Assembly (NCBI RefSeq): GCF_000195315.1
Contig: NC_015389.1
Span: forward strand, 1,178,001-1,242,000
DNA: 64,000 nucleotides
Origin: Coriobacterium glomerans PW2
Lineage (GTDB): Bacteria; Actinomycetota; Coriobacteriia; Coriobacteriales; Coriobacteriaceae
Direction of reading: 5' to 3'
Position 1 is the first letter of the stretch, and each line of letters opens with the position of its first letter. Both the position numbers and the translations under genes were made by a program. The notes beneath the pieces are model-generated. The model was given only the letters and a program-made list of their open reading frames with translations, was not told the origin of the DNA and made no database searches. This document shows positions 1 to 64,000 of this stretch, one piece after another.

Positions 1-181
1 CTCAGGCGGGGGCAGGCATCCGAACAGTCTAGGGCAATGCCAAAACGCCGTATATGGACGGGTAACCAGAAACGGCACGTACCGACTGTACGTTTCACCT
101 CAGATTCTGAAAACGATGCCGCCGAGCTAGCTAATCATGAAAAAACCGCGCAGATGGAAAAGCGCTGCGTACGATGCTAAG

Positions 182-217
182 ACGAACCCCCTTATGCATT
201 ATAATACGAACCCCCTT
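182..217 (+). promoter_or_regulatory. TATAAT element flanked by 12-bp direct repeats
   Basis: A perfect -10 hexamer TATAAT lies at 200-205. It is bracketed by two identical copies of ACGAACCCCCTT at 182-193 and 206-217, 24 bp apart start to start, so both copies face the same side of the helix approximately. No convincing -35 hexamer is visible 16-18 bp upstream. This looks like a regulated promoter with a tandem operator; the regulator is unknown. Confidence 0.45.
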
Positions 218-297
218 GTAAAAGAAAGGTGACATCGCATTGCATAAGGGTTACCCTTGGTAGTCCTGCCCCGACAGAACTGCCACTAAGCAGGAAA

Positions 298-331
298 AGA
301 GCAACAATTGCAACTCAAGTGCAATTGCTCT
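298..331 (+). promoter_or_regulatory. Leader hairpin next to a ribosome binding site
   Basis: AGAGCA + ATTGCA (298-303, 307-312) pairs with TGCAATTGCTCT (320-331), with a 3-nt bulge and a 7-nt loop, giving 12 base pairs. It ends directly before the purine-rich ribosome binding site at 333-339, so its folding could influence access to that site. It is not followed by a T-run and is therefore not a typical terminator. Confidence 0.45.
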
Positions 332-346
332 GAGGAGGTATCCGAT

Positions 347-385
347 TTGAGTGAACGGAATGTATCTGGGTTTTTATCAATATAG
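347..385 (+). CDS. Possible 12-codon leader peptide or gene remnant
   Basis: A TTG start at 347 follows a strong GGAGG site at 334-338 with 8-nt spacing, and reads MSERNVSGFLSI before a TAG stop at 383-385. Its length allows no family assignment. It could be a translated leader peptide controlling the regulator at 559, or the 5' stub of a gene lost by deletion. Only the quality of the ribosome binding site argues for translation. Confidence 0.25.
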   Translation: MSERNVSGFLSI

Positions 386-558
386 ATAGCAGATTATGTG
401 CCATTGTTTATCCCACGGGTATGTAAAAATATGGCTAAACATCGCGCTGGGATAGCAATCCATAAAACACTGCCCTGCACTATGGGGCGATGTGATGTTT
501 CGAGTCATTTGCTGACGCATTTCTTTATTGTGTGTGTTTTTTGGAGGAAAGGGAAATC

Positions 559-1713
559 ATGCTGACCTTACACAGCCTGTTACACGACATATCTGCACCC
601 ATTGAGCCGCTGAGTGACATCTGGAACGCCTCAAAGGTGATCCGCTCCGCCACGGTTGTCGAATCTACCGAGACGACTGAATGGTTCCGCGGGGGCGCGC
701 TGCTCATGGCAGATCAAAACGTGCTTGCCAGCATGGGGGAGACGGCGGAGTTCATCACCGATCTCTCCGAACGCCGATGTGCGGCTCTGGCTATAAGGGG
801 AACAAGGGGGTCAGAAATAATCCAGCGCATTCTTGCCCAAGCCAATCAGGCGCAGCTGCCGTTGCTTCTCATCCCTGAGGGTGTTTCTTTTTTTGAGGTC
901 CTGAACCCTGTCAACAGAGAGATCGGCAACGATCAACGGGGAGCCTATTTCACGCAATGCGCGATGAAGCAGCTTCTCCAAGCGGGCGATGCGCGATTGG
1001 AGAATGTGAAGGTGCTCGGTCTCGATCATCCCGACGAGCTCGGACTGATCTTGTTTCGCACGGAGTTCTGCACCGATCTCCTCATGTCACAGGATGTCGA
1101 GAGCGAGACGGTCACGCTGATCGATCGCTTCGAAGACTCGGTCACAGACGCCTGCGAGTATCTGAAGAGCACGGGCCTCGCCGCGGACTACGCGGTCGTC
1201 AACGAGCTGAATGAGATCTCGATGGCGTTGTTCGTTCAGTTCTCGATCGATTACAACCAGCTTATTTCGTCATTTGAAAAGCAGATCGACACCGATGGAA
1301 CGTTTCACTTCGGAGTGAGCGACATTCGTCCGCTCACCCAAGCCGAGGAAGCCTATGAGCAAGCTGACTTCGCATATCGCAACGGCAGCTTGCTCACGGG
1401 GCCGACGCCGATCTGCCGATATCGCGACGTTGAGTTCTACCAGCATATCAACAAGCTCAGCGAGTCACCCGAGACCGACGCGTTCTTCGCGCACACAGAC
1501 GTGCTGGCCGACCATCCTCATCTGCTCAAGACGCTCACCACATTCTTTGCAATGAATGAGCAGTTCAAACCGACGAGCAAAAAACTGTTCATTCATGTGA
1601 ACACGCTGAGATACCGCTTGGAGCAGATAAAAAAGCTGACCGGACTGGATTACACCGTGACATCGGAGAAGGTCTGGCTGTTCCTCGGCTCCCTCCATAT
1701 CAACGAGATGTAG
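559..1713 (+). CDS. PucR/CdaR-type transcriptional regulator
   Basis: Protein of 384 residues. The N-terminal half (about residues 10-120) resembles the PucR N-terminal domain of purine-catabolism regulators, with a GGALLMAD...LAIRGTRG pattern. The C-terminal 60 residues form the PucR-type helix-turn-helix (FIHVNTLRYRLEQIKKLTG). It is shorter than typical PucR proteins of about 500 residues, so the central part is reduced. The ATG at 559 is chosen over one 27 nt upstream because GGAGGAAAGG at 543-552 fits it. It is convergent with the pyr operon and shares its terminator. The target genes cannot be told; regulation of the neighbouring pyrimidine genes is only a possibility. Confidence 0.75.
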   Translation: MLTLHSLLHDISAPIEPLSDIWNASKVIRSATVVESTETTEWFRGGALLMADQNVLASMGETAEFITDLSERRCAALAIRGTRGSEIIQRILAQANQAQLPLLLIPEGVSFFEVLNPVNREIGNDQRGAYFTQCAMKQLLQAGDARLENVKVLGLDHPDELGLILFRTEFCTDLLMSQDVESETVTLIDRFEDSVTDACEYLKSTGLAADYAVVNELNEISMALFVQFSIDYNQLISSFEKQIDTDGTFHFGVSDIRPLTQAEEAYEQADFAYRNGSLLTGPTPICRYRDVEFYQHINKLSESPETDAFFAHTDVLADHPHLLKTLTTFFAMNEQFKPTSKKLFIHVNTLRYRLEQIKKLTGLDYTVTSEKVWLFLGSLHINEM

Positions 1714-1752
1714 CCGGGCTTGTGCTCGGAGCCCACCGAGCACAAGCCCGGC
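1713..1752. terminator. Bidirectional terminator between regulator and pyrD
   Basis: A perfect 17-bp stem (1713-1729 with 1736-1752) with a 6-nt loop lies between two convergent genes and starts on the last base of the regulator's stop codon. There is no clear T-run on either side, so it may act as a convergent structural terminator. Confidence 0.75.
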
Positions 1753-1770
1753 GCGGACGAGAGACTCGCG

Positions 1771-2694
1771 TTATGCCTCGAACGCGCCGACGAGCTCGTT
1801 GATATCGCTCACACCCTGTCTGTCCGCCCACGCCTCAAGCTCTGCGAGGATGCGCAGGGAAGCTCCGGGATCCACGAGGCTCGCCATCCCGACGGCAACT
1901 GAAGTCGCACCCGCGAGGATGAACTCGGCTGCGTCGGCACCGGTCATGATGCCTCCCACGCCGATGATCGGAATCCGAACTGCACGGAAGGCCTCCCAGA
2001 CCATTCGGACCGCGATCGGGTGCAGCAGCGGTCCCGAGAGTCCGCCGGTGGGTCTGCTGAGTCTGGACCTGTGCGTCTCGATGTCGATTGACATACCTGG
2101 GATCGAATTGATGATCGTCAGGGCATCCGCACCGGCATCCTCGACCGCCCGCGCGATCTCGTCGACGCGCACGGGCGCCATCTTCACGAGAAGGGGCCTG
2201 TCGCAGACCCGTCGGCAGGCGCGCACCACTTCGGCTGCGGCCTCGGGAGTCGAGCCGCAAGCGATGCCGCCCTCCGCGACATTGGGACAGCTCACATTGA
2301 GCTCGAAGCCGGCTGCCCAGGGACACAGCTCGCAGAACAGCTCAAGGGCGCTCACGTATTCAGCGGTCGAGTGTCCGGCAACCTGGCAGATGATCTGCGT
2401 TCCCTTGCCCGCCAAGCGCTCGAGATAGGTTCCCGATTGCTCGACGAAGCCCCTGACGCCCGGGTTCTGCAATCCGACGGAGTTCATCATCCCTCCCGGC
2501 ACTTCTGCCATACGGGGGGCGGGGTTGCCCGGCCAGGGCAGCGCCGCGCACCCCTTGGTGGTGATGGCCCCGAGCGCGGAGACGTCCATCAGGGAATCGA
2601 ACTGCCATCCGTAACCAAACGTGCCCGCCGCCGTGCTGACGGGGTTTTTCATCTTGATGCCGCCCACGTCGACGGCCATTCTGACCGCACTCAC
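1771..2694 (-). CDS. pyrD: Dihydroorotate dehydrogenase class 1B, catalytic subunit
   Basis: 307 residues. PyrD oxidises dihydroorotate to orotate with FMN, the fourth step of UMP synthesis. The NVSCPN motif carries the Cys that class 1B/1A enzymes use as catalytic base. Glycine-rich FMN-phosphate motifs (IIGVGGI and GATSVAVG) follow in the C-terminal half. A GTG start at 2694 overlaps the pyrK stop codon (GTGA) and follows AAAGGTGG; longer frames upstream would run into pyrK. Its adjacency to pyrK identifies the NAD-linked heterotetrameric 1B form. It is the last gene of the operon, before the hairpin at 1713-1752. Confidence 0.95.
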   Translation of the reverse strand: MSAVRMAVDVGGIKMKNPVSTAAGTFGYGWQFDSLMDVSALGAITTKGCAALPWPGNPAPRMAEVPGGMMNSVGLQNPGVRGFVEQSGTYLERLAGKGTQIICQVAGHSTAEYVSALELFCELCPWAAGFELNVSCPNVAEGGIACGSTPEAAAEVVRACRRVCDRPLLVKMAPVRVDEIARAVEDAGADALTIINSIPGMSIDIETHRSRLSRPTGGLSGPLLHPIAVRMVWEAFRAVRIPIIGVGGIMTGADAAEFILAGATSVAVGMASLVDPGASLRILAELEAWADRQGVSDINELVGAFEA

Positions 2695-3485
2695 CAGACC
2701 ACCACCTTTGAAGCATCGAACACAGGGCCGCACATGCACGCGCCCTCCATTCCCTCGGTCGTCTCGACGTTGCAGGTGCCGCAAGCGCCGAATCCGCAGC
2801 TCATCATACGCTCCAGCGAGGCCTCGCAGTAGGTGCCCGCTTCAGCTGCCGCAGCAGCCGTCTTGCGCATCATCGGTGCCGGACCACAGGTGGCCACATA
2901 ATCATAGCCACCCGCAAGGAGCATATCGGCTGCGGGGTCGGTGCAAAAGCCGCACAGGCCAGCCGTGCCGTCATCGGTTGACACGCATACGGTTCCCGCG
3001 CCGAGGTAGCGGAACTGCTCCGCTCCCACGAGCGTCTTCGCCGACATGCTGCCGAGACACACATCGAAGGCGATGCCGCGCTCGTGGAGCTCATGAGCGA
3101 GACAGAGCACCGGCGGCACACCGATCCCACCGGCGACGAGCAGCGCCCGAGTCGTCGAGTCGGGCACCGACCAGCCTCTGCCCCCCGGGCCGAGGAGCGT
3201 AGAGGTCTCCCCCGGTTTCATCCTCGACAAACGTCTCGTTCCATCACCCACGACGGCGTACCACATCACGATCGATCCCGCGTCGATATCTGCGCGCACA
3301 TAGCTCAACGGAATGCGCAAAAGCGACATCGCGTTTCCGGGAACGGCGACATTCACGAACTGTCCGGGTGAGATGGCGCGCGCGAGCTCGGGAGCCGCTA
3401 TCTCGATCGAGAAAATGCGCTCAGCGATGCTCTCGTTCGAAACGACCTCGAAATCATGCACGCGAGCAGGAGAAGGCGTTGGCAT
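2691..3485 (-). CDS. pyrK: Dihydroorotate dehydrogenase electron-transfer subunit
   Basis: 264 residues. PyrK carries FAD and a [2Fe-2S] cluster and passes electrons from PyrD to NAD+. The N-terminal FAD-binding barrel contains RIPLSY, the NAD-binding domain contains LLVAGGIGVPP, and the C-terminal cluster has spaced cysteines in MMSCGFGACGTCNV plus a later Cys (ACMCGPVFD). The ATG at 3485 is preferred because GGAG precedes it; a Met six codons upstream lacks a site. It overlaps pyrD by 4 bases, consistent with translational coupling of the two subunits. Confidence 0.95.
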   Translation of the reverse strand: MPTPSPARVHDFEVVSNESIAERIFSIEIAAPELARAISPGQFVNVAVPGNAMSLLRIPLSYVRADIDAGSIVMWYAVVGDGTRRLSRMKPGETSTLLGPGGRGWSVPDSTTRALLVAGGIGVPPVLCLAHELHERGIAFDVCLGSMSAKTLVGAEQFRYLGAGTVCVSTDDGTAGLCGFCTDPAADMLLAGGYDYVATCGPAPMMRKTAAAAAEAGTYCEASLERMMSCGFGACGTCNVETTEGMEGACMCGPVFDASKVVVW

Positions 3486-3566
3486 GCGCGCTCCTAACCC
3501 CATGGTTCAGCATGGTCAAGACGGATTTCACGCGGTACGGGGTGCCGCGCACGACGAACACCCATA

Positions 3567-4859
3567 TTAGCAGATGGCACCATCGGCCAACGTCGGTCGG
3601 CCGGAAACGAACACGTCAACGGCACGACCGGTGAGCTCCGTTCCGGCAAATCCGCAGTTTTCGGCTTTGGACTGGTAGCCATCGCGCCCGAGCGTCCATG
3701 TCAGATTCGGATCGAAGACCGTGACGTCTGCAGGGCTTCCCGCGGTGATCGAGATCGAATCCACGCCGAGGATCTCGCGGGGCCTGATCGACATCAGCTC
3801 GACCATGCGCGCATATGAGATCGTTCCCGGACGGACGAGCTTGCTGATCACGAGCGCGAGAGAAGACTCAAGACCCGTCATGCCAAATGGCGCCAACTCG
3901 AATTCACGCGCCTTCTCCCATGCCGCATGGGGCGCGTGGTCGGTCACGATCGCATCGATCGTCTTGTCAACGAGACCCTCGACGAGCGCAGCCGCGTCCG
4001 CAGCCGTGCGCAGCGGCGGGTTGACCTTGAGATTCGTATCGTACGTGCCGTCCAGGTCATCCTCGGTCAAGAACAGATGATGCACGGTCGCCTCGCAGGT
4101 GACCGGGATGCCCCGGGCCTTTGCCGCGCGCACCAGCTCGACGCCGCGCGCGGTCGAGACGTGCTGGATATGAAGACGCGCGCCCGTGAGCTCGGCTAAT
4201 CGTATGTCGCGTGCGATCTGAAGCTCCTCGCCGGCGGCAGGCCATCCGAGCAGACCGAGCTTGGTCGAAGCGACCCCTTCGTTCACCTGGCCGTCTCCTA
4301 CCAGATCCTCATCCTGACAGTGGCTCATGAAGACCTTGCCGAACATCTTGCCGTAGTCCATCACGCGCCGCATCATGCCGGCGGACTGTACGCCGCGGCC
4401 GTCATCGGTGAACGCCACGGCGCCATGAGCGACCATGTCACCCATTTCGGAGAGTATCTCGCCGCGCTCCCCTTTCGTCATCGCCCCGCAGGGATGCACG
4501 CGGCAGTGACCGGCCGCCCGCGCTCGGCTGAGAACGAACTCGATCACGCTTGCAGAATCGCTGACCGGATCGGTATTGGGCATGGAGCACACCGCGGTGA
4601 ACCCGCCAACTGCGGCGGCACGGGTGCCGCTCTCGATGTCCTCCTTGTGCTCATAGCCCGGCTCGCGAAGGTGGACATGCATGTCCACCAGTCCCGGCAC
4701 CAGACAGCATCCCGTGAGGTCGAGCTGATCATCACTGTCGCCGCCTTCAAGCCGCTCTCCGACGCGCTCGATGCGCTCGCCCGCGATGCGCACGTCAAGC
4801 ACGCCATCAAGACCGCAGGCCGGATCGATGACATGGGCGTTCCTAAGAATCAAGGCCAT
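3567..4859 (-). CDS. pyrC: Dihydroorotase
   Basis: 430 residues. PyrC cyclises carbamoyl-aspartate to dihydroorotate. It is a zinc amidohydrolase with the metal motif DMHVHLREPG (His61 and His63) and the downstream TDHAPHA motif of type I dihydroorotases. The ATG at 4859 has GGAGGT at ideal spacing, so the start lies inside the 3' end of pyrB and the genes overlap by 17 bases. It is followed by an 81-bp gap before pyrK. Confidence 0.95.
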   Translation of the reverse strand: MALILRNAHVIDPACGLDGVLDVRIAGERIERVGERLEGGDSDDQLDLTGCCLVPGLVDMHVHLREPGYEHKEDIESGTRAAAVGGFTAVCSMPNTDPVSDSASVIEFVLSRARAAGHCRVHPCGAMTKGERGEILSEMGDMVAHGAVAFTDDGRGVQSAGMMRRVMDYGKMFGKVFMSHCQDEDLVGDGQVNEGVASTKLGLLGWPAAGEELQIARDIRLAELTGARLHIQHVSTARGVELVRAAKARGIPVTCEATVHHLFLTEDDLDGTYDTNLKVNPPLRTAADAAALVEGLVDKTIDAIVTDHAPHAAWEKAREFELAPFGMTGLESSLALVISKLVRPGTISYARMVELMSIRPREILGVDSISITAGSPADVTVFDPNLTWTLGRDGYQSKAENCGFAGTELTGRAVDVFVSGRPTLADGAIC

Positions 4860-5793
4860 TTTCGGCACCTCCAAGCAGAAGAAACAGGGCGGCCATGCGC
4901 ACGCAGATGCCCGCGTAGACCTGGTCGAGGATGACCGAGCGCACGGGGTGATCGGCCATATGCGAATCGAACTCGACCCCTCGATTGATGGGACCGGGGT
5001 GAGCGATGAGCGCGTCGGGGCGCATCAGCCGCTCTCGGGCGCGTGTGAGACCGTAGAGTCCGTGGTACTCCCGCAGACTCGGGAAGGGTGCCCCCTCAAG
5101 GCGCTCCTTCTGGATGCGCAGCATGTAGACGACATCGAGATCCGGCAGGACATCGTCCAGATTCAAGTTCACATGGTCGACGCCGAGAACATCCGGGCAC
5201 GCCGGCATGAGCGTGCCCGGGCCCACGACCGTGACCTCGGCGCCCATGATCTTGAGTGCCGGGATGAGCGAGCCGCACACGCGCGAGTGACCGATATCGC
5301 CGACGATGCCGACGCGCAGCCCCTCGATGCGGCCTCGATGCTGCCAGATGGTATAGAGGTCGAGAAGCGCTTGCGTGGGATGTCCGTGCTTTCCGTCGCC
5401 AGCGTCGATGACTGAAGCCGGCGAGTGCTGGGTGATGATATAGGGGGCGCCGGCGTGCTTGTCGCGCACGATGATCATGTCGATCTGATAGGCATCGAGC
5501 GTCATGACCGTGTCGATGAGGCTCTCGCCCTTGACGGTCGAGGTCGAGGAGCCGCCGCAGTTCAAGCTGTCAGCCGAAAGACGTTTCTCGGCGAGTTCGA
5601 AGGAGCTGCGCGTGCGCGTCGACGGCTCGTTGAACATGTTCACGACCGTCTTGCCCTTGAGCGTGGGAACCTTTTTGATGGCTCTTCTGTTGACCTCGGA
5701 GAAGGCTTTTGCCGTCTCAAGCAGCGTCATGATGTCGGTGTCGGAGTACTCGGCTATATCGATGAGATGCTTGTGATCGAAGGACATGCTCAT
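4843..5793 (-). CDS. pyrB: Aspartate carbamoyltransferase catalytic subunit
   Basis: 316 residues, the usual length. It joins carbamoyl phosphate and aspartate, the committed step of pyrimidine synthesis. The carbamoyl-phosphate loop STRTR is at residues 58-62 and the catalytic Lys is in STVKGES (Lys88). The ATG overlaps the pyrR stop as ATGA behind GGGAGGTGA. No pyrI regulatory subunit is present, as is usual where PyrR controls the operon. Confidence 0.96.
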   Translation of the reverse strand: MSMSFDHKHLIDIAEYSDTDIMTLLETAKAFSEVNRRAIKKVPTLKGKTVVNMFNEPSTRTRSSFELAEKRLSADSLNCGGSSTSTVKGESLIDTVMTLDAYQIDMIIVRDKHAGAPYIITQHSPASVIDAGDGKHGHPTQALLDLYTIWQHRGRIEGLRVGIVGDIGHSRVCGSLIPALKIMGAEVTVVGPGTLMPACPDVLGVDHVNLNLDDVLPDLDVVYMLRIQKERLEGAPFPSLREYHGLYGLTRARERLMRPDALIAHPGPINRGVEFDSHMADHPVRSVILDQVYAGICVRMAALFLLLGGAENGLDS

Positions 5794-6374
5794 TCACCTC
5801 CCAAGGGAGCGGAGCCGACATGGGCACCGGGCTCGACCTCGAAGATCTCCACCGCGGTGCGATCGTCCACCTCTCTCAAATAGAGTCGCACGTTCTCGTC
5901 GCGGGAAGACGGCACGTTCTTTCCGACGAAGTCCGGGCAGATCGGGAGCTCGCGATGGCCGCGATCGACGAGCACCGCCAGCTCGATGCGGCTGGGACGC
6001 CCCAGATCCATGATCGCATCGAGGGCGGCGCGGATCGTGCGGCCGGTGTAGAGGATATCGTCCACGAGCACGATGCGCTTGCCATCGACGTTGAACGGAA
6101 CATGCGTCGCGTGCACCGCCGGCGCGAAGTTCGTCATATAGTCATCGCGGTAGAAACTGATATCCAAGCTTCCAAGCAGGATCTTTGCGTCCTCGATCTG
6201 TTCCATCTCATGAACGAGCTGCTTTGCGAGCAGATCCCCGCGGGTCACGATGCCCACGAGAGCAAGATCGCGGGATCCCTCGTTGCGTTCCAAGATCTCG
6301 TGCGCGATGCGCGTCATCGCGCGATTGACGGCGACCTCATCCATGATGATCGCCTTCGGGGTGGACGTGCCCAT
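5790..6374 (-). CDS. pyrR: Bifunctional pyr operon regulator / uracil phosphoribosyltransferase
   Basis: 194 residues. PyrR proteins bind pyr mRNA in response to UMP/PRPP and have uracil phosphoribosyltransferase activity. The PRPP-binding motif VLVDDILYTGRT lies at about residues 102-113. The ATG at 6374 has AAAGGAG five bases upstream. It is the first gene of the operon, directly behind a structured leader, which fits autoregulation at the RNA level as known in this family. Confidence 0.95.
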   Translation of the reverse strand: MGTSTPKAIIMDEVAVNRAMTRIAHEILERNEGSRDLALVGIVTRGDLLAKQLVHEMEQIEDAKILLGSLDISFYRDDYMTNFAPAVHATHVPFNVDGKRIVLVDDILYTGRTIRAALDAIMDLGRPSRIELAVLVDRGHRELPICPDFVGKNVPSSRDENVRLYLREVDDRTAVEIFEVEPGAHVGSAPLGGE

Positions 6375-6515
6375 CGGTCTCCTTTCCGTTGCAGGCGACC
6401 AGAGGCCGCCAAAAAAATGGACATCCGACCGTGGGCACGGTGAGACATCCGGGAAAAGGGCTCTGGACGAGCTATGTCATAGTCCTTGCGGGTATCTCGT
6501 ACGCGCTTAAAGGTC
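6375..6515 (-). promoter_or_regulatory. Structured pyr leader RNA (candidate PyrR target)
   Basis: The transcript from the promoter at 6522-6549 should have about 140 nt of leader. Close to the pyrR start is a hairpin (6394-6400 with 6404-6410, 7 bp including one G-U, loop of 3), preceded in the RNA by seven U (6411-6417). Upstream, CGTCCAGAG (6469-6461) can pair with CTCTGGTCG in that hairpin (8 of 9), so two folds are mutually exclusive. The TCCAGAG core resembles the PyrR-binding loop of Firmicutes, but the full consensus is not present. Bases 6550-6680 upstream of the promoter hold nothing I recognise. Confidence 0.45.
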
Positions 6516-6521
6516 TCCCCT

Positions 6522-6549
6522 ATTCTAGGTTATCGATGAGCACCGTCAA
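6522..6549 (-). promoter_or_regulatory. Promoter of the pyr operon
   Basis: On the minus strand TTGACG (6549-6544) and TAGAAT (6527-6522) are separated by 16 bp, a good housekeeping-sigma promoter with five and five matches of six. It is placed about 150 bp before pyrR. Confidence 0.7.
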
Positions 6550-6680
6550 GAGCGCGTCCGTGTCGAATCGGATCACCGCAGCTGCGCGAGCTGACTCCAC
6601 GGGATCGTCATCGCCATGATGATGTGGACGCCAGGTTCATGTTGACCGCATCGATCAGAAACCGACCTTCCGAGTCGATC

Positions 6681-9507
6681 TCACCTCCGCCTGCGCGCGA
6701 GTCCGGCTGTCAGCGCGCGCAGCCCGCAGGCCAACGCGATCGCGGCGCCGCCGCCCTCCGCTACGGTGAGCGGCGAGGAGGCCCCGGCTGAGGGAAGCTC
6801 CGGGGTACGGGTGTCCGCCACGGCGACGCGGAAGGAGCCGTCGGGGCACACCGGAGCGGGCGAGCCCTCATCGGGGTAGCGGCCCTGCTCGTCGGCGACG
6901 AACACGGTGACACCGGAGGTGTCGGCGACGATGCGCCAGGGTCGGGTGGCCAGTTGGTAGCCGGACGGGGCGCGCGTCTCGCTCAGCAGGTAGGTCCCGT
7001 GTCTGATCCCGGCGATGAGCGCGACACCGCTGTCGTCGGTCTCGGCCGTGCGAGCGGTGCCGCCGCCTTCCGGCTCCAGCGAGAACCCCGCGCCGGCCAA
7101 GGGCGCGCCACCTTCGGCGTCGGACTTCTCGATCCGAAGCGTCACCGTGGGGATCCTCGTGTTGATCACCGTGATCGCGGCCCCCCGTCGAGTGACGGCC
7201 ACCTCGTATCCGGCCCGCTCCGGGACGAGACCCCCGACCGATACCTCCCGGGCTGTGTAGGAGATCTCCCCGGTTGCGGCGGTCGCGGTCGGCATGCCCG
7301 CGAGCTCGACCGACCAGCCGCCGGCGGCGTCGAGCTGGCGAGTCCCGAGGACGCCGGATGCGCCCGGCTCGGTTCCGCTCCAGCTGAGCTCGACGACCAC
7401 CGCGGCGCGCTCCGCCTCGGCGGTGTCCGGCCATGACTTGGAGACGCGGAGGTCCTCAACAGGCGCGCCGTACTCGTTGACGAAGGCGACCCGCGTCTCG
7501 ACTCCGCCGATGTCGACCTCGGCGGAGTCGGACAGGCTAAGCGCTCCGGTGCCGACGCGCACCTGCGCGGCCACCGTGGTCGAGGCGACTGCGTATCCCC
7601 GCTCGGTCAGGATCGTCCGGCCGGTGGCGGCCCGCGAGAGCCGCCAAGTGCAGGTGACCTCGTCGACGTCCTCGTCCAGGATCCCCCCTGCCGGCGTCGT
7701 CTCCGTGGCGTTGGAGAAAGTGAGGGCCGGCAGGGCGCCGGAGCCCGACTCGATCGAGAACGACCCGGCTAGATCGATCCGATCCCGGCTCGTCAGGCGC
7801 GACAGCCCGGTGAGGGTCTTGGTGATCGTCAGCTTGCCGGTCGCCGCGCTCACCTCGTTGGTCGCCGTCACCGTCTGGGGGCGCCCCTCACCAGTCGCAT
7901 CGGGGCGTCTGGCCGTCGCCGAGCCGTTATCGCCGCCGGTCACATCGTTGGTCCAAGAGGTCGAGAACGCCGAGGGATCCCGATCCGGTGCCCCGGTCTC
8001 GCTGAAGCGCACCCGTGTCCCCTCGGGCAGCCCGCGAATCGAGACCGCGCGATCCGGCAGCGCCGCGATGCCGGTCATCTCGCCGCGAGAGGGATCGGCG
8101 GCGTCCGGGGTCACCCTGAGCTCGGTCGCGCCGTCGGCCAGACCGCGCGCCGGATAGCTGGGATGCAGAACTGCGCCGGCAGGCAGCTCGAGGTGGGCGG
8201 AGAAGGTGAACGGCTCGCTGCGGTAGCGGTCGGCGTCGGCACCGGAGAGGCGCTTCACGAGGCCGACCTGCGCCGTGCGGGAGACATAGACCGTGAAGAT
8301 GGAGTGATGGGGATCGCCGCCGTCCCATGACAAGCTCATGGAACCGTCGTGGGCGCGCGTGTAGTCATATGTCGCGAACGGGTGGCCCGGATCCGCCTTC
8401 TCGGTGGAGCTCCAGGGATCGGTATCACCCTGATAGGCCGCTTTGTACGCCTCGATCCTTGTGATGTGATACTGATTCTCGTCGATTGCATCTACTGTGA
8501 TGTTCTGAACACCGAGGTTGTTGCCAACGTAGTACATTGTATCGCTCTTGGCGATCTGCTTGCCGGAGTCAGCATCGATCACCTCGGTGATGACCGCACA
8601 AGGGGTTGGGCTCGAACTGGTCGGAGGGCAAAAATACTGAAGGAACCACTCCGAGACACGAAAGTGCAAAATCGGATTCTTGGAATCGACGAGCGTGTCC
8701 TGCAGGTAGTAGAACACGAACTGCAGGCCGCTCCCGTCGCCGTGCACCCCGGTCCACTCGCCTGTCTCCTCGGGCATGAACTCGATCTGACCGTCCGCGG
8801 CCACCCTGATACGCGCTATGTCGGTGCCCGTGCGCGATTGAGTATTTCCGATATTACCCTGGAGGGGGCCGTAGTCTATCCCCCCATCCTTGCCCTTCAG
8901 GCTGAGCTTCCAGAATGTGAAGTCTCCTTCAATCGTGCCGTCGCCATTCCAGTAGTTGCGAGGCAGCTTCGCTATGTCCTCGATTACGGCACCTGACTCC
9001 CCTTTCGCATTCGCGAGATCAACCTGAAAAGGATCATGCAACCTGTCTGCGCCGTAGCGGATGGCGCTGAGCGTCGTAATCCCTCGAACATCGCGTGGAC
9101 CTGCATCATCTGAAACCCGATCGGGTGCGTTGCCCGCCACGCCGCCCTCTGAAACGGAATCTTTGTCGGCCGCTGAACTCGCATGCCCGGCGGGTGCTGT
9201 GCTGGACTTGCTGGCAGGCTTCTCTCCAGCCTCGGATGCGTTCGCCTTCGCAGAGCTGTCTGCGACGCGACCAGAAGCGGCTTGATCAGCCGAATCGTCG
9301 ACGCCGGGTTGGTCCTCAGTCGACCTCAGGGAAGAGTTGGACCCCCCCCCCGATCACGGGGGTATCGGCGAAGCCGGAGGAGAGCAGGGTCGCGGCGCAG
9401 GTGATCATGATGAGGAGGATGACCAAAGCGGTCATTGGGCGACGATGCGCAATCTTTTTATCGGAATCCTTCGTGCCATGTGAGAGAGGTTGGAGCCACC
9501 GTCTCAT
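6681..9507 (-). CDS. Cna-B/SpaA-type surface protein, split by a G10 tract (possibly phase-variable)
   Basis: Two adjacent frames make one gene. The first starts at 9507 behind GGAGG and encodes a basic N-terminus plus a hydrophobic signal segment (residues about 25-41), then stops after 63 residues. The second continues to 6681. They are offset by exactly one base, at ten consecutive G (9351-9342). With nine G the frame reads through as 941 residues. After a Ser/Ala/Glu-rich spacer come a large adhesin-like domain with two close cysteines, Cna-B-type domains (DLRVSKSW; TLRIEKSDAEGG...ETRAPSGY), and a C-terminal LPSAG sorting signal, hydrophobic stretch and RRRR tail. These features indicate a secreted, sortase-anchored wall protein. 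No sortase is in the window. As written the gene is out of frame: either an OFF phase variant or a homopolymer sequencing error. Confidence 0.8.
9342..9351 (-). repeat. G10 homopolymer just after the signal peptide
   Basis: Ten consecutive C on the plus strand (G on the coding strand) cover codons 53-55 plus one base, immediately after the predicted signal peptide. Nine or twelve G restore one continuous frame; ten or eleven give stops within a few codons. This is the classic position and composition of a contingency-locus tract. Confidence 0.75.
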
Positions 9508-9621
9508 GATCGACCTCCACGTAGGCTTCAGCCTGAGCCTGCTATCTTCCTATGCGAACACCAGTACGGCAAAGCCGTATCATCGATAGCCTTTGAATGG
9601 AATCTTCAACAATTGCTTTTA

Positions 9622-9650
9622 ACTCTATCACAGCCCTGTTCATCAGGCAA
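9622..9650 (-). promoter_or_regulatory. Candidate promoter of the surface-protein gene
   Basis: TTGCCT (9650-9645) and TAGAGT (9627-9622) on the minus strand are 17 bp apart, each matching four of six consensus bases. The implied leader is about 105 nt and contains a 6-bp hairpin (TACGGC/GCCGTA, 9565-9579). No better candidate is seen in the 236-bp gap. Confidence 0.35.
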
Positions 9651-9743
9651 CCTTCTGAGGGTGCCGTCGGTGGACGTCCGCGTGTTCGGTATCGATCAGC
9701 ATGAAAAGACGTCGCATGAGACGATGCGCGCGCGACCGACTTT

Positions 9744-10523
9744 CTACGCGAACTGGTTCCTATAAGCCTCGCAGACCTCATCGACCGAGCCGTCCATGCG
9801 AAGCTCGCCCTTCTCGATCCACACCGCGCGGCGGCAGATCCGCTCGACCTGCTCGATCGAGTGGCTCACGAACAGAACCGTCACCTTGCCTGAATCGATG
9901 AAATGCCGGATGCGCTGCTCGCACTTCTCTTGGAAGAACACATCGCCCACCGAGAGCGTTTCGTCGACGATGAGGATGTCGGGCTCGGTAACGGTCGCGA
10001 TCGCAAAGGCGATACGCGCGACCATACCGCTCGAGTAATTCTTGAGAGGCATGTCCATGAAATCGTGCAGCTCGGCGAAGTCGACGATATCATCCAGATG
10101 AGCGTCGATGAACTGCTTGTTGTAGCCGAGCAGCGCACCGTTCAGATAGATATTCTCCCGAGCGGTGAGCTCCATGTCAAAGCCGGCCCCCAACTCGATC
10201 AGAGGCGCGATGTTGCCGTGAACGATGCACGCGCCCTCACTCGGTTCGAGAACGCCGGCGATGACCTTGAGCATCGTGGACTTGCCCGAGCCGTTCGTCC
10301 CGACAAGACCCACGACGTCGCCTCGACGAACCTTGAACGAGATGTGGCGGAGCGCGCGAAACTCCTCGAAGAACAACTCGTGGCGCATGATCTTGATGAA
10401 GTACTCCTTCAGATTGTTCAGCTGCTCGGATGCCATGTTGAAGATCATGGTGACGTCGTCGACCTCGACGGCGCACTCATCACGTGAGACTTCAGTGATT
10501 TCAGATAGTTCCGAATCGCTCAT
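9744..10523 (-). CDS. Polysaccharide/teichoic-acid export ABC transporter, ATPase
   Basis: 259 residues. It has Walker A GTNGSGKST, the shortened signature YSSGM typical of the Wzt/TagH/KpsT export ATPases, and Walker B ILIVDETLSVGD. It lacks the C-terminal substrate-binding domain of long Wzt proteins, so it is of the KpsT/TagH short form. The ATG follows AAGGAG. It lies 9 bp after the permease gene and the two should form one exporter that moves a lipid-linked cell-surface glycan across the membrane. The glycan genes are not in the window. Confidence 0.85.
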   Translation of the reverse strand: MSDSELSEITEVSRDECAVEVDDVTMIFNMASEQLNNLKEYFIKIMRHELFFEEFRALRHISFKVRRGDVVGLVGTNGSGKSTMLKVIAGVLEPSEGACIVHGNIAPLIELGAGFDMELTARENIYLNGALLGYNKQFIDAHLDDIVDFAELHDFMDMPLKNYSSGMVARIAFAIATVTEPDILIVDETLSVGDVFFQEKCEQRIRHFIDSGKVTVLFVSHSIEQVERICRRAVWIEKGELRMDGSVDEVCEAYRNQFA

Positions 10524-10532
10524 CGGATCTCC

Positions 10533-11357
10533 TTAGATGTAGAGGATGAAACGGTGCTCAGTCCTGTGAAACACCGTGTATCCGATGAGGAGCGCGAAGA
10601 CCGCCCAACCGGTGCACATCACCAAGGTGATGGGGGCCGGATTCGCCTGATAGAGAAAGATCTGGCGCATGAACGTCAGATAGTTGTACATCGGATTGGC
10701 ATACATGAGAACGCGCAGGGCATGAGGCATGGTCTGAATGAAGTCGACGCGCCAGAAGATCGGCGTGAAATAGGTCCATGCCGTGAGCACCACGCTCCAC
10801 AGATGCATGATGTCTCGGAAGAAGACGGTGAGCGCCGACAGCAGAAGCCCAAGCCCCATGCAAAAGGCGACCAGAAGCAGAAGACAGACCGGCAGCCAGA
10901 CGACATGCCACGTGGGAATGATCCTGAACCACAGCATGACCAGCGCCACAGCGATGAGCGAGAAGCCGAAGTTCACAAGCGAGAACAGCACCTTCTGCAC
11001 TGGAAATACAAACCGATGGACCCTGACCTTCTTGAGCAGCGCCGAAGCGCTGAAAATGGACATAAGCGCCTGCGAGGTCGAATCCGACATGAGAGAGAAC
11101 GTGACGTTGCCCAAAATCAGATAGAGCGGGTAGTTCGGAATGCCGCCACCTTCGGCCTGAGCGAACATCGTTGTGAACACGATCGCCATGACGATCATCA
11201 TGAGCAAGGGGTTGAGCACGCTCCACGCCACCCCCAGCCGAGAGCGGCGGTATTTGATCTTGAAGTCCTTGGTGACCAGCTGCCGCAAGATGAAGATATC
11301 TTTTTCAACGTCGCTCCCGGCATGGGAGTTCGTGCGAATGGTTGAACTATCTGGCAC
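10533..11357 (-). CDS. Polysaccharide/teichoic-acid export ABC transporter, permease
   Basis: About 274 residues with roughly six hydrophobic segments. The motif YRRSRLGVAWSVLNPLL near the N-terminus is typical of ABC-2 export permeases of the Wzm/TagG family, which pair with the ATPase downstream. I choose GTG at 11357 because AGGAG precedes it by seven bases. An ATG at 11402 is in frame but lies within a probable extended -10 element (11401-11409) and has a weak ribosome site. The longer form would have 289 residues. Confidence 0.8.
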   Translation of the reverse strand: MPDSSTIRTNSHAGSDVEKDIFILRQLVTKDFKIKYRRSRLGVAWSVLNPLLMMIVMAIVFTTMFAQAEGGGIPNYPLYLILGNVTFSLMSDSTSQALMSIFSASALLKKVRVHRFVFPVQKVLFSLVNFGFSLIAVALVMLWFRIIPTWHVVWLPVCLLLLVAFCMGLGLLLSALTVFFRDIMHLWSVVLTAWTYFTPIFWRVDFIQTMPHALRVLMYANPMYNYLTFMRQIFLYQANPAPITLVMCTGWAVFALLIGYTVFHRTEHRFILYI

Positions 11358-11400
11358 GGGGCCGCTCCTCAGCAGTTCGGTTCCGTATTCATGAAGTGTC

Positions 11401-11409
11401 ATTCTAGCA
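11401..11409 (-). promoter_or_regulatory. Extended -10 promoter of the export ABC operon
   Basis: The minus strand reads TGCTAGAAT (11409-11401), an extended -10 element with five of six hexamer matches. No good -35 is visible at the right distance. Its position supports the downstream GTG as start of the permease. Confidence 0.4.
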
Positions 11410-11433
11410 CACCATCTTTTTTCGATTTCCGCC

Positions 11434-11461
11434 TTGTCAAGCGCCACGAGTTTTGTATACT
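11434..11461 (+). promoter_or_regulatory. Promoter of tRNA-Asn
   Basis: TTGTCA (11434-11439) and TATACT (11456-11461) are separated by 16 bp, about 32 bp before the mature tRNA start. Confidence 0.7.
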
Positions 11462-11493
11462 GATCTCTGTTGCTCGAGGGCGACACAACTCAT

Positions 11494-11568
11494 TCCTCGG
11501 TAGCTCAATGGTAGAGCCCGCGGCTGTTAACCGCGTTGTTGTAGGTTCGAGTCCTACCCGGGGAGCCA
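11494..11568 (+). tRNA. tRNA-Asn (anticodon GTT)
   Basis: A complete cloverleaf: acceptor TCCTCGG/CCGGGGA with one G-U pair, D arm GCTC/GAGC, anticodon arm CGCGG-CTGTTAA-CCGCG giving anticodon GTT, T arm GTAGG-TTCGAGT-CCTAC, discriminator G and an encoded CCA. It is a single tRNA with its own promoter and terminator. Confidence 0.97.
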
Positions 11569-11576
11569 GATCTTTT

Positions 11577-11612
11577 AAAGAACCCCACCGGTTTCGCCCG
11601 GTGGGGTTCTTT
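11577..11612 (+). terminator. Terminator after tRNA-Asn
   Basis: Perfect 15-bp stem (11577-11591 with 11598-11612), 6-nt loop TTTCGC, A-rich 5' base and T-rich 3' base. It could also stop transcription coming from the opposite side. Confidence 0.9.
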
Positions 11613-11747
11613 GTTCACAGCAATCTGGGACACCGTTCATGGGGCCATGGGCCGGCATCAAGCTCCAGCCGTCCGCGGGCAATCAGGGAGTCGCGCGACC
11701 GATGCACGATGATCGACATCTCTTCGCGCGCGAGGATCGAGACCGCA

Positions 11748-13076
11748 TCAGCTCTCGATGTAGTCCTTCAACTTGCTCGAACGGCTCGGATGACGAAGCT
11801 TCGCCAGCGTTTTGGATTCGATCTGGCGAATCCGCTCGCGCGTGACGCCGAAATCGCGACCGACCTCCTCGAGCGTGCGCGGATGACCATCATTGAGACC
11901 GAAGCGCAGTTCGATCACCTTGCGCTCGCGATCTGCGAGCGAATCGAGAACCTGAACGAGTTGCTCGCGCAGCATCGAGAAGCTCGCAGCATCAGGCGGA
12001 ACCACAGCCTGCGCGTCCTCGATGAAGTCACCGAGCTGGGAGTCCTCCTCCTCGCCGATCGGCGTTTCAAGCGAGACGGGCTCTTGGCTGATCTTCTGGA
12101 TCTCGCGAACCCGATCCGCGCTCATCTCCATCTCTGCGCCGATCTCCTCAGGCGTCGGATCGCGTCCGAGTTCCTGCAGCAGCTGGCGCTGCACCCGAAC
12201 AAGCTTGTTGATGGTCTCGACCATATGGACCGGAATGCGAATGGTTCGCGCTTGATCTGCGATGGCCCGGGTGATAGCCTGACGGATCCACCACGTCGCA
12301 TACGTGGAGAACTTGAATCCCTTTTCATAGTCGAATTTCTCGACAGCGCGGATCAGACCCAGATTGCCCTCTTGGATGAGATCCAGAAAGTGCATTCCGC
12401 GACCCACATATCGTTTAGCGATGGATACGACGAGGCGCAGATTCGCTGAGATAAGCGCTTGCTTCGCCTCGAGACCCACCTGCTCGATGCGCGAAAGGCG
12501 ACGCATATCGGCACGAGTCAGGGCGATTTCTCCTCGATCGCTCGATTCGAGTTTCTCCGCTGCCTCAAGACCCGCTTCGATCTTCATTGCGAGATCGACC
12601 TCATCGGCAGCCGTGAGCAGATCGACTTTGCCGATCTCCTTCAGGTACATGCGAACCGGATCACCGGTGAGCATGACCGTCGAAGCGTCGAGACCGCGCA
12701 GGCGAGCCCGCGAGCGCGACGAGCGCACACGGGATTTCTTCTTCGGCTTGGCCGCGGCCATCTCGGCGTCGGCGATCTTGGCCACCTTGATATCATGGTC
12801 CTCGATGTTGTCATCATCGAGGTCGGAAACGAGATCGTCCCCGGGTGCCTCCTCCAGGGGCACGGTCACATCCTCGTCATCATGGGCGATGACATCGATG
12901 CCCCGCTCGCGAAGCGATTGATAGATGGAAGCCAGCTGTGCATCGGATATCTCGATCTCCTTGAATGCGATCTGGATATCATCCTCGGAAACCGATCCGC
13001 TTTTTGTTCCCTTGTCCAGCAGCTGATCCATATAAGGGTCGAGTTCGGTCTCCGTGCTCCCCGTCTTTTTCTGCAC
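11748..13076 (-). CDS. rpoD: Primary sigma factor of RNA polymerase
   Basis: 442 residues. It contains sigma regions in order: a 1.1-like acidic N-terminus (about residues 10-75), a basic linker rich in Lys/Arg, region 1.2 ([11 protein letters not shown]), region 2 ([16 protein letters not shown] and [12 protein letters not shown], -10 recognition), region 3, and region 4 ([10 protein letters not shown], -35 recognition). The GTG start follows GGGAG. The downstream position behind dnaG recalls the dnaG-rpoD pairing of the macromolecular synthesis operon; a 146-bp gap separates them. Confidence 0.96.
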
Positions 13077-13222
13077 AGATTCTCCCTTCCTGATTTACAA
13101 GAGTTTTTACTTTAACACACCTGTCTATACCCAGCGAAAAAAGTTGCAAGCAGCATAAAAGCTATCAGAGACATGCACCGAATACGTACAATGTGACAAC
13201 CCGTGTACCCGTTTCGCAGCGA

Positions 13223-15217
13223 TCATGCACCTTCATCGCTCGATGGAGCGTCGAGCTGATCCGCGACCCCTTCGACGGCGCGAGCGAGCTCGCGCAGGCG
13301 CTCGGTATCTTGTGACGCCCGGATCATGAGCTCACGGCGCTCATCCGCCTGTGAGCAGCGGTCCTGACGCAGCTGCGCCTGAGTCGCCCGCAACCGTCGT
13401 CGAACGGTATACAGCTCGAGCGCATCGAGCAGAAATGCGATGTTCGTCTCAGTCGGATGAACGCTCGTCGAGGATATTGTGCCTCCGGCCGCAACCTGAT
13501 CCGCCTGCGGGCAGACCGCACGGGCTGCCGCCATGACAACGGAGGGCTCAGAGCCGCTCGGTGTCGCAAGAATCGCCCAGGCGATCGCCTCGTGGCGAGA
13601 ATCGACCCATTCGATCTGGGTGATCCGCTCAGCGAAGGGTCGAAACATATCGGGATACAGCGTGAGAAGCGAGATGAGTTCGCGCTCGCCGACAAGGGCG
13701 CGGCGCTCAAGATCGCTCAGACAAGTCGGGCGCTCGCCAACTCCGCGATCAGATGCCATAGCGGACGGCGACGCGCCGTGCGCTTCGAGAGAATCGGCGA
13801 GTTCGCGTTCGGCGAAGTCCGGCTCGATTCGAGTTGTCCGGGCCGCGCGATCGACATCAGAACGCTTTCGAGTCGAGGGCGAAAGCATATGCACTCGTTG
13901 CCCATCGCGACGCTGAGCCACCTGCTTTTCATGCTGGATCTGCTGGAACACGCGCGCAGCCGAATTTCTGACCGCCGCGATGTCCAGCCCCACCAGATCA
14001 GCTATCCGCATGTAATACGCATCGACCATATAGCTCTCACGTAGCGGGAAAATGAGACGGCAGCCATCCTCCAGCGCCTTCACGCGTCCTGCGGGGGTAC
14101 CGAGATTGCTCTTCTCCTCGAGTTTGCGAAAAACGAATGCCAAAAGCTCCTCGGATCGATCGAGCCGCTCGCGCAGCGCTTCGCCGCCGCGCTCGGTGAC
14201 GAACTCCATGGGATCAAGGTTGTCGGGCAGAATCGCGCAGCGAAGATCGATGGAATCGCGTTCGATGAATCTGAGCGCGCGCTCGGCGGCGGCCTGCCCC
14301 GCCGCATCTCCGTCGAACAGATAGATCACCCGTTTCGCGAAACGGGTGAGCGTCTTCACATGATGCTCGGTGAGGGCGGTACCCAGGGTGGCGACCACGT
14401 TTCTGATGCCAGCCTCATAGCAGGCGATCGCGTCGGTATAGCCCTCGACGACGATCACCTCCGCCTTCGCGACGACGTGCTCCTTTGCCCAGTTGAATCC
14501 ATAGAGGTTTCGCTTCTTGTGAAATATCGAGGTCTCGGCGGTATTCAGATACTTCGGCTGACCCTCGCCCATGATCCTGCCGCCGAATGCGATGCAGCGT
14601 CCCTGTTCATCGAAGATCGGAAAGATCACGCGATCGAAAAACCTATCGATGAGGCCCGAGCCATCGCGCGCGAGGGCGACATTCGCGTCGACCATTTCAT
14701 GAGGGGTATAGCCGGCCCCGCCCAGATGAGCTACGAGCGCGCCGTGACCGGGTGCGAATCCCAGCCGATACCGCTGGCAGACCTCGCGGCCAATACCGCG
14801 GGATCTGAAATAATCCCGGGCGCGACCATCCTTTCCACGCATGAGCAAGGTGTGATAGAAACTTGCGGTCGCCTCGCAAACGTCCATGATGCGAGAGCGC
14901 TTCGTGCCACTCGAGGACCGCTCGCCGCGCTCCTCGAGTTCGATGCCGGCGCGCTCAGCGAGAAACCGAATAGACTCCGGAAAGCTCAGGTTCTCGCGAT
15001 GCATGATGTAGGCGAAGCAGTCACCTCCCAGTCCGCAACCGAAACAGTGCCAGACCTGCGTCGAGGGAATGATGTGAAACGAGGGCGTCTTCTCCCCGTG
15101 GAACGGACAGCAGCACCAGAACTCCTGACCGCGCTGACGCACCTCCACGGTCTCTTGAACAAGCTGAACGAGATCGGTCGCAGCGCGAACGCGATCCTTG
15201 TCCTCATCGGTGATCAT
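13223..15217 (-). CDS. dnaG: DNA primase
   Basis: 664 residues. DnaG makes RNA primers at the replication fork. The N-terminal CHC2 zinc finger shows CCPFHGEKTPSF and WHCFGCG, followed by the primase core and a TOPRIM domain with VVEGYTDAI and LFDGDAAG. The C-terminal third is the variable DnaB-interaction region. The ATG at 15217 lies inside the 3' end of ribF, with a 14-base overlap. Confidence 0.96.
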   Translation of the reverse strand: MITDEDKDRVRAATDLVQLVQETVEVRQRGQEFWCCCPFHGEKTPSFHIIPSTQVWHCFGCGLGGDCFAYIMHRENLSFPESIRFLAERAGIELEERGERSSSGTKRSRIMDVCEATASFYHTLLMRGKDGRARDYFRSRGIGREVCQRYRLGFAPGHGALVAHLGGAGYTPHEMVDANVALARDGSGLIDRFFDRVIFPIFDEQGRCIAFGGRIMGEGQPKYLNTAETSIFHKKRNLYGFNWAKEHVVAKAEVIVVEGYTDAIACYEAGIRNVVATLGTALTEHHVKTLTRFAKRVIYLFDGDAAGQAAAERALRFIERDSIDLRCAILPDNLDPMEFVTERGGEALRERLDRSEELLAFVFRKLEEKSNLGTPAGRVKALEDGCRLIFPLRESYMVDAYYMRIADLVGLDIAAVRNSAARVFQQIQHEKQVAQRRDGQRVHMLSPSTRKRSDVDRAARTTRIEPDFAERELADSLEAHGASPSAMASDRGVGERPTCLSDLERRALVGERELISLLTLYPDMFRPFAERITQIEWVDSRHEAIAWAILATPSGSEPSVVMAAARAVCPQADQVAAGGTISSTSVHPTETNIAFLLDALELYTVRRRLRATQAQLRQDRCSQADERRELMIRASQDTERLRELARAVEGVADQLDAPSSDEGA

Positions 15218-16220
15218 CGTCTAGGTCCACCCCGCTCTCGCCGAGATCCGCGCGCACGCGGTCGATGTCCGCGAGCACCTGGGCTGTGAGATCCTCGATC
15301 GATGGAAAGACCTCGGCGGCGCGCAGCCGCCGATCGATGGTGAGCGCAATCCGGCGGCCGTAGAGATCACCGGAGAAGCCGAGCAGCGTCGCCTCGAGAT
15401 GAGCAGAGCGTGGGTCGTCGCGAAACATCGGCGGCACGCCGATGTTGATCGCAGCGGGCCAGACGCAACCGTCGACGGAGGCAAAGCCCGCATACACCCC
15501 GTCGGCGGGAAGCGCCATTTCGGGTGCAACACGAACGTTCGCCGTTGGAAAACCCATGCCGGTGCCCTCGCCCCGGCCGGTCGCAACGCGACCGCGCACG
15601 AGATAGCGCCGACCCAAACAGGCACTCGCCTCCTTGATCTCGGCGTCGCGGATGAGTCTTCTGATTCTGCTCGCGGTGACCGGCGCGCCTCCCAGCGAGA
15701 CCAGCTCGCGAGCGCAGACGTCGATGCCGCGCGGAGCGCACCATGCGCGAATGCGCTCGACGCTGGCGGCGCCGTGCGCGCCGAGTCTGAAATCTGCGCC
15801 GACATGGATGGAGCGGAGCCGGACGCTGCGCAGCAGCACCTCCTCGAAGAAGCGGACGTGATCGAGAGCTGCGAGCTCGCGCGTGAACGGTATGACGAGC
15901 ACGCCGTCGACGCCGAGCGTCGCCAACTGACGCAGACGATCGCGCGTGGTCATGAGCTCGGGCGCCGGCTCAGCGCAGACGATCCGATCGGGATCGGGAT
16001 CAAATGTGACGACCACCGCGGATATGCCCTGGTCACGTGCTCGAGCAACCGCCTGAGCGATGAGATCTCGATGACCGATATGAACGCCATCGAAGACACC
16101 GATCGCAACCGCGGCGGCTCGCGGGCCCGCGAAATCGGCTGAACCGTCGAACACGTCGATGGGAGCATGCGATGCGGATACCAGAAAATCGCGTCGCAAC
16201 TCAGCGAGGGGCGCATTCAT
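15204..16220 (-). CDS. ribF: Bifunctional riboflavin kinase / FAD synthetase
   Basis: 338 residues. It phosphorylates riboflavin to FMN and adenylylates FMN to FAD. The N-terminal nucleotidyltransferase has IGVFDGVHIGH and TFDPDP; the C-terminal flavokinase has GMGFPTANV. The ATG at 16220 overlaps the truB stop as ATGA; a much longer frame upstream would lie in truB. It overlaps dnaG downstream. Confidence 0.95.
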   Translation of the reverse strand: MNAPLAELRRDFLVSASHAPIDVFDGSADFAGPRAAAVAIGVFDGVHIGHRDLIAQAVARARDQGISAVVVTFDPDPDRIVCAEPAPELMTTRDRLRQLATLGVDGVLVIPFTRELAALDHVRFFEEVLLRSVRLRSIHVGADFRLGAHGAASVERIRAWCAPRGIDVCARELVSLGGAPVTASRIRRLIRDAEIKEASACLGRRYLVRGRVATGRGEGTGMGFPTANVRVAPEMALPADGVYAGFASVDGCVWPAAINIGVPPMFRDDPRSAHLEATLLGFSGDLYGRRIALTIDRRLRAAEVFPSIEDLTAQVLADIDRVRADLGESGVDLDDDHR

Positions 16221-17158
16221 ATCCGCACGCCTTCGATCACCTCGGGGAACACGGTATCCATAACGAGATCGTCCCCCCTTCGGCGGGCAAGGGCCAAAAG
16301 CTCCCCCCTGCGGACGCATGCAACGCGATCGCCCGACCGAGGCAGCCGGGAGAGGTCGCCTGCGGCAGAAATGGGCACGCGCCTGCCGCACAGGATATCC
16401 TCGCGATAGCGCGCGGGGATATCGACGGCGGCGATACCGAGCGCTCGTATCGGATCCAGACAGCTCTCGCGAGCGATCGAGCGATCGAGCCCGTCCATCT
16501 CGACGCAGCTGTCAAGGCGAATAGACCCGGATGCGGTCCTGCGCAGAGCCGAGACGTGAGCCGCGCTGCCGGCGGCGCGGCCTATGTCGCGCGCGAGAGC
16601 GCGAATATAGGTGCCCTTGCTCACTTCGAAGACGACGGTCCACATGAGCGAGCCGGCGCGCTCGAACGCTGCGAGAGCATCGGCGCGATAAATCGTCACG
16701 GGCCGCGGGGGCAGATCGATCTCGCCGCCAGAGCGCGCCACCCGATAGGAGCGCACGCCGTTCACCGAAATCGCCGAGAACGCGGGTGGGATCTGCTCGC
16801 CCGAACCGAGAAAGCCATCAAGGACGCGCTGCGCGCCCGAGAGATCGACGAGATCGCGTGGGACAGCTGCTGCGCGCGTCACCTCGCCCTCGATATCATC
16901 GGTGTTCGTCTCACATCCAAACGATATCTCGGCGACATAGCACTTGACATCGAGCGTGAGCATTCCGAGCAGCCTGGTCGCTTGGCCCGCCCCGATGATC
17001 ATGACGCCGGAAGCCAGCGGATCGAGCGTGCCAGCGTGACCGACGCGACGCTGACCCAGAGCGCGACGGCAGCGAAGCACCACGTCATGTGACGTGCATC
17101 CGCTCGGCTTGTCGATCGCGAGCAGCAAGTTGCATGCCCCGGCTGTGCAATCACTCAT
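16217..17158 (-). CDS. truB: tRNA pseudouridine-55 synthase
   Basis: 313 residues. It converts U55 in the T loop of tRNAs to pseudouridine. The catalytic Asp lies in GHAGTLDPLASG, and the N-terminal motif DKPSGCTSHDVV is diagnostic of TruB. It starts 13 bp after nrnA and is coupled to ribF by a 4-base overlap. The order rbfA-nrnA-truB-ribF is widely conserved. Confidence 0.95.
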   Translation of the reverse strand: MSDCTAGACNLLLAIDKPSGCTSHDVVLRCRRALGQRRVGHAGTLDPLASGVMIIGAGQATRLLGMLTLDVKCYVAEISFGCETNTDDIEGEVTRAAAVPRDLVDLSGAQRVLDGFLGSGEQIPPAFSAISVNGVRSYRVARSGGEIDLPPRPVTIYRADALAAFERAGSLMWTVVFEVSKGTYIRALARDIGRAAGSAAHVSALRRTASGSIRLDSCVEMDGLDRSIARESCLDPIRALGIAAVDIPARYREDILCGRRVPISAAGDLSRLPRSGDRVACVRRGELLALARRRGDDLVMDTVFPEVIEGVRI

Positions 17159-17171
17159 AGATATCGCATCC

Positions 17172-18254
17172 TCATCGGCTCTTCGCCGAAACTCCGGATC
17201 TCAGCGAGGCGGGCATCTCGGAGACATCAGCGCCAACCAGTTCGAGCAAAAGCGGCAGAATCTCGCTGAGCCCGGCCTTGATCGATCCATGATAGGTGAA
17301 CCCCGCGGCGGCGGCATGGCCGCCGCCGCCAAAGGCGTCCGCAACACCGGAGACATCTATGTCGGCTTTGGAGCGAAGATTGCCGCGAATCCCCCGATCT
17401 CCGTCAAGCTCCCTGAGAAACAGGCAGACCTCGACTCCGTTCACCGACCGCACGACGTCAACGAGGCCGTCGCACTCATCGGCAGAGACGCCGCAGCGTC
17501 TGAGATCGACTTCGCGAGCATAGCTGTAGGCGACCTTGCCGCCTGCAACCGTCTTGATCCGCCCCATGACGAGCGACTCCAGGCGCAGATACTCGATGCG
17601 CTGACTCTGATAGACCTCCAGAGCGATGAGAGCCGGTTGCGCACCGCACGCGACGAGTCTCGATGCGCTGAAGAACGCCGCGGAATTCGCGTTTTGATAT
17701 TGAAACCTGCCGGTGTCGGTCACGATGCCGCATAGAAGACAAGTGGCCACCTCACTGGATATCGTCATGTCGGCGGCATAGAGAAAGACCTCTATGAGCA
17801 CGGCCGTCGCGGCGGCATCGACGCATCTGAGCGAAACACCTGCGAATTCATGACGTGCCGGATGATGGTCGAACGAGATAACGGTTCGCGCGCGACGCGC
17901 GACATCGGACGAATCCGCCAGTCGATCAAGAATCGGACAGTCGACCGAGATGAACAGATCGGGCGACGCATCGTAGCGCACCGCGCTCAACAGCTCGTCC
18001 GCGTGGGGCAAGAAACGATAGATACGCGGCACCGGCGCATCGTCGGCAAGCAGACACGTGACGGACTTGTCAGGGTAGCGCTCGCGCAGGGCCAAACCCA
18101 AGCCGAGCGCCGACCCGAGTGAATCCCCATCCGGCGACGTGTGCCCGGAGATCGCGATCGTCTGCGCGCCGACGATCATCGAAGCCACGCGATCGAGATC
18201 GGCAGCGAGATCATCGCCGACGAGCCCCGAGTGACTACTCATCGACGCGGTCAT
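17172..18254 (-). CDS. nrnA: DHH-family oligoribonuclease / pAp phosphatase
   Basis: 360 residues. NrnA-type enzymes degrade very short RNAs and dephosphorylate 3'-phosphoadenosine 5'-phosphate. It has the DHH phosphoesterase motifs HTSPDGDSLGSA, SVDCP and FDHHPA in the first 140 residues and the DHHA1 glycine-rich motif GGGGHAAAAGF near the C-terminus. The start overlaps the end of rbfA by 20 bases; a second ATG four codons in is possible but has no better ribosome site. Confidence 0.9.
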   Translation of the reverse strand: MTASMSSHSGLVGDDLAADLDRVASMIVGAQTIAISGHTSPDGDSLGSALGLGLALRERYPDKSVTCLLADDAPVPRIYRFLPHADELLSAVRYDASPDLFISVDCPILDRLADSSDVARRARTVISFDHHPARHEFAGVSLRCVDAAATAVLIEVFLYAADMTISSEVATCLLCGIVTDTGRFQYQNANSAAFFSASRLVACGAQPALIALEVYQSQRIEYLRLESLVMGRIKTVAGGKVAYSYAREVDLRRCGVSADECDGLVDVVRSVNGVEVCLFLRELDGDRGIRGNLRSKADIDVSGVADAFGGGGHAAAAGFTYHGSIKAGLSEILPLLLELVGADVSEMPASLRSGVSAKSR

Positions 18255-18633
18255 CCGATATCGGATATCCTTCCTCGTTCTTGGCGACCGACAGCGTCTC
18301 GGGAACGTTCTTCAGCGCTCGCGTGATGCTCTCGGCCTCATCGGTCGCCTGATCGATCCTGAAGTCGAGTTCGGGGGTCACGCGCCAATCGAGCGATCGA
18401 GCCAAGATGCTGCGTATGCGGCCCTTCGCCGATTCGAGCGCCTCTGCGACATCATCGTAGCGATCGCGCTCGCAGGTGATGAAGACGCGCGCGAGCGCTC
18501 GATCAGTCGAAACCTCGACACCGGTGATCGTCACGAAATCGAGCCTTGGATCAGATATCTCGGTGAGCAGGATATAACCCAGCTTCTCACGAAGCTGCTC
18601 GCCGAGTCTACGGGTCGCACTGGTCTGCTTCAC
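18235..18633 (-). CDS. rbfA: Ribosome-binding factor A
   Basis: 132 residues, typical length. RbfA helps maturation of the 30S subunit by binding 16S rRNA. The SDPRLDFVTITGVEVS segment is the family hallmark within a single KH-like fold. The GTG start follows GGAGGAG. It lies directly after infB and overlaps nrnA. Confidence 0.95.
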   Translation of the reverse strand: MKQTSATRRLGEQLREKLGYILLTEISDPRLDFVTITGVEVSTDRALARVFITCERDRYDDVAEALESAKGRIRSILARSLDWRVTPELDFRIDQATDEAESITRALKNVPETLSVAKNEEGYPISDDRVDE

Positions 18634-18647
18634 CTGATGATCTCCTC

Positions 18648-21308
<2,661 letters not shown>

Positions 21309-21417
21309 GAGCCATTCACCTACCTCTCGGGCACGCAAGCGTGCACCACCATGCATTAAACGAATCGAAGCTGGGTGCAGAAGGACGCGCGCACAGCGCA
21401 GCGGAGCCCTCCGACCG

Positions 21418-22653
21418 CTAGATCAGATCCTCCGCACCCTCGATGGCGTCCTGTTCGTGCACGCCGCAGTAACGTGAACCCGGACGAGCCTGATTGCGGC
21501 AGCGGATGTTGTCCTCGCTGACGTACTGGCAGCGTCTGGGCTCATCATCGGAGATGAGGTCATCATCGACGGCCGCAGGGACCGGAATGTTCTTCAGGAT
21601 ATCGGCCGCGAGGGTCTCATTTTTGATATCGATATGCCAGCCGGTGAGCCGCGCCGCGAGCCGCGCGTTCTGGCCCTCCTTGCCGATTGCGAGCGAGAGC
21701 TGGTCATCGGGTACGATGACGCCGGCGTAGCTCTTCTCCTCATCGATGAGCACGCGCGACACCTTCGCCGGTGACAGCGCGTTGGCCACGAACACCGAAG
21801 GGTCCGCATCCCATAGAATGACATCGACGCGCTCACCGCGAAGTTCGCCCACGACGGTTCGCACGCGACTGCCCTTGGGCCCGACGCAGGCACCGACCGG
21901 ATCGAGACGATCGTCGAGCGAATGAACCGCGACCTTGGAACGCTGTCCGGGCTCGCGAGCGATAGATTTGACTTCGACGGTTCCCTCGTAGATCTCGGGG
22001 ACCTCAAGCTCGAAAAGACGCTTGATGAGCGCTGGATGCGTGCGCGAGATGACGATCGGCGGTCTGGAGCGCTCTCCGCGTTGCGGCTGCATCGTAGAGT
22101 TCGGATCGCGCACATCGATGATGACGGCCTTCAGACGCTGATTGTGCATGTAGCGCTCACCTGCGGGCCGCTCGTTGCGCTCGTTCTCGAAGCGCCGCAA
22201 GTCAAAATGGGGCAGCTCGGCTTCGACGCCCTCTCGAATCTTCACGATGGTGAAGTCGGGAGTGGACTGCAGAACCGTACCGGTGATGATATCCCCGATC
22301 CGATCCGAGAACTCCTCGTAGATCTGCTCGCGCGCTGAGTTGCGCACGATCGCGTTGATCTCAGCTTTCGCATGCTGAGCGGCGATCCGCGAGGTGTCCT
22401 TGGGCGTTACATCCTTCTTGTCGAACTCGGTGTACTCGCCGGTCTCCTCGTCGGGCTCGCCTTTGGGCACGAGCTCGTAGACATAGACCTTGCCGGTGGC
22501 GCGATCGATCGTGACCTCGGCGCCATACTCCAGATGCAAAATGTCGGCATAGCTCTTGGACAGCGACTGCTCCAGGCAGTCGATGAGGTAGAGCTGATCG
22601 ATATGCTTCTCTTGGCAGAGCTCCATGAGAGCGTCCATCATCTTGGATGCCAT
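21418..22653 (-). CDS. nusA: Transcription termination/antitermination factor NusA
   Basis: 411 residues. NusA binds RNA polymerase and nascent RNA in pausing, termination and antitermination. It shows the N-terminal polymerase-binding domain, S1 domain, and two KH domains ([34 protein letters not shown]). The last 50 residues differ from textbook NusA: a Cys/His motif C-x9-C-x10-C-x2-H (from RRCQYV to CGVHE) that looks like a small zinc-binding knuckle. The ATG at 22653 follows AAGGG and is 1 bp after the rimP stop. Confidence 0.95.
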
Positions 22654-22654
22654 G

Positions 22655-23158
22655 CTATTTCCCTTCCCTCGCGCGCCCGAAGTCATAGCTCGGCTTCAGC
22701 GTGGCCTTCTTGATAGCTTCAAACGGAACCGCAAGCGGCTCGCCGTCCTTTGGCGCGATTGTGACGCAGTCTTCATTCGCGGATTGTATCAGACCCGTCA
22801 AACGGCTCCGACCATCCGGACCCTGCGTCTGGATGAACCCGATCTGCGCGGTCTGACCGACGAAGCGCGCGAAGTCGCGTGGACGGCGCAGAGGGCGCGC
22901 CATACCCGGTGAGGAGACCTCGAGCGTATAGCGACCGGCGACGGGATCGATATCCTCAACGACGGCCGAGACCCAGCAGTTCTGCGCGCACACATCATCC
23001 AGTGAGAGCGCGGACCCGTCTGCTTTTTCCAGTCGCACGCGCACACAGGGCGCCTTTGTCGCACCGGTGAGCTCGACATCGACGATATCGATGTCGCGCG
23101 CGGACGCCTCGGCCTCCAGCGCGTCGATAAGCCGCTGCTCCAGCTTGGTCTTGACCAC
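22655..23158 (-). CDS. rimP: Ribosome maturation factor RimP
   Basis: 167 residues. RimP acts in assembly of the 30S subunit. The motif LEVSSPGMARPL and the C-terminal SH3-like domain are characteristic. A GTG start at 23158 with GGAGGT five bases upstream is chosen; a longer frame would include the leader hairpin. It is the first gene of the rimP-nusA-infB-rbfA operon, as in many bacteria. Confidence 0.92.
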   Translation of the reverse strand: MVKTKLEQRLIDALEAEASARDIDIVDVELTGATKAPCVRVRLEKADGSALSLDDVCAQNCWVSAVVEDIDPVAGRYTLEVSSPGMARPLRRPRDFARFVGQTAQIGFIQTQGPDGRSRLTGLIQSANEDCVTIAPKDGEPLAVPFEAIKKATLKPSYDFGRAREGK

Positions 23159-23178
23159 GCGACACCTCCTCATACAAG

Positions 23179-23209
23179 AAAGGAAGCGGGGTGAAACCCC
23201 ACTCCCTTC
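23179..23209 (-). promoter_or_regulatory. Leader hairpin of the rimP-nusA-infB operon
   Basis: In the minus-strand RNA the two arms (23209-23196 and 23192-23179) pair over 14 positions, including a few G-U pairs, with a 3-nt loop. It lies between the promoter and the ribosome binding site (about 23170-23164). It could be an attenuator or a structure that modulates translation; no run of U follows. Confidence 0.5.
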
Positions 23210-23234
23210 TGTTTGCAACTTCAGTTTCCGAGAT

Positions 23235-23263
23235 AGCATACCATAAGGACCACATCATGTGAA
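23235..23263 (-). promoter_or_regulatory. Promoter of the rimP-nusA-infB operon
   Basis: TTCACA (23263-23258) and TATGCT (23240-23235) on the minus strand are 17 bp apart, five and four matches of six. It is placed just after the leuS stop codon. Confidence 0.55.
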
Positions 23264-23267
23264 GCGC

Positions 23268-25850
23268 TTATCTGACAATCAGGTTCACAAGTCTTCCTGG
23301 AACCACGATAGCCTTCACCACGGTTTTATCAGCGATCCATTTGCGCGCCGCATGCTCTGCCGCAAGCCGCATCTCCTCATTCGTTGCACCCGAGGGCACA
23401 ACTGAGCGCGTACGCAGCTTGCCCATGACCTGCACGGCGATCTCAACGGTATCGCTTGCGGCCTCCTCGGGGTCAAAGGCCGGCCAGGGTGCGCTGTAGA
23501 CGTCCGCGGCGTGACCGAGGGCCTCATGCCACAGCTCGTCAGCCCAGAACGGGCAGATGGGTGCCAGCACCGAGACGATATCGGTGGCGATGAGGCCGCA
23601 GAGGGCCGGATCGCGCCGCCCCTTCGAGCCGACCCATGCGCTGGCGGCCCGCACCAGCTCCATCACCGCTGAGATGGCGGTGTTGAACTGATGACGATCG
23701 AAATCCGCCGTGCACTTCGCGATCGCGCGATGGCGCTCCCGCAGCAGTGCGAGCGCGGCGTCATCGAGCGATGACTTGTCAAGCGAGGAGCACGTCGCCG
23801 AGAGGGCGTCCTCGCCCGCGTCGCGGGAGAGCCGCCATACGACGCGCCAAGCGCGCCTGAGAAAGCGGTTCGCCCCTTCCACCGCATTCGCATCCCAGCT
23901 GAAATCCTTTTCGGACGGCGCGATGAACAGGATCGCCAGGCGAAGCGTATCGGCCCCATAGGGCTCGATCACCGTAGCGGGCGCGATGACGTTGCCGACC
24001 GACTTGGACATGACTTCCCCGTGCTCGTCTTTGACCATACCCTGAGTGAGCAGATTCTCGAACGGCTCGTCGATGTCCAACAGCCCGATGTCGCGAAGGG
24101 CCTTCGTGAAGAATCTCGAATAGAGCAGATGAAGAATCGCGTGCTCTATGCCTCCGACGTAGTTGTCGACAGGCATCCAGCGCGACGCCGCCGCTCGCGA
24201 GAACGGCAGATCGGTGTTGTGGGGATCGCAGTAGCGCAGATAATACCAACTTGAACAGGTGAACGTGTCCATGGTATCCGTTTCGCGGCGCGCGGGCTCC
24301 CCGCAGATCGGACAGGTCGTCTCATAGAATTCCGGATGGGATGCGAGCGTCTCCCCCGCGCCGAGATCGAGATCCTCGGGCAAGACGACCGGAAGCTCGT
24401 CTACGGGCACGGGTACGATCCCGCAGTGCGCGCAGTGGATGGCCGGAATCGGGTTGCCCCAGTATCTCTGGCGGGAGATCAGCCAATCGCGCAAGCGATA
24501 CTCGACCTTGCGTCTGCAGACGCCTGCGTCCTCCAGATCGGCGACGATGGCGGCCTCCCCCTCGGAGTGCTTTCCACCTCGCAGTCCCGTGTACTTACCG
24601 GACTGCACGAGCGTGCCTTCAGCCGTGTGCGCGCGATCCCAATCGACGGACTCGCCGTTGTAGGTATCGATGGACTCACCGGACTCCTCAAGAGCGAGGC
24701 GATCCTCATCAGATAGGATGATCGGGACGATGGGCAGATCGTACTTGCGCGCGAACTCGAAATCGCGCTGATCGCCGCAGGGAACCGCCATGACGGCACC
24801 GGTTCCGTAATCGGAGACGATGTAGTCGGCGACCCAAACGGGAACGCGCTGACCGCTCACCGGGTTAACGACGTAGCGCCCGGTGAACGCGCCGTGCTTC
24901 TCAAGGGTGCCCTGCGCGCGCTCGACAGCGGATACCCGTTGCGCGCCCTCGATGACAGCGCGCACGCCGGCCTCCCACGAGGTGCCCTCGACAAGATCGA
25001 TCAATCCGTCGTACTCGGGGGACAGCAAAAAGAACGTGCAGCCGAACAGGGTATCGGCGCGTGTCGTGAACACGGTTATGCGTTGATCCGGGTCGGGTTC
25101 GCCGTCGGAATCACACAGGATGAAGTCGATATCCGCTCCCTCGGAGCGACCGATCCAATTCGCCTGCATCTGCTTGACGCGCTCCGGCCACCCGGGCAGC
25201 TTGTCAAGGTCGGCCAGCAGCTCATCGGCGTACTCGGTGATCCTGAAGTACCATTGCTCGAGGTCTCGCCGCTCCGGAAGCGAGTCGCAACGCCAGCAAC
25301 GGCCGTTGACGACCTGCTCGTTGGCGAGCACCGTCTTGCAGCCGGGACACCAGTTGACCGGGCTCTTCTTGCGGTAAACGAGTCCACGTTCCCACAGCTT
25401 CTCGAATATCCACTGTCCCCAGCGATAGTACTCAGGAGAGCACGTCTGCTGAAGGCGATCCATATCGTAGGAGAAGCCCATGCGGCGCATGGTTGCCAGC
25501 GCGCACTCCATATTGCGGTATGTCCAAGCGGCTGCCTGCGTGCGGTGCTTGATCGCCGCATTCTCCGCCGGCAGGCCGAAAGCATCGAATCCGATGGGAT
25601 GCAAGACATCGAAGCCGCGCATGCGCGCGGCTCGCGCCATGGCGTCACCGATGGTGTAGTTGCGCACATGGCCCATATGCAAGTCGCCTGAAGGATAGGG
25701 AAACATCTCGAGAACGTAGCGCTTGGGACGCGCTGAGTTCTCGTTGAGCGCAAAGAGGTTCTCGTCGTCCCAGATGCGCATCCATTTCTTCTCGATGCGT
25801 CCGGCATCGTAATCGGGAACATCCATGTTGTGAACCGTGTCATCGCACAT
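23268..25850 (-). CDS. leuS: Leucyl-tRNA synthetase
   Basis: 860 residues. Class I synthetase charging tRNA-Leu. The HIGH-type motif is in [16 protein letters not shown], the zinc/CP1 editing insertion lies in the middle, and MSKSVGN is the KMSKS loop. The ATG at 25850 has GGAGGAG nine bases upstream; 26 codons of longer frame lie in the guaB end. It starts 22 bp after guaB. Confidence 0.96.
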
Positions 25851-25872
25851 ACGGCGTGACTCCTCCTTGCTC

Positions 25873-27384
25873 CTAGCGGTAGCTGATAGACTGGTTGTGA
25901 TCCTTGAGCACGACGTCGTGAGCGCCACCCTCGATGATCGACGTCGATGAGACGAGCGTGAGTCGAGCCTTCTGCTGAAGCTCTGGGATCGTGAGGGCTC
26001 CGCAGTTGCACATCGTGGACTTCACCTTGTACAGCGTCGACTCCACGCCGGCCTTGAGGGAACCGGCATAGGGAACGTAGGAGTCGACCCCCTCCTCGAA
26101 CGAAAGCTTCGCTGCACCACCAAGGTCGTAGCGCTGCCAGTTGCGGGCACGCACTGAACCCTCTCCCCAGTATTCCTTCATGTACTGACCGTTCACGTTC
26201 ACACGCGCCGTGGGGCTCTCATCGAAGCGAGCGAAGTAGCGGCCGAGCATCATGAAGTCCGCACCCATGGCCAGGGCGAGCGACATGTGATAGTCGTAGA
26301 CGATGCCGCCGTCTGAGCAGACCGGCACGTAGACGCCTTTCTCCTTGAAGTACTCATCGCGCGCGCGGCACACGTCGATGAGCGCCGTGGCCTGTCCGCG
26401 TCCGATCCCCTTCGTCTCGCGCGTGATGCAGATCGATCCGCCGCCGATGCCGACCTTGATGAAATCCGCGCCGCAATCCGCGAGAAAGCGAAATCCCTCG
26501 GCGTCCACGACGTTGCCGGCCCCGACATGGACATCCTCGCCGTACGTGCCGTGTATCCAGCTGATCGTGCGCTTCTGCCATTCGGAGTAGCCCTCCGAGG
26601 AGTCGATGCACAGCACGTCAGCCCCCGCATCGAGCAAAAGCGGAACACGCGTCTCATAATCTCGGGTGTTGATACCGGCACCCACCATATAGCGCTTGTT
26701 CGCATCCAGAAGCTCGTTGGGGTTCGTCTTGTGCGCGTCATAGTCCTTGCGAAACACGATTCCCAACAGATAGTCGCTGGCATCGACAACCGGAAGCGCA
26801 TTCAACTTGCTGTCCCAGATCACATCGTTGGCTCGCTTGAGGGTGATGTGCTCGTCGCCGACGATGAGCTTCTCGCGCGGCGTCATGAATTCCTCCACGC
26901 GTTTCGCAGGGTCGTCGCGCGACGGTCGGTAGTCGCGCGAGGTGACGATACCCAGCAGCTTTCCGTGGGCCAGCCCGTCATCGGTAACGGGCATGGTCGA
27001 ATGACCGGTGCGCATCTTGAGCTGCATGACCTCGGCCAGGGTCATACCCGGTGTGAGGGTCGAGTCCGAGATGACGAAGCCGGCCTTATGATCCTTGACG
27101 CTCTTGACCATGGCTGCTTCGTCCTCGGATGACTGCGAGCCATAGATGAACGACATACCGCCTTCGGTGGCCAGCGCGATGCCCATCGACTCTCCTGAGA
27201 CGGATTGCATGATGGCAGACGTCATAGGGATGTTCAGGCTGATGGCGGGCTGCTCGCCGGCTCGAAAACGCGTGAGAGGGGTTTTGAGCGAGACGTTGTC
27301 GGGCACGCACTCTTGGGATGAATACCCTGGTACCAGCAGATACTCTGAGAACGTGTGGGACTCACCCGGAAAAAATGTGGCCAT
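25873..27384 (-). CDS. guaB: IMP dehydrogenase
   Basis: 503 residues. It oxidises IMP to XMP, the first dedicated step to GMP. The catalytic Cys is Cys319 in GGGSICITR; a CBS-pair regulatory insert spans about residues 105-215, and the mobile flap region [11 protein letters not shown] is present. Compared with common bacterial GuaB the N-terminus ([16 protein letters not shown]) is divergent, but the active site is intact. The ATG follows AAGGAG at good spacing. The next gene downstream is leuS. Confidence 0.93.
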
Positions 27385-27723
27385 TGTGCTCCTTCTTGGA
27401 CCCGCGGCGACCTCGTTGCCGCACTGTACGCTATGTGCAGCTATTGTAGCGCAGACGCCGCTCATGCTGCGCTGTGCGCGCGAAGAACATGAGGGATTCC
27501 AGTGGATACCACGCAGGATCGGCCAGATCATCGCATCCACCTGCGCCCTGAACGCCGATGGGACCGGTGCGCGCGCACGGCGGCGATATGCGCCATGATC
27601 AAGAGCTTCCCGGATCCCGCGCGAGCGCTTCAAAGAACTGTCGAGCGAGATGTAAGGCGATCTGCCGACAGCGGCCTCAAGAGAGGCCCCGGAGGGCCGC
27701 CGGACCGGGATCGACCTGGACCT
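27385..27723. other. Intergenic region between mupG and guaB
   Basis: 339 bp with no credible gene. On the minus strand a TACAAT hexamer (27448-27443), about 60 bp before guaB, is the best -10 candidate for guaB, but no -35 matches. Near the mupG stop there are short GC-rich repeats of low stability and no clear terminator. Confidence 0.5.
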
Positions 27724-28806
27724 CTAGCATCGTTTGAATCCGAACAGATGCTCCGGAGCTATGTAGTCGAGCAGGAACAGCTCCTCGGGGGGCACGGCGC
27801 CCACCAGGTTGCGCGTCCCGTCATCGGGGATCTCTCTGAGCGCTATCTCGAGTTCGCCGCGGTAGTGCTCCATGTTGTCGTTCACCACGAGAACGTCACC
27901 GCGCTTGAAGGATTGGACTCCTGAGGGCCGCGCGGCGATGGATCGATCGCGAAACGCGAGGCGCGGCATCGACGAGCGGAGCATATAGGCCGAGGCGTCA
28001 CCGCGGGTCGCATGCGACGCACCCCAGATCACCTCCCGCTCGACCGGACTCACGCCGCTCTCGAGCACGAGCCCCAGCTGCGACCGGCATTGATCAACGG
28101 CGGCGACCGAGGCGAGCTCCTCTTCGGAAGCGAATGCGTTTCCGAAGATGACATCATCGGCGAGCTCGGTGGCGAACAGATGCCGGGCCTGAAGCTCAGC
28201 CGGGCGGTGACGATCATCCTCGCAGGTGGGAAGGCCCGCAAAAACCGGCCATGGGCCGAACGTATCTGGTTGCCGACTCGAGATGAACGCCGCCGTGCCA
28301 AGCCCCATGTTTCTGTATCTCATCGACAGGCGCGTAAACGCTTCCTCGGAAAGACCGGTATAGGGTTCGGGATAGAAGTTGTGGCACGTCCGCATCGCAT
28401 GGGGATCCGCCCCGCGCTCGATGAGGTTGTCCAACGCGAGCGCGGCGCTTCCGTTGAACTCGATCGAGATGCGCTCGCGGTTGCGCGTGATCGCGATGTC
28501 GCCGCAATCTCCGAAATGGGCGTCCAGACGAATGATGTCGATGCCCAGGCGCTTGAACGGCGAAAGATCGCAAGGCGTGGCACCGAGCCGATCGAACACG
28601 GTCTCGTTCGTGTCGACCGCAACGACGAATCCCAGTTCATGCGCTGTTAGAGTGAAGCTCCCAAACGTGTCGAGCGCCGCGGTGTCCGCCGAAAGCAGAC
28701 ACGTGAAGATACGTGTGAAACCATAGCTCGCGGCGAGCTTCATGTACTGCTCATCGCGCTCGGGTGTCGAGCGCTGCGGATAGACGGAGATACCCAACCG
28801 ATGCAT
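27724..28806 (-). CDS. mupG: 6-phospho-N-acetylmuramidase family (DUF871) protein
   Basis: 360 residues. The DUF871/MupG family cleaves phosphorylated MurNAc-GlcNAc disaccharides from peptidoglycan recycling in the cytoplasm. Evidence is the whole-length pattern: LGISVYP start, barrel segments with GIDIIRLDAHFG and CHNFYPEPYTGLS, and a C-terminal domain ending with the DYIAPEHLF region. The ATG follows AAAGGCGG. No MurNAc transporter, MurQ or MurP gene is adjacent, so the pathway must be completed elsewhere. Family assignment is strong; substrate is inferred from the family. Confidence 0.8.
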   Translation of the reverse strand: MHRLGISVYPQRSTPERDEQYMKLAASYGFTRIFTCLLSADTAALDTFGSFTLTAHELGFVVAVDTNETVFDRLGATPCDLSPFKRLGIDIIRLDAHFGDCGDIAITRNRERISIEFNGSAALALDNLIERGADPHAMRTCHNFYPEPYTGLSEEAFTRLSMRYRNMGLGTAAFISSRQPDTFGPWPVFAGLPTCEDDRHRPAELQARHLFATELADDVIFGNAFASEEELASVAAVDQCRSQLGLVLESGVSPVEREVIWGASHATRGDASAYMLRSSMPRLAFRDRSIAARPSGVQSFKRGDVLVVNDNMEHYRGELEIALREIPDDGTRNLVGAVPPEELFLLDYIAPEHLFGFKRC

Positions 28807-28929
28807 GCGAGCCGCCTTTCTGATCGTGTTGTTGAGATCGACTCAGATGTCTGCGGTGACGCGTGCGATCGAGCACATGGCACCGGATCCGCATGCCATC
28901 TGTACGTCAGCGGGCCGATGTCGCCGCCC

Positions 28930-30411
28930 TTATCTCCCGCCGCGCAGACGCTGCTCCATCTGGCGCAGCATATCCATATCTGCGGACCCCTTCCCTTGTG
29001 AGTCATCTCCGAAGGCAAGGGGACTCTGGCCGCCGAGAGCGCCCATTCCCGGGATCTGGGGCATGCGCATCTTCTTTCCGCGCTTGCCCTTCTTTCCGCG
29101 CTTGCCGCCGCCCATCTGGTTGGTCATGGAGCGCATCTTGCCCATCATCTTGTTCATCTCGCCCCATTGCTTCATGAGGCTGTTCACATCAGAGGGCTGG
29201 ACACCTGAGCCCCGAGCGATTCTGGCTCGACGTTGCCCGTTCACGATCTTGGGATTGAGACGCTCCTGAGCCGTCATGGACATGATCATGGCCTCGTTTC
29301 GATCGAACACGCGCTCGTCGAGATTGCCCCCCATCTGGTTCAGCGCCCGCTGGCCGCCGGGAAGCATCCCCAAGATGGACTTCATACCACCCATCTTCTT
29401 GAGCGAGCGCATCTGGTCGAGCATGTCGTTCATCGTGAAGCCCTCGCGCAGCATGCGCTCGGCGGCCTCCACCTGCTCGACGTCGGCCATCTCCTGAGCC
29501 TTCTCGATGATGCCGACGACGTCGCCCATGCCCAGGATGCGCTTTGCCATGCGATCGGGATAGAACACCTCGAGCGAGTCGGGCTTCTCTCCCATGGAAA
29601 CGAACTTGATGGGCTTGCCGGTCACAGCGCGAATCGAAAGCGCGCCGCCACCGCGGGCGTCGCCGTCGAGTTTCGAGATGATGACCCCGTCGAAATCGGT
29701 GCGCTCAGCAAAGGTCGAGACCACGTTCACGATATCTTGACCGGTCATCGCATCGACGACCATGAGAATCTGATCGGGCTTGACGGCGCGCTTGATGTCG
29801 ACGGCTTCCTGCATCATCTGCTCGTCGATCTGCAGCCTGCCCGCGGTGTCCACGATGACGACATCGCGCATCGTGTCGACGGCTTCTCGAATGGATCCGC
29901 GAGCGATCTCTATCGGATCGGCTCCGTCGCCGCGAAAGACGGGAACCTCGATCTCGCTGCCGAGCGCGGAGAGCTGGTCGGCGGCTGCGGGGCGATAGAC
30001 ATCGGCTGCCGCCAGAATCGGCGAGCGGCCCTGCTTCTTCAGCAGATAGGCGAGCTTCACCGCTGCGGTCGTCTTGCCCGATCCCTGTAGACCCACGAGC
30101 ATGATGACATTGGGTATGCGGTTTCCGAGCACGAGCTTGCTCTCAGTCGAGCCGAGCAGCTCGGTCAGCTCATCAAGCACTATCTTGACCACGTTTTGAG
30201 CCGGCGTCAGCGAATCCATCACTTCAGAGGTCGAGCAGCGCTCCTTGGTCTTCGCGACGAAATCGCGCACGACCTTGAAATTCACATCGGCCTCGAGCAG
30301 CGCCATGCGGATGTCGCGCATGGCGCTGACGATATCCGCCTCTGTGAGCCTGCCTTTGCCGCGCAGGCGATCGAACGTGTCATTCAGACGTTCAGAGAGA
30401 CTGTTGAACAT
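28930..30411 (-). CDS. ffh: Signal recognition particle protein Ffh
   Basis: 493 residues. GTPase that binds signal peptides with the SRP RNA and brings ribosomes to FtsY. N domain, then G domain with GLQGSGKTT (residues 107-115), DTAGRLQID and TKLDG-like motif, and a Met-rich M domain (GFTMNDMLDQM, many Met in the last 130 residues). It starts 3 bp after the ftsY stop. No SRP RNA gene was found nearby. Confidence 0.96.
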   Translation of the reverse strand: MFNSLSERLNDTFDRLRGKGRLTEADIVSAMRDIRMALLEADVNFKVVRDFVAKTKERCSTSEVMDSLTPAQNVVKIVLDELTELLGSTESKLVLGNRIPNVIMLVGLQGSGKTTAAVKLAYLLKKQGRSPILAAADVYRPAAADQLSALGSEIEVPVFRGDGADPIEIARGSIREAVDTMRDVVIVDTAGRLQIDEQMMQEAVDIKRAVKPDQILMVVDAMTGQDIVNVVSTFAERTDFDGVIISKLDGDARGGGALSIRAVTGKPIKFVSMGEKPDSLEVFYPDRMAKRILGMGDVVGIIEKAQEMADVEQVEAAERMLREGFTMNDMLDQMRSLKKMGGMKSILGMLPGGQRALNQMGGNLDERVFDRNEAMIMSMTAQERLNPKIVNGQRRARIARGSGVQPSDVNSLMKQWGEMNKMMGKMRSMTNQMGGGKRGKKGKRGKKMRMPQIPGMGALGGQSPLAFGDDSQGKGSADMDMLRQMEQRLRGGR

Positions 30412-30414
30412 CGG

Positions 30415-31335
30415 TTACTCCTCACCGGTTCCGACGAGCGCGCGAGAGAAGTCGCCCGCATCGAATGTCTGCAGATCATCCACCTGCTCGCCGACGCCGA
30501 CAGCCAGAATGGGAAGTTCCAGCTTCGACGCCACGGCCAAGGCGATGCCGCCCTTGGCGGTTCCATCGAGTTTGGTCATGATGACACCGTCCAGACCGAG
30601 CGAATCGTTGAAGCGACTCGCCTGGGCCAGTCCGTTCTGGCCGGTGGTCGCATCGATGACGAGCACGACATGAACGGCCATGGGGCCCGCCCGCATGCGC
30701 TCGGCCCGCTTTCTCGTCACATTCACGACCTTGGCGAGCTCGCGCATGAGATCGGCGGAGGTGTGCAGTCTGCCCGCGGTATCTATGAGCACGAGATCGG
30801 CGGCGATCCGATCCGCTTCATCGAGCACGTCGTAGCACACGCTCGCCGGATCCGCCCCGCGTGTCCGCTTGACGACGGGGACGCCCGCGCGCTCCCCCCA
30901 GATGTCGAGCTGCTCGATAGCCGCTGCTCTGAACGTGTCGGCCGATCCTATGACCGTCCGCTTTCCCGCAGCGACGGCCTTGCTCGCGATCTTGCCCACG
31001 GTCGTCGTCTTGCCGGCGCCGTTGATGCCCACGAACAGCACGCACGAGGGAGTCTGGGAGATGGGATCGCACGAAGACGGCACGAAATAGTCCTCGAGTC
31101 TGGCGGCGAGCGCGCAGCGCAGCTGCCGGGAGGTCTTCAGATTCTTGCGTGCGGCGATCTCGCGCAGCTCATCGGTCAGCTTCATGGCGATCTCAGCGCC
31201 CATGTCATCCATGACGAGCGTGTCCTCGAGATCCTCCCAGAACTCCTCGCTGACCTCGCCGCCGAAGTAGAAGACCTCATTGAGCGTCTCACGGCTCCGC
31301 TCGAGCCCACGTGAGAGCGCGTCGAATAGACCCAT
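30415..31335 (-). CDS. ftsY: Signal recognition particle receptor FtsY
   Basis: 306 residues, a short form lacking the acidic A domain. The NG domain contains GINGAGKTTT (about residue 103), DTFRAAA, DTAGRLHT and TKLDGTAKGG. Its start codon overlaps the smc stop by one base. Downstream ffh follows at once, so receptor and particle protein are co-expressed. Confidence 0.96.
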   Translation of the reverse strand: MGLFDALSRGLERSRETLNEVFYFGGEVSEEFWEDLEDTLVMDDMGAEIAMKLTDELREIAARKNLKTSRQLRCALAARLEDYFVPSSCDPISQTPSCVLFVGINGAGKTTTVGKIASKAVAAGKRTVIGSADTFRAAAIEQLDIWGERAGVPVVKRTRGADPASVCYDVLDEADRIAADLVLIDTAGRLHTSADLMRELAKVVNVTRKRAERMRAGPMAVHVVLVIDATTGQNGLAQASRFNDSLGLDGVIMTKLDGTAKGGIALAVASKLELPILAVGVGEQVDDLQTFDAGDFSRALVGTGEE

Positions 31336-34300
31336 TATACCTTCACGACCTTTCCTGTCACTCGGTCGAGCTTCTGATTGACCACGCGACTGACGCCGTC
31401 CGCCTGCATCGAGACGCCGTAGAGCACGTCAGCATCCTCCATGGTGCGTCGCTGGTGCGAGACGACAAGCAATTGAGTCGATTTGCGCAGCACGTCGATA
31501 GCACCGAGCAGTTTGGAGAGGTTCGAGTCGTCCAAAGCGGCCTCGACCTCGTCGAGCACATAGAACGGGACGGTGCGCGTGCGATAGACGGCGAACAGAA
31601 GAGCAAGCGCCGTCAGGCTCTTCTCGCCTCCGCTCATGAGCATCATCTTGGAGATGCGCTTGCCCCTCGGCTGAGCTATCACCTCGATACCCGTCTCGGC
31701 CGGATGATCCGGATCGGTCATCTCGAGATACGCCTGCCCGCCGGGAAAGAGCATGGAGAAGACGCGCTTGAAGTTTGCATCGACTTGCTCGAACGTGGTC
31801 AGAAACTGTCGACGCATCTTGCGATCGATCGCCGATATGATCTTTGCGAGCGCGCGGCGCGCCGACTCGAGATCCGCAAGCTGCGCGGCGATGTAGTCAG
31901 CTCGGCTCCTCAGGCGCTCGTATTCCTCCATGGCGACCTGGTTGACGGGCCCCAAGCCGTTGATCTTGCGCACGAGCTCATTGAGTTCTCGCTTCTGCGC
32001 GGGGGGGTCCTGAGGTGCCGGCAGCGCAAGGGCCTCCTCGAGCACGGTCGTTCCATCCGCGGTGATCGCCTGTATGGCGTGCTCCACCTGAATCTCGAGC
32101 CGACCGCGTTCGACTTGAATCTCACTTTGCGTCTCGCTCGCCCGATTCAGATCAGCCTTTGCAGAGGCGAGCTGCGCCTTGGCGTCCTCGATCGTCTTTT
32201 TGAGTGTGGCGGAATCCGCTTCCTCGAGCGTCGCCTGATCGCGCAGACGCGCAGCCCAGCTCATCGCGCAGGCTGCAAGCAAATCATAGCGCTCATGCAG
32301 GGGATCAATACGGAGCCGCAAGACCTCCAGCGCGCCTGAAGCCTGCGTCGTGGCGTCGATGCGTCGATCGATCCCCTCCAAGCGACGCTTGAGCTCGGGC
32401 AGTCGCATCTCCAATCCTCGTTTGCGCTCCTGTGCCTGAGCCTGCCTGACCTTGGCATCCTGCAATTTCGCGGCAGCCTCCGCGTCTTCGGTCCGCACGC
32501 GATCGAACTCTTCGGCCGCCTCTGCCAGGCGCTGCTCGAGTTCGCCGACGGAGGCTCTCGCCTCATCGCGAACGCGCTCGATCTCATCGACCCTGGGCTG
32601 CGCGGAGCGCATCTGCTCGGCGGCGGTCTCGCGTTGACGTCTCAGCGCGGCCTCGTCAGCGAGCAGCGCGGAGAGAGACTGCTCGAGTCGACCGACCTCG
32701 GCGATCAGAGAGCGACGCTCCCCCTCGATGCCAGCCAGCTCGCCTGAAGTCGCGCTCTCACGAGCGCGCGCCTCCTGGAGCTCGCGCTCCGCATCGCTCA
32801 CCTGTGCTGCAGCATGTTCGAAGCCGGCGGCGAGATCGGGTTCGACACGGCCCAGCTCGCGGATGCGGCGACGCCGCTCGAGCGTGCCGCTCGTGCCGCC
32901 CGACCCGGCGACCCCGACGCCGACGACCCCTCCGTCGCGCACGCGGGCGCCGTCGGCGCTCACGTAGACGACCCCGGGAGCAGCTGGTGCGTCGAGCGCA
33001 TCCGCCAGCGTGGGAACCACATGCACGTGCCCCAGAAGCGCAGCGATCACCGGTCCGTAGCCTTCACGCACCTGCAGCCGCTCCACGAGTCGATAGCCGT
33101 GAGCGCCGTGATCCGCGTCGGGGGCGCGGACATCGCGCGCGACCAGAACCGCCGAACCCGAGACGCCGGTCTGCTCGAGCGCGAAGGAGCCCGCATCCGC
33201 AAGCGCCGCTGAGTCCTTGAGCACGATCGCGTCGATATCATCTGCGAGCAGACTCTCGACGAGATCCTCGAGTTCGGGTGGGGCCTCGATGATGTCAGCA
33301 AGACGCGACACCACCGACCCTTTGCGCTCGCGGGCGACCTTTGCCGCCAGAGGGGATGCGTCGCCGAGGCGATCATCGAGCTTCTCGAGGCTCGAGAGCT
33401 CGGAGCGCACCTCACCCAGCCTGTCGCGCGCTTCACGCTCCTGTGCTCGCAGCTCGCTCAGAACGCTCTGCGCGAGCTCGATCGAGCGCGTCGCCTGGTC
33501 TCGGCGGGTTCGCACCGCGACAAGGTTTTCATCGAGCTCGGCGGCTCGGGCGCGACTGGCTGCCAGCGCCGCGCGGGTCGACTCGATCGCCTCGCCCATC
33601 TGCTCGAGGCGGGACGCGTACAGCGCGTCCTTGACGTCGGCGTTCGAGAGCGCCTCCGATACGCGCGCGAGCTCGAGTGAGGCGGCGTCCGCCTCGGCTT
33701 GGGAGTCGCGCTGATCGCGACGAAGCCTCGAGATGCGCTCATCCAGCTCGGCTCGGCGCGCGCGCAGATCGGTTGCCGCGGGCTCGAGCTCGGCCGCATC
33801 GCCCTCAGCGAGGCTGAGCGCCGCGCGCGCCTCGTCAAGCGAGCCCGTCGCCGATTCGAGTTCCTGCGTGATGCGGCGGCGCTGATGCTCCGAGCCGGAG
33901 AGGACGCCGCGCATCTCGGAAAGGCGCGAGACCATGTTACGGCCCTTTTCCTCGAGCAGCCGCATATCGGAGCCGATACGACCCACGACATCTTGCATGC
34001 GGCGCCGCTGCTCGCCGAGATCTCCGACGAACAGGCCCTTCTCCTCGAGTGTGACCTGCATCTTCTCGAGATCTCTCTCGCGCTCCGACAGGCGGTATCG
34101 AGCGAGCTCGAGCTCCGCTGCGCTCTCCTTGCTCCGCGTCTCGAGCTCGCTCCAAGATGACTGCAGCCGCCGCAGCTCGTCCACGGCGAGTATCTGCGTG
34201 AGCTCTCGGGCGCGCGCAGTCAGCTCCTCGTAGGTGCGCGCGAGATCGACCTGTCGCTCAAGCGGTTTGAGCTGACGAGCGATCTCGCGTCTGATATCGT

Positions 34301-34874
34301 GCGCCCGCTTCAGGTGCTCGTCCATCGATGCGATCTTTCGCTGCGACCGCTCGCGACGGCGCTTGTGCTTGGCTATGCCTGCGGCCTCCTCGATGAGAGC
34401 TCGACGCTCCTCCGGCCGACTCTGCAGGATCGCATCGAGCTTGCCCTGCGAGATGATGGAGTGGGTGTCCTTGCCGAGGCCGGAATCGTGCAGCACGTCT
34501 TGGATATCCATGAGACGGCACGGGCTCGAGTTTATGAGATACTCGCTCTCGCCCGAGCGATACATGCGCCTCGTTATGGCGACTTCCTCGAACTCGACGG
34601 GCAGCACGTGATCCGCGTTGTCGAGAACGAGCGTCACCTCGGCGACGCCGACCTGCTGACGCGCCGAGGAGCCGGAGAAGATGACATCCTCCATGGCCTG
34701 GCCGCGCAGCTGGCGGGCGCTCTGCTCTCCGAGCACCCAAAGTATGGCATCCGAGATGTTCGACTTACCCGATCCATTCGGCCCGACGATGACAGCCAGA
34801 CCCGGTTCGAACACCATGTGAGCGCGATCGGCGAACGACTTGAATCCCTTGAGGGTGAGAGACTTGAGATACAC
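31335..34874 (-). CDS. smc: Chromosome segregation protein SMC
   Basis: 1179 residues, full length. Order: N-terminal ATPase half with GPNGSGKSN (31-39), a long coiled coil, the hinge domain in the middle (about residues 510-660), second coiled coil, and the C-terminal half with signature LMSGGEKSLTA and Walker B YVLDEVEAALDD. GTG start after AGGAG. ScpA and ScpB are not in this window. The order rnc-smc-ftsY-ffh is conserved in many Gram-positive bacteria. Confidence 0.96.
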   Translation of the reverse strand: MYLKSLTLKGFKSFADRAHMVFEPGLAVIVGPNGSGKSNISDAILWVLGEQSARQLRGQAMEDVIFSGSSARQQVGVAEVTLVLDNADHVLPVEFEEVAITRRMYRSGESEYLINSSPCRLMDIQDVLHDSGLGKDTHSIISQGKLDAILQSRPEERRALIEEAAGIAKHKRRRERSQRKIASMDEHLKRAHDIRREIARQLKPLERQVDLARTYEELTARARELTQILAVDELRRLQSSWSELETRSKESAAELELARYRLSERERDLEKMQVTLEEKGLFVGDLGEQRRRMQDVVGRIGSDMRLLEEKGRNMVSRLSEMRGVLSGSEHQRRRITQELESATGSLDEARAALSLAEGDAAELEPAATDLRARRAELDERISRLRRDQRDSQAEADAASLELARVSEALSNADVKDALYASRLEQMGEAIESTRAALAASRARAAELDENLVAVRTRRDQATRSIELAQSVLSELRAQEREARDRLGEVRSELSSLEKLDDRLGDASPLAAKVARERKGSVVSRLADIIEAPPELEDLVESLLADDIDAIVLKDSAALADAGSFALEQTGVSGSAVLVARDVRAPDADHGAHGYRLVERLQVREGYGPVIAALLGHVHVVPTLADALDAPAAPGVVYVSADGARVRDGGVVGVGVAGSGGTSGTLERRRRIRELGRVEPDLAAGFEHAAAQVSDAERELQEARARESATSGELAGIEGERRSLIAEVGRLEQSLSALLADEAALRRQRETAAEQMRSAQPRVDEIERVRDEARASVGELEQRLAEAAEEFDRVRTEDAEAAAKLQDAKVRQAQAQERKRGLEMRLPELKRRLEGIDRRIDATTQASGALEVLRLRIDPLHERYDLLAACAMSWAARLRDQATLEEADSATLKKTIEDAKAQLASAKADLNRASETQSEIQVERGRLEIQVEHAIQAITADGTTVLEEALALPAPQDPPAQKRELNELVRKINGLGPVNQVAMEEYERLRSRADYIAAQLADLESARRALAKIISAIDRKMRRQFLTTFEQVDANFKRVFSMLFPGGQAYLEMTDPDHPAETGIEVIAQPRGKRISKMMLMSGGEKSLTALALLFAVYRTRTVPFYVLDEVEAALDDSNLSKLLGAIDVLRKSTQLLVVSHQRRTMEDADVLYGVSMQADGVSRVVNQKLDRVTGKVVKV

Positions 34875-34883
34875 GATGCGCTC

Positions 34884-35609
34884 CTACCCGAGCTTTTCGT
34901 TCGAGCTGACGCCTTGATGGGAGCAGCCCATGCGCTCGAGGGCATCGCGAGCCGCGGAGGCCTCAGCCTCCTTCTTCGACGAACCCGTCCCGCGGCCGCA
35001 GCGAACGCCGTCGACGAGCACGACGGCGGTGAAGGTCGGCTCATGCGCCGGTCCGCTCATGCCAACGAGCTTGTAGCAGGGTGGCTCCCCATGGTCCTCT
35101 TGAACGCGCTCCTGAAGAATGGATTTGGGGTTCGAGACGCTCTCTGGACGGTCATCGGCGAGGTGGGGCTCGAGGGTGCGCAGAATGAACGCCTCGGCGA
35201 CATCCCAGCCGCCGTCGAGATACATCGCCGCGACCAATGACTCGTAGACGTTCTCGAGTGCTGAGTGCATACCGCGCGCACCCGTGCCGGTCTCGGAGGC
35301 ACCGAAGATGATGCATCGGTCGATGCCGAGTTCGAGCCCGACGTCAGAGAGCATCGCACCCGAGACGAGCGATACCTTGAGACGGGTGAGTCTGCCCTCA
35401 TCGATGGAAGGATAGCTATTGAACAGGGCTACGGCCACTATCGCTCCGAGAATCGAATCTCCCAGAAACTCGAGTCGCTCATATGACGCGCAGACGGGCT
35501 GTCCCTCGACCGCAGAGGGATGAGTCAGGGCGCAGCGCAGCAGCTGCCTGTCAGCGAACCTGTGGTGGCATATCTGCTCGGCAGCGCGCAGTTTCTCAGA
35601 GACTTGCAA
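34884..35609 (-). CDS. rnc: Ribonuclease III
   Basis: 241 residues. Cleaves double-stranded RNA, including rRNA precursors. The catalytic motif ERLEFLGDSILG, the second acidic motif ENVYESLVAA, and a C-terminal double-stranded-RNA-binding domain (GTGSSKKEAEASAARDAL) are complete. A TTG start at 35609 is read, with AGGAGG about ten bases upstream near the acpP stop. Confidence 0.94.
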   Translation of the reverse strand: MQVSEKLRAAEQICHHRFADRQLLRCALTHPSAVEGQPVCASYERLEFLGDSILGAIVAVALFNSYPSIDEGRLTRLKVSLVSGAMLSDVGLELGIDRCIIFGASETGTGARGMHSALENVYESLVAAMYLDGGWDVAEAFILRTLEPHLADDRPESVSNPKSILQERVQEDHGEPPCYKLVGMSGPAHEPTFTAVVLVDGVRCGRGTGSSKKEAEASAARDALERMGCSHQGVSSNEKLG

Positions 35610-35614
35610 TGGGT

Positions 35615-35857
35615 CTAATCCTCCTGTGCTGCTTCGATAGCATCCACGACGTCGGAAACCGAGCCGATTGACTCGAGCTTGTCATCGGCGATCTCGATAT
35701 CGAACTCATCCTCGATCGCCGTCACGAGTTGGAGACGATCGAGAGAATCGGCATCGAGATCCTCGAACGTCGTCTCTTCGGTGATCTCATCGGATCCGAT
35801 GCCGAGCACATCGCTCGTGATCTCGGCAAGCTTCTCGAATATCTCGGTGCGGTCCAT
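35615..35857 (-). CDS. acpP: Acyl carrier protein
   Basis: 80 residues, very acidic. The phosphopantetheine attachment serine is Ser38 in the DADSLD motif. It carries growing acyl chains in fatty-acid synthesis. ATG behind GAGAGGAG. It follows plsX, whose product converts acyl-ACP to acyl-phosphate, and precedes rnc by 5 bp. Confidence 0.96.
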   Translation of the reverse strand: MDRTEIFEKLAEITSDVLGIGSDEITEETTFEDLDADSLDRLQLVTAIEDEFDIEIADDKLESIGSVSDVVDAIEAAQED

Positions 35858-35939
35858 TCGCGCTCCTCTCGCGTCGCCGGATAGCCGGCCTGAATAAGCT
35901 CCCATGATTCTACTCGCAATGCCTGCATTGGCAAAGCTG

Positions 35940-36977
35940 TCAGAGGCATTGTTCCCCGTCGGCTTGGCCTGAGTCGAGCGCCGTCGAAATGCTTTCGACC
36001 AAACCGGCGCGCACGGCCGACGCTGCGCTCAGCGTCCCGTTCATCACGGCTTCGCTCGAGGTCGCACCATGTCCGATGAGCACGACACCGCGCACACCGA
36101 GAAGCATGGCACCTCCTCTGGAGTCTCCGGACAACCGTTTTTTGAGATCATTGAGCGATCCCCTCATGACAAGACCGCAGATTCTGCCGCGCACCGAGCC
36201 CAGAAACGTCGACTTGAGCTCGTTCATGAGCAGCTTTGCCGATCCCTCCATCGCCTTGAGCGCGATATTGCCCGCGAATCCATCCGCCACGACGACATCA
36301 TAGTCGCCCGACACGACGCCATCGCCCTCGCAATTGCCGACGAACCCCTCGATCTGATCGCGCAGCAGCGGAAAGCACGCTTTCGTGAACAAAGAGCCCT
36401 TCGAGTCCTCGGTCCCATTTGAAAGGAGCGCCACGCGCGGTGCGCGCACATCGAGAACCGCGCGCGCATATGCCGCGCCCATCTGGGCGAAGCGAACCAT
36501 ATCCGACGGCTCGACATCCGGGTTGGCACCCATATCGCAAAAGACGGTGAGCCCACCGGCGCGGTTTGGCAGCGCCGAGGTGATACAAGGCCGCACAGGC
36601 CGCAGCGCGCCCGCGCGCTCGTGACGAAGCGGCGTGACAAAGGCGGTTGCCGCAGCCGTGACGGCACCGGTCGAACCGGCGGAGAACAGTCCCTGGGCGT
36701 CGCCGCGCCTGAGCGCGCGGCAGCCGAGCACGATGGAGCTTCGCCTCTTCTTCATGACCGCGGAGATCGGATCGTCATCCATCGCGATCGCCTGCTCGGC
36801 GACGAGCGCGCGCACGCGCTGGCGTTTGTCGGCGAGGGGCACCACGATGCGCTCGGGCCCCGCCGCGAGCACCTCCAAGTGCTCATCGGCGGCGAGCGCG
36901 GCATCGATGCCGCGCAGCACGGGCTCGGGACCCTCATCGCCACCCATGACATCGACGCAGATCACAACGCTGCTCAT
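35940..36977 (-). CDS. plsX: Phosphate acyltransferase PlsX
   Basis: 345 residues. Interconverts acyl-ACP and acyl-phosphate for phospholipid synthesis. Shows the N-terminal CVDVMGGDEGPEPVLRG motif, GLFSAGSTGAV, and the C-terminal GVVLIGHGAT motif. ATG at 36977 behind GGGGGAG. It sits between rpmF and acpP, the classic neighbourhood; the next acyltransferase PlsY is not in the window. Confidence 0.95.
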   Translation of the reverse strand: MSSVVICVDVMGGDEGPEPVLRGIDAALAADEHLEVLAAGPERIVVPLADKRQRVRALVAEQAIAMDDDPISAVMKKRRSSIVLGCRALRRGDAQGLFSAGSTGAVTAAATAFVTPLRHERAGALRPVRPCITSALPNRAGGLTVFCDMGANPDVEPSDMVRFAQMGAAYARAVLDVRAPRVALLSNGTEDSKGSLFTKACFPLLRDQIEGFVGNCEGDGVVSGDYDVVVADGFAGNIALKAMEGSAKLLMNELKSTFLGSVRGRICGLVMRGSLNDLKKRLSGDSRGGAMLLGVRGVVLIGHGATSSEAVMNGTLSAASAVRAGLVESISTALDSGQADGEQCL

Positions 36978-37055
36978 TGCATACTCCCCCAGACGAGATG
37001 TGGCCGACTCTTCGAGCCGGCCACATGCATCCTCGAGCTGTTCGCGCATCTGGCG

Positions 37056-37235
37056 CTACTCGACGACGATGACCTCACGATCTTTGTAGAAGCCGCAGTT
37101 CGGGCAGACATGATGGGGAAGCTTCACGGCCCCGCAGCGCGGGCAGACAGAGCGTGCGGGCGCCTCGATCCTCATGTTTGCGGAGCGACGGCTATGAGTG
37201 GCCCCACGGCCCTTTTTTTGCTTGGGTACTGGCAT
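37056..37235 (-). CDS. rpmF: 50S ribosomal protein L32
   Basis: 59 residues. N-terminus MPVPKQKKGRGATHSRR is typical, and the zinc-ribbon cysteines CPRCG and CPNCG are intact, indicating the zinc-binding (C+) form. ATG after AAGGAAGG. It lies behind its own probable promoter and before plsX. Confidence 0.96.
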   Translation of the reverse strand: MPVPKQKKGRGATHSRRSANMRIEAPARSVCPRCGAVKLPHHVCPNCGFYKDREVIVVE

Positions 37236-37286
37236 GTCAACCTTCCTTATGACCTGACCTTCAGGTGCGATTACGCGCAAGTAGCG

Positions 37287-37295
37287 ATGATAGCA
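37287..37295 (-). promoter_or_regulatory. Extended -10 promoter of rpmF-plsX
   Basis: The minus strand reads TGCTATCAT (37295-37287), an extended -10 element with five of six hexamer matches, about 52 bp before rpmF. No strong -35 is seen. The 132-bp gap between yceD and rpmF supports a promoter here. Confidence 0.45.
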
Positions 37296-37367
37296 CAACC
37301 AATCAGCTGACAGCGACGAATATTTCGCGTTTCAGCGCTTGCTCATAGATCGCGGCGGAGATGCCGC

Positions 37368-37919
37368 TCACTCGATCTCGAGATCCCGCAGCGCCGCGAA
37401 GGGACTCTCCTCGCCGGATCGCGCGACATCGAATGAGTCTGTCATGCAATCGCAGGCGGCATGATTGAGGTTGCACCCGCACACCGGGCAAAGACCCGCG
37501 CAATCAGGGCTGCACAGCAGCGCGAAAGGGGTGTCCGTGATCACGGCATCCGACAGCGGGGCGGCGAGGTCGACGACGCGATCGGATCCGAGCAGTTCGA
37601 ATCCATCCTCATAGCAGGTCGGATCATGCGGCTTCTCAAGAAGATAATACTCCTCGATGGCTCCGGCGATATCGATGCGCGCCACGTCGAGGCAGCGATC
37701 GCACACCCCCGCAGCACGGCCCCGGACCATACCCGTCAGCAGAATGCCATCGCCCGTATTCGTGAAAGCGACCTCGAATGAGAGCCCATCTTCGAGCTCG
37801 AGATGCCGCTCGCCCATATCGTAGCCAGAAGCCGCCGCATGACCGGAGAAGGTGAAGCTCTCGCCGGGACCTTCCGCTTTACCGGTGAGATCGATGAGAA
37901 CGGGATCGATGAGAGCCAT
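37368..37919 (-). CDS. YceD/DUF177 family protein
   Basis: 183 residues. YceD proteins are encoded next to rpmF in most bacteria and are linked to 23S rRNA/ribosome biogenesis and to plant homologues needed for 23S rRNA accumulation; the molecular role is not certain. The sequence has a CxxC (CDRC) around residue 75 and a C-terminal Cys-rich cluster (CSPDCAGLCPVCGCNL) that may bind zinc. The ATG is 1 bp after the stop of the upstream gene. Confidence 0.8.
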   Translation of the reverse strand: MALIDPVLIDLTGKAEGPGESFTFSGHAAASGYDMGERHLELEDGLSFEVAFTNTGDGILLTGMVRGRAAGVCDRCLDVARIDIAGAIEEYYLLEKPHDPTCYEDGFELLGSDRVVDLAAPLSDAVITDTPFALLCSPDCAGLCPVCGCNLNHAACDCMTDSFDVARSGEESPFAALRDLEIE

Positions 37920-37920
37920 C

Positions 37921-38421
37921 CTACCAGGAACCGCCCTGCTGGCCGCCCGCACCCTCATTGAGCTGCTGGCGACAGCGGGCGACAGTGCTGGTGAGGCTCT
38001 TCAGATTCTCCTCCAGATGCGTGAACACCTGCTCGGCGTAATCTTCCGCGGCATAGCGCGTCTCCCGCTCGTACTGCTTGGCGCGGTCGTGAATATCATC
38101 CGACTCCTGCTGCGCGATGCGCACGATCTCCTGCTCGCCGGCGATCGTGAGCGCCTGCTGCTGAGCATCCGCGATGATCGAATCGGCCTGCGCGGCTGCA
38201 GAGGCCATGAGCTCGTCTCGCTCCTTCAGAATGCGACGAGATTTCTGCCATTCATCGGGGTAGCTCATCCGGATTTCATCGAGGATGTTGAAGAATACAT
38301 CCGTCTCGATGATCTTGAACTGCGCGCTTTTCCCGAAAGGCGGTTTTGCCTCTTCGATAATCCCTTCAAGTTCATCGACTAAGCTCTCGATCCTCTCGCC
38401 AGGAAAGTTATCACCCGGCAT
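37921..38421 (-). CDS. Coiled-coil protein of unknown function (DivIVA-like/AtpF-like)
   Basis: 166 residues, hydrophilic, without membrane segment. After an acidic N-terminus (ESLVDELEGIIEEAK) and a conserved-looking segment FFNILDEIRMSYPDEW comes a long helical Ala/Gln/Glu-rich region (about residues 60-150) with heptad character, similar in composition to DivIVA or the ATP-synthase b subunit. It has neither the b-subunit membrane anchor nor a recognisable DivIVA N-terminal lipid-binding motif. It is tightly followed by yceD and preceded by coaD. A role in envelope or division scaffolding is only a guess. Confidence 0.75.
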   Translation of the reverse strand: MPGDNFPGERIESLVDELEGIIEEAKPPFGKSAQFKIIETDVFFNILDEIRMSYPDEWQKSRRILKERDELMASAAAQADSIIADAQQQALTIAGEQEIVRIAQQESDDIHDRAKQYERETRYAAEDYAEQVFTHLEENLKSLTSTVARCRQQLNEGAGGQQGGSW

Positions 38422-38481
38422 CCGGTCTCCTTTCATCGGGTTCATTTAGAGGTCCATAGTACCACATACCCAAGTGTGCTC

Positions 38482-38979
38482 TCAGTTGAAGTGACGCTTC
38501 AGCGCTGCCACCACATTCGGGGGAACGAACTCGGACACATCCCTGCCCAGAGCGGCGATCTCGCGAACCACCGAGGAAGAGAGGTAGCCGTAGCGCGGGG
38601 TGCTCATCACAAAGATGGACTCGAGACGCGGATCCAAGCGATAGTTGAGGTCCGCCTGCTGCAGCTCGTATTCAAAATCCGTCATCGCGCGCAGACCCTT
38701 CACGACCGCATCGGCACCGACCTCCTGTGCGAAATCCACGAGCAGACCCATGAAGGGCCGGACCTGAACGCCTGGCATGTCGCGAAGAGCCTCCTTCGCC
38801 ATAACAACACGTTCCTCGAGGGTAAACGTCGTGCCGCACCCGTTCTTCCCGAGGGAGGCGGCGACGGCCACCGTCACCCGCGAGCAGATGCGTCGCGCGC
38901 GGCGAATGACATCAAGATGCCCGTAGGTGATGGGGTCGAACGTCCCCGGTACGAGCACGTGCGAGAATATGCTATCCAT
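38482..38979 (-). CDS. coaD: Phosphopantetheine adenylyltransferase
   Basis: 165 residues. Fourth step of coenzyme A synthesis: 4'-phosphopantetheine plus ATP to dephospho-CoA. GTFDPITYGHLDVI is the nucleotidyltransferase TxGH motif, and YLSSSVVRE the C-terminal ISSTxxR-type motif. The ATG overlaps the rsmD stop by 8 bases, with GAGGTG upstream. It is commonly paired with rsmD. Confidence 0.95.
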   Translation of the reverse strand: MDSIFSHVLVPGTFDPITYGHLDVIRRARRICSRVTVAVAASLGKNGCGTTFTLEERVVMAKEALRDMPGVQVRPFMGLLVDFAQEVGADAVVKGLRAMTDFEYELQQADLNYRLDPRLESIFVMSTPRYGYLSSSVVREIAALGRDVSEFVPPNVVAALKRHFN

Positions 38980-39583
38980 ATGACACCTCATCATCGAGAC
39001 CGGCATCGCCTGCCGTCCAGCGCAACAGATCGACTGCGACCGCCCCATAGCGCTTTTCACGCAGCGTCACGAAATCGGGCGGCGGGGGCGCGGCGGGGGC
39101 GAAGGCGTGTTCGAACGATACCACGGCACCGGGCTTGAGAGAGCTCCGGTTGACGAGTGCGCGCAGAAGATCCCATGTCAGGTCCGGTCCCCTCAGATAG
39201 GGCGGGTCCGCGAGCACGAGATCGAACGGGGACCCGGGGACCTCGCCGCGCGCGGCGAGCGCGGGCGCGTCAGCGGACAGAACGCTCCAAACAGCAGGAT
39301 CCGCTCCAAGCGAGGCAAGGTTCTTCCTGATGAGCGAAGCCGCCTGTCGATCGGAATCAACAAATGTCGCATGGGAGGCACCCCGTGAGAGCATCTCGAT
39401 GCCAAGTGCTCCTGTCCCGCCGAAGGCATCCAGCACCCGCGCGCCGGCGATGCCGCCCTCAAGAGCCGCCTCGATCATCGACGCGCACGCCTCGCGCACG
39501 CGATCCTGAGTGGGACGCGTCACATCGCGCCCCACGGGCTCGATGAGACGCCTGCCCCGCCATCTTCCCCCTACGACCCTCAT
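38972..39583 (-). CDS. rsmD: 16S rRNA guanine-966 N2-methyltransferase
   Basis: 203 residues. Rossmann methyltransferase with SAM motif VLDAFGGTGALGIE and catalytic DPPY. N-terminus MRVVGGRWRGRRL and TRPTQDRVREA are typical of RsmD. It overlaps recG by 4 bases (ATGA) and coaD by 8. Confidence 0.93.
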   Translation of the reverse strand: MRVVGGRWRGRRLIEPVGRDVTRPTQDRVREACASMIEAALEGGIAGARVLDAFGGTGALGIEMLSRGASHATFVDSDRQAASLIRKNLASLGADPAVWSVLSADAPALAARGEVPGSPFDLVLADPPYLRGPDLTWDLLRALVNRSSLKPGAVVSFEHAFAPAAPPPPDFVTLREKRYGAVAVDLLRWTAGDAGLDDEVSYG

Positions 39584-41763
39584 CCGCCGCTCACCTCCTT
39601 GAACACGTCGCCGTAGCGATCGATGACCTCGAGACGAAGCGGAACGGTCCGCGCGCTGCGCAAGCCCCCGGACGACCCGAGCAGCTCTATCGCATCGTCA
39701 TGCGCCCACTCGATGAGGTCGGTGTCCGCATCGAAGTCAACATAGCGAAGGCTCACACCGCCATGCTGGCGAAGACCCAGGATCTCTCCCTCGTGCCTCA
39801 GCCTCAGATCCATCTCCGCCAGCGCGAATCCATCAGATGTGCGCTCGAGCGCGCGCAGGCGTACCCGAGCTTGCACGTTCAGCTTGCCGGCGGCCCGAGT
39901 GAGGATGAAGCAGGTGCCCGGAGTCGAGCCGCGGCCCACGCGACCGCGTAGCTGATGCAGGGTGGCCAAGCCGAAGCGCTCCCCGTTCTCGATGACCATG
40001 ACGGTTGCGCCGCCGACGTCGACGCCGACCTCGACGACCGTTGTCGATACGAGCACATCGATCTCGCCCGAGCGGAACGCCGTGATGACGCGATCCTTCT
40101 CGCGCGGTGGCATTCGTCCGTGCAGCCGTGCGATCCGCGCGGTCCCCAAGACCTGTCTGAGACGCTCCGCCTCCTGCTCCACATTGCGAAGCGGTGCCGC
40201 CTGAGACGACCCGGAATCCCTTGCATCCTCGTCTTCGAAGACCTCCTCGAGGTCATCGCCTTGATCTGTCGGCTCGACGAGCGGACAGATGACATATGCC
40301 TGCTCCCCTCGCGCGATCGCGTCGCGAAGAGCACCGATCGCGATGTCTCGGCTCGACTCGCTGAGCACGCGCGTCGCCACGCCGGCGCCCGCGATCGGCC
40401 GATGCCGTATGACACTCGTGTCAAGGTCGCCAAAGACCGATAACGCCATCGTTCGCGGAATGGGCGTCGCAGTCATGACGAGCAGATCGGCGCCGATACC
40501 CTTCGCCCTCAACATGTTGCGCTGATTCACGCCGAAGCGATGCTGCTCATCGATCACGACGAGCGAGAGGTGGCGGAAGCAGACATCTTCTCCGAGCACG
40601 GCATGGGTTCCGAAGAGCACGCAGAGTTTTCCGTCGGCAAGGCGCGAGACGATGTCAGCGCGCTCAGCCGGCGTCGTCGAGCCGGTGAGCAGCGCCCAGG
40701 TGACACCGGCCTTGTCGAGTATGGATCCGCACCGCGCAGCGTGCTGCTCGGCGAGCACGCCGGTCGGGGCCATGACGCACGCCTGCGTCTCAGTGTCTGC
40801 GACGCAGGCGAGGCCGATGCAGGCGACCGCCGTCTTTCCGGTTCCGACATCACCCAGAAGCAGACGATTCATGATGCGATCGGGATCGGCCATGTCCCGC
40901 AGGATCTCATCGGACGCGCGCTGCTGCTCATCGGTCAGCTGAAACGGCAGAGATTCGCGAAGCGCGCGCACGTGAGAGGCGACGAGATGCGCCGATGGAC
41001 GCACGCCCAGCAGATTCGCATCGTTGCGCAGCCTCAGGGCTAGCTGCAGAATCAGGATCTCGTCGTAAGCGAGACGACGTCGAGCGGCATCCCGCTCGAC
41101 GAACGAAACCGGGAAGTGAATGGCGCGCATGGCGCGCGCGGCGCTCATGAGACCATGCCGCGCCCGAAGATCCGCCGGTATCGCGTCGGCGAAGGAACCC
41201 AGACGCCCGAGCGCGACCGAGATAATGCGCCGCATCCATGCCGTTGACAGACCTTCGCTCACCTTGTGCACCGGAAGGATCGACCCTGTCGTGGCAGCCG
41301 GATCGAGACGCTCATAATGGGGAGATGTCATCTGCTTGAACCCGTAGGCGAATTCGATTTTGCCAAGGACTGCGAGCCGGTCCCCGATCGCGATCTGTCG
41401 AGCGATCCACGGCTGTTTGAAGAACGCGACCTGAAGCACCCCGGTAGCATCCACCAGCGATATCTCGGTCACGCTCAAGCGCGGTCTCGGCCTGCGTTCG
41501 ACCACGCGATCGACGCGTGCAACAATGGTCGATACCTCTCCGATCGGAGCGCTCTCGATATCATGCGCATGTGAAAAATCAAGATAGCGATATGGAATGC
41601 GGGAGAGCAGATCGCCCACCCGCTCGATACCGAGTCTCCTCAGTGCCTGCTCGCGCGCCCCCGAGACATACAGAAGCCGCGAGATATCCTCACGCCATGT
41701 GCTCGAGTGCGCGATGCGCGCGCTCGACGGCGGCACGAGAAAATCGCATGTCGCCTCCGACAT
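39580..41763 (-). CDS. recG: ATP-dependent DNA helicase RecG
   Basis: 727 residues. Branch-migration helicase that remodels stalled forks. The N-terminal OB wedge domain is followed by the helicase core with GDVGTGKT (Walker A), VIDEQHRFG (DExH box), TATPIPRT (motif III), and the RGRVGRG motif VI. The ribosome site in front of the ATG is weak, and the start is 1 bp behind fakA, suggesting translational coupling. Confidence 0.95.
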   Translation of the reverse strand: MSEATCDFLVPPSSARIAHSSTWREDISRLLYVSGAREQALRRLGIERVGDLLSRIPYRYLDFSHAHDIESAPIGEVSTIVARVDRVVERRPRPRLSVTEISLVDATGVLQVAFFKQPWIARQIAIGDRLAVLGKIEFAYGFKQMTSPHYERLDPAATTGSILPVHKVSEGLSTAWMRRIISVALGRLGSFADAIPADLRARHGLMSAARAMRAIHFPVSFVERDAARRRLAYDEILILQLALRLRNDANLLGVRPSAHLVASHVRALRESLPFQLTDEQQRASDEILRDMADPDRIMNRLLLGDVGTGKTAVACIGLACVADTETQACVMAPTGVLAEQHAARCGSILDKAGVTWALLTGSTTPAERADIVSRLADGKLCVLFGTHAVLGEDVCFRHLSLVVIDEQHRFGVNQRNMLRAKGIGADLLVMTATPIPRTMALSVFGDLDTSVIRHRPIAGAGVATRVLSESSRDIAIGALRDAIARGEQAYVICPLVEPTDQGDDLEEVFEDEDARDSGSSQAAPLRNVEQEAERLRQVLGTARIARLHGRMPPREKDRVITAFRSGEIDVLVSTTVVEVGVDVGGATVMVIENGERFGLATLHQLRGRVGRGSTPGTCFILTRAAGKLNVQARVRLRALERTSDGFALAEMDLRLRHEGEILGLRQHGGVSLRYVDFDADTDLIEWAHDDAIELLGSSGGLRSARTVPLRLEVIDRYGDVFKEVSGG

Positions 41764-41764
41764 G

Positions 41765-43432
41765 CTACTCTATTGAGAAGATAACGGGATACAGGGGCTG
41801 CTCTCCTCGGTGCGCATCGATCTCGAGGTCGGGATGCGCCTGAGACAGAGCGGCCAAGATATCGGCGAATGCGTCATCGGATAGCTCCTCGCCCGCCAAA
41901 ATGGTGAGCGAATCTCCCTCGTCGCTGGCTTGCATGCGCTTCACGCACTCGAGGGTGACCGATTTGACATCGGCTCCGACGACATCAATCGAGCCGGAGA
42001 TGATACCCATGACATCACCAGTGCGAATCGGAGACCCGTCCGCAGCCGCGGAATCGCGCACCGCGCGGGTGATCTCCCCATCGCGAACCTCGATCACAGC
42101 ATCGGTCATGGACGCGACCGCCTCATCGAGCGTGGCATCTGGAAGCACCGCGAACAGCGCGGAAAAAGCCTGCGGCACGGTCTTTGTCGGAACGACGACT
42201 ACGCGACGATCTCCGGCAGCGGTCGCGGCAGCTTCGGCAGCCATCAGAATGTTGCTGTTATTCGGCAGGATGATCACCGATTCAGCGTCAACGCGCGAGA
42301 CCGCCTCGAGCAGATCCGCAGTGGACGGGTTCATTGTCTGACCCCCAGACACCACGACGTCGACACCGAGTGACGTCAGAATGTCCGCCTCACCGGACCC
42401 GGCAGCAACCGCCACGAAACCGATCGGCTTGGGCGCACCGGGTCGGGCGGCTTGAGTCTCTGCGCGAATCTTCGCTCGGCGCTCAGCAGCCTCGATGTCC
42501 ATGTTGTGTATGAACACCTCAAACACCTGACCGAGTTCAAGCATATGCGCGATCACGCGATCGGGGATGTTCGAGTGGACATGGATCTTATAAGTCGGAT
42601 AGGAGCCGACCAGCAACTCGCAGTCACCCATCGTCGAGAGGAAGTCGAGTACCTCCTCCTCATCGATAGGGGCTTCGGCCTTGAAGAGGAACTCGTTGCA
42701 ATAGCGATACCGCGAGCCCTCCCAGTCGTCGATCGCCTCGATCTCAACGCGACCGAGAGCGTCAAGACGGGAGTTGGAGGCATCAGTGGAAAACGTCGCG
42801 GAGAAGTCCTCGACCGCTGAGGAGCGACCGAGCGCAGAGGACACGAAGCTCTCGAGAAAAATCGCGAATCCGAATGCACCGGAGTCCACGACACCATTGT
42901 CCTTCAGCACGGGAAGCAGATCGGGGGTGCGCGCAACGGAGCGATATGCCTCGGCGACGATGGCATCGAGCGCCTCCGCGACCGAGTCGTGCGCCTTCTC
43001 GCAGGCATCAGCCCTGGCTGAGATGTCACGCAGAACCGTCAGAATCGTCCCCTCGACTGGTTTGCGCACCGCCTTGAAGGCCACCTTCACAGATCGCCGC
43101 AGCGCAGAGGCGATGTCCTGAGTGCTGACCGGATCGGAGGCGGCACCGAGTCCCTCGGCTACACCGCGCAGAATCTGGGAGGTGATGACACCGGAGTTGC
43201 CACGTGCACCCATGAGCGAGCCATGCGTGATCGCCTCGGCGATCTGCGGCATACCGGCATCAGCGGGCAGCTCACCGAGCTCTCGTACAACCGAAGCGAG
43301 CGTGAGGGACATATTCGTCCCGGTGTCGCCGTCTGGAACCGGAAACACGTTGAGCTTGTTGATCTCATCGGCGCGCTGTGAAACCGCGCGCGCGGCAAGT
43401 GGAAAGCAGGTTCGTATGGTTTGCGCAATCAT
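41765..43432 (-). CDS. fakA: Fatty acid kinase FakA (DAK2/DegV-like)
   Basis: 555 residues. FakA phosphorylates fatty acids presented by FakB proteins, giving acyl-phosphate. The N-terminal DhaL domain holds the nucleotide/Mg motif NVFPVPDGDTGTNM and GARGNSGVI; a central linker and a C-terminal DegV-like half (ILPNNSNILMAA) follow. ATG after GGAG. No fakB is in the window. With plsX and acpP in the same run of genes the product can feed phospholipid synthesis. Confidence 0.9.
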   Translation of the reverse strand: MIAQTIRTCFPLAARAVSQRADEINKLNVFPVPDGDTGTNMSLTLASVVRELGELPADAGMPQIAEAITHGSLMGARGNSGVITSQILRGVAEGLGAASDPVSTQDIASALRRSVKVAFKAVRKPVEGTILTVLRDISARADACEKAHDSVAEALDAIVAEAYRSVARTPDLLPVLKDNGVVDSGAFGFAIFLESFVSSALGRSSAVEDFSATFSTDASNSRLDALGRVEIEAIDDWEGSRYRYCNEFLFKAEAPIDEEEVLDFLSTMGDCELLVGSYPTYKIHVHSNIPDRVIAHMLELGQVFEVFIHNMDIEAAERRAKIRAETQAARPGAPKPIGFVAVAAGSGEADILTSLGVDVVVSGGQTMNPSTADLLEAVSRVDAESVIILPNNSNILMAAEAAATAAGDRRVVVVPTKTVPQAFSALFAVLPDATLDEAVASMTDAVIEVRDGEITRAVRDSAAADGSPIRTGDVMGIISGSIDVVGADVKSVTLECVKRMQASDEGDSLTILAGEELSDDAFADILAALSQAHPDLEIDAHRGEQPLYPVIFSIE

Positions 43433-43469
43433 CAGGATATGTCTCCGTACTTCCGTTTCCGATCCGGCA

Positions 43470-43823
43470 TTAGATGCGGCTCTTCAGAGCCTCGATATGT
43501 ATGACGATCCTCAGGTTTGCCGGATCGATCTGGGCGATCTCCTCAAGCGCGAACGTCACGGCGCTTGAGAGATTCTCGGACACCGATCTCATGTTGACAT
43601 CCTGCTCGAGCACCACGTGCAGATCGACCTCTATACCGCCCTCATCGGTCGAGACGAGCACGCCCTTGCGAAGCCGCTGCCCGGCTAGCAGGCGCACGGA
43701 CTCCGTGCCTTGAAGTTGCTCGGACATCCCCACCACGCCGTAGCACGACAGGGCGGCGTAACCGGCGATATCGGCGATGACGTCGTTTGAGACGCTGAGT
43801 GTTCCTGGAATTTGCTCAGTCAC
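43470..43823 (-). CDS. Asp23/Gls24 family envelope stress protein
   Basis: 117 residues. The Asp23 (DUF322) fold is recognisable from the ISNDVIADIAGYAALSCYGVVGM-type N-terminal pattern (here SVSNDVIADIAGYAAL) and the following VDLHVVLEQDVNM strand. Members are small cytoplasmic or membrane-tethered proteins associated with cell-envelope stress; function is unclear. GTG start behind AAGGAG. Position directly before fakA is a conserved pairing in Gram-positive bacteria. Confidence 0.88.
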   Translation of the reverse strand: MTEQIPGTLSVSNDVIADIAGYAALSCYGVVGMSEQLQGTESVRLLAGQRLRKGVLVSTDEGGIEVDLHVVLEQDVNMRSVSENLSSAVTFALEEIAQIDPANLRIVIHIEALKSRI

Positions 43824-43839
43824 GGAAATCTCCTTTCAA

Positions 43840-43912
43840 GATGCTTTTCAAGCATCGGATCGCGAGGGCGATCCCTACGTATCTTACTACGAGCTCGTCT
43901 CGCGCGGGCCAA
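43840..43912 (-). promoter_or_regulatory. Leader with two tandem hairpins and weak promoter before asp23
   Basis: Two perfect hairpins sit back to back: 43840-43846 with 43850-43856 (7 bp) and 43857-43863 with 43868-43874 (7 bp). They end six bases before the ribosome site of the Asp23-family gene. Upstream, TTGGCC (43912-43907) and TAGTAA (43889-43884) at 17-bp spacing form a weak promoter candidate. Confidence 0.35.
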
Positions 43913-43984
43913 CAACTCCGGGTCCACAGCTACCTCTGATCCCATGCAGGAATCGCCCAGCCGGCCGGACCGGCGCGGTGTCAT

Positions 43985-45796
43985 CTATACAGCGGCCTTG
44001 AACTGGGAATTGTAAAGCTCCGCATAGAACCCGCCCTTCGAGAGCAGCTCGGTGTGCGTGCCGCGCTCCACGATATCGCCGTCACGGAGCACGAGAATGG
44101 TGTTCGCCTCGCGAATCGTCGAGAGCCGATGCGCGATCACGAAGCTGGTGCGACCACGCATGAGGTTGTCCATCGCGCGTTGGATTCGCTCCTCGGTGCG
44201 CGTGTCCACGTTCGAGGTCGCCTCATCGAGGATCAGGATCGGGCGATCCGCGAGAACGGCGCGGGCGATCGTCAGAAGCTGCTTCTGACCCTGCGAGACA
44301 TTGGACGCCTCCTCGTTGAGCTCGAATTCGTAGCCGCCCGGAAGCGTGCGGATGAAGTGGTCGGCGAAGGCAGCCGCCGCAGCGCGCTCGACCTCCTCAT
44401 CGGTAGCGTCGGCCTTGCCGTAGCGGATGTTATCCCGCACAGATCCCTTGAACAACCACGTGTCCTGCAGCACCATGGCGAAGTTGCGCCGCAGATCACT
44501 CCGAGCGTAGTCGCGCACATCAACGCCGTTCACGAGGATGCGTCCGTCGTCCACATCATAGAAGCGCATGAGCAGTTTCATGAGCGTGGACTTGCCCGCC
44601 CCGGTTGGACCCACGATCGCGACAGTCGAGGCGGGGGGCACGTCGCAGCTGAAGTCATGGATGATGGTCTTGTCGGGCACATAACCGAAGCGCACGTGCT
44701 CGAATCTGACGGAGCCATCGCTTGAAACGCGCTCAGGGGTCGTCGCGTCGGCGCCCTCCTCGCGCTCTGCCAGAAACTCGAATACGCGCTCGGCCGCGGC
44801 AGACATCATCTGGAGCATATTGGAGACCTGAGACAGCTGCGTTATGGGCCACGTGAAATTGCGGACGTATTGCATGAACGCCTGCACGTCGCCGATCCTG
44901 ATCGAGCCCGCGATCGTCAGGAGCGCGCCCACGACGACGACGCCCACGTAACCCAGATTCGCGATGGTGTTCGTGATGGGCTGGATGAGACCCGAGAGGA
45001 ACTGCGAGCGCGCACCGGAGATATAGAGTCTGTCGTTCACATCGTTGAACTCGGAGACGGCGCGGCGCTCGCGGTTGAACACCTGGATGACCGTCTGCCC
45101 GGAGAAACTCTCCTCTATGATGCCATCAGCCTCGCCCAGAAAGGTCTGCTGACGGCGGAAGTAGCGCTGGGAGGCGCGAACGATGAGAACCACCATGATC
45201 AGCGAGAGCGGCACCGTGAGAAATGTCACGCCCGCCAGCGTCACCGAGAGCAGAAGCATCTGGATCGCCACGCCTGCGATCTGCGCAATCGAGGTGATGA
45301 GCTGCGTCACGCTCTGATTGAGCGATTGCCCGAGGGTGTCGACATCATTTGTCACCCGTGAGAGCACGTCGCCGACGGCATGCGTCTCGAAGTAACCGAG
45401 CGGCATGCGGCCGATCTTCTCGACGATCTGACGACGCAGTCGATAGCATACGCGCTGCGTGATGCCAGCCATGAGCCAGCCCTGCACGAGATTCAAAAAC
45501 GATGAACCGAGATATATGGTCAGCGCGATACCCAGTATGTGCCCCACATTTGAAAAATCGACGTCCCCGGTGCCAGCGACCTTGGCGCTGATCCCCTCGA
45601 ACAGCGCGGTCGTGGCGTTGCCGAGCACGCGGGGACCCATGACGTTGAACGCCACGGACAGGATCGCGGAGACCACGGCCACGATGAGCCTCGATCGCTC
45701 TTCTGCGATATAGTGGAAGAGCTTGATCAATGTGCCTCGGAAGTCGCGCGCCTTCTCGGTCGCCGGGACGCCGCGCATACCCATGGGTGCCGCCAT
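43985..45796 (-). CDS. Heterodimeric ABC exporter, subunit with canonical ATPase site
   Basis: 603 residues: six-helix transmembrane domain (about 30-330) fused to a nucleotide-binding domain. GPTGAGKST is Walker A, VSQGQKQ the signature, and LILDEATSNVD keeps the catalytic Glu. This half matches the active subunit (TM288/LmrD type) of heterodimeric exporters. It overlaps the partner gene by one base. Transported substrate unknown; drugs, peptides or lipids are possible. After its end there are 160 bp to asp23, upstream of which no clear terminator is seen. Confidence 0.88.
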   Translation of the reverse strand: MAAPMGMRGVPATEKARDFRGTLIKLFHYIAEERSRLIVAVVSAILSVAFNVMGPRVLGNATTALFEGISAKVAGTGDVDFSNVGHILGIALTIYLGSSFLNLVQGWLMAGITQRVCYRLRRQIVEKIGRMPLGYFETHAVGDVLSRVTNDVDTLGQSLNQSVTQLITSIAQIAGVAIQMLLLSVTLAGVTFLTVPLSLIMVVLIVRASQRYFRRQQTFLGEADGIIEESFSGQTVIQVFNRERRAVSEFNDVNDRLYISGARSQFLSGLIQPITNTIANLGYVGVVVVGALLTIAGSIRIGDVQAFMQYVRNFTWPITQLSQVSNMLQMMSAAAERVFEFLAEREEGADATTPERVSSDGSVRFEHVRFGYVPDKTIIHDFSCDVPPASTVAIVGPTGAGKSTLMKLLMRFYDVDDGRILVNGVDVRDYARSDLRRNFAMVLQDTWLFKGSVRDNIRYGKADATDEEVERAAAAAFADHFIRTLPGGYEFELNEEASNVSQGQKQLLTIARAVLADRPILILDEATSNVDTRTEERIQRAMDNLMRGRTSFVIAHRLSTIREANTILVLRDGDIVERGTHTELLSKGGFYAELYNSQFKAAV

Positions 45797-48150
45797 CAGC
45801 GCTCACCTCCCCTCGAGGATGCGTCTCGTCCGTCAGCGTGACGCTCTTTCTCCGATCCTGCCGAGACGCTCGCATCCTCTTCGAGACCGAGCTCCTCGCA
45901 GGAAAGCTGGCTTCTGGCGATCTCCAGGTACTCCCTGCTCGTTCGCAGCAGCTCCTCATGGGTTCCGGCGGCCACCGCGCGCCCGTCGTCGATGACGATG
46001 ATCTCGTCGGCGTGCATGATCGTGGCGATGCGCTGCGCCACGATGACGACCGTGGTGCCTCGCACCTCCTTGGCGAGCGCATCGCGCAGATTCGAATCGG
46101 TTCGATAGTCGAGCGCGGAGAACGCGTCATCGAACACGAGGATCTTGGGACGTGTCGCCAGAGCGCGCGCGATGGCGAGACGCTGGCGCTGGCCACCGGA
46201 GACGTTGCTGCCCCCCTGAGCGATCATGCTGCCGAATCCCTCGGACTTCGCCTCGATGAAGTCGCACGCCTGGGCGACCCGCGCTGCGCGCTCCATGTTC
46301 TCATCTGACATCGAAGGGTCTCCGTATTTGATGTTGTCCTTGATGTCGCCAGAGAACAGCACCGCGTGCTGGGGCACGAACCCGATAAGCGAGCGCAGCT
46401 TCCTGAGGCCTATATGGCGCACATCGCGTCCATCGATTTTGACCGAGCCTCCCGTGACATCATACAAGCGGGGAATGAGCTGCACGAGCGTTGACTTGCC
46501 CACGCCGGTCGAGCCGATGATCCCGAGCGTCCGACCGGGCTTCACCTCGAAGCTCACGTGCGCGATCGTGGGATCAGGAGCCCCCGGATAGGTGAATGTG
46601 ACGTCATCGAAAACGAGATCGCCGGACCATTCGCCCCCCTCGGCCGGCGTGTCGATCGCCTCGCCGCGAGCCTCGGGATCGTCGATGCTCGGATGCGTGT
46701 TCAGCACCTCGATCACTCGCGCGGCGGCCACGTCGGCGCGGGGCAGCATGACGGAGATCATCGTGAGGATCATGAAGGACATGATCACCTGTATGGTGTA
46801 GTTCATATACGCCATGAGCGAGCCGACCTGAAGCGTCCCGGAGGCTACGCCATGGCCGCCGAACCACACGATCGCAACCGACGTGACGTTCATGATGAGC
46901 ATCATGCACGGAAGCATGAACGACATGGCGCGATTCGTGAATATATAGGTAGATGTGAGCTCGGAGTTGACGTGATCGTAGCGCTCCTCCTCATATCGCG
47001 TGCGTCCGAACGCTCTGACGGGCATGATTCCGGTGATGATCTCACGCGCCACGAGATTGTTCCTGTCGACGAATATCTGCATCTTGCGAAACCGAGGCAG
47101 GGTGAGACCCATGAGCACGCCGACCACGACCGCGATGACGCACACGGCCGCGACCACGATCCACTGCATGCCCGTATCCCCATAGGAGATGACCCGCCAC
47201 ACGGCGCCGACTCCCATGCACGGAGCGAACAAGACGATGCGAAGACACATGACGAGCACCGTTTGGATCTGCTGGATATCGTTGGTCCCGCGCGTGGTGA
47301 GCGAAGCCACGGAGAACCTCGACATCTCCTGCGGAGAGAACGCCAGAACGCGCTCGTAGAGATCGTGCCTCAGATCTCGCGCGACGAGTGCCGCGGTGCG
47401 CGACGCGTTGAAGACCGCTCCGATGGCGCATGCTGCTCCCACGAGGGTGAAACCGAGCATGATCGCGCCCTCGTGCACCAGATAGTCGGTCTGCACCTGA
47501 GAAAGATCGGTGCCGATGCTCCTGTAGACGCCCTTCACGAACTCCACCGCGCGCAGACCGATGACCGTGTCGGCGTTGTCGCCCAGACTCCTCACGAGAG
47601 CCGAGCGCGCGCCGACGAGCTGATCTTTCGATATCGCGCCGGCTTGAACGAGCTTGCGCAGCGAGTCGGTGGTGACGGTATCACCGAGACTCGCTTCAAG
47701 CCCTTGGGATAGCTGCCGCTCGGCGCCGGACGCGCCCGGAGCGCGCGCCGCGCGCTGGTCTCGCGCTGCGTACTTCATGAACTGTTTCGTTGGTATCCCC
47801 TGATCAAACTGGTAGGTGAGCATCTCCGCCTCGCCCAGAGCGCCCTCGATGGCAGCGCGATCTGCATCTGAGCCGATAACGTCGCGAACACCTTTATCGT
47901 CCTTTGGACCATAGAGATCCTCGACGCTGCGCATCTCCTCGGGAGACAGGAAGAGCTCGACGTTCTCAAGCGCTCCCTGCGCGATGCGATCGGGCACCGC
48001 GCTGGCTATGCCGCCGCGCGTGATGCCGACATCGACGATGTCGCTCATCAGCGTCGGCAGGGTGAGCTCGCAGTTCGCCTGTATGAACAGAAGCACCACG
48101 GCAATGAGCAGACTCACTTTATGGTGCCTGAGAAAAGTGAAGGTTCTCAA
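45796..48150 (-). CDS. Heterodimeric ABC exporter, subunit with degenerate site and large external insert
   Basis: 784 residues. TMD-NBD fusion with two special features. First, about 185 residues (approximately 40-226) are inserted between membrane helices 1 and 2, predicted to form an extracellular domain. Second, Walker B ends in LVFDDAFSALD, with Asp where catalytic Glu is expected, as in the degenerate subunit (TM287/LmrC type) of heterodimers. Walker A GSTGVGKST and signature VSGGQRQ are normal. I take TTG at 48150 as start because AGGAG lies five bases upstream and the protein then begins right before helix 1; in-frame ATGs up to 80 codons upstream have poor sites. Confidence 0.82.
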   Translation of the reverse strand: MRTFTFLRHHKVSLLIAVVLLFIQANCELTLPTLMSDIVDVGITRGGIASAVPDRIAQGALENVELFLSPEEMRSVEDLYGPKDDKGVRDVIGSDADRAAIEGALGEAEMLTYQFDQGIPTKQFMKYAARDQRAARAPGASGAERQLSQGLEASLGDTVTTDSLRKLVQAGAISKDQLVGARSALVRSLGDNADTVIGLRAVEFVKGVYRSIGTDLSQVQTDYLVHEGAIMLGFTLVGAACAIGAVFNASRTAALVARDLRHDLYERVLAFSPQEMSRFSVASLTTRGTNDIQQIQTVLVMCLRIVLFAPCMGVGAVWRVISYGDTGMQWIVVAAVCVIAVVVGVLMGLTLPRFRKMQIFVDRNNLVAREIITGIMPVRAFGRTRYEEERYDHVNSELTSTYIFTNRAMSFMLPCMMLIMNVTSVAIVWFGGHGVASGTLQVGSLMAYMNYTIQVIMSFMILTMISVMLPRADVAAARVIEVLNTHPSIDDPEARGEAIDTPAEGGEWSGDLVFDDVTFTYPGAPDPTIAHVSFEVKPGRTLGIIGSTGVGKSTLVQLIPRLYDVTGGSVKIDGRDVRHIGLRKLRSLIGFVPQHAVLFSGDIKDNIKYGDPSMSDENMERAARVAQACDFIEAKSEGFGSMIAQGGSNVSGGQRQRLAIARALATRPKILVFDDAFSALDYRTDSNLRDALAKEVRGTTVVIVAQRIATIMHADEIIVIDDGRAVAAGTHEELLRTSREYLEIARSQLSCEELGLEEDASVSAGSEKERHADGRDASSRGGER

Positions 48151-48201
48151 AAGATCTCCTCTTCGATCTCGCCGCATTCGATTGCGTTGCCACACCATTT
48201 T

Positions 48202-48243
48202 GCCCGTCGCGCGACCAGTTGTGGTCGTCGCGACGAAACGGGC
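48202..48243 (-). promoter_or_regulatory. Strong inverted repeat before the ABC exporter genes
   Basis: CGTCGCGCGACCA (48205-48217) pairs with 48222-48235, 13 bp with one bulged base and a 4-nt loop. The outer GCCCGT/ACGGGC arms (48202-48207, 48238-48243) offer alternative pairing. It lies about 50 bp ahead of the TTG start and could be an operator or an RNA element. The surrounding gap 48151-48531 holds no gene, only this repeat and the rpmB promoter. Confidence 0.45.
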
Positions 48244-48473
48244 GCGAAGTCTCATAGTTATTTCGCAATAATTCCTCGGTTCATGAAGGTCGCGCGCGCA
48301 GGACCGCAGCTGTTTGCATATCGGCGATCGACGCCAGGGTGAAGCGCGCGTCGGGAGAACGTCGACGGCCGCGCTCTCTGCCATCGGCACATCGAACGGC
48401 TCGGTCGCACATGACGGACGCTGGGCGCGGTATGTGCCTCTCTATGAAGATTGCATACGATTTCGCCTATCTA

Positions 48474-48482
48474 TGCTATAGT
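48474..48482 (+). promoter_or_regulatory. Extended -10 promoter of rpmB
   Basis: TGCTATAGT: an extended -10 with five of six hexamer matches, 50 bp before rpmB. TTGCAT at 48451-48456 is 20 bp upstream, too far for a normal -35. Confidence 0.5.
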
Positions 48483-48531
48483 TCCTATCTGTTTCTTGCG
48501 GTACACCAGACCGCCCGAGGAGGGTCCCGTC

Positions 48532-48720
48532 ATGTCAAAAGTATGCGAAATCTGCGGTAAGCATCCGGTCGCCGGTCGCTCGATCAGCCACTCGCACCGC
48601 GTCACCAATCGTAAGTTCCGACCGAATATCCAGCGCGTGCACGTTGTCATGGACGGCCACCGGCGCAAGATGAACGTCTGCACGAGTTGCCTGAAGTCTG
48701 GCAAGGTGGCTCGCTCCTAG
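48532..48720 (+). CDS. rpmB: 50S ribosomal protein L28
   Basis: 62 residues. CEICGKHP near the N-terminus and CTSCLKSGKV near the C-terminus give the four zinc-binding cysteines; SHSHRVTNRKFRPN is the family core. ATG follows AGGAGG. It is divergent from the ABC exporter genes, with its own promoter and terminator. Confidence 0.97.
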   Translation: MSKVCEICGKHPVAGRSISHSHRVTNRKFRPNIQRVHVVMDGHRRKMNVCTSCLKSGKVARS

Positions 48721-48785
48721 CGCCGTGCGGCTCGGGTGATACGAGTTCGCATATCCTGCGCAAACAGATCCGCATGATCGAGTCA

Positions 48786-48807
48786 GCGCCCTTCGGGGCG
48801 CTTTTTT
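48786..48807 (+). terminator. Terminator of rpmB
   Basis: GCGCCC-TTCG-GGGCGC followed by six T (48802-48807): a textbook Rho-independent terminator. Confidence 0.93.
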
Positions 48808-49145
48808 CGTGCGCCGATCTCGTCTGAGGCAAATTCCGCCGAGGGCGTTTCGAACCCGAGACCGATTTACGCGCGCGCCGACACCCAGCCGACCTCGTAT
48901 TGAATGATGCGGGGCTTGGCGCGTTGCGATTTCATCCTTCCGCTGCTGCCAGATATGTTCCTCGAGCGACCACCCGGTCATCTGATGATACGAAAAGCAG
49001 GCGATTCCCCCTTTACCGTAAATTGAAACGCTACAAATATTTGAAGCGTTTAAATACGCCGTTCACGAAATATCCGTACCGTTTCGCGACGAGACTTGCT
49101 ATGATTTCCCCGGAAGGGTAGGTCACCATTCATGAGGAGAGACAC
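48808..49145 (+). promoter_or_regulatory. adhE upstream region with inverted repeat and extended -10
   Basis: This 338-bp gap has no gene. An inverted repeat AAACGCT-12 nt-AGCGTTT (49026-49051) lies in an AT-rich patch. TGCTATGAT (49097-49105) is an extended -10 with five of six matches about 40 bp before adhE. The repeat ends about 45 bp upstream of the hexamer, a distance suited to an activator or distal operator. It does not match the Rex-site pattern commonly found before adhE. Confidence 0.5.
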
Positions 49146-51794
49146 ATGGTGAAAAAGAAGCCTTCGGCAACCACTGCCCCTGAACTTGTAGATTCGGTCG
49201 AATCCCTTGAGGCGAAACTCGCGTCGATGCGCGAGGCCCAAGGGATTTTTTCAACCTTTTCACAAGATCAGGTGGACAAGATCTTCTACGAGGCGGCGAT
49301 GGCGGCCAACAAGGCACGCATCCCGCTCGCGCGACTCGCTGTCGAGGAGACGGGCCGCGGCGTGCTCGAGGACAAGGTCATCAAGAATCATTACGCGGCG
49401 GAGTACATCTACAACGCCTACAAGAGGACCAAGACGTGCGGCGTCATCGAGCGCGACGACGCCTACGGCATCACGAAGGTCGCCGAGCCCGTCGGCATCG
49501 TCGGAGCGGTCATCCCGACGACGAACCCGACGTCCACCGCGATCTTCAAGTGCCTCATCTGCCTGAAGACGAGAAACGCCATCATCATCAGCCCGCATCC
49601 GGCCGCTGCCCGATGCACCATCGCCGCAGCGAGAATCGTCTTGGAGGCGGCGGTCGCCGCCGGCGCGCCCGAGGGCATCATCGGCTGGGTGGACGTGCCG
49701 TCCCTGGAGCTCACCAACAAGGTCATGGCAGATGTCGACACGATTCTGGCGACCGGAGGCCCCGGCATGGTCAAAGCCGCCTACTCGAGCGGCAAGCCCG
49801 CCTTGGGTGTCGGCGCGGGCAACACGCCGGTCGTCATCGATGACACGGCAGACATCAAGCTCGCCGTCAGCTCGATCATCCTGTCCAAGACGTTCGACAA
49901 CGGCATGATCTGCGCCTCCGAGCAGTCCGTCACCGTTCTCGACCCGATCTACGACGAGGTCAGATCCGAGTTCGAGCGCCGGGGCTGCTACTTCGTCAAA
50001 ACCGGAACCGAGCTCGAGAGCCTGCGCGGCGCCATGTTCAAGAACGGCGCCCTCGATCATCGCATCCCGGGAATGCCCGCGTCCGACATCGCGGCGCTGG
50101 CCGGCATCACCGTTCCCGCCAAGACCAAGATCCTGATCGCCGAGATCACCTCCACCGACGCGGCCACCGAGGAGTTCAGCCACGAGAAGCTCTCACCGGT
50201 CCTCGCGATGTATCACGCCGCGAGCTACGACGAGGCGCTCGACAAGGCCGAGACGCTCGTGCTCGCCGGCGGCCCCGGCCACACCGCCTCGCTGTACGTC
50301 CATCCCGCGGCGAGCGAGAAGATCGAACAATTCCAATCCAAGATGAAGGCCTGCCGCATCGTCATCAACACGCCCTCCTCGCAAGGCGGCATCGGCGACC
50401 TGTACAACTTTGGTCTGACACCCTCCCTTACGCTGGGCTGCGGCTCGTGGGGGGGCAACTCCATTTCCGAGAACGTGGGGGTGAAGCACTTGCTCAACAT
50501 CAAGACCGTGGCGGAGCGCCGCGAGAACATGCTGTGGTTCCGCGCGCCGGAGAAGGTGTACTTCAAAAAAGGGAGCACGCCGGTCGCCCTCGACGAGCTC
50601 GGCTGCGTCATGGGCAAGAAGCGCGCGTTCATCGTCACCGACCAGTTCCTCTTCAAGAACGGCAACACCCGCGCCATCGAGGCGAAGCTCGACAGCATGG
50701 GCATCGCGCACGACTGCTTCTACGATGTGGAGCCCGACCCGACGCTTCAGTGCGTGCGACGCGGCGCGAAGCAGATGAGCCTGTTCGACCCGGATGTCAT
50801 CATCGCCGTCGGCGGCGGCTCGGCCATGGATGCCGCCAAGATCATGTGGGTTCTCTTCGAGCACCCGGATGCGAACTTCGAGGACATGGCCATGGACTTC
50901 ATGGACATCCGCAAGCGCGTCTACACCTTCCCCGAGATGGGCAAGAAAGCCTACTTCGTCGCCGTGCCCACAAGCTCGGGCACAGGTTCGGAGGCCACGC
51001 CGTTCGCGATCATCACAGACGCCGAGACCGGCATCAAATGGCCGCTGGCCGACTACGCCCTTCTGCCCAACATGGCCATCGTCGACGTCGACAACGCCAT
51101 GACGGCGCCGCGCGGCCTCACCGCTGCCTCCGGCATCGACGTCATGACCCACGCGATCGAGTCCTACGTCTCGATCATGGCTTCCGATTACACGCAGGGC
51201 TTCTCGATGCGCGCCGCAAAGCTCGTCTTCGACAACCTGCCGGCTGCCTTCGAGAAGGGCGCCGCCGACCCGCATGCTCGCGAGGAGATGCACAACGCCT
51301 CGTGCATGGCGGGCATGGCCTTCGCCAACGCGTTTCTGGGCCTCAACCACTCCATGGCCCACAAACTCGGCGCGTTCCACCACCTGCCCCACGGTATCGC
51401 CAACGCCGTCATCCTGACGCGCGTCATGCGCTACAATGCCACCGAGGCCCCGGTCAAGATGGGGACGTTCTCTCAGTACCCCTACCCCAACGCTCGAGCG
51501 GCCTACGCCGAGCTGGGACGATTCTGCGGGGTGTGCGGCAAAGACGATGAGGAGGTCTTCGAGAATTTCGTGAACAGGCTCGAGGAGCTCAAGGATCTCA
51601 TCGGCGTCAAGAAGACGATCGCCGAGTACGGCGTGGACGAGAAGCATTTCCTCGACACGCTCGATGATATGGTCGAGCAGGCGTTCAACGACCAGTGCAC
51701 CGGCGCGAATCCACGTTATCCGCTCATGAGCGAGATCAAGGAGCTGTTCCTCGACGCCTACTACGGGCGCGAACCCCAGTCCTACGGGGTCTGA
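49146..51794 (+). CDS. adhE: Bifunctional aldehyde/alcohol dehydrogenase
   Basis: 882 residues. AdhE reduces acetyl-CoA to acetaldehyde and then ethanol, regenerating NAD+ in fermentation. The N-terminal aldehyde dehydrogenase domain (about 20-450) has catalytic Cys256 in GMICASEQS; the C-terminal iron-dependent alcohol dehydrogenase domain (about 465-870) has GGGSAMDAAK and the His cluster NHSMAHKLGAFHHLPHG. ATG after GAGGAG. Such enzymes form filaments called spirosomes. It has its own promoter region and marks the organism as an ethanol-forming anaerobe. Confidence 0.96.
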   Translation: MVKKKPSATTAPELVDSVESLEAKLASMREAQGIFSTFSQDQVDKIFYEAAMAANKARIPLARLAVEETGRGVLEDKVIKNHYAAEYIYNAYKRTKTCGVIERDDAYGITKVAEPVGIVGAVIPTTNPTSTAIFKCLICLKTRNAIIISPHPAAARCTIAAARIVLEAAVAAGAPEGIIGWVDVPSLELTNKVMADVDTILATGGPGMVKAAYSSGKPALGVGAGNTPVVIDDTADIKLAVSSIILSKTFDNGMICASEQSVTVLDPIYDEVRSEFERRGCYFVKTGTELESLRGAMFKNGALDHRIPGMPASDIAALAGITVPAKTKILIAEITSTDAATEEFSHEKLSPVLAMYHAASYDEALDKAETLVLAGGPGHTASLYVHPAASEKIEQFQSKMKACRIVINTPSSQGGIGDLYNFGLTPSLTLGCGSWGGNSISENVGVKHLLNIKTVAERRENMLWFRAPEKVYFKKGSTPVALDELGCVMGKKRAFIVTDQFLFKNGNTRAIEAKLDSMGIAHDCFYDVEPDPTLQCVRRGAKQMSLFDPDVIIAVGGGSAMDAAKIMWVLFEHPDANFEDMAMDFMDIRKRVYTFPEMGKKAYFVAVPTSSGTGSEATPFAIITDAETGIKWPLADYALLPNMAIVDVDNAMTAPRGLTAASGIDVMTHAIESYVSIMASDYTQGFSMRAAKLVFDNLPAAFEKGAADPHAREEMHNASCMAGMAFANAFLGLNHSMAHKLGAFHHLPHGIANAVILTRVMRYNATEAPVKMGTFSQYPYPNARAAYAELGRFCGVCGKDDEEVFENFVNRLEELKDLIGVKKTIAEYGVDEKHFLDTLDDMVEQAFNDQCTGANPRYPLMSEIKELFLDAYYGREPQSYGV

Positions 51795-51809
51795 TAGAAG
51801 GTGAAGTCG

Positions 51810-51836
51810 TCGGGGTCCGCGTGTCGGGCCCCGACT
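51810..51836 (+). terminator. Hairpin after adhE
   Basis: 10-bp stem (51810-51819 with 51827-51836, one G-T pair), 7-nt loop, followed by TTGC. Without a T-run it may only attenuate transcription into the next gene. Confidence 0.4.
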
Positions 51837-51876
51837 TGCATGGAACGGACGGATCCATCAGAAGGGAATGAGGCGT

Positions 51877-52647
51877 ATGATTCTTCCGAAAAACAAGACG
51901 GAGCTCGCACACCGCGGCAACAAGATCGTCTATGATCTCGGCGACCGGATCGTCAAGGTCTTCAACGAGACCAAACCCGTCTCGGATGTCTTCAATGAGG
52001 CGCTCACGCTTGCGCGCATCAACGAGGCGGGTATCCCCTCGCCCAGGGCGCTCGAGGTCGCGCAGATCGAGAGCGACGATTTCGGCTGGGCGCTCGTGAC
52101 GAGCAAGGTCCCCGGTGTCACGCTCGAAAGCAAGATCGATGCCGAGCCCCAGCGCTTCGGCGAGTTCCTCGAAGCGTTCATCGATCTTCAGATCGATATC
52201 CACGCCCACACCGCCCCGCTGCTCAACCGTCAGCGCGACAAGTACACCCGCATGATCGACTCCCTCGATCAGATCGATGCGACGACGCGCTACAATCTGC
52301 TCGAGCGCCTCGACGGGATGAAGAAGGAGTTCAAGGTCTGTCACGGTGACTTCAACCCCTCCAATGTCATCGTCAGCGATGACGAGACGCTGTCGGTATG
52401 CGATTGGGCCCATGCCACACAGGGTTCCCCCGCAGCCGATGTCGCGATGACCTACTTGCTGTTCTCCTTGAACAGCAAGGAGCAGGCCGACATGTACCTC
52501 GACCTGTACAGCGAGCGGCGCGGGGCGCCCATGCAAGGAGCCGTTCGCCAGTGGCTGCCGATAATCGCCGCCTCCGAACTCGCCCGCAAGCGCTCCATCG
52601 ATGAGCGGTTCCTCATGGGATGGATCGACGTGTTCGACTACCAGTAG
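51877..52647 (+). CDS. Aminoglycoside-phosphotransferase-family small-molecule kinase
   Basis: 256 residues. APH/choline-kinase fold: Brenner motif CHGDFNPSNVIV (catalytic Asp and Asn) and the metal motif VCDWAHA, with Asp but a noncanonical follow-up where DFG-like DxE is usual. Substrate unknown; such proteins in gut bacteria are often sugar or alcohol kinases rather than resistance enzymes. ATG at 51877 is preferred over one three codons upstream because of spacing to AAGGGA. It follows adhE by 82 bp and may be partly co-transcribed. Confidence 0.75.
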   Translation: MILPKNKTELAHRGNKIVYDLGDRIVKVFNETKPVSDVFNEALTLARINEAGIPSPRALEVAQIESDDFGWALVTSKVPGVTLESKIDAEPQRFGEFLEAFIDLQIDIHAHTAPLLNRQRDKYTRMIDSLDQIDATTRYNLLERLDGMKKEFKVCHGDFNPSNVIVSDDETLSVCDWAHATQGSPAADVAMTYLLFSLNSKEQADMYLDLYSERRGAPMQGAVRQWLPIIAASELARKRSIDERFLMGWIDVFDYQ

Positions 52648-52703
52648 ACGGTCGAGCGCGCTTCGAGCAAGCTGTTCGCTTGCATAATCAGCTCTCCTTC
52701 GCT

Positions 52704-52732
52704 CCCGGTGGCGCCAACGTGGCGCCACCGGG
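52704..52732. terminator. Bidirectional terminator between kinase and thiamine pyrophosphokinase genes
   Basis: Perfect 13-bp stem (52704-52716 with 52720-52732) with a 3-nt loop between two convergent genes; a T-rich stretch ATTCTGTT follows on the plus strand. Confidence 0.75.
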
Positions 52733-52807
52733 ATTCTGTTGACGCGCACCATCGTCGCCGCGCGTCCGCGCTTGCGGCGAAGGACGTGGTCAGCAGGGTC
52801 GCGAGTC

Positions 52808-53536
52808 TCATGCAGGTCCGGCATGCATGCATGCCGAAGATCCTCTTGCGGTCTCAGGGCTGAAGGCCCAAGCGATGAGTGAGCCATCATGACAGATGAT
52901 CGAGGCGTCGTCGCACTCGATCACATTCGATATCCCCAGATCGCTGAGCAGCCCGACGCGCGAGCGATCGAGTTTCCAGCGCATGCCCGAAAGCGAGACG
53001 GTCGCGCAATCCGAGATGGGAATGAAGGAGAAGCGCTGCTCGGTGGCGCACCTCAGACGCCATCGGTCGCCTCCGTGCAGAATCCGACCGCAAAATGCGT
53101 CCTCGACGAGCTCGATGTGCCCGCCTCGACTTTTAAGGCGTCCGAGCACGCCGAGCAGGTGATCGGGTGATCCGCCGAAGCAGCAGGTCGCGATTATCGA
53201 TGCATCCGGCCAGCGCGCGTCGATGGCGCGCAGCGCGCCCGCCAAGTCGGTGAAATCCTTATGCGGATCATAGCGCTCAACCAACATGGGATCGGCCGCA
53301 GTCGAATGCGCCTCGGCGGCCCGCAACAGGGTCGCTCCCCGCGCGCTGATAGAATCAAGATCCCCGCAAAACAGGTCGCAGCCCGTATCGGCCCTGAGCG
53401 CGGTGTCGTATCCGCGGTCCACCGCGACGACGACATCGCAGCGGCTGCGCAGCTCTGCTACGCGCGCCGGTGTCATCGGGCACGGCGAACCGCCGATGAG
53501 CAGCACGCGCGTCGACTCGGATTTTCTGAAGCCCAT
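52808..53536 (-). CDS. thiN: Thiamine pyrophosphokinase
   Basis: 242 residues. Transfers pyrophosphate from ATP to thiamine. Signature segments VAVDRGYDTALR, FCGDLDSIS and KDFTDLAGAL, with acidic Mg-binding residues, match the family; the C-terminal beta domain includes GMRWKL and GISNVI. ATG at 53536 with GGAAGG upstream; a longer frame has no site. Single gene, convergent with the kinase gene and divergent from glgB. Confidence 0.88.
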   Translation of the reverse strand: MGFRKSESTRVLLIGGSPCPMTPARVAELRSRCDVVVAVDRGYDTALRADTGCDLFCGDLDSISARGATLLRAAEAHSTAADPMLVERYDPHKDFTDLAGALRAIDARWPDASIIATCCFGGSPDHLLGVLGRLKSRGGHIELVEDAFCGRILHGGDRWRLRCATEQRFSFIPISDCATVSLSGMRWKLDRSRVGLLSDLGISNVIECDDASIICHDGSLIAWAFSPETARGSSACMHAGPA

Positions 53537-53892
53537 AGCCAGATCCTTCCTCGGTTGTCGCGGAGTACCTATTATCCCCGATATGATGATGCGACGCCGC
53601 ATTGCGCTGAATCCGCGCTTCCCCCTCGCGACAGACGGGAAACGCCACGCCCACGAGCCGATTGTTACCGTCTCCCCCCTTCGAGGATGGACAAAGCGCC
53701 TCCCATGGTATTCTTATGGCGGTCACAGGTTCCATATACGCCACACGCGTCTCAGGAACGAAAAGGATTATCCCCTGTCGATGTGCGCTTGCGAGCCAAA
53801 GGACTTGTATCGGATCGCGACCGCGCTGCCGATCCTCGGGCTTTTGTTCGAGCGCAGCTGCGGAAGCCGCATGATCGATTGGAGGGTCGGAG
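53537..53892. other. Divergent intergenic region thiN / glgB
   Basis: 356 bp without a credible gene. For the minus gene a GATAAT hexamer lies about 40 bp upstream of its start. For glgB a possible promoter is TGGACA (53688-53693) with TATTCT (53709-53714), 15 bp apart and with an extended TGG. Both are weak and no operator-like symmetry stands out. Confidence 0.4.
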
Positions 53893-56067
53893 TTGAAGAC
53901 CGAAGTCGCCTCGAGGGACATGAGCGCCGAGCGCATCTCAGCGAAGACGGATCCGCGCGCCACCTGCCTGATGATGACCGAAGATGATATCTATCTGCTC
54001 TCAAACGGCACCTGGCAGCGAAGCTGGGAGAAGATGGGGGCGCACCCGGATACGCAAGATGGCGCGCGCGGATGGCGATTTCGCGTTTGGGCTCCGCTCG
54101 CGAGAAGCGTCCGGATCGTCGGAGACTTCAATCGCTGGGACGTCGACGCGAATCATCTGAAGCGCATCTTGGACAGCGACATATGGGAAGGGTTCATCGC
54201 CGATCTCAAGCGGGGTGAGCTGTACAAGTTCGTTATCGAGACCGAAGAGGGAAATCTGATCTACAAAGCGGACCCCTATGCCTTCTTCGCCGAGCGAGCC
54301 CCGGGCACGGCCTCGCGACTCATGGACCTCGCCGACTACGCTTGGAGCGACGACGCTTGGATGGCAGCGCGGCGAAGCGCCGACCACATGAAGCGGCCGC
54401 TCAACATCTACGAGGTGCATCTGGGCAGCTGGCGTCGGCACGGCGATGCCCCCCAAGGTGAGCCCGACGAGAACGGCGGCTATCCCGGTCCCGGCGATTC
54501 GTTCCCCGCCCAACGCGGAGTAGGCTACACGTACGACGAGCTCGCCGAAGAACTCGTCGCATATATCGTCGAGATGGGCTACACCCACGTTGAGATCATG
54601 CCCATCATGGAGCATCCCTTCGACGGCTCCTGGGGCTACCAGCCCACCGGCTACTTTGCGGCAACGTCGCGCTACGGCGAGCCCCGCCAGCTCATGCATC
54701 TCATCGACAGCTTCCATGCCGCCGGCATCGGGGTCATCCTCGATTGGGTTCCCGGAGGCTTCTGCGCAGACGAGCACGGCCTGTCGCTGTTCAACGGACA
54801 CATGCTCTACGAACGCGAGATCCATCCCAACTGGGGCACGCACAAATTCGACTACAGTCGCGGGGAGGTGCGCAGCTTTCTCGTCTCGAATGCCCTGTTC
54901 TGGATAGAGGTGTTCCATGCTGACGGCATTCGCATGGACGGCGTCTCGAGCATGCTGTACCTGAACTTCGGCATCGATGATCCCGCTCTGAAGCGGACCA
55001 ATCGCTTTGGCACGGAGGAGGATCTCGATGCATCCGCCTTCATCCGCCAGGTCAACGGAGTCGTCGGCCGCGCCCATCCTGACTGCATGATGATCGCAGA
55101 GGAGTCGACCGCCTGGCCGCTGGTGACCTATCCCCCGGAGGAGGGGGGCTTGGGATTCCATTATAAATGGGACATGGGATGGATGAATGACACCCTTCAC
55201 TACATGCAGACCGACTTTCCCTGGCGAGCGGGCAACCATCGGCTGCTCACGTTCTCGATCATGTACGCCTTCAATGAGAACTTCGTGATGCCGCTCTCCC
55301 ATGACGAGGTCGTGCACGGCAAATGCTCTTTGATCGGGCGGATGCCCGGGGATTCGTGGAGACGCTACGCCGGACTTCGCACGCTGCTGCTCTATCAGAT
55401 GGCCCACCCTGGTGCCCAGCTGAACTTCATGGGCGCAGAGATAGCTCAGACCATCGAGTGGCGCTATTACGAGTCCCTCCAGTGGTTTTTGATCGATGAG
55501 TCGAGCGATCATGCGCGCCATCAGGTGTTCACGCGCGCGATGAACCACCTCTTTCGCGACGAGCCGGCGTTCTGGCAGCGGGCCTATGCGCAGACCGGCT
55601 TCACATGGATCGATGCGGACGATGCGGCGCAGTCGATAGTGTCGTTCGTCCGCCACGCCGATCACATTGACAACGACCTCCTATTCATCATCAATTTCGA
55701 CCCAGCCTCATACGAGTCCTTCCATCTCGGCGTCCCGCGCGAAGGCGTGTGGCAGGTCGTCATGGACTCCGATGATCCCTCGTTCGGCGGCAGCGGCTAC
55801 CCCGTCGCATCCAGCTATGCGTCGCTACCCTACCCGTGGAATGGCTGCGACGACTCTATCGACGTAGCGCTTCCCGGACTCGCCGGTCTGGTGTTCAAGC
55901 GCATCGGTCCCAGTCCATGCGCGGCACCCCATGCGGGCTCGGCGCGAGTCGAGGCGGACGAGCCGCACGACAAGGGATCCGCGCGCCGCGCGCGCTCGTC
56001 GAAGAAACGGCGCGGTTCGGTGCGCGAGGCTCCCGAGGGGAGGCGGACGACAGGCGCGACGAGGTGA
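53893..56067 (+). CDS. glgB: 1,4-alpha-glucan branching enzyme
   Basis: 724 residues. Makes alpha-1,6 branches in glycogen. N-terminal CBM48 (RFRVWAPLARSVRIVGDFNRW), GH13 barrel with nucleophile Asp349 in GIRMDGVSS, the catalytic Glu pair region IAEEST (403/404), and third acid Asp471 in LSHDEVVHGK; C-terminal amylase beta domain. The last about 53 residues are an added basic tail (RRARSSKKRRG and similar). TTG start follows GGAGGG; an ATG ten codons on is an alternative. First gene of the glg cluster. Confidence 0.94.
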   Translation: MKTEVASRDMSAERISAKTDPRATCLMMTEDDIYLLSNGTWQRSWEKMGAHPDTQDGARGWRFRVWAPLARSVRIVGDFNRWDVDANHLKRILDSDIWEGFIADLKRGELYKFVIETEEGNLIYKADPYAFFAERAPGTASRLMDLADYAWSDDAWMAARRSADHMKRPLNIYEVHLGSWRRHGDAPQGEPDENGGYPGPGDSFPAQRGVGYTYDELAEELVAYIVEMGYTHVEIMPIMEHPFDGSWGYQPTGYFAATSRYGEPRQLMHLIDSFHAAGIGVILDWVPGGFCADEHGLSLFNGHMLYEREIHPNWGTHKFDYSRGEVRSFLVSNALFWIEVFHADGIRMDGVSSMLYLNFGIDDPALKRTNRFGTEEDLDASAFIRQVNGVVGRAHPDCMMIAEESTAWPLVTYPPEEGGLGFHYKWDMGWMNDTLHYMQTDFPWRAGNHRLLTFSIMYAFNENFVMPLSHDEVVHGKCSLIGRMPGDSWRRYAGLRTLLLYQMAHPGAQLNFMGAEIAQTIEWRYYESLQWFLIDESSDHARHQVFTRAMNHLFRDEPAFWQRAYAQTGFTWIDADDAAQSIVSFVRHADHIDNDLLFIINFDPASYESFHLGVPREGVWQVVMDSDDPSFGGSGYPVASSYASLPYPWNGCDDSIDVALPGLAGLVFKRIGPSPCAAPHAGSARVEADEPHDKGSARRARSSKKRRGSVREAPEGRRTTGATR

Positions 56068-56104
56068 GGATATCCATCACAAGACACATGCAGGGAAAAA
56101 CACC

Positions 56105-58531
56105 ATGGAGAGCATCTTTAACAGCAAGCAGGAGTTCATCGAGTGCTACCGATCGCAGATCATGGCGATCACCGGCAAGGATTTCGAGCACGCGAGCGAT
56201 TTCGATCGATTCAACGCGCTCGCGCGACTTATCGCATCGCGTGCGCGCACGGTCCAGACCGCGACGGACAACCGCGTCGCGAAAAGCGGCAAGAAACGCG
56301 TGTACTACTTCTCGATCGAGTTCTTGATAGGCCGCTTGCTCGACAACTACCTGCTGAACTTTGGCGCACGCGATCTGGTTTGCCAAGGTTTGAGAGACCT
56401 CGGTGCGGACTTGGACGACCTTTGCGATCTGGAACCGGATCCGGCGCTGGGCAACGGCGGGCTGGGCAGACTCGCCGCATGTCTTCTCGACTCGATGGCG
56501 CACGAGGGAATCGCCGGCTACGGCAACGGGATGCGTTACCGCTATGGCCTGTTCAAGCAGGAGATCCTCGACGGTCGACAGGTCGAGACGACCGACGAGT
56601 GGCTCGCAAGCGGCTACCCCTGGGAGGTGCGCCGCCAAGACAAGGCCGTGACGATCGGCTTCGGTGGCCGCGTCGTCGGTTACGAGGACGGCGGACGGAT
56701 GTACTACCGCACCGAGGACACCCAAGACGTCCTCGCCGTACCCTACGACATCCCCGTCGTGGGCTACGGCGGCAAGACGGTGAACAAGCTGCGCGTCTGG
56801 TCGACCGAGCCGCTCGAAGAGCACTTCGACCTCGATGCATTCAACCGCGGCTCGTACGCCGAAGCCGACGCGCATCGCGCCGACGCGGAGGCGATCTCGG
56901 CGATCCTGTATCCCAACGACGCCGGTGAGCACGGACGATTGCTGCGCCTCAAACAGGAGTATCTGTTCGTCGCCGCCGGCATCTCCACGATTCTCGACAC
57001 GTTCAGACTCGAACATGGTCGAGCTTGGAGCGAGCTGCCCGACTTCGTCGCCATCCACACCAACGACACGCACCCGGCCATGTGCGGGCCCGAGCTCATG
57101 CGAATACTCATCGACGAGGAACGCCTCGGATGGGACGAGGCTTGGAGCATCGTCACGAAGACACTGTCCTATACGAATCACACGATCCTGCCGGAAGCAC
57201 TCGAGACGTGGTCTATCGGCACGTTCTCAAAACTGCTGCCGCGCCTGTACCAGATCATCGAGGAGATCGCCAGACGCTGGCAGGACGATTTCGACAAGAG
57301 TCGCACCGGTTGGCAGGATCTGCTGCGCAACACGGCGATCCTGTGGGACGGCCAGGTCCGGATGGCGAACCTGTCGGTCATCTGCTCTCACTCGGTCAAC
57401 GGGGTCGCCAAGATCCACACCGATATTCTCGAGCATACCGTCCTCAAGGACTTCTACGCGCTCATGCCGGATAAATTCAACAATAAGACCAACGGCATCT
57501 CCCATCGTCGCTTCCTCGCGGAGTCGAATCCCGGCTACGCCCGGCTCATCACCGAGGTGATCGGTGATGCCTGGCTCGATGATGCCAGCCAGCTCGCGAG
57601 GCTCACCGAATTCGAGAGCGATCCCTCGTTTCTTGAGCGCGCCGCTCGAGTCAAACGGGAGAACAAGGCCAGACTTGCCCGATACATGGCCGCGGAACAC
57701 GCGATCTCGATCGATCCGAATACGATCTTCGACGTCCAGGTCAAACGATTCCATTCCTATAAACGCCAGCTCCTGAATATCTTCAAGATCATGGATATCT
57801 ACAATCGCCGCATCTCCGATCCGAACTTCGCGGTCGCGCCGACGACGTTCATCTTCTCCGGCAAGGCCGCCTCGAGCTACGCGTTCGCCAAGGAGACGAT
57901 CCGTCTCATAAACTCTGTGGCCGATGTCATAAACGCCGACGCCAGGGTGAACGAGATCATGCGGGTCTGCTTCATCCCCGATTTCCGCGTTTCCAACGCA
58001 CAACTCATCTACCCCGCCGCCGAGATCTCCGAGCAGATCTCCACAGCGGGCATGGAGGCCTCGGGGACCTCGAATATGAAGCTCATGATGAACGGCGCGA
58101 TAACACTGGGCACGCTCGATGGTGCGAACATCGAGATCGTGAATCTCGCCGGCGCGGACAGCGAGATGATATTCGGACTCACCGCCGAGGAGGTGGAGGA
58201 GCTGCGCGAGAAGGGCACGTACTTCGCGTGGGATATGTACAACGCGGATCGTGCGCGACTCGGTCGGGTCATCGATGAGCTGACCGATGACACGTTCTCC
58301 GCGCTCTCCGGCAACTTCGAGTCGATTCGCAACGAGGTCATGCAGAGCAACGACGCGAACCTCGTCATGAAGGACTTCGGATCCTATGTGGACGCGTGGG
58401 AGCGACTCACCGCCACCTACGCCGATCCGATGTCATGGAATCGCCGCTCTGTGCACAACACGGCGACGTCGGGCTGGTTCTCCAGTGATCGAACGATCCG
58501 AGAGTACCGTGACGAGATCTGGCACGCATGA
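56105..58531 (+). CDS. glgP: Glycogen/maltodextrin phosphorylase
   Basis: 808 residues. Releases glucose-1-phosphate from alpha-1,4-glucan ends. Full-length family pattern: YYFSIEFLIGRLL, NGGLGRLAACLLDS, and the pyridoxal-phosphate Lys659 in EASGTSNMKLMMNGA. ATG at 56105 with AGGGA; longer frames overlap the glgB end. It lies 37 bp after glgB, in the same cluster as the synthesis genes, so degradation and synthesis may be co-transcribed. Confidence 0.95.
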   Translation: MESIFNSKQEFIECYRSQIMAITGKDFEHASDFDRFNALARLIASRARTVQTATDNRVAKSGKKRVYYFSIEFLIGRLLDNYLLNFGARDLVCQGLRDLGADLDDLCDLEPDPALGNGGLGRLAACLLDSMAHEGIAGYGNGMRYRYGLFKQEILDGRQVETTDEWLASGYPWEVRRQDKAVTIGFGGRVVGYEDGGRMYYRTEDTQDVLAVPYDIPVVGYGGKTVNKLRVWSTEPLEEHFDLDAFNRGSYAEADAHRADAEAISAILYPNDAGEHGRLLRLKQEYLFVAAGISTILDTFRLEHGRAWSELPDFVAIHTNDTHPAMCGPELMRILIDEERLGWDEAWSIVTKTLSYTNHTILPEALETWSIGTFSKLLPRLYQIIEEIARRWQDDFDKSRTGWQDLLRNTAILWDGQVRMANLSVICSHSVNGVAKIHTDILEHTVLKDFYALMPDKFNNKTNGISHRRFLAESNPGYARLITEVIGDAWLDDASQLARLTEFESDPSFLERAARVKRENKARLARYMAAEHAISIDPNTIFDVQVKRFHSYKRQLLNIFKIMDIYNRRISDPNFAVAPTTFIFSGKAASSYAFAKETIRLINSVADVINADARVNEIMRVCFIPDFRVSNAQLIYPAAEISEQISTAGMEASGTSNMKLMMNGAITLGTLDGANIEIVNLAGADSEMIFGLTAEEVEELREKGTYFAWDMYNADRARLGRVIDELTDDTFSALSGNFESIRNEVMQSNDANLVMKDFGSYVDAWERLTATYADPMSWNRRSVHNTATSGWFSSDRTIREYRDEIWHA

Positions 58532-58632
58532 GCTTTCGGGCGGAAGACGGACCGATCGCGACGGCAGGGAAGGGACAGACGGCGCGCGCCCGAGCGATAG
58601 ATACCATGAGACCGAGGGAAAGGTAGGCGACG

Positions 58633-59781
58633 ATGAGCAGAAAAGAGTGCATAGCAATGCTCCTCGCAGGAGGACAGGGCAGCAGGCTGGGAGCGCTCAC
58701 GAGCAAGATAGCAAAGCCGGCCGTATCGTTCGGGGGGAAGTTCAGGATCATTGACTTCTCGCTGTCGAACTGCGCGAACTCCGGTATCGATACGGTCGGT
58801 GTCCTGACGCAGTATCGACCGTACCTGCTTCACGCCTATCTCGGTTCCGGTGCGGCATGGGATCTGGACGAATACGGCGCGGGCATCTCGATTCTGCCGC
58901 CCTACGCAACGCAAGACGGGGGCGCATGGTACGCCGGCACCGCGGACGCCGTGACCCAGAACATCGACTACATCCTGGAACATGATCCGAGCTACGTCCT
59001 CATCCTGTCAGGAGACCATCTCTACCGCATGGACTACCACAAGATGCTGGCGAGCCATATAGATCACGGTGCCGATCTGACCGTCTCGGTCATGCCCGTC
59101 CCCTGGGAGGATGCGAGCCGCTTCGGCATCATCACAAAGGATGAAGAGGACGACAGCATCCTCAAGTTCACCGAGAAGCCGGACAAACCCGACTCGAATC
59201 TCGCGTCCATGGGAATCTACATCTTCACAACCGACGTGCTGATCGCCGCCCTCGAAGACGATGCGATCGATCAGCGCTCGAGCCACGACTTCGGCTGCGA
59301 CATCATCCCGAAGCTTTTGGCTGACAAGCGACGGCTCTTCACCTATGAGTTCAACGGGTTTTGGAAAGACGTCGGCACGATCGCGAGCTTTCATGAGACG
59401 AGCATGAATCTGCTCGGACAAGATCCTGAGTTCGATCTGTATGATGAGGCGTTTCCCGTCATGAGCAATGATGCGACCCGTCCTCCTCACTATATCGGAC
59501 CGGAGGGTCGACTCGATGATTGCCTCGTCTCGAACGGCTGCAAGATCTTCGGCACGGCGCGCCACTCCATCATCTCGACCGACTGCATCGTCGGCGAGCG
59601 GGTGATCATAGAGGACTCGGTGCTGCTTCCCGGTTGCGTCGTCAAGAGCGGCGCGCATGTGAGCCGCGCGATTCTCGGCGAGAACTCGGTTGTGGAGGAA
59701 AACGTCAAATTGGGGAGCGTGGACTCCACGAAGGACACCGCTGTCGTCGGAAACGACGTCGTCATCGGAAAGGGTGAGTGA
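58633..59781 (+). CDS. glgC: Glucose-1-phosphate adenylyltransferase, catalytic subunit
   Basis: 382 residues. Makes ADP-glucose, the committed donor for glycogen. Nucleotide motif [25 protein letters not shown], and [11 protein letters not shown] are intact; the C-terminal left-handed beta-helix repeats ([15 protein letters not shown]) follow. ATG behind GAAAGG. glgD begins 3 bp later, so the two subunits are made together. Confidence 0.95.
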
Positions 59782-59784
59782 GCG

Positions 59785-60897
59785 ATGATCAACCAAAAGG
59801 CCATAGGCTATATCACCGCGAACTACGCGAGCAGAGCATCGAGCACCCTGCTGAAGTCGAGACCGCTCGCATCGCTGCCCATCATCGGTCGCTACAGACT
59901 GATCGACTTTCCCCTCTCCAACATGTGCAATGCCGGTATCAGAACCGTCGGCCTCGTCATGCCCGGGAACTTCCGCTCCATCATCGATCACATCGGCTCC
60001 GGACGCGACTGGATGCTCGATCGCAAGAAGGGCGGTATGTTCCTGCTGCCGGGAAACGCCTATGGCACGTCGAAACGGGGCATGCGGTTCCTTCTGCGTG
60101 ACATCATCTCGAACAGAATGCTGTTCCTTCGCTCCGAGCAACCCCATGTCGTCATGTGCGCATCGAACATCATCTTCAACCTCGATCTCGATGCTATAAT
60201 CGACGCGCACGAGACGAGTGGAGCCGGCATCACCATGATCTATCACTGCGCCGAGCGCCCCCAGCACGACGTCTCCTCCCTCGAGATCGGCGAGGGCGGC
60301 CGCGTGACGGCCATCAAGACTGGCTGCGATTTCGGCGACAACAAGTTCTTGGACTGCTTCATCATCGAACGAAACGTGCTGATCGACATCATCGATCATT
60401 ACGCCAGCGCAGACTATCTCGATCTGTTCGAGGCGATCGCGGGCGACTTCGCACGCATCGACGTTTGCAGCTACGAGTTCAAGGGGCTCTCGATCGGCGT
60501 GTTCGACGAGAACACGTACTATCAGCGCAGCATGGAACTGCTCGATCCGGACCGAGCCGATCAGCTCTTCATGGCCGAGCGACCCATCCGCACCAAGGCG
60601 CACGACTATCCGCCTGCGAAATACGTTGCGGGGTCCTATGCGTGCAACTCGCTGATCTCCGCCGGCTGCATGATACGCGGCACGGTTCGCAGCTCCATAC
60701 TGTCGCGCGGCGTCGTCGTCGAGAGCGGCGCCAGCGTGGCAAACAGCATCATCATGCAGTCCTGCGTCATAAAGAGCGGCGCGCGCGTTGAACACGCGAT
60801 CATCGACAAGAACAACGTCGTCGCTCAGAACACCGAATTGCGCGGCACGCCCGAGTCGATCCTCGTGATCGGAAAGGTGGCCGGTGAAGCGCAGTGA
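59785..60897 (+). CDS. glgD: Glucose-1-phosphate adenylyltransferase regulatory subunit GlgD
   Basis: 370 residues. Homologous to GlgC along its length, with FPLSNMCNAGI and the C-terminal beta-helix, but the glycine-rich nucleotide loop at the N-terminus is replaced by IGYITANYASRASSTL, so catalytic loop residues are lost. In Firmicutes GlgD forms an activated GlgC/GlgD heterotetramer. The same role is inferred here. Confidence 0.93.
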   Translation: MINQKAIGYITANYASRASSTLLKSRPLASLPIIGRYRLIDFPLSNMCNAGIRTVGLVMPGNFRSIIDHIGSGRDWMLDRKKGGMFLLPGNAYGTSKRGMRFLLRDIISNRMLFLRSEQPHVVMCASNIIFNLDLDAIIDAHETSGAGITMIYHCAERPQHDVSSLEIGEGGRVTAIKTGCDFGDNKFLDCFIIERNVLIDIIDHYASADYLDLFEAIAGDFARIDVCSYEFKGLSIGVFDENTYYQRSMELLDPDRADQLFMAERPIRTKAHDYPPAKYVAGSYACNSLISAGCMIRGTVRSSILSRGVVVESGASVANSIIMQSCVIKSGARVEHAIIDKNNVVAQNTELRGTPESILVIGKVAGEAQ

Positions 60898-61022
60898 GGG
60901 GAACGAGCGGCGGTGCGAGTCGCGCGATCTGTCCACTGCTATCGAAAGAGACGTCAGCGACGGTGGGGCGGTCGCACGGCGACGCGCCGCTCGCCGCACC
61001 ATCAAGGGGTTCAGGAGCGATT

Positions 61023-63161
61023 ATGGCAAATAAGAGGATTCAAGTGGTGTTCGCCTCAGCGGAGGCGGCGCCCTTCGTGAAGACCGGTGGGCTCGGCGAT
61101 GTTGCCGGCTCGCTTCCGAAGGCGCTTGGACAGGCCGGCGCCGATGTCATCGTGATGGTGCCCAAATACGGATCCATCGCCCCCGAGTACACGGAAAGCA
61201 TGACGCACCTGTGCGACTTCTACGTTCCACTCGGTTGGCGCAACGAATACTGCGGGCTCGAGCTTCTGGATCTCGACGGCGTGAGGTACCTGTTCATCGA
61301 TAACGAGCGCTATTTCAAGCGAGACTCGCCCTATGGCTTCTTCGATGACGGGGAGCGCTTCGCCTTCTTCTCAAAGGCCGTCACCGAGAGTCTGCAGCAT
61401 CTTCCCGCGGGATTCACCTGCGATGTCCTTCACTGCAACGACTGGCACACGGCGCTGGCCCCTGTCTTTCTACGCGAGTTCTATCAGGGACTGCCCACCT
61501 ACGAGCGCGTCAGAACCGTTTTCTCCATCCACAACATCGCGTTTCAAGGGCAGTTCTCCGATCGGGTTCTGAATGATATATTGGGGCTCGCCCACATTCC
61601 GGCCGCGGCCGGACAGCTGCGGTGCGACGACTCATCGGTCAACTACATGCAAGGCGCGCTCCATTACGCAGATGCGATCACGACCGTGAGCCCCACCTAT
61701 TCAGAGGAGATCCGCACGCCCGGATTCGGTGAGGGACTCGACCCTGTGCTGCGCGAACGCTCGGCTGTGCTGTCGGGCATTCTGAACGGGATCGATGTCG
61801 ACGCCTTCGATCCCGCCACCGATGCGCGCATCGCTCAGGGCTTCACCGCGTCTCACATGGCCGGAAAGCGGGCATGCAAAGCTGCCCTCCAGGAAGAGCT
61901 GGGGCTTGAGGTCCGTCAGGATCGCCCGCTCATGATAATGGTGAGCAGGCTGACGCGACAGAAGGGTCTCGATCTGGTCACGTACTCACTCGAGCGAATC
62001 CTCTCAGGCGGGGTCCAGGTCGCAGTATTGGGCACCGGTGAGCGCACCTACGAGGATGCTCTCAATTTCTTCGCCAGTCTGTATCCCGGCGTCATGGCGG
62101 CGCGCATCCAATTCAACCCCGCGCTGTCGCATCGCATGTACGCGGGTGCGGACATGCTGCTGATGCCCTCTCTGTTCGAGCCGTGCGGCTTGGCGCAGAT
62201 GATCGCGATGCGCTACGCGACGCTGCCGATCGTGCGAGAGACCGGTGGACTCAAGGATACGGTCAAGCCCTACAACCGCTTTACCGGTGAGGGAACGGGC
62301 TTCTCATTTTCCCACTTCAACGGCGACGAGATGGGCGATGCGGTCTTTCGTGCGGCGCGCCTGTTCTGGGATGATCGAAAAGGGTGGAGCGGCCTGGTCG
62401 CACATGCCATGGCCGAAGACTTCAGCTGGGTTCACTCAGCCTCCCGCTATCTTGATCTCTACCGGCATCTGCTTTTCACAGGCGATGGCGACGCATCGGA
62501 GACGCTGCCCGCAGGTGAATCGAGCGAGACCGAATCGGGGCGGATGCGATCCTCTGCCGAGCCGAGATCCGCGAAACCAGAACCCTGCTCTCAGCAGCTG
62601 TCGGCCGCTGAGACGCGGCCGCGCGCAGGTGCCGCATCCGATGCGATCCAGTCGCAAAGCTCTGCCAAGCGGGCACCCGAGATGACAGCTGGTCCAGTTG
62701 CGAAGACGGGCAGCGGCGCGCGGCGAGCCTCCGGCTCGAAGTCGGCGACCTCCAAGCGCGCCTCCGGGATCAGCCGCGGCTCCGGCGGCAAGGCGAACCC
62801 GGTGAAGCCCTCGACCGCAGGGTCGACGACCGCGCGGGTCCGAATCTCGAAGCGCGGCGCTCGCGGCAGCGCCGAACGTCTCGAAACCACGTCGACCAGC
62901 GCTGCGAAATCCAAGCGCTCGACTGAGAGCACCGTGTCCGCGCCCCCCAAAACCTCTCGAAAGGCACATGCGAGCGCAGATGCCACCGAGGCGCCCACGG
63001 GGTCGGTGCGCTCGAAGGGAGCGGCCGCACGAGGGGCTGCGACGAGTCCGAAGGGGGATGCGGGTTCGACGAGCAGCTCGTCTGCTCCATGCGACCTCGC
63101 GTCGGAGACCGTTTCACGCATGAAGCGCACACGAGGGCGTCGCTCGAATCGATCGAGATGA
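61023..63161 (+). CDS. glgA: Glycogen synthase with long basic C-terminal tail
   Basis: 712 residues against about 480 for the family. Residues 1-486 are a complete GT5 synthase: KTGGLGDVAG (ADP-glucose binding), VLHCNDWHT, and SLFEPCGLAQMIAMRY near the second active-site half. Residues 487-712 form a low-complexity tail rich in Ser, Ala, Lys, Arg, Thr and Gly (KRASGISRGSGGKA; ending RGRRSNRSR) without hydrophobic clusters, so disordered and strongly basic. ATG at 61023 behind AGGAG. Last gene of the synthesis cluster before a terminator. Confidence 0.92.
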   Translation: MANKRIQVVFASAEAAPFVKTGGLGDVAGSLPKALGQAGADVIVMVPKYGSIAPEYTESMTHLCDFYVPLGWRNEYCGLELLDLDGVRYLFIDNERYFKRDSPYGFFDDGERFAFFSKAVTESLQHLPAGFTCDVLHCNDWHTALAPVFLREFYQGLPTYERVRTVFSIHNIAFQGQFSDRVLNDILGLAHIPAAAGQLRCDDSSVNYMQGALHYADAITTVSPTYSEEIRTPGFGEGLDPVLRERSAVLSGILNGIDVDAFDPATDARIAQGFTASHMAGKRACKAALQEELGLEVRQDRPLMIMVSRLTRQKGLDLVTYSLERILSGGVQVAVLGTGERTYEDALNFFASLYPGVMAARIQFNPALSHRMYAGADMLLMPSLFEPCGLAQMIAMRYATLPIVRETGGLKDTVKPYNRFTGEGTGFSFSHFNGDEMGDAVFRAARLFWDDRKGWSGLVAHAMAEDFSWVHSASRYLDLYRHLLFTGDGDASETLPAGESSETESGRMRSSAEPRSAKPEPCSQQLSAAETRPRAGAASDAIQSQSSAKRAPEMTAGPVAKTGSGARRASGSKSATSKRASGISRGSGGKANPVKPSTAGSTTARVRISKRGARGSAERLETTSTSAAKSKRSTESTVSAPPKTSRKAHASADATEAPTGSVRSKGAAARGAATSPKGDAGSTSSSSAPCDLASETVSRMKRTRGRRSNRSR

Positions 63162-63244
63162 GAGGTGGGACTCCCCGGGATGACCGGTGAGCCCCATGCG
63201 CGATGGGACGCCTGGGGATCCGGTGCGGCCCGCCTTTCATCAGC

Positions 63245-63286
63245 CCCTCGTGCTATCATCTGATAGCGTGTACGAGGGCATTTTTT
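63245..63286 (+). terminator. Terminator after glgA containing a palindrome and extended -10
   Basis: Outer stem CCCTCGT/ACGAGGG (63245-63251 with 63272-63278) followed by CA and six T (63281-63286) forms a terminator of glgA. Inside its loop lies the palindrome GCTATCA-TC-TGATAGC (63252-63267), which overlaps TGCTATCAT (63251-63259), an extended -10 element for the next gene. The same stretch may thus be terminator, promoter and operator. Confidence 0.6.
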
Positions 63287-63347
63287 CGATGAATCAAACG
63301 ACCATCCCACCTCGTTGGTTCGGATGCGCCGAGAAGATAAGGTATGT

Positions 63348-64000
63348 ATGAAATTGAGACATAACTCCAGGAGCTGCGATTGCCGCGCGCCCTTCGGAGC
63401 TGTTCGCGCCGGCACCACGGTCCGTCTGGCGGTTCACGTGGAGGATGCCGATTTCGCGAGCATCCGGCTTTCACTGCGCACCTGGGTCGACGGCAGAGGC
63501 GAGCGGATCGATGATATGCCTGCTGTCGGAAACGGGACCTTCGAGGTCTCGCTTGCGTGTCCGGAGCCTGAGATCGTCTGGTATCTATTCATCGCACGTG
63601 CCGCTGACGGGACCGCTACCTATCTCGGAGCTCCCACGGGGCGAACAGGCGGTGAGGGTGTCGCATATGCGTCGATCGACGCCCCCTCGTTTCAGATCAC
63701 GGTCTTTCAGCATCGTGCCATACGACCGACTTGGTACGAGCACGGCATCGTGTACCAGATATTTCCCGACCGCTACCGCCGCGATGCCGGATGGCGCGAG
63801 CGGACGGCTGCGGTGCTCGACAGACCCCGCGCCGGCATCGCGCGCCGACTCGTCGAGGACTGGAATGAACCGCCGAGCTATCGACGGGCGAACGACGGAT
63901 CGATCGCGTGCTGGGACTTCTACGGGGGCTCGCTGAAGGGCATCGAGGACGATCTTCAGCGCTTGGCCGAACTCGGCGTCTCGGCGATCTATCTGAATCC
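63348..64000 (+). CDS. GH13 alpha-glucan hydrolase (neopullulanase/maltodextrin type), cut by window end
   Basis: The first 217 codons are present with no stop. An N-terminal beta-sandwich starch-binding type domain (about residues 10-120) leads into WYEHGIVYQIFPDRYRR, the standard start of the GH13 barrel in neopullulanase and cyclomaltodextrinase-like enzymes, and GGSLKGIEDDLQRLAELG followed by AIYLNP. Catalytic residues lie beyond the window. ATG at 63348 with AAGGTATGT before it; another ATG four bases upstream runs into a stop at once. It continues the glycogen cluster, probably for breakdown of maltodextrins. Confidence 0.88.
   Translation, partial: MKLRHNSRSCDCRAPFGAVRAGTTVRLAVHVEDADFASIRLSLRTWVDGRGERIDDMPAVGNGTFEVSLACPEPEIVWYLFIARAADGTATYLGAPTGRTGGEGVAYASIDAPSFQITVFQHRAIRPTWYEHGIVYQIFPDRYRRDAGWRERTAAVLDRPRAGIARRLVEDWNEPPSYRRANDGSIACWDFYGGSLKGIEDDLQRLAELGVSAIYLN

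Follow-up and report, generated by a model that had tools for sequence, protein, structure and literature searches.

The window analyzed here, a 64-kb stretch of the Coriobacterium glomerans PW2 genome, contains two adjacent reading frames that meet at a run of exactly ten G, the sole run of at least eight G within these 64 kb (Table 1). The upstream ORF opens at ATG 9507; its n-region is basic, and a hydrophobic core and an end resembling a cleavage site (ALVILLIMITCAATLLSSGFA-DTPVI) follow. These features identify it as a Sec signal peptide on sequence inspection and by homology to the signal peptide of a paralog, and the ORF enters the tract after 52 codons. The main frame (9341-6681) lacks any start bearing its own signal peptide. 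No promoter was found in a scan 5' of ATG 9507, and the neighboring genes are, by inspection, pyr (pyrimidine) genes and a wzm/wzt-like ABC transporter pair.

Table 1. Features of the tract-interrupted surface-protein gene (window coordinates)
Feature	Position	Strand	Remarks
Shine-Dalgarno sequence GGAGG	9514..9518	minus	6 nt 5' of ATG 9507; from sequence
5' ORF segment, 52 codons, Sec-type signal peptide (ALVILLIMITCAATLLSSGFA/DTPVI)	9352..9507	minus	paralog homology
G10 homopolymer tract, proposed slippage switch	9342..9351	minus	ON would require n = 0 mod 3
Out-of-frame tail at G10, VQLFPEVD then stop	9316..9341 (stop 9316-9318)	minus	
Main frame, surface protein body	6681..9341	minus	886 codons + stop
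N-terminal module, fold unknown	8262..9119	minus	
Cna_B domain (PF05738)	7161..7448	minus	23.5 bits, cut-off 22.3
SpaA prealbumin-like domain (PF17802)	6900..7139	minus	61 bits, E 1.3e-16
C-terminal sorting signal: LPSAG (6797-6783), hydrophobic stretch, ARRRR tail	6684..6797	minus	from sequence

Only tract lengths of n = 0 mod 3 fuse the signal-peptide frame with the main frame. At G10, translation proceeds past the tract as GGGVQLFPEVD to the stop at 9316, giving a product of 63 aa (MRRWLQ...SGFADTPVIGGGVQLFPEVD); at G11, PTLP is read past the tract before a stop is reached. At G9 the two frames join into a product of 52+3+886 = 941 aa, and G12 joins them as well. The assembled state is OFF because G10 is not n = 0 mod 3, and no other upstream frame rescues it, that phase being closed by a stop directly 5' of the tract. 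An earlier note on this DNA had described two frames offset at ten G just behind the signal peptide, which proved correct to the base, and the translations bear out the consequences it drew, namely, 941 residues at nine G, joined frames also at twelve, stops within a few codons at ten or eleven, and OFF as the captured state. The 819 residues it gave for the body hold for the first GTG-to-stop ORF, whereas the whole open frame spans 886 codons. The arrangement matches that expected of a contingency locus, with a tract near the 5' end of the coding sequence whose length (at least about 8) makes it slip-prone, and a length mod 3 that sets full-length versus truncated product while the remainder stays intact.

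In the C-terminal part of the protein, the Cna_B and SpaA domains both score above their curated cut-offs, and the nearest sequence relatives in the PDB are collagen-adhesion and pilus proteins, which match mainly the SpaA region. An adhesin role is suggested by these domains. The N-terminal module was found only in the window gene and its paralog when a profile of it was searched against 400 Coriobacteriia genomes, and a single-sequence AlphaFold model of this module was unusable (pLDDT 40.6). The earlier note had called the protein sortase-anchored through LPSAG. This motif is indeed followed, by inspection, by a hydrophobic stretch and a positively charged tail (AAIALACGLRALTAGLARRRR), and the genome encodes four sortases above the Pfam cut-off plus one weak match, none of them near the window gene; the strict LPXTG pattern, however, does not apply because the fourth residue of the motif is A, not T. 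The paralog reads LPSTG, and two other surface genes of this genome (L037 and L044, discussed below) read LPGTG. Taken together, these features make sortase-mediated anchoring of the window protein to the cell wall likely, although not certain. The locus is not a sortase-dependent pilin cluster, in which a dedicated sortase gene would sit next to the pilin genes, the nearest sortase lying more than 600 kb away.

The paralog (G000:C1 250773-253424, within L072:3992-6931) is 49% identical to the window protein over 870 residues and consists of a single unbroken frame of 979 aa, with no G tract at the corresponding place. Local alignment of the two signal peptides gave a score of 72, which was reached by 0 of 2000 shuffles, and the best score among five other signal peptides of the genome in the same comparison was 41; the matching positions at the N-termini comprise RW, HR, GFAD.P and GG. 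A BLASTP search with the short window signal peptide did not return the paralog, and a nucleotide alignment of the 5' regions of the two genes failed to reach significance, its score being equaled or exceeded by 27 of 300 shuffles. A paralog that carries a homologous signal peptide, has no tract and is read in one frame implies that the two frames in the window are halves of one gene.

Long G/C runs stand out across this genome, which is a single contig of 2,115,681 bases. Up to length 7, each further base multiplies the run count by 0.12-0.25 (267 kb sampled), and geometric extrapolation from these shorter runs predicts about 1.1 runs of at least 10 in 2.1 Mb, whereas the genome holds 13, of 10 to 13 bases each (Poisson P about 3e-10), so that the long runs form a separate class. 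Of these 13, four are at the 5' ends of the roughly ten SpaA or LRR_5 genes, with a P of about 2e-7 for 900-bp zones that serves as a guide only because the zones and the gene list were picked after inspection of the data. Several of the remaining tracts of at least ten G are intergenic or beside tRNA genes and have no obvious switch role. The tracts at L046 (beside a tRNA-like sequence) and L041 (near a CRISPR-like array) and the other intergenic runs were rejected as switches for want of a split frame.

Some runs occupy other kinds of position. The longest in the genome, G13 (L038:4030-4042, genome 415.5 kb), lies within an AAA_14 ATPase reading frame. A G11 run (L033:5055-5065, genome 38.05 kb) is located 8 bases 5' of the ATG that starts an ORF of about 171 aa resembling a membrane protein, in the position of the ribosome-binding site, where a change in length might tune translation. 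The space between an LRR_5 surface gene and a second gene for a secreted protein holds an inverted pair, C10 and G11, 31 bases apart (L042:4005-4056, genome 546.4 kb), and a sortase gene follows about 2.6 kb downstream (549.1 kb).

Other candidate switches in the same genome differ in architecture. At L037, G11 falls in the 5' codons of an ORF with GGGAG 5' of its start, ahead of a 910-aa LRR_5/SpaA/LPGTG frame, and the state is OFF. At L034 (G10; L034:3903-4220, genome 124.3 kb) and L044 (G12; L044:3897-4284, genome 985.8 kb), the tract is within a short leader ORF 5' of an LRR_5/LPGTG surface gene, and an identical 12-base sequence (CTCCTAGAAAAG) follows both tracts. In both, the in-frame leader ends at a TGA sharing bases with the surface gene's ATG (ATGA), so a switch at these loci would act by translational coupling, and the leader ORFs are possibly phase-variable leaders of this kind. 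The leader is ON at L034, but the surface gene, which encodes a signal peptide, is interrupted at codon 64 by an in-frame TGA; at L044 the leader is OFF. Finally, a G10 tract (L047:3992-4001, genome 1477.99 kb) sits at the 5' end of a 559-codon frame for a multi-pass membrane protein that looks glycosyltransferase-like by eye, has no Pfam match, and would need n = 2 mod 3 to be ON.

The genome set contains one genome for the genus Coriobacterium, and no orthologue of the window gene was found in a protein search of 61 relatives, which returned only C-terminal SpaA-region matches, or in a scan of the relatives' genome contigs. In other Coriobacteriales, among them relatives from the human gut, tracts of at least ten G nonetheless recur where frames for secreted or surface proteins begin. 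These include a GH25/ChW protein (L092), where the tract comes shortly after the signal peptide, an F5/8 type C protein (L115), where it is inside the signal peptide, and VWA proteins (L095 and L113), L096, L109, L112 (LRR_5) and L126, all with the tract at the 5' end. Signal-peptide frames accompany 12 of 39 tracts in relatives versus 10% of random window positions, a crude comparison in which the control came from another genome. Left out as likely assembly artefacts were very long poly-G stretches at 692 kb of G033:C6 and contig-end tracts (G014:C27 and G015:C33). In one Collinsella relative, G11 occurs mid-gene and out of frame in a D12 class N6-adenine DNA methyltransferase (L101:2500-2510), a candidate phase-variable gene.

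Two Collinsella families allow tract lengths to be compared between genomes. In the L109 family, the tract is inside the signal peptide and is G10, out of frame (OFF), in four genomes, including Collinsella aerofaciens, and G9, in frame (ON), in a fifth; the downstream frame is intact in all five, and dN/dS is 0.2-0.35 among the diverged alleles compared. At the sequence level, this family shows frame-flipping length changes while the coding sequence stays under selection. In a Flp-like pilin family (L098-L100 and L139-L168), nested starts (ATGcATG) precede a G9/G10 tract, such that the first ATG is in frame at G9 and the second at G10, and at one site whose flanks match between two genomes, the tract is G9 in one and G10 in the other (L144 vs L140).

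Contingency loci of Campylobacter and Neisseria toggle surface components through intragenic poly-G/C tracts. The window gene shares with them an intragenic G-tract of similar length, but the genes and the phylum are unrelated. The lex2A repeats of Haemophilus influenzae belong to a short ORF that precedes lex2B and is coupled to it, a layout that the L034 and L044 leader ORFs resemble. The ON/OFF state of lex2A is set by repeat number mod 3 (PMC6479036); unlike the window gene, this system uses tetranucleotide GCAA repeats and concerns an LOS glycosyltransferase.

The closest precedent comes from pilin genes of Bifidobacterium breve UCC2003 (bbr_0113a/b and bbr_1889a/b), in which G10/G11 separates a Sec-signal ORF from an LPXTG ORF; heterogeneous tract lengths were measured in DNA, loss of one base turned the gene ON, fusion of the frames was associated with observed pilus-like structures, and ON lengths were enriched in mice (PMC9187656, which also mentions the poly-G/C contingency loci of Campylobacter and Neisseria). 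As in B. breve (PMC9187656), the tract in the window lies between a signal-peptide ORF and the ORF for the body of a sortase substrate, the downstream ORF lacks start signals of its own, and the bearer is an Actinomycetota gut symbiont. In contrast, the B. breve switch belongs to the class Actinomycetes and operates in pilus operons with a dedicated sortase, whereas the window gene is a lone gene with an LPSAG motif in the class Coriobacteriia, with a likely insect host; slippage was measured in B. breve, while for the window gene we infer it. The switch proposed here is thus of a known kind, but in another class, on an unrelated gene and outside a pilus cluster.

A GeneTack survey of frame transitions assigned those at homopolymers within surface genes to phase variation, kept translational coupling as a separate class and named no Coriobacteriia case in its main text (PMC3711429). 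Our literature search, which covered few subscription papers, likewise found no homopolymer switch reported for Coriobacteriia, so that poly-G switching in this class is apparently unreported. This agrees with the earlier note, which knew of no established example in the class; the exact Bifidobacterium precedent (PMC9187656) was absent from it.

Assembly error, pseudogene formation, transcriptional slippage and a neutral run are each, in our assessment, less probable than a phase-variable switch. Many assemblies are least reliable in their homopolymer counts, and even in a finished genome a count of ten G may err by one base, a warning reinforced by the annotated G11 of B. breve UCC2003 where most cells carried G12 (PMC9187656); the real tract might then be fixed at G9 (or G12) and the gene permanently on. 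We find this improbable, given that a tract of 9-12 G would still be slippage-prone, that the genome holds 13 such runs, four of them at surface-gene 5' ends, and that several Collinsella assemblies independently contain out-of-frame tracts of a comparable kind. A recent one-base insertion in a decaying gene, with the intact paralog doing the job, would fit the existence of that paralog and the in-frame TGA of L034, another member of the set. Against decay, however, stand 886 codons without a stop, and hence no second lesion, together with a dN of 0.47 and a dS of 1.53 between the window gene and the paralog over 885 codons, with dS near saturation. Moreover, the break falls exactly within the 10-base G run and not elsewhere, and homologous OFF alleles in Collinsella are still under purifying selection, all of which leads us to rate a pseudogene as very unlikely.

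Long homopolymers can cause both RNA polymerase and ribosomes to slip, and programmed transcriptional slippage (or ribosomal frameshifting) on G10 would provide a fixed full-length fraction per cell with no heritable switch. Tract length, however, differs at homologous sites of close relatives with an ON/OFF outcome, which points to slippage at the DNA level, and heterogeneity in B. breve was found in the DNA itself (PMC9187656); we therefore think it unlikely that these processes explain the locus, although they could operate alongside a DNA switch. The intergenic position of several G10+ runs in the genome would accord with an unstable tract that is a mutational by-product devoid of an adaptive role. 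Such a neutral microsatellite appears unlikely to us in view of the clustering of tracts where SpaA/LRR surface genes begin, which is far above chance, and of the similar placements that recur across the order.

We consider it probable, with good but incomplete confidence, that the window contains one Cna_B/SpaA gene for a secreted, cell-wall-directed surface protein under slipped-strand phase variation at the poly-G tract. The proposal of the earlier note, one gene split by a slippage-prone tract, is upheld by the paralog, by the excess of long runs and their clustering at 5' ends, and by the length differences in Collinsella; the frames, the tract, the paralog, the genome-wide enrichment and the length variation at homologous Collinsella tracts are all shown by the sequences. 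In the proposed mechanism, slippage of DNA polymerase would add or remove one G or several. Lengths of 9 or 12 G would bring the signal peptide and the body into a common frame, and the protein, of 941 aa at 9 G, would be exported, probably anchored by sortase, and might serve in adhesion; with 10 or 11 G, translation would stop a few codons past the tract, leaving a product of roughly 60 residues. As assembled, the genome would represent an OFF state of the window gene.

Coriobacterium glomerans, with a genome of 2.11 Mb (PMC3746427), is described as a midgut symbiont of plant bugs (PMC4260922). The window gene would be one of a set of poly-G switches that also comprises three other surface proteins and, possibly, the glycosyltransferase-like membrane protein, and the set would create cell-to-cell surface diversity in the insect midgut, perhaps with a host benefit. 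Evenly balanced, in our view, is the wider reading that Coriobacteriaceae possess a lineage-wide poly-G contingency repertoire on surface proteins, unreported so far, with at least three architectures taken jointly: a tract in or after the signal peptide (window gene, L109 family), a coupled leader ORF (L034, L044), and nested starts (the Collinsella pilin).

Poly-G switching in Actinomycetota is experimentally known from bifidobacterial pili. If the reading advanced here is true, commensal and mutualist Coriobacteriia would vary their surface as host-adapted pathogens do, by means of poly-G switch genes that would be hidden in annotations as two ORFs or pseudogenes.
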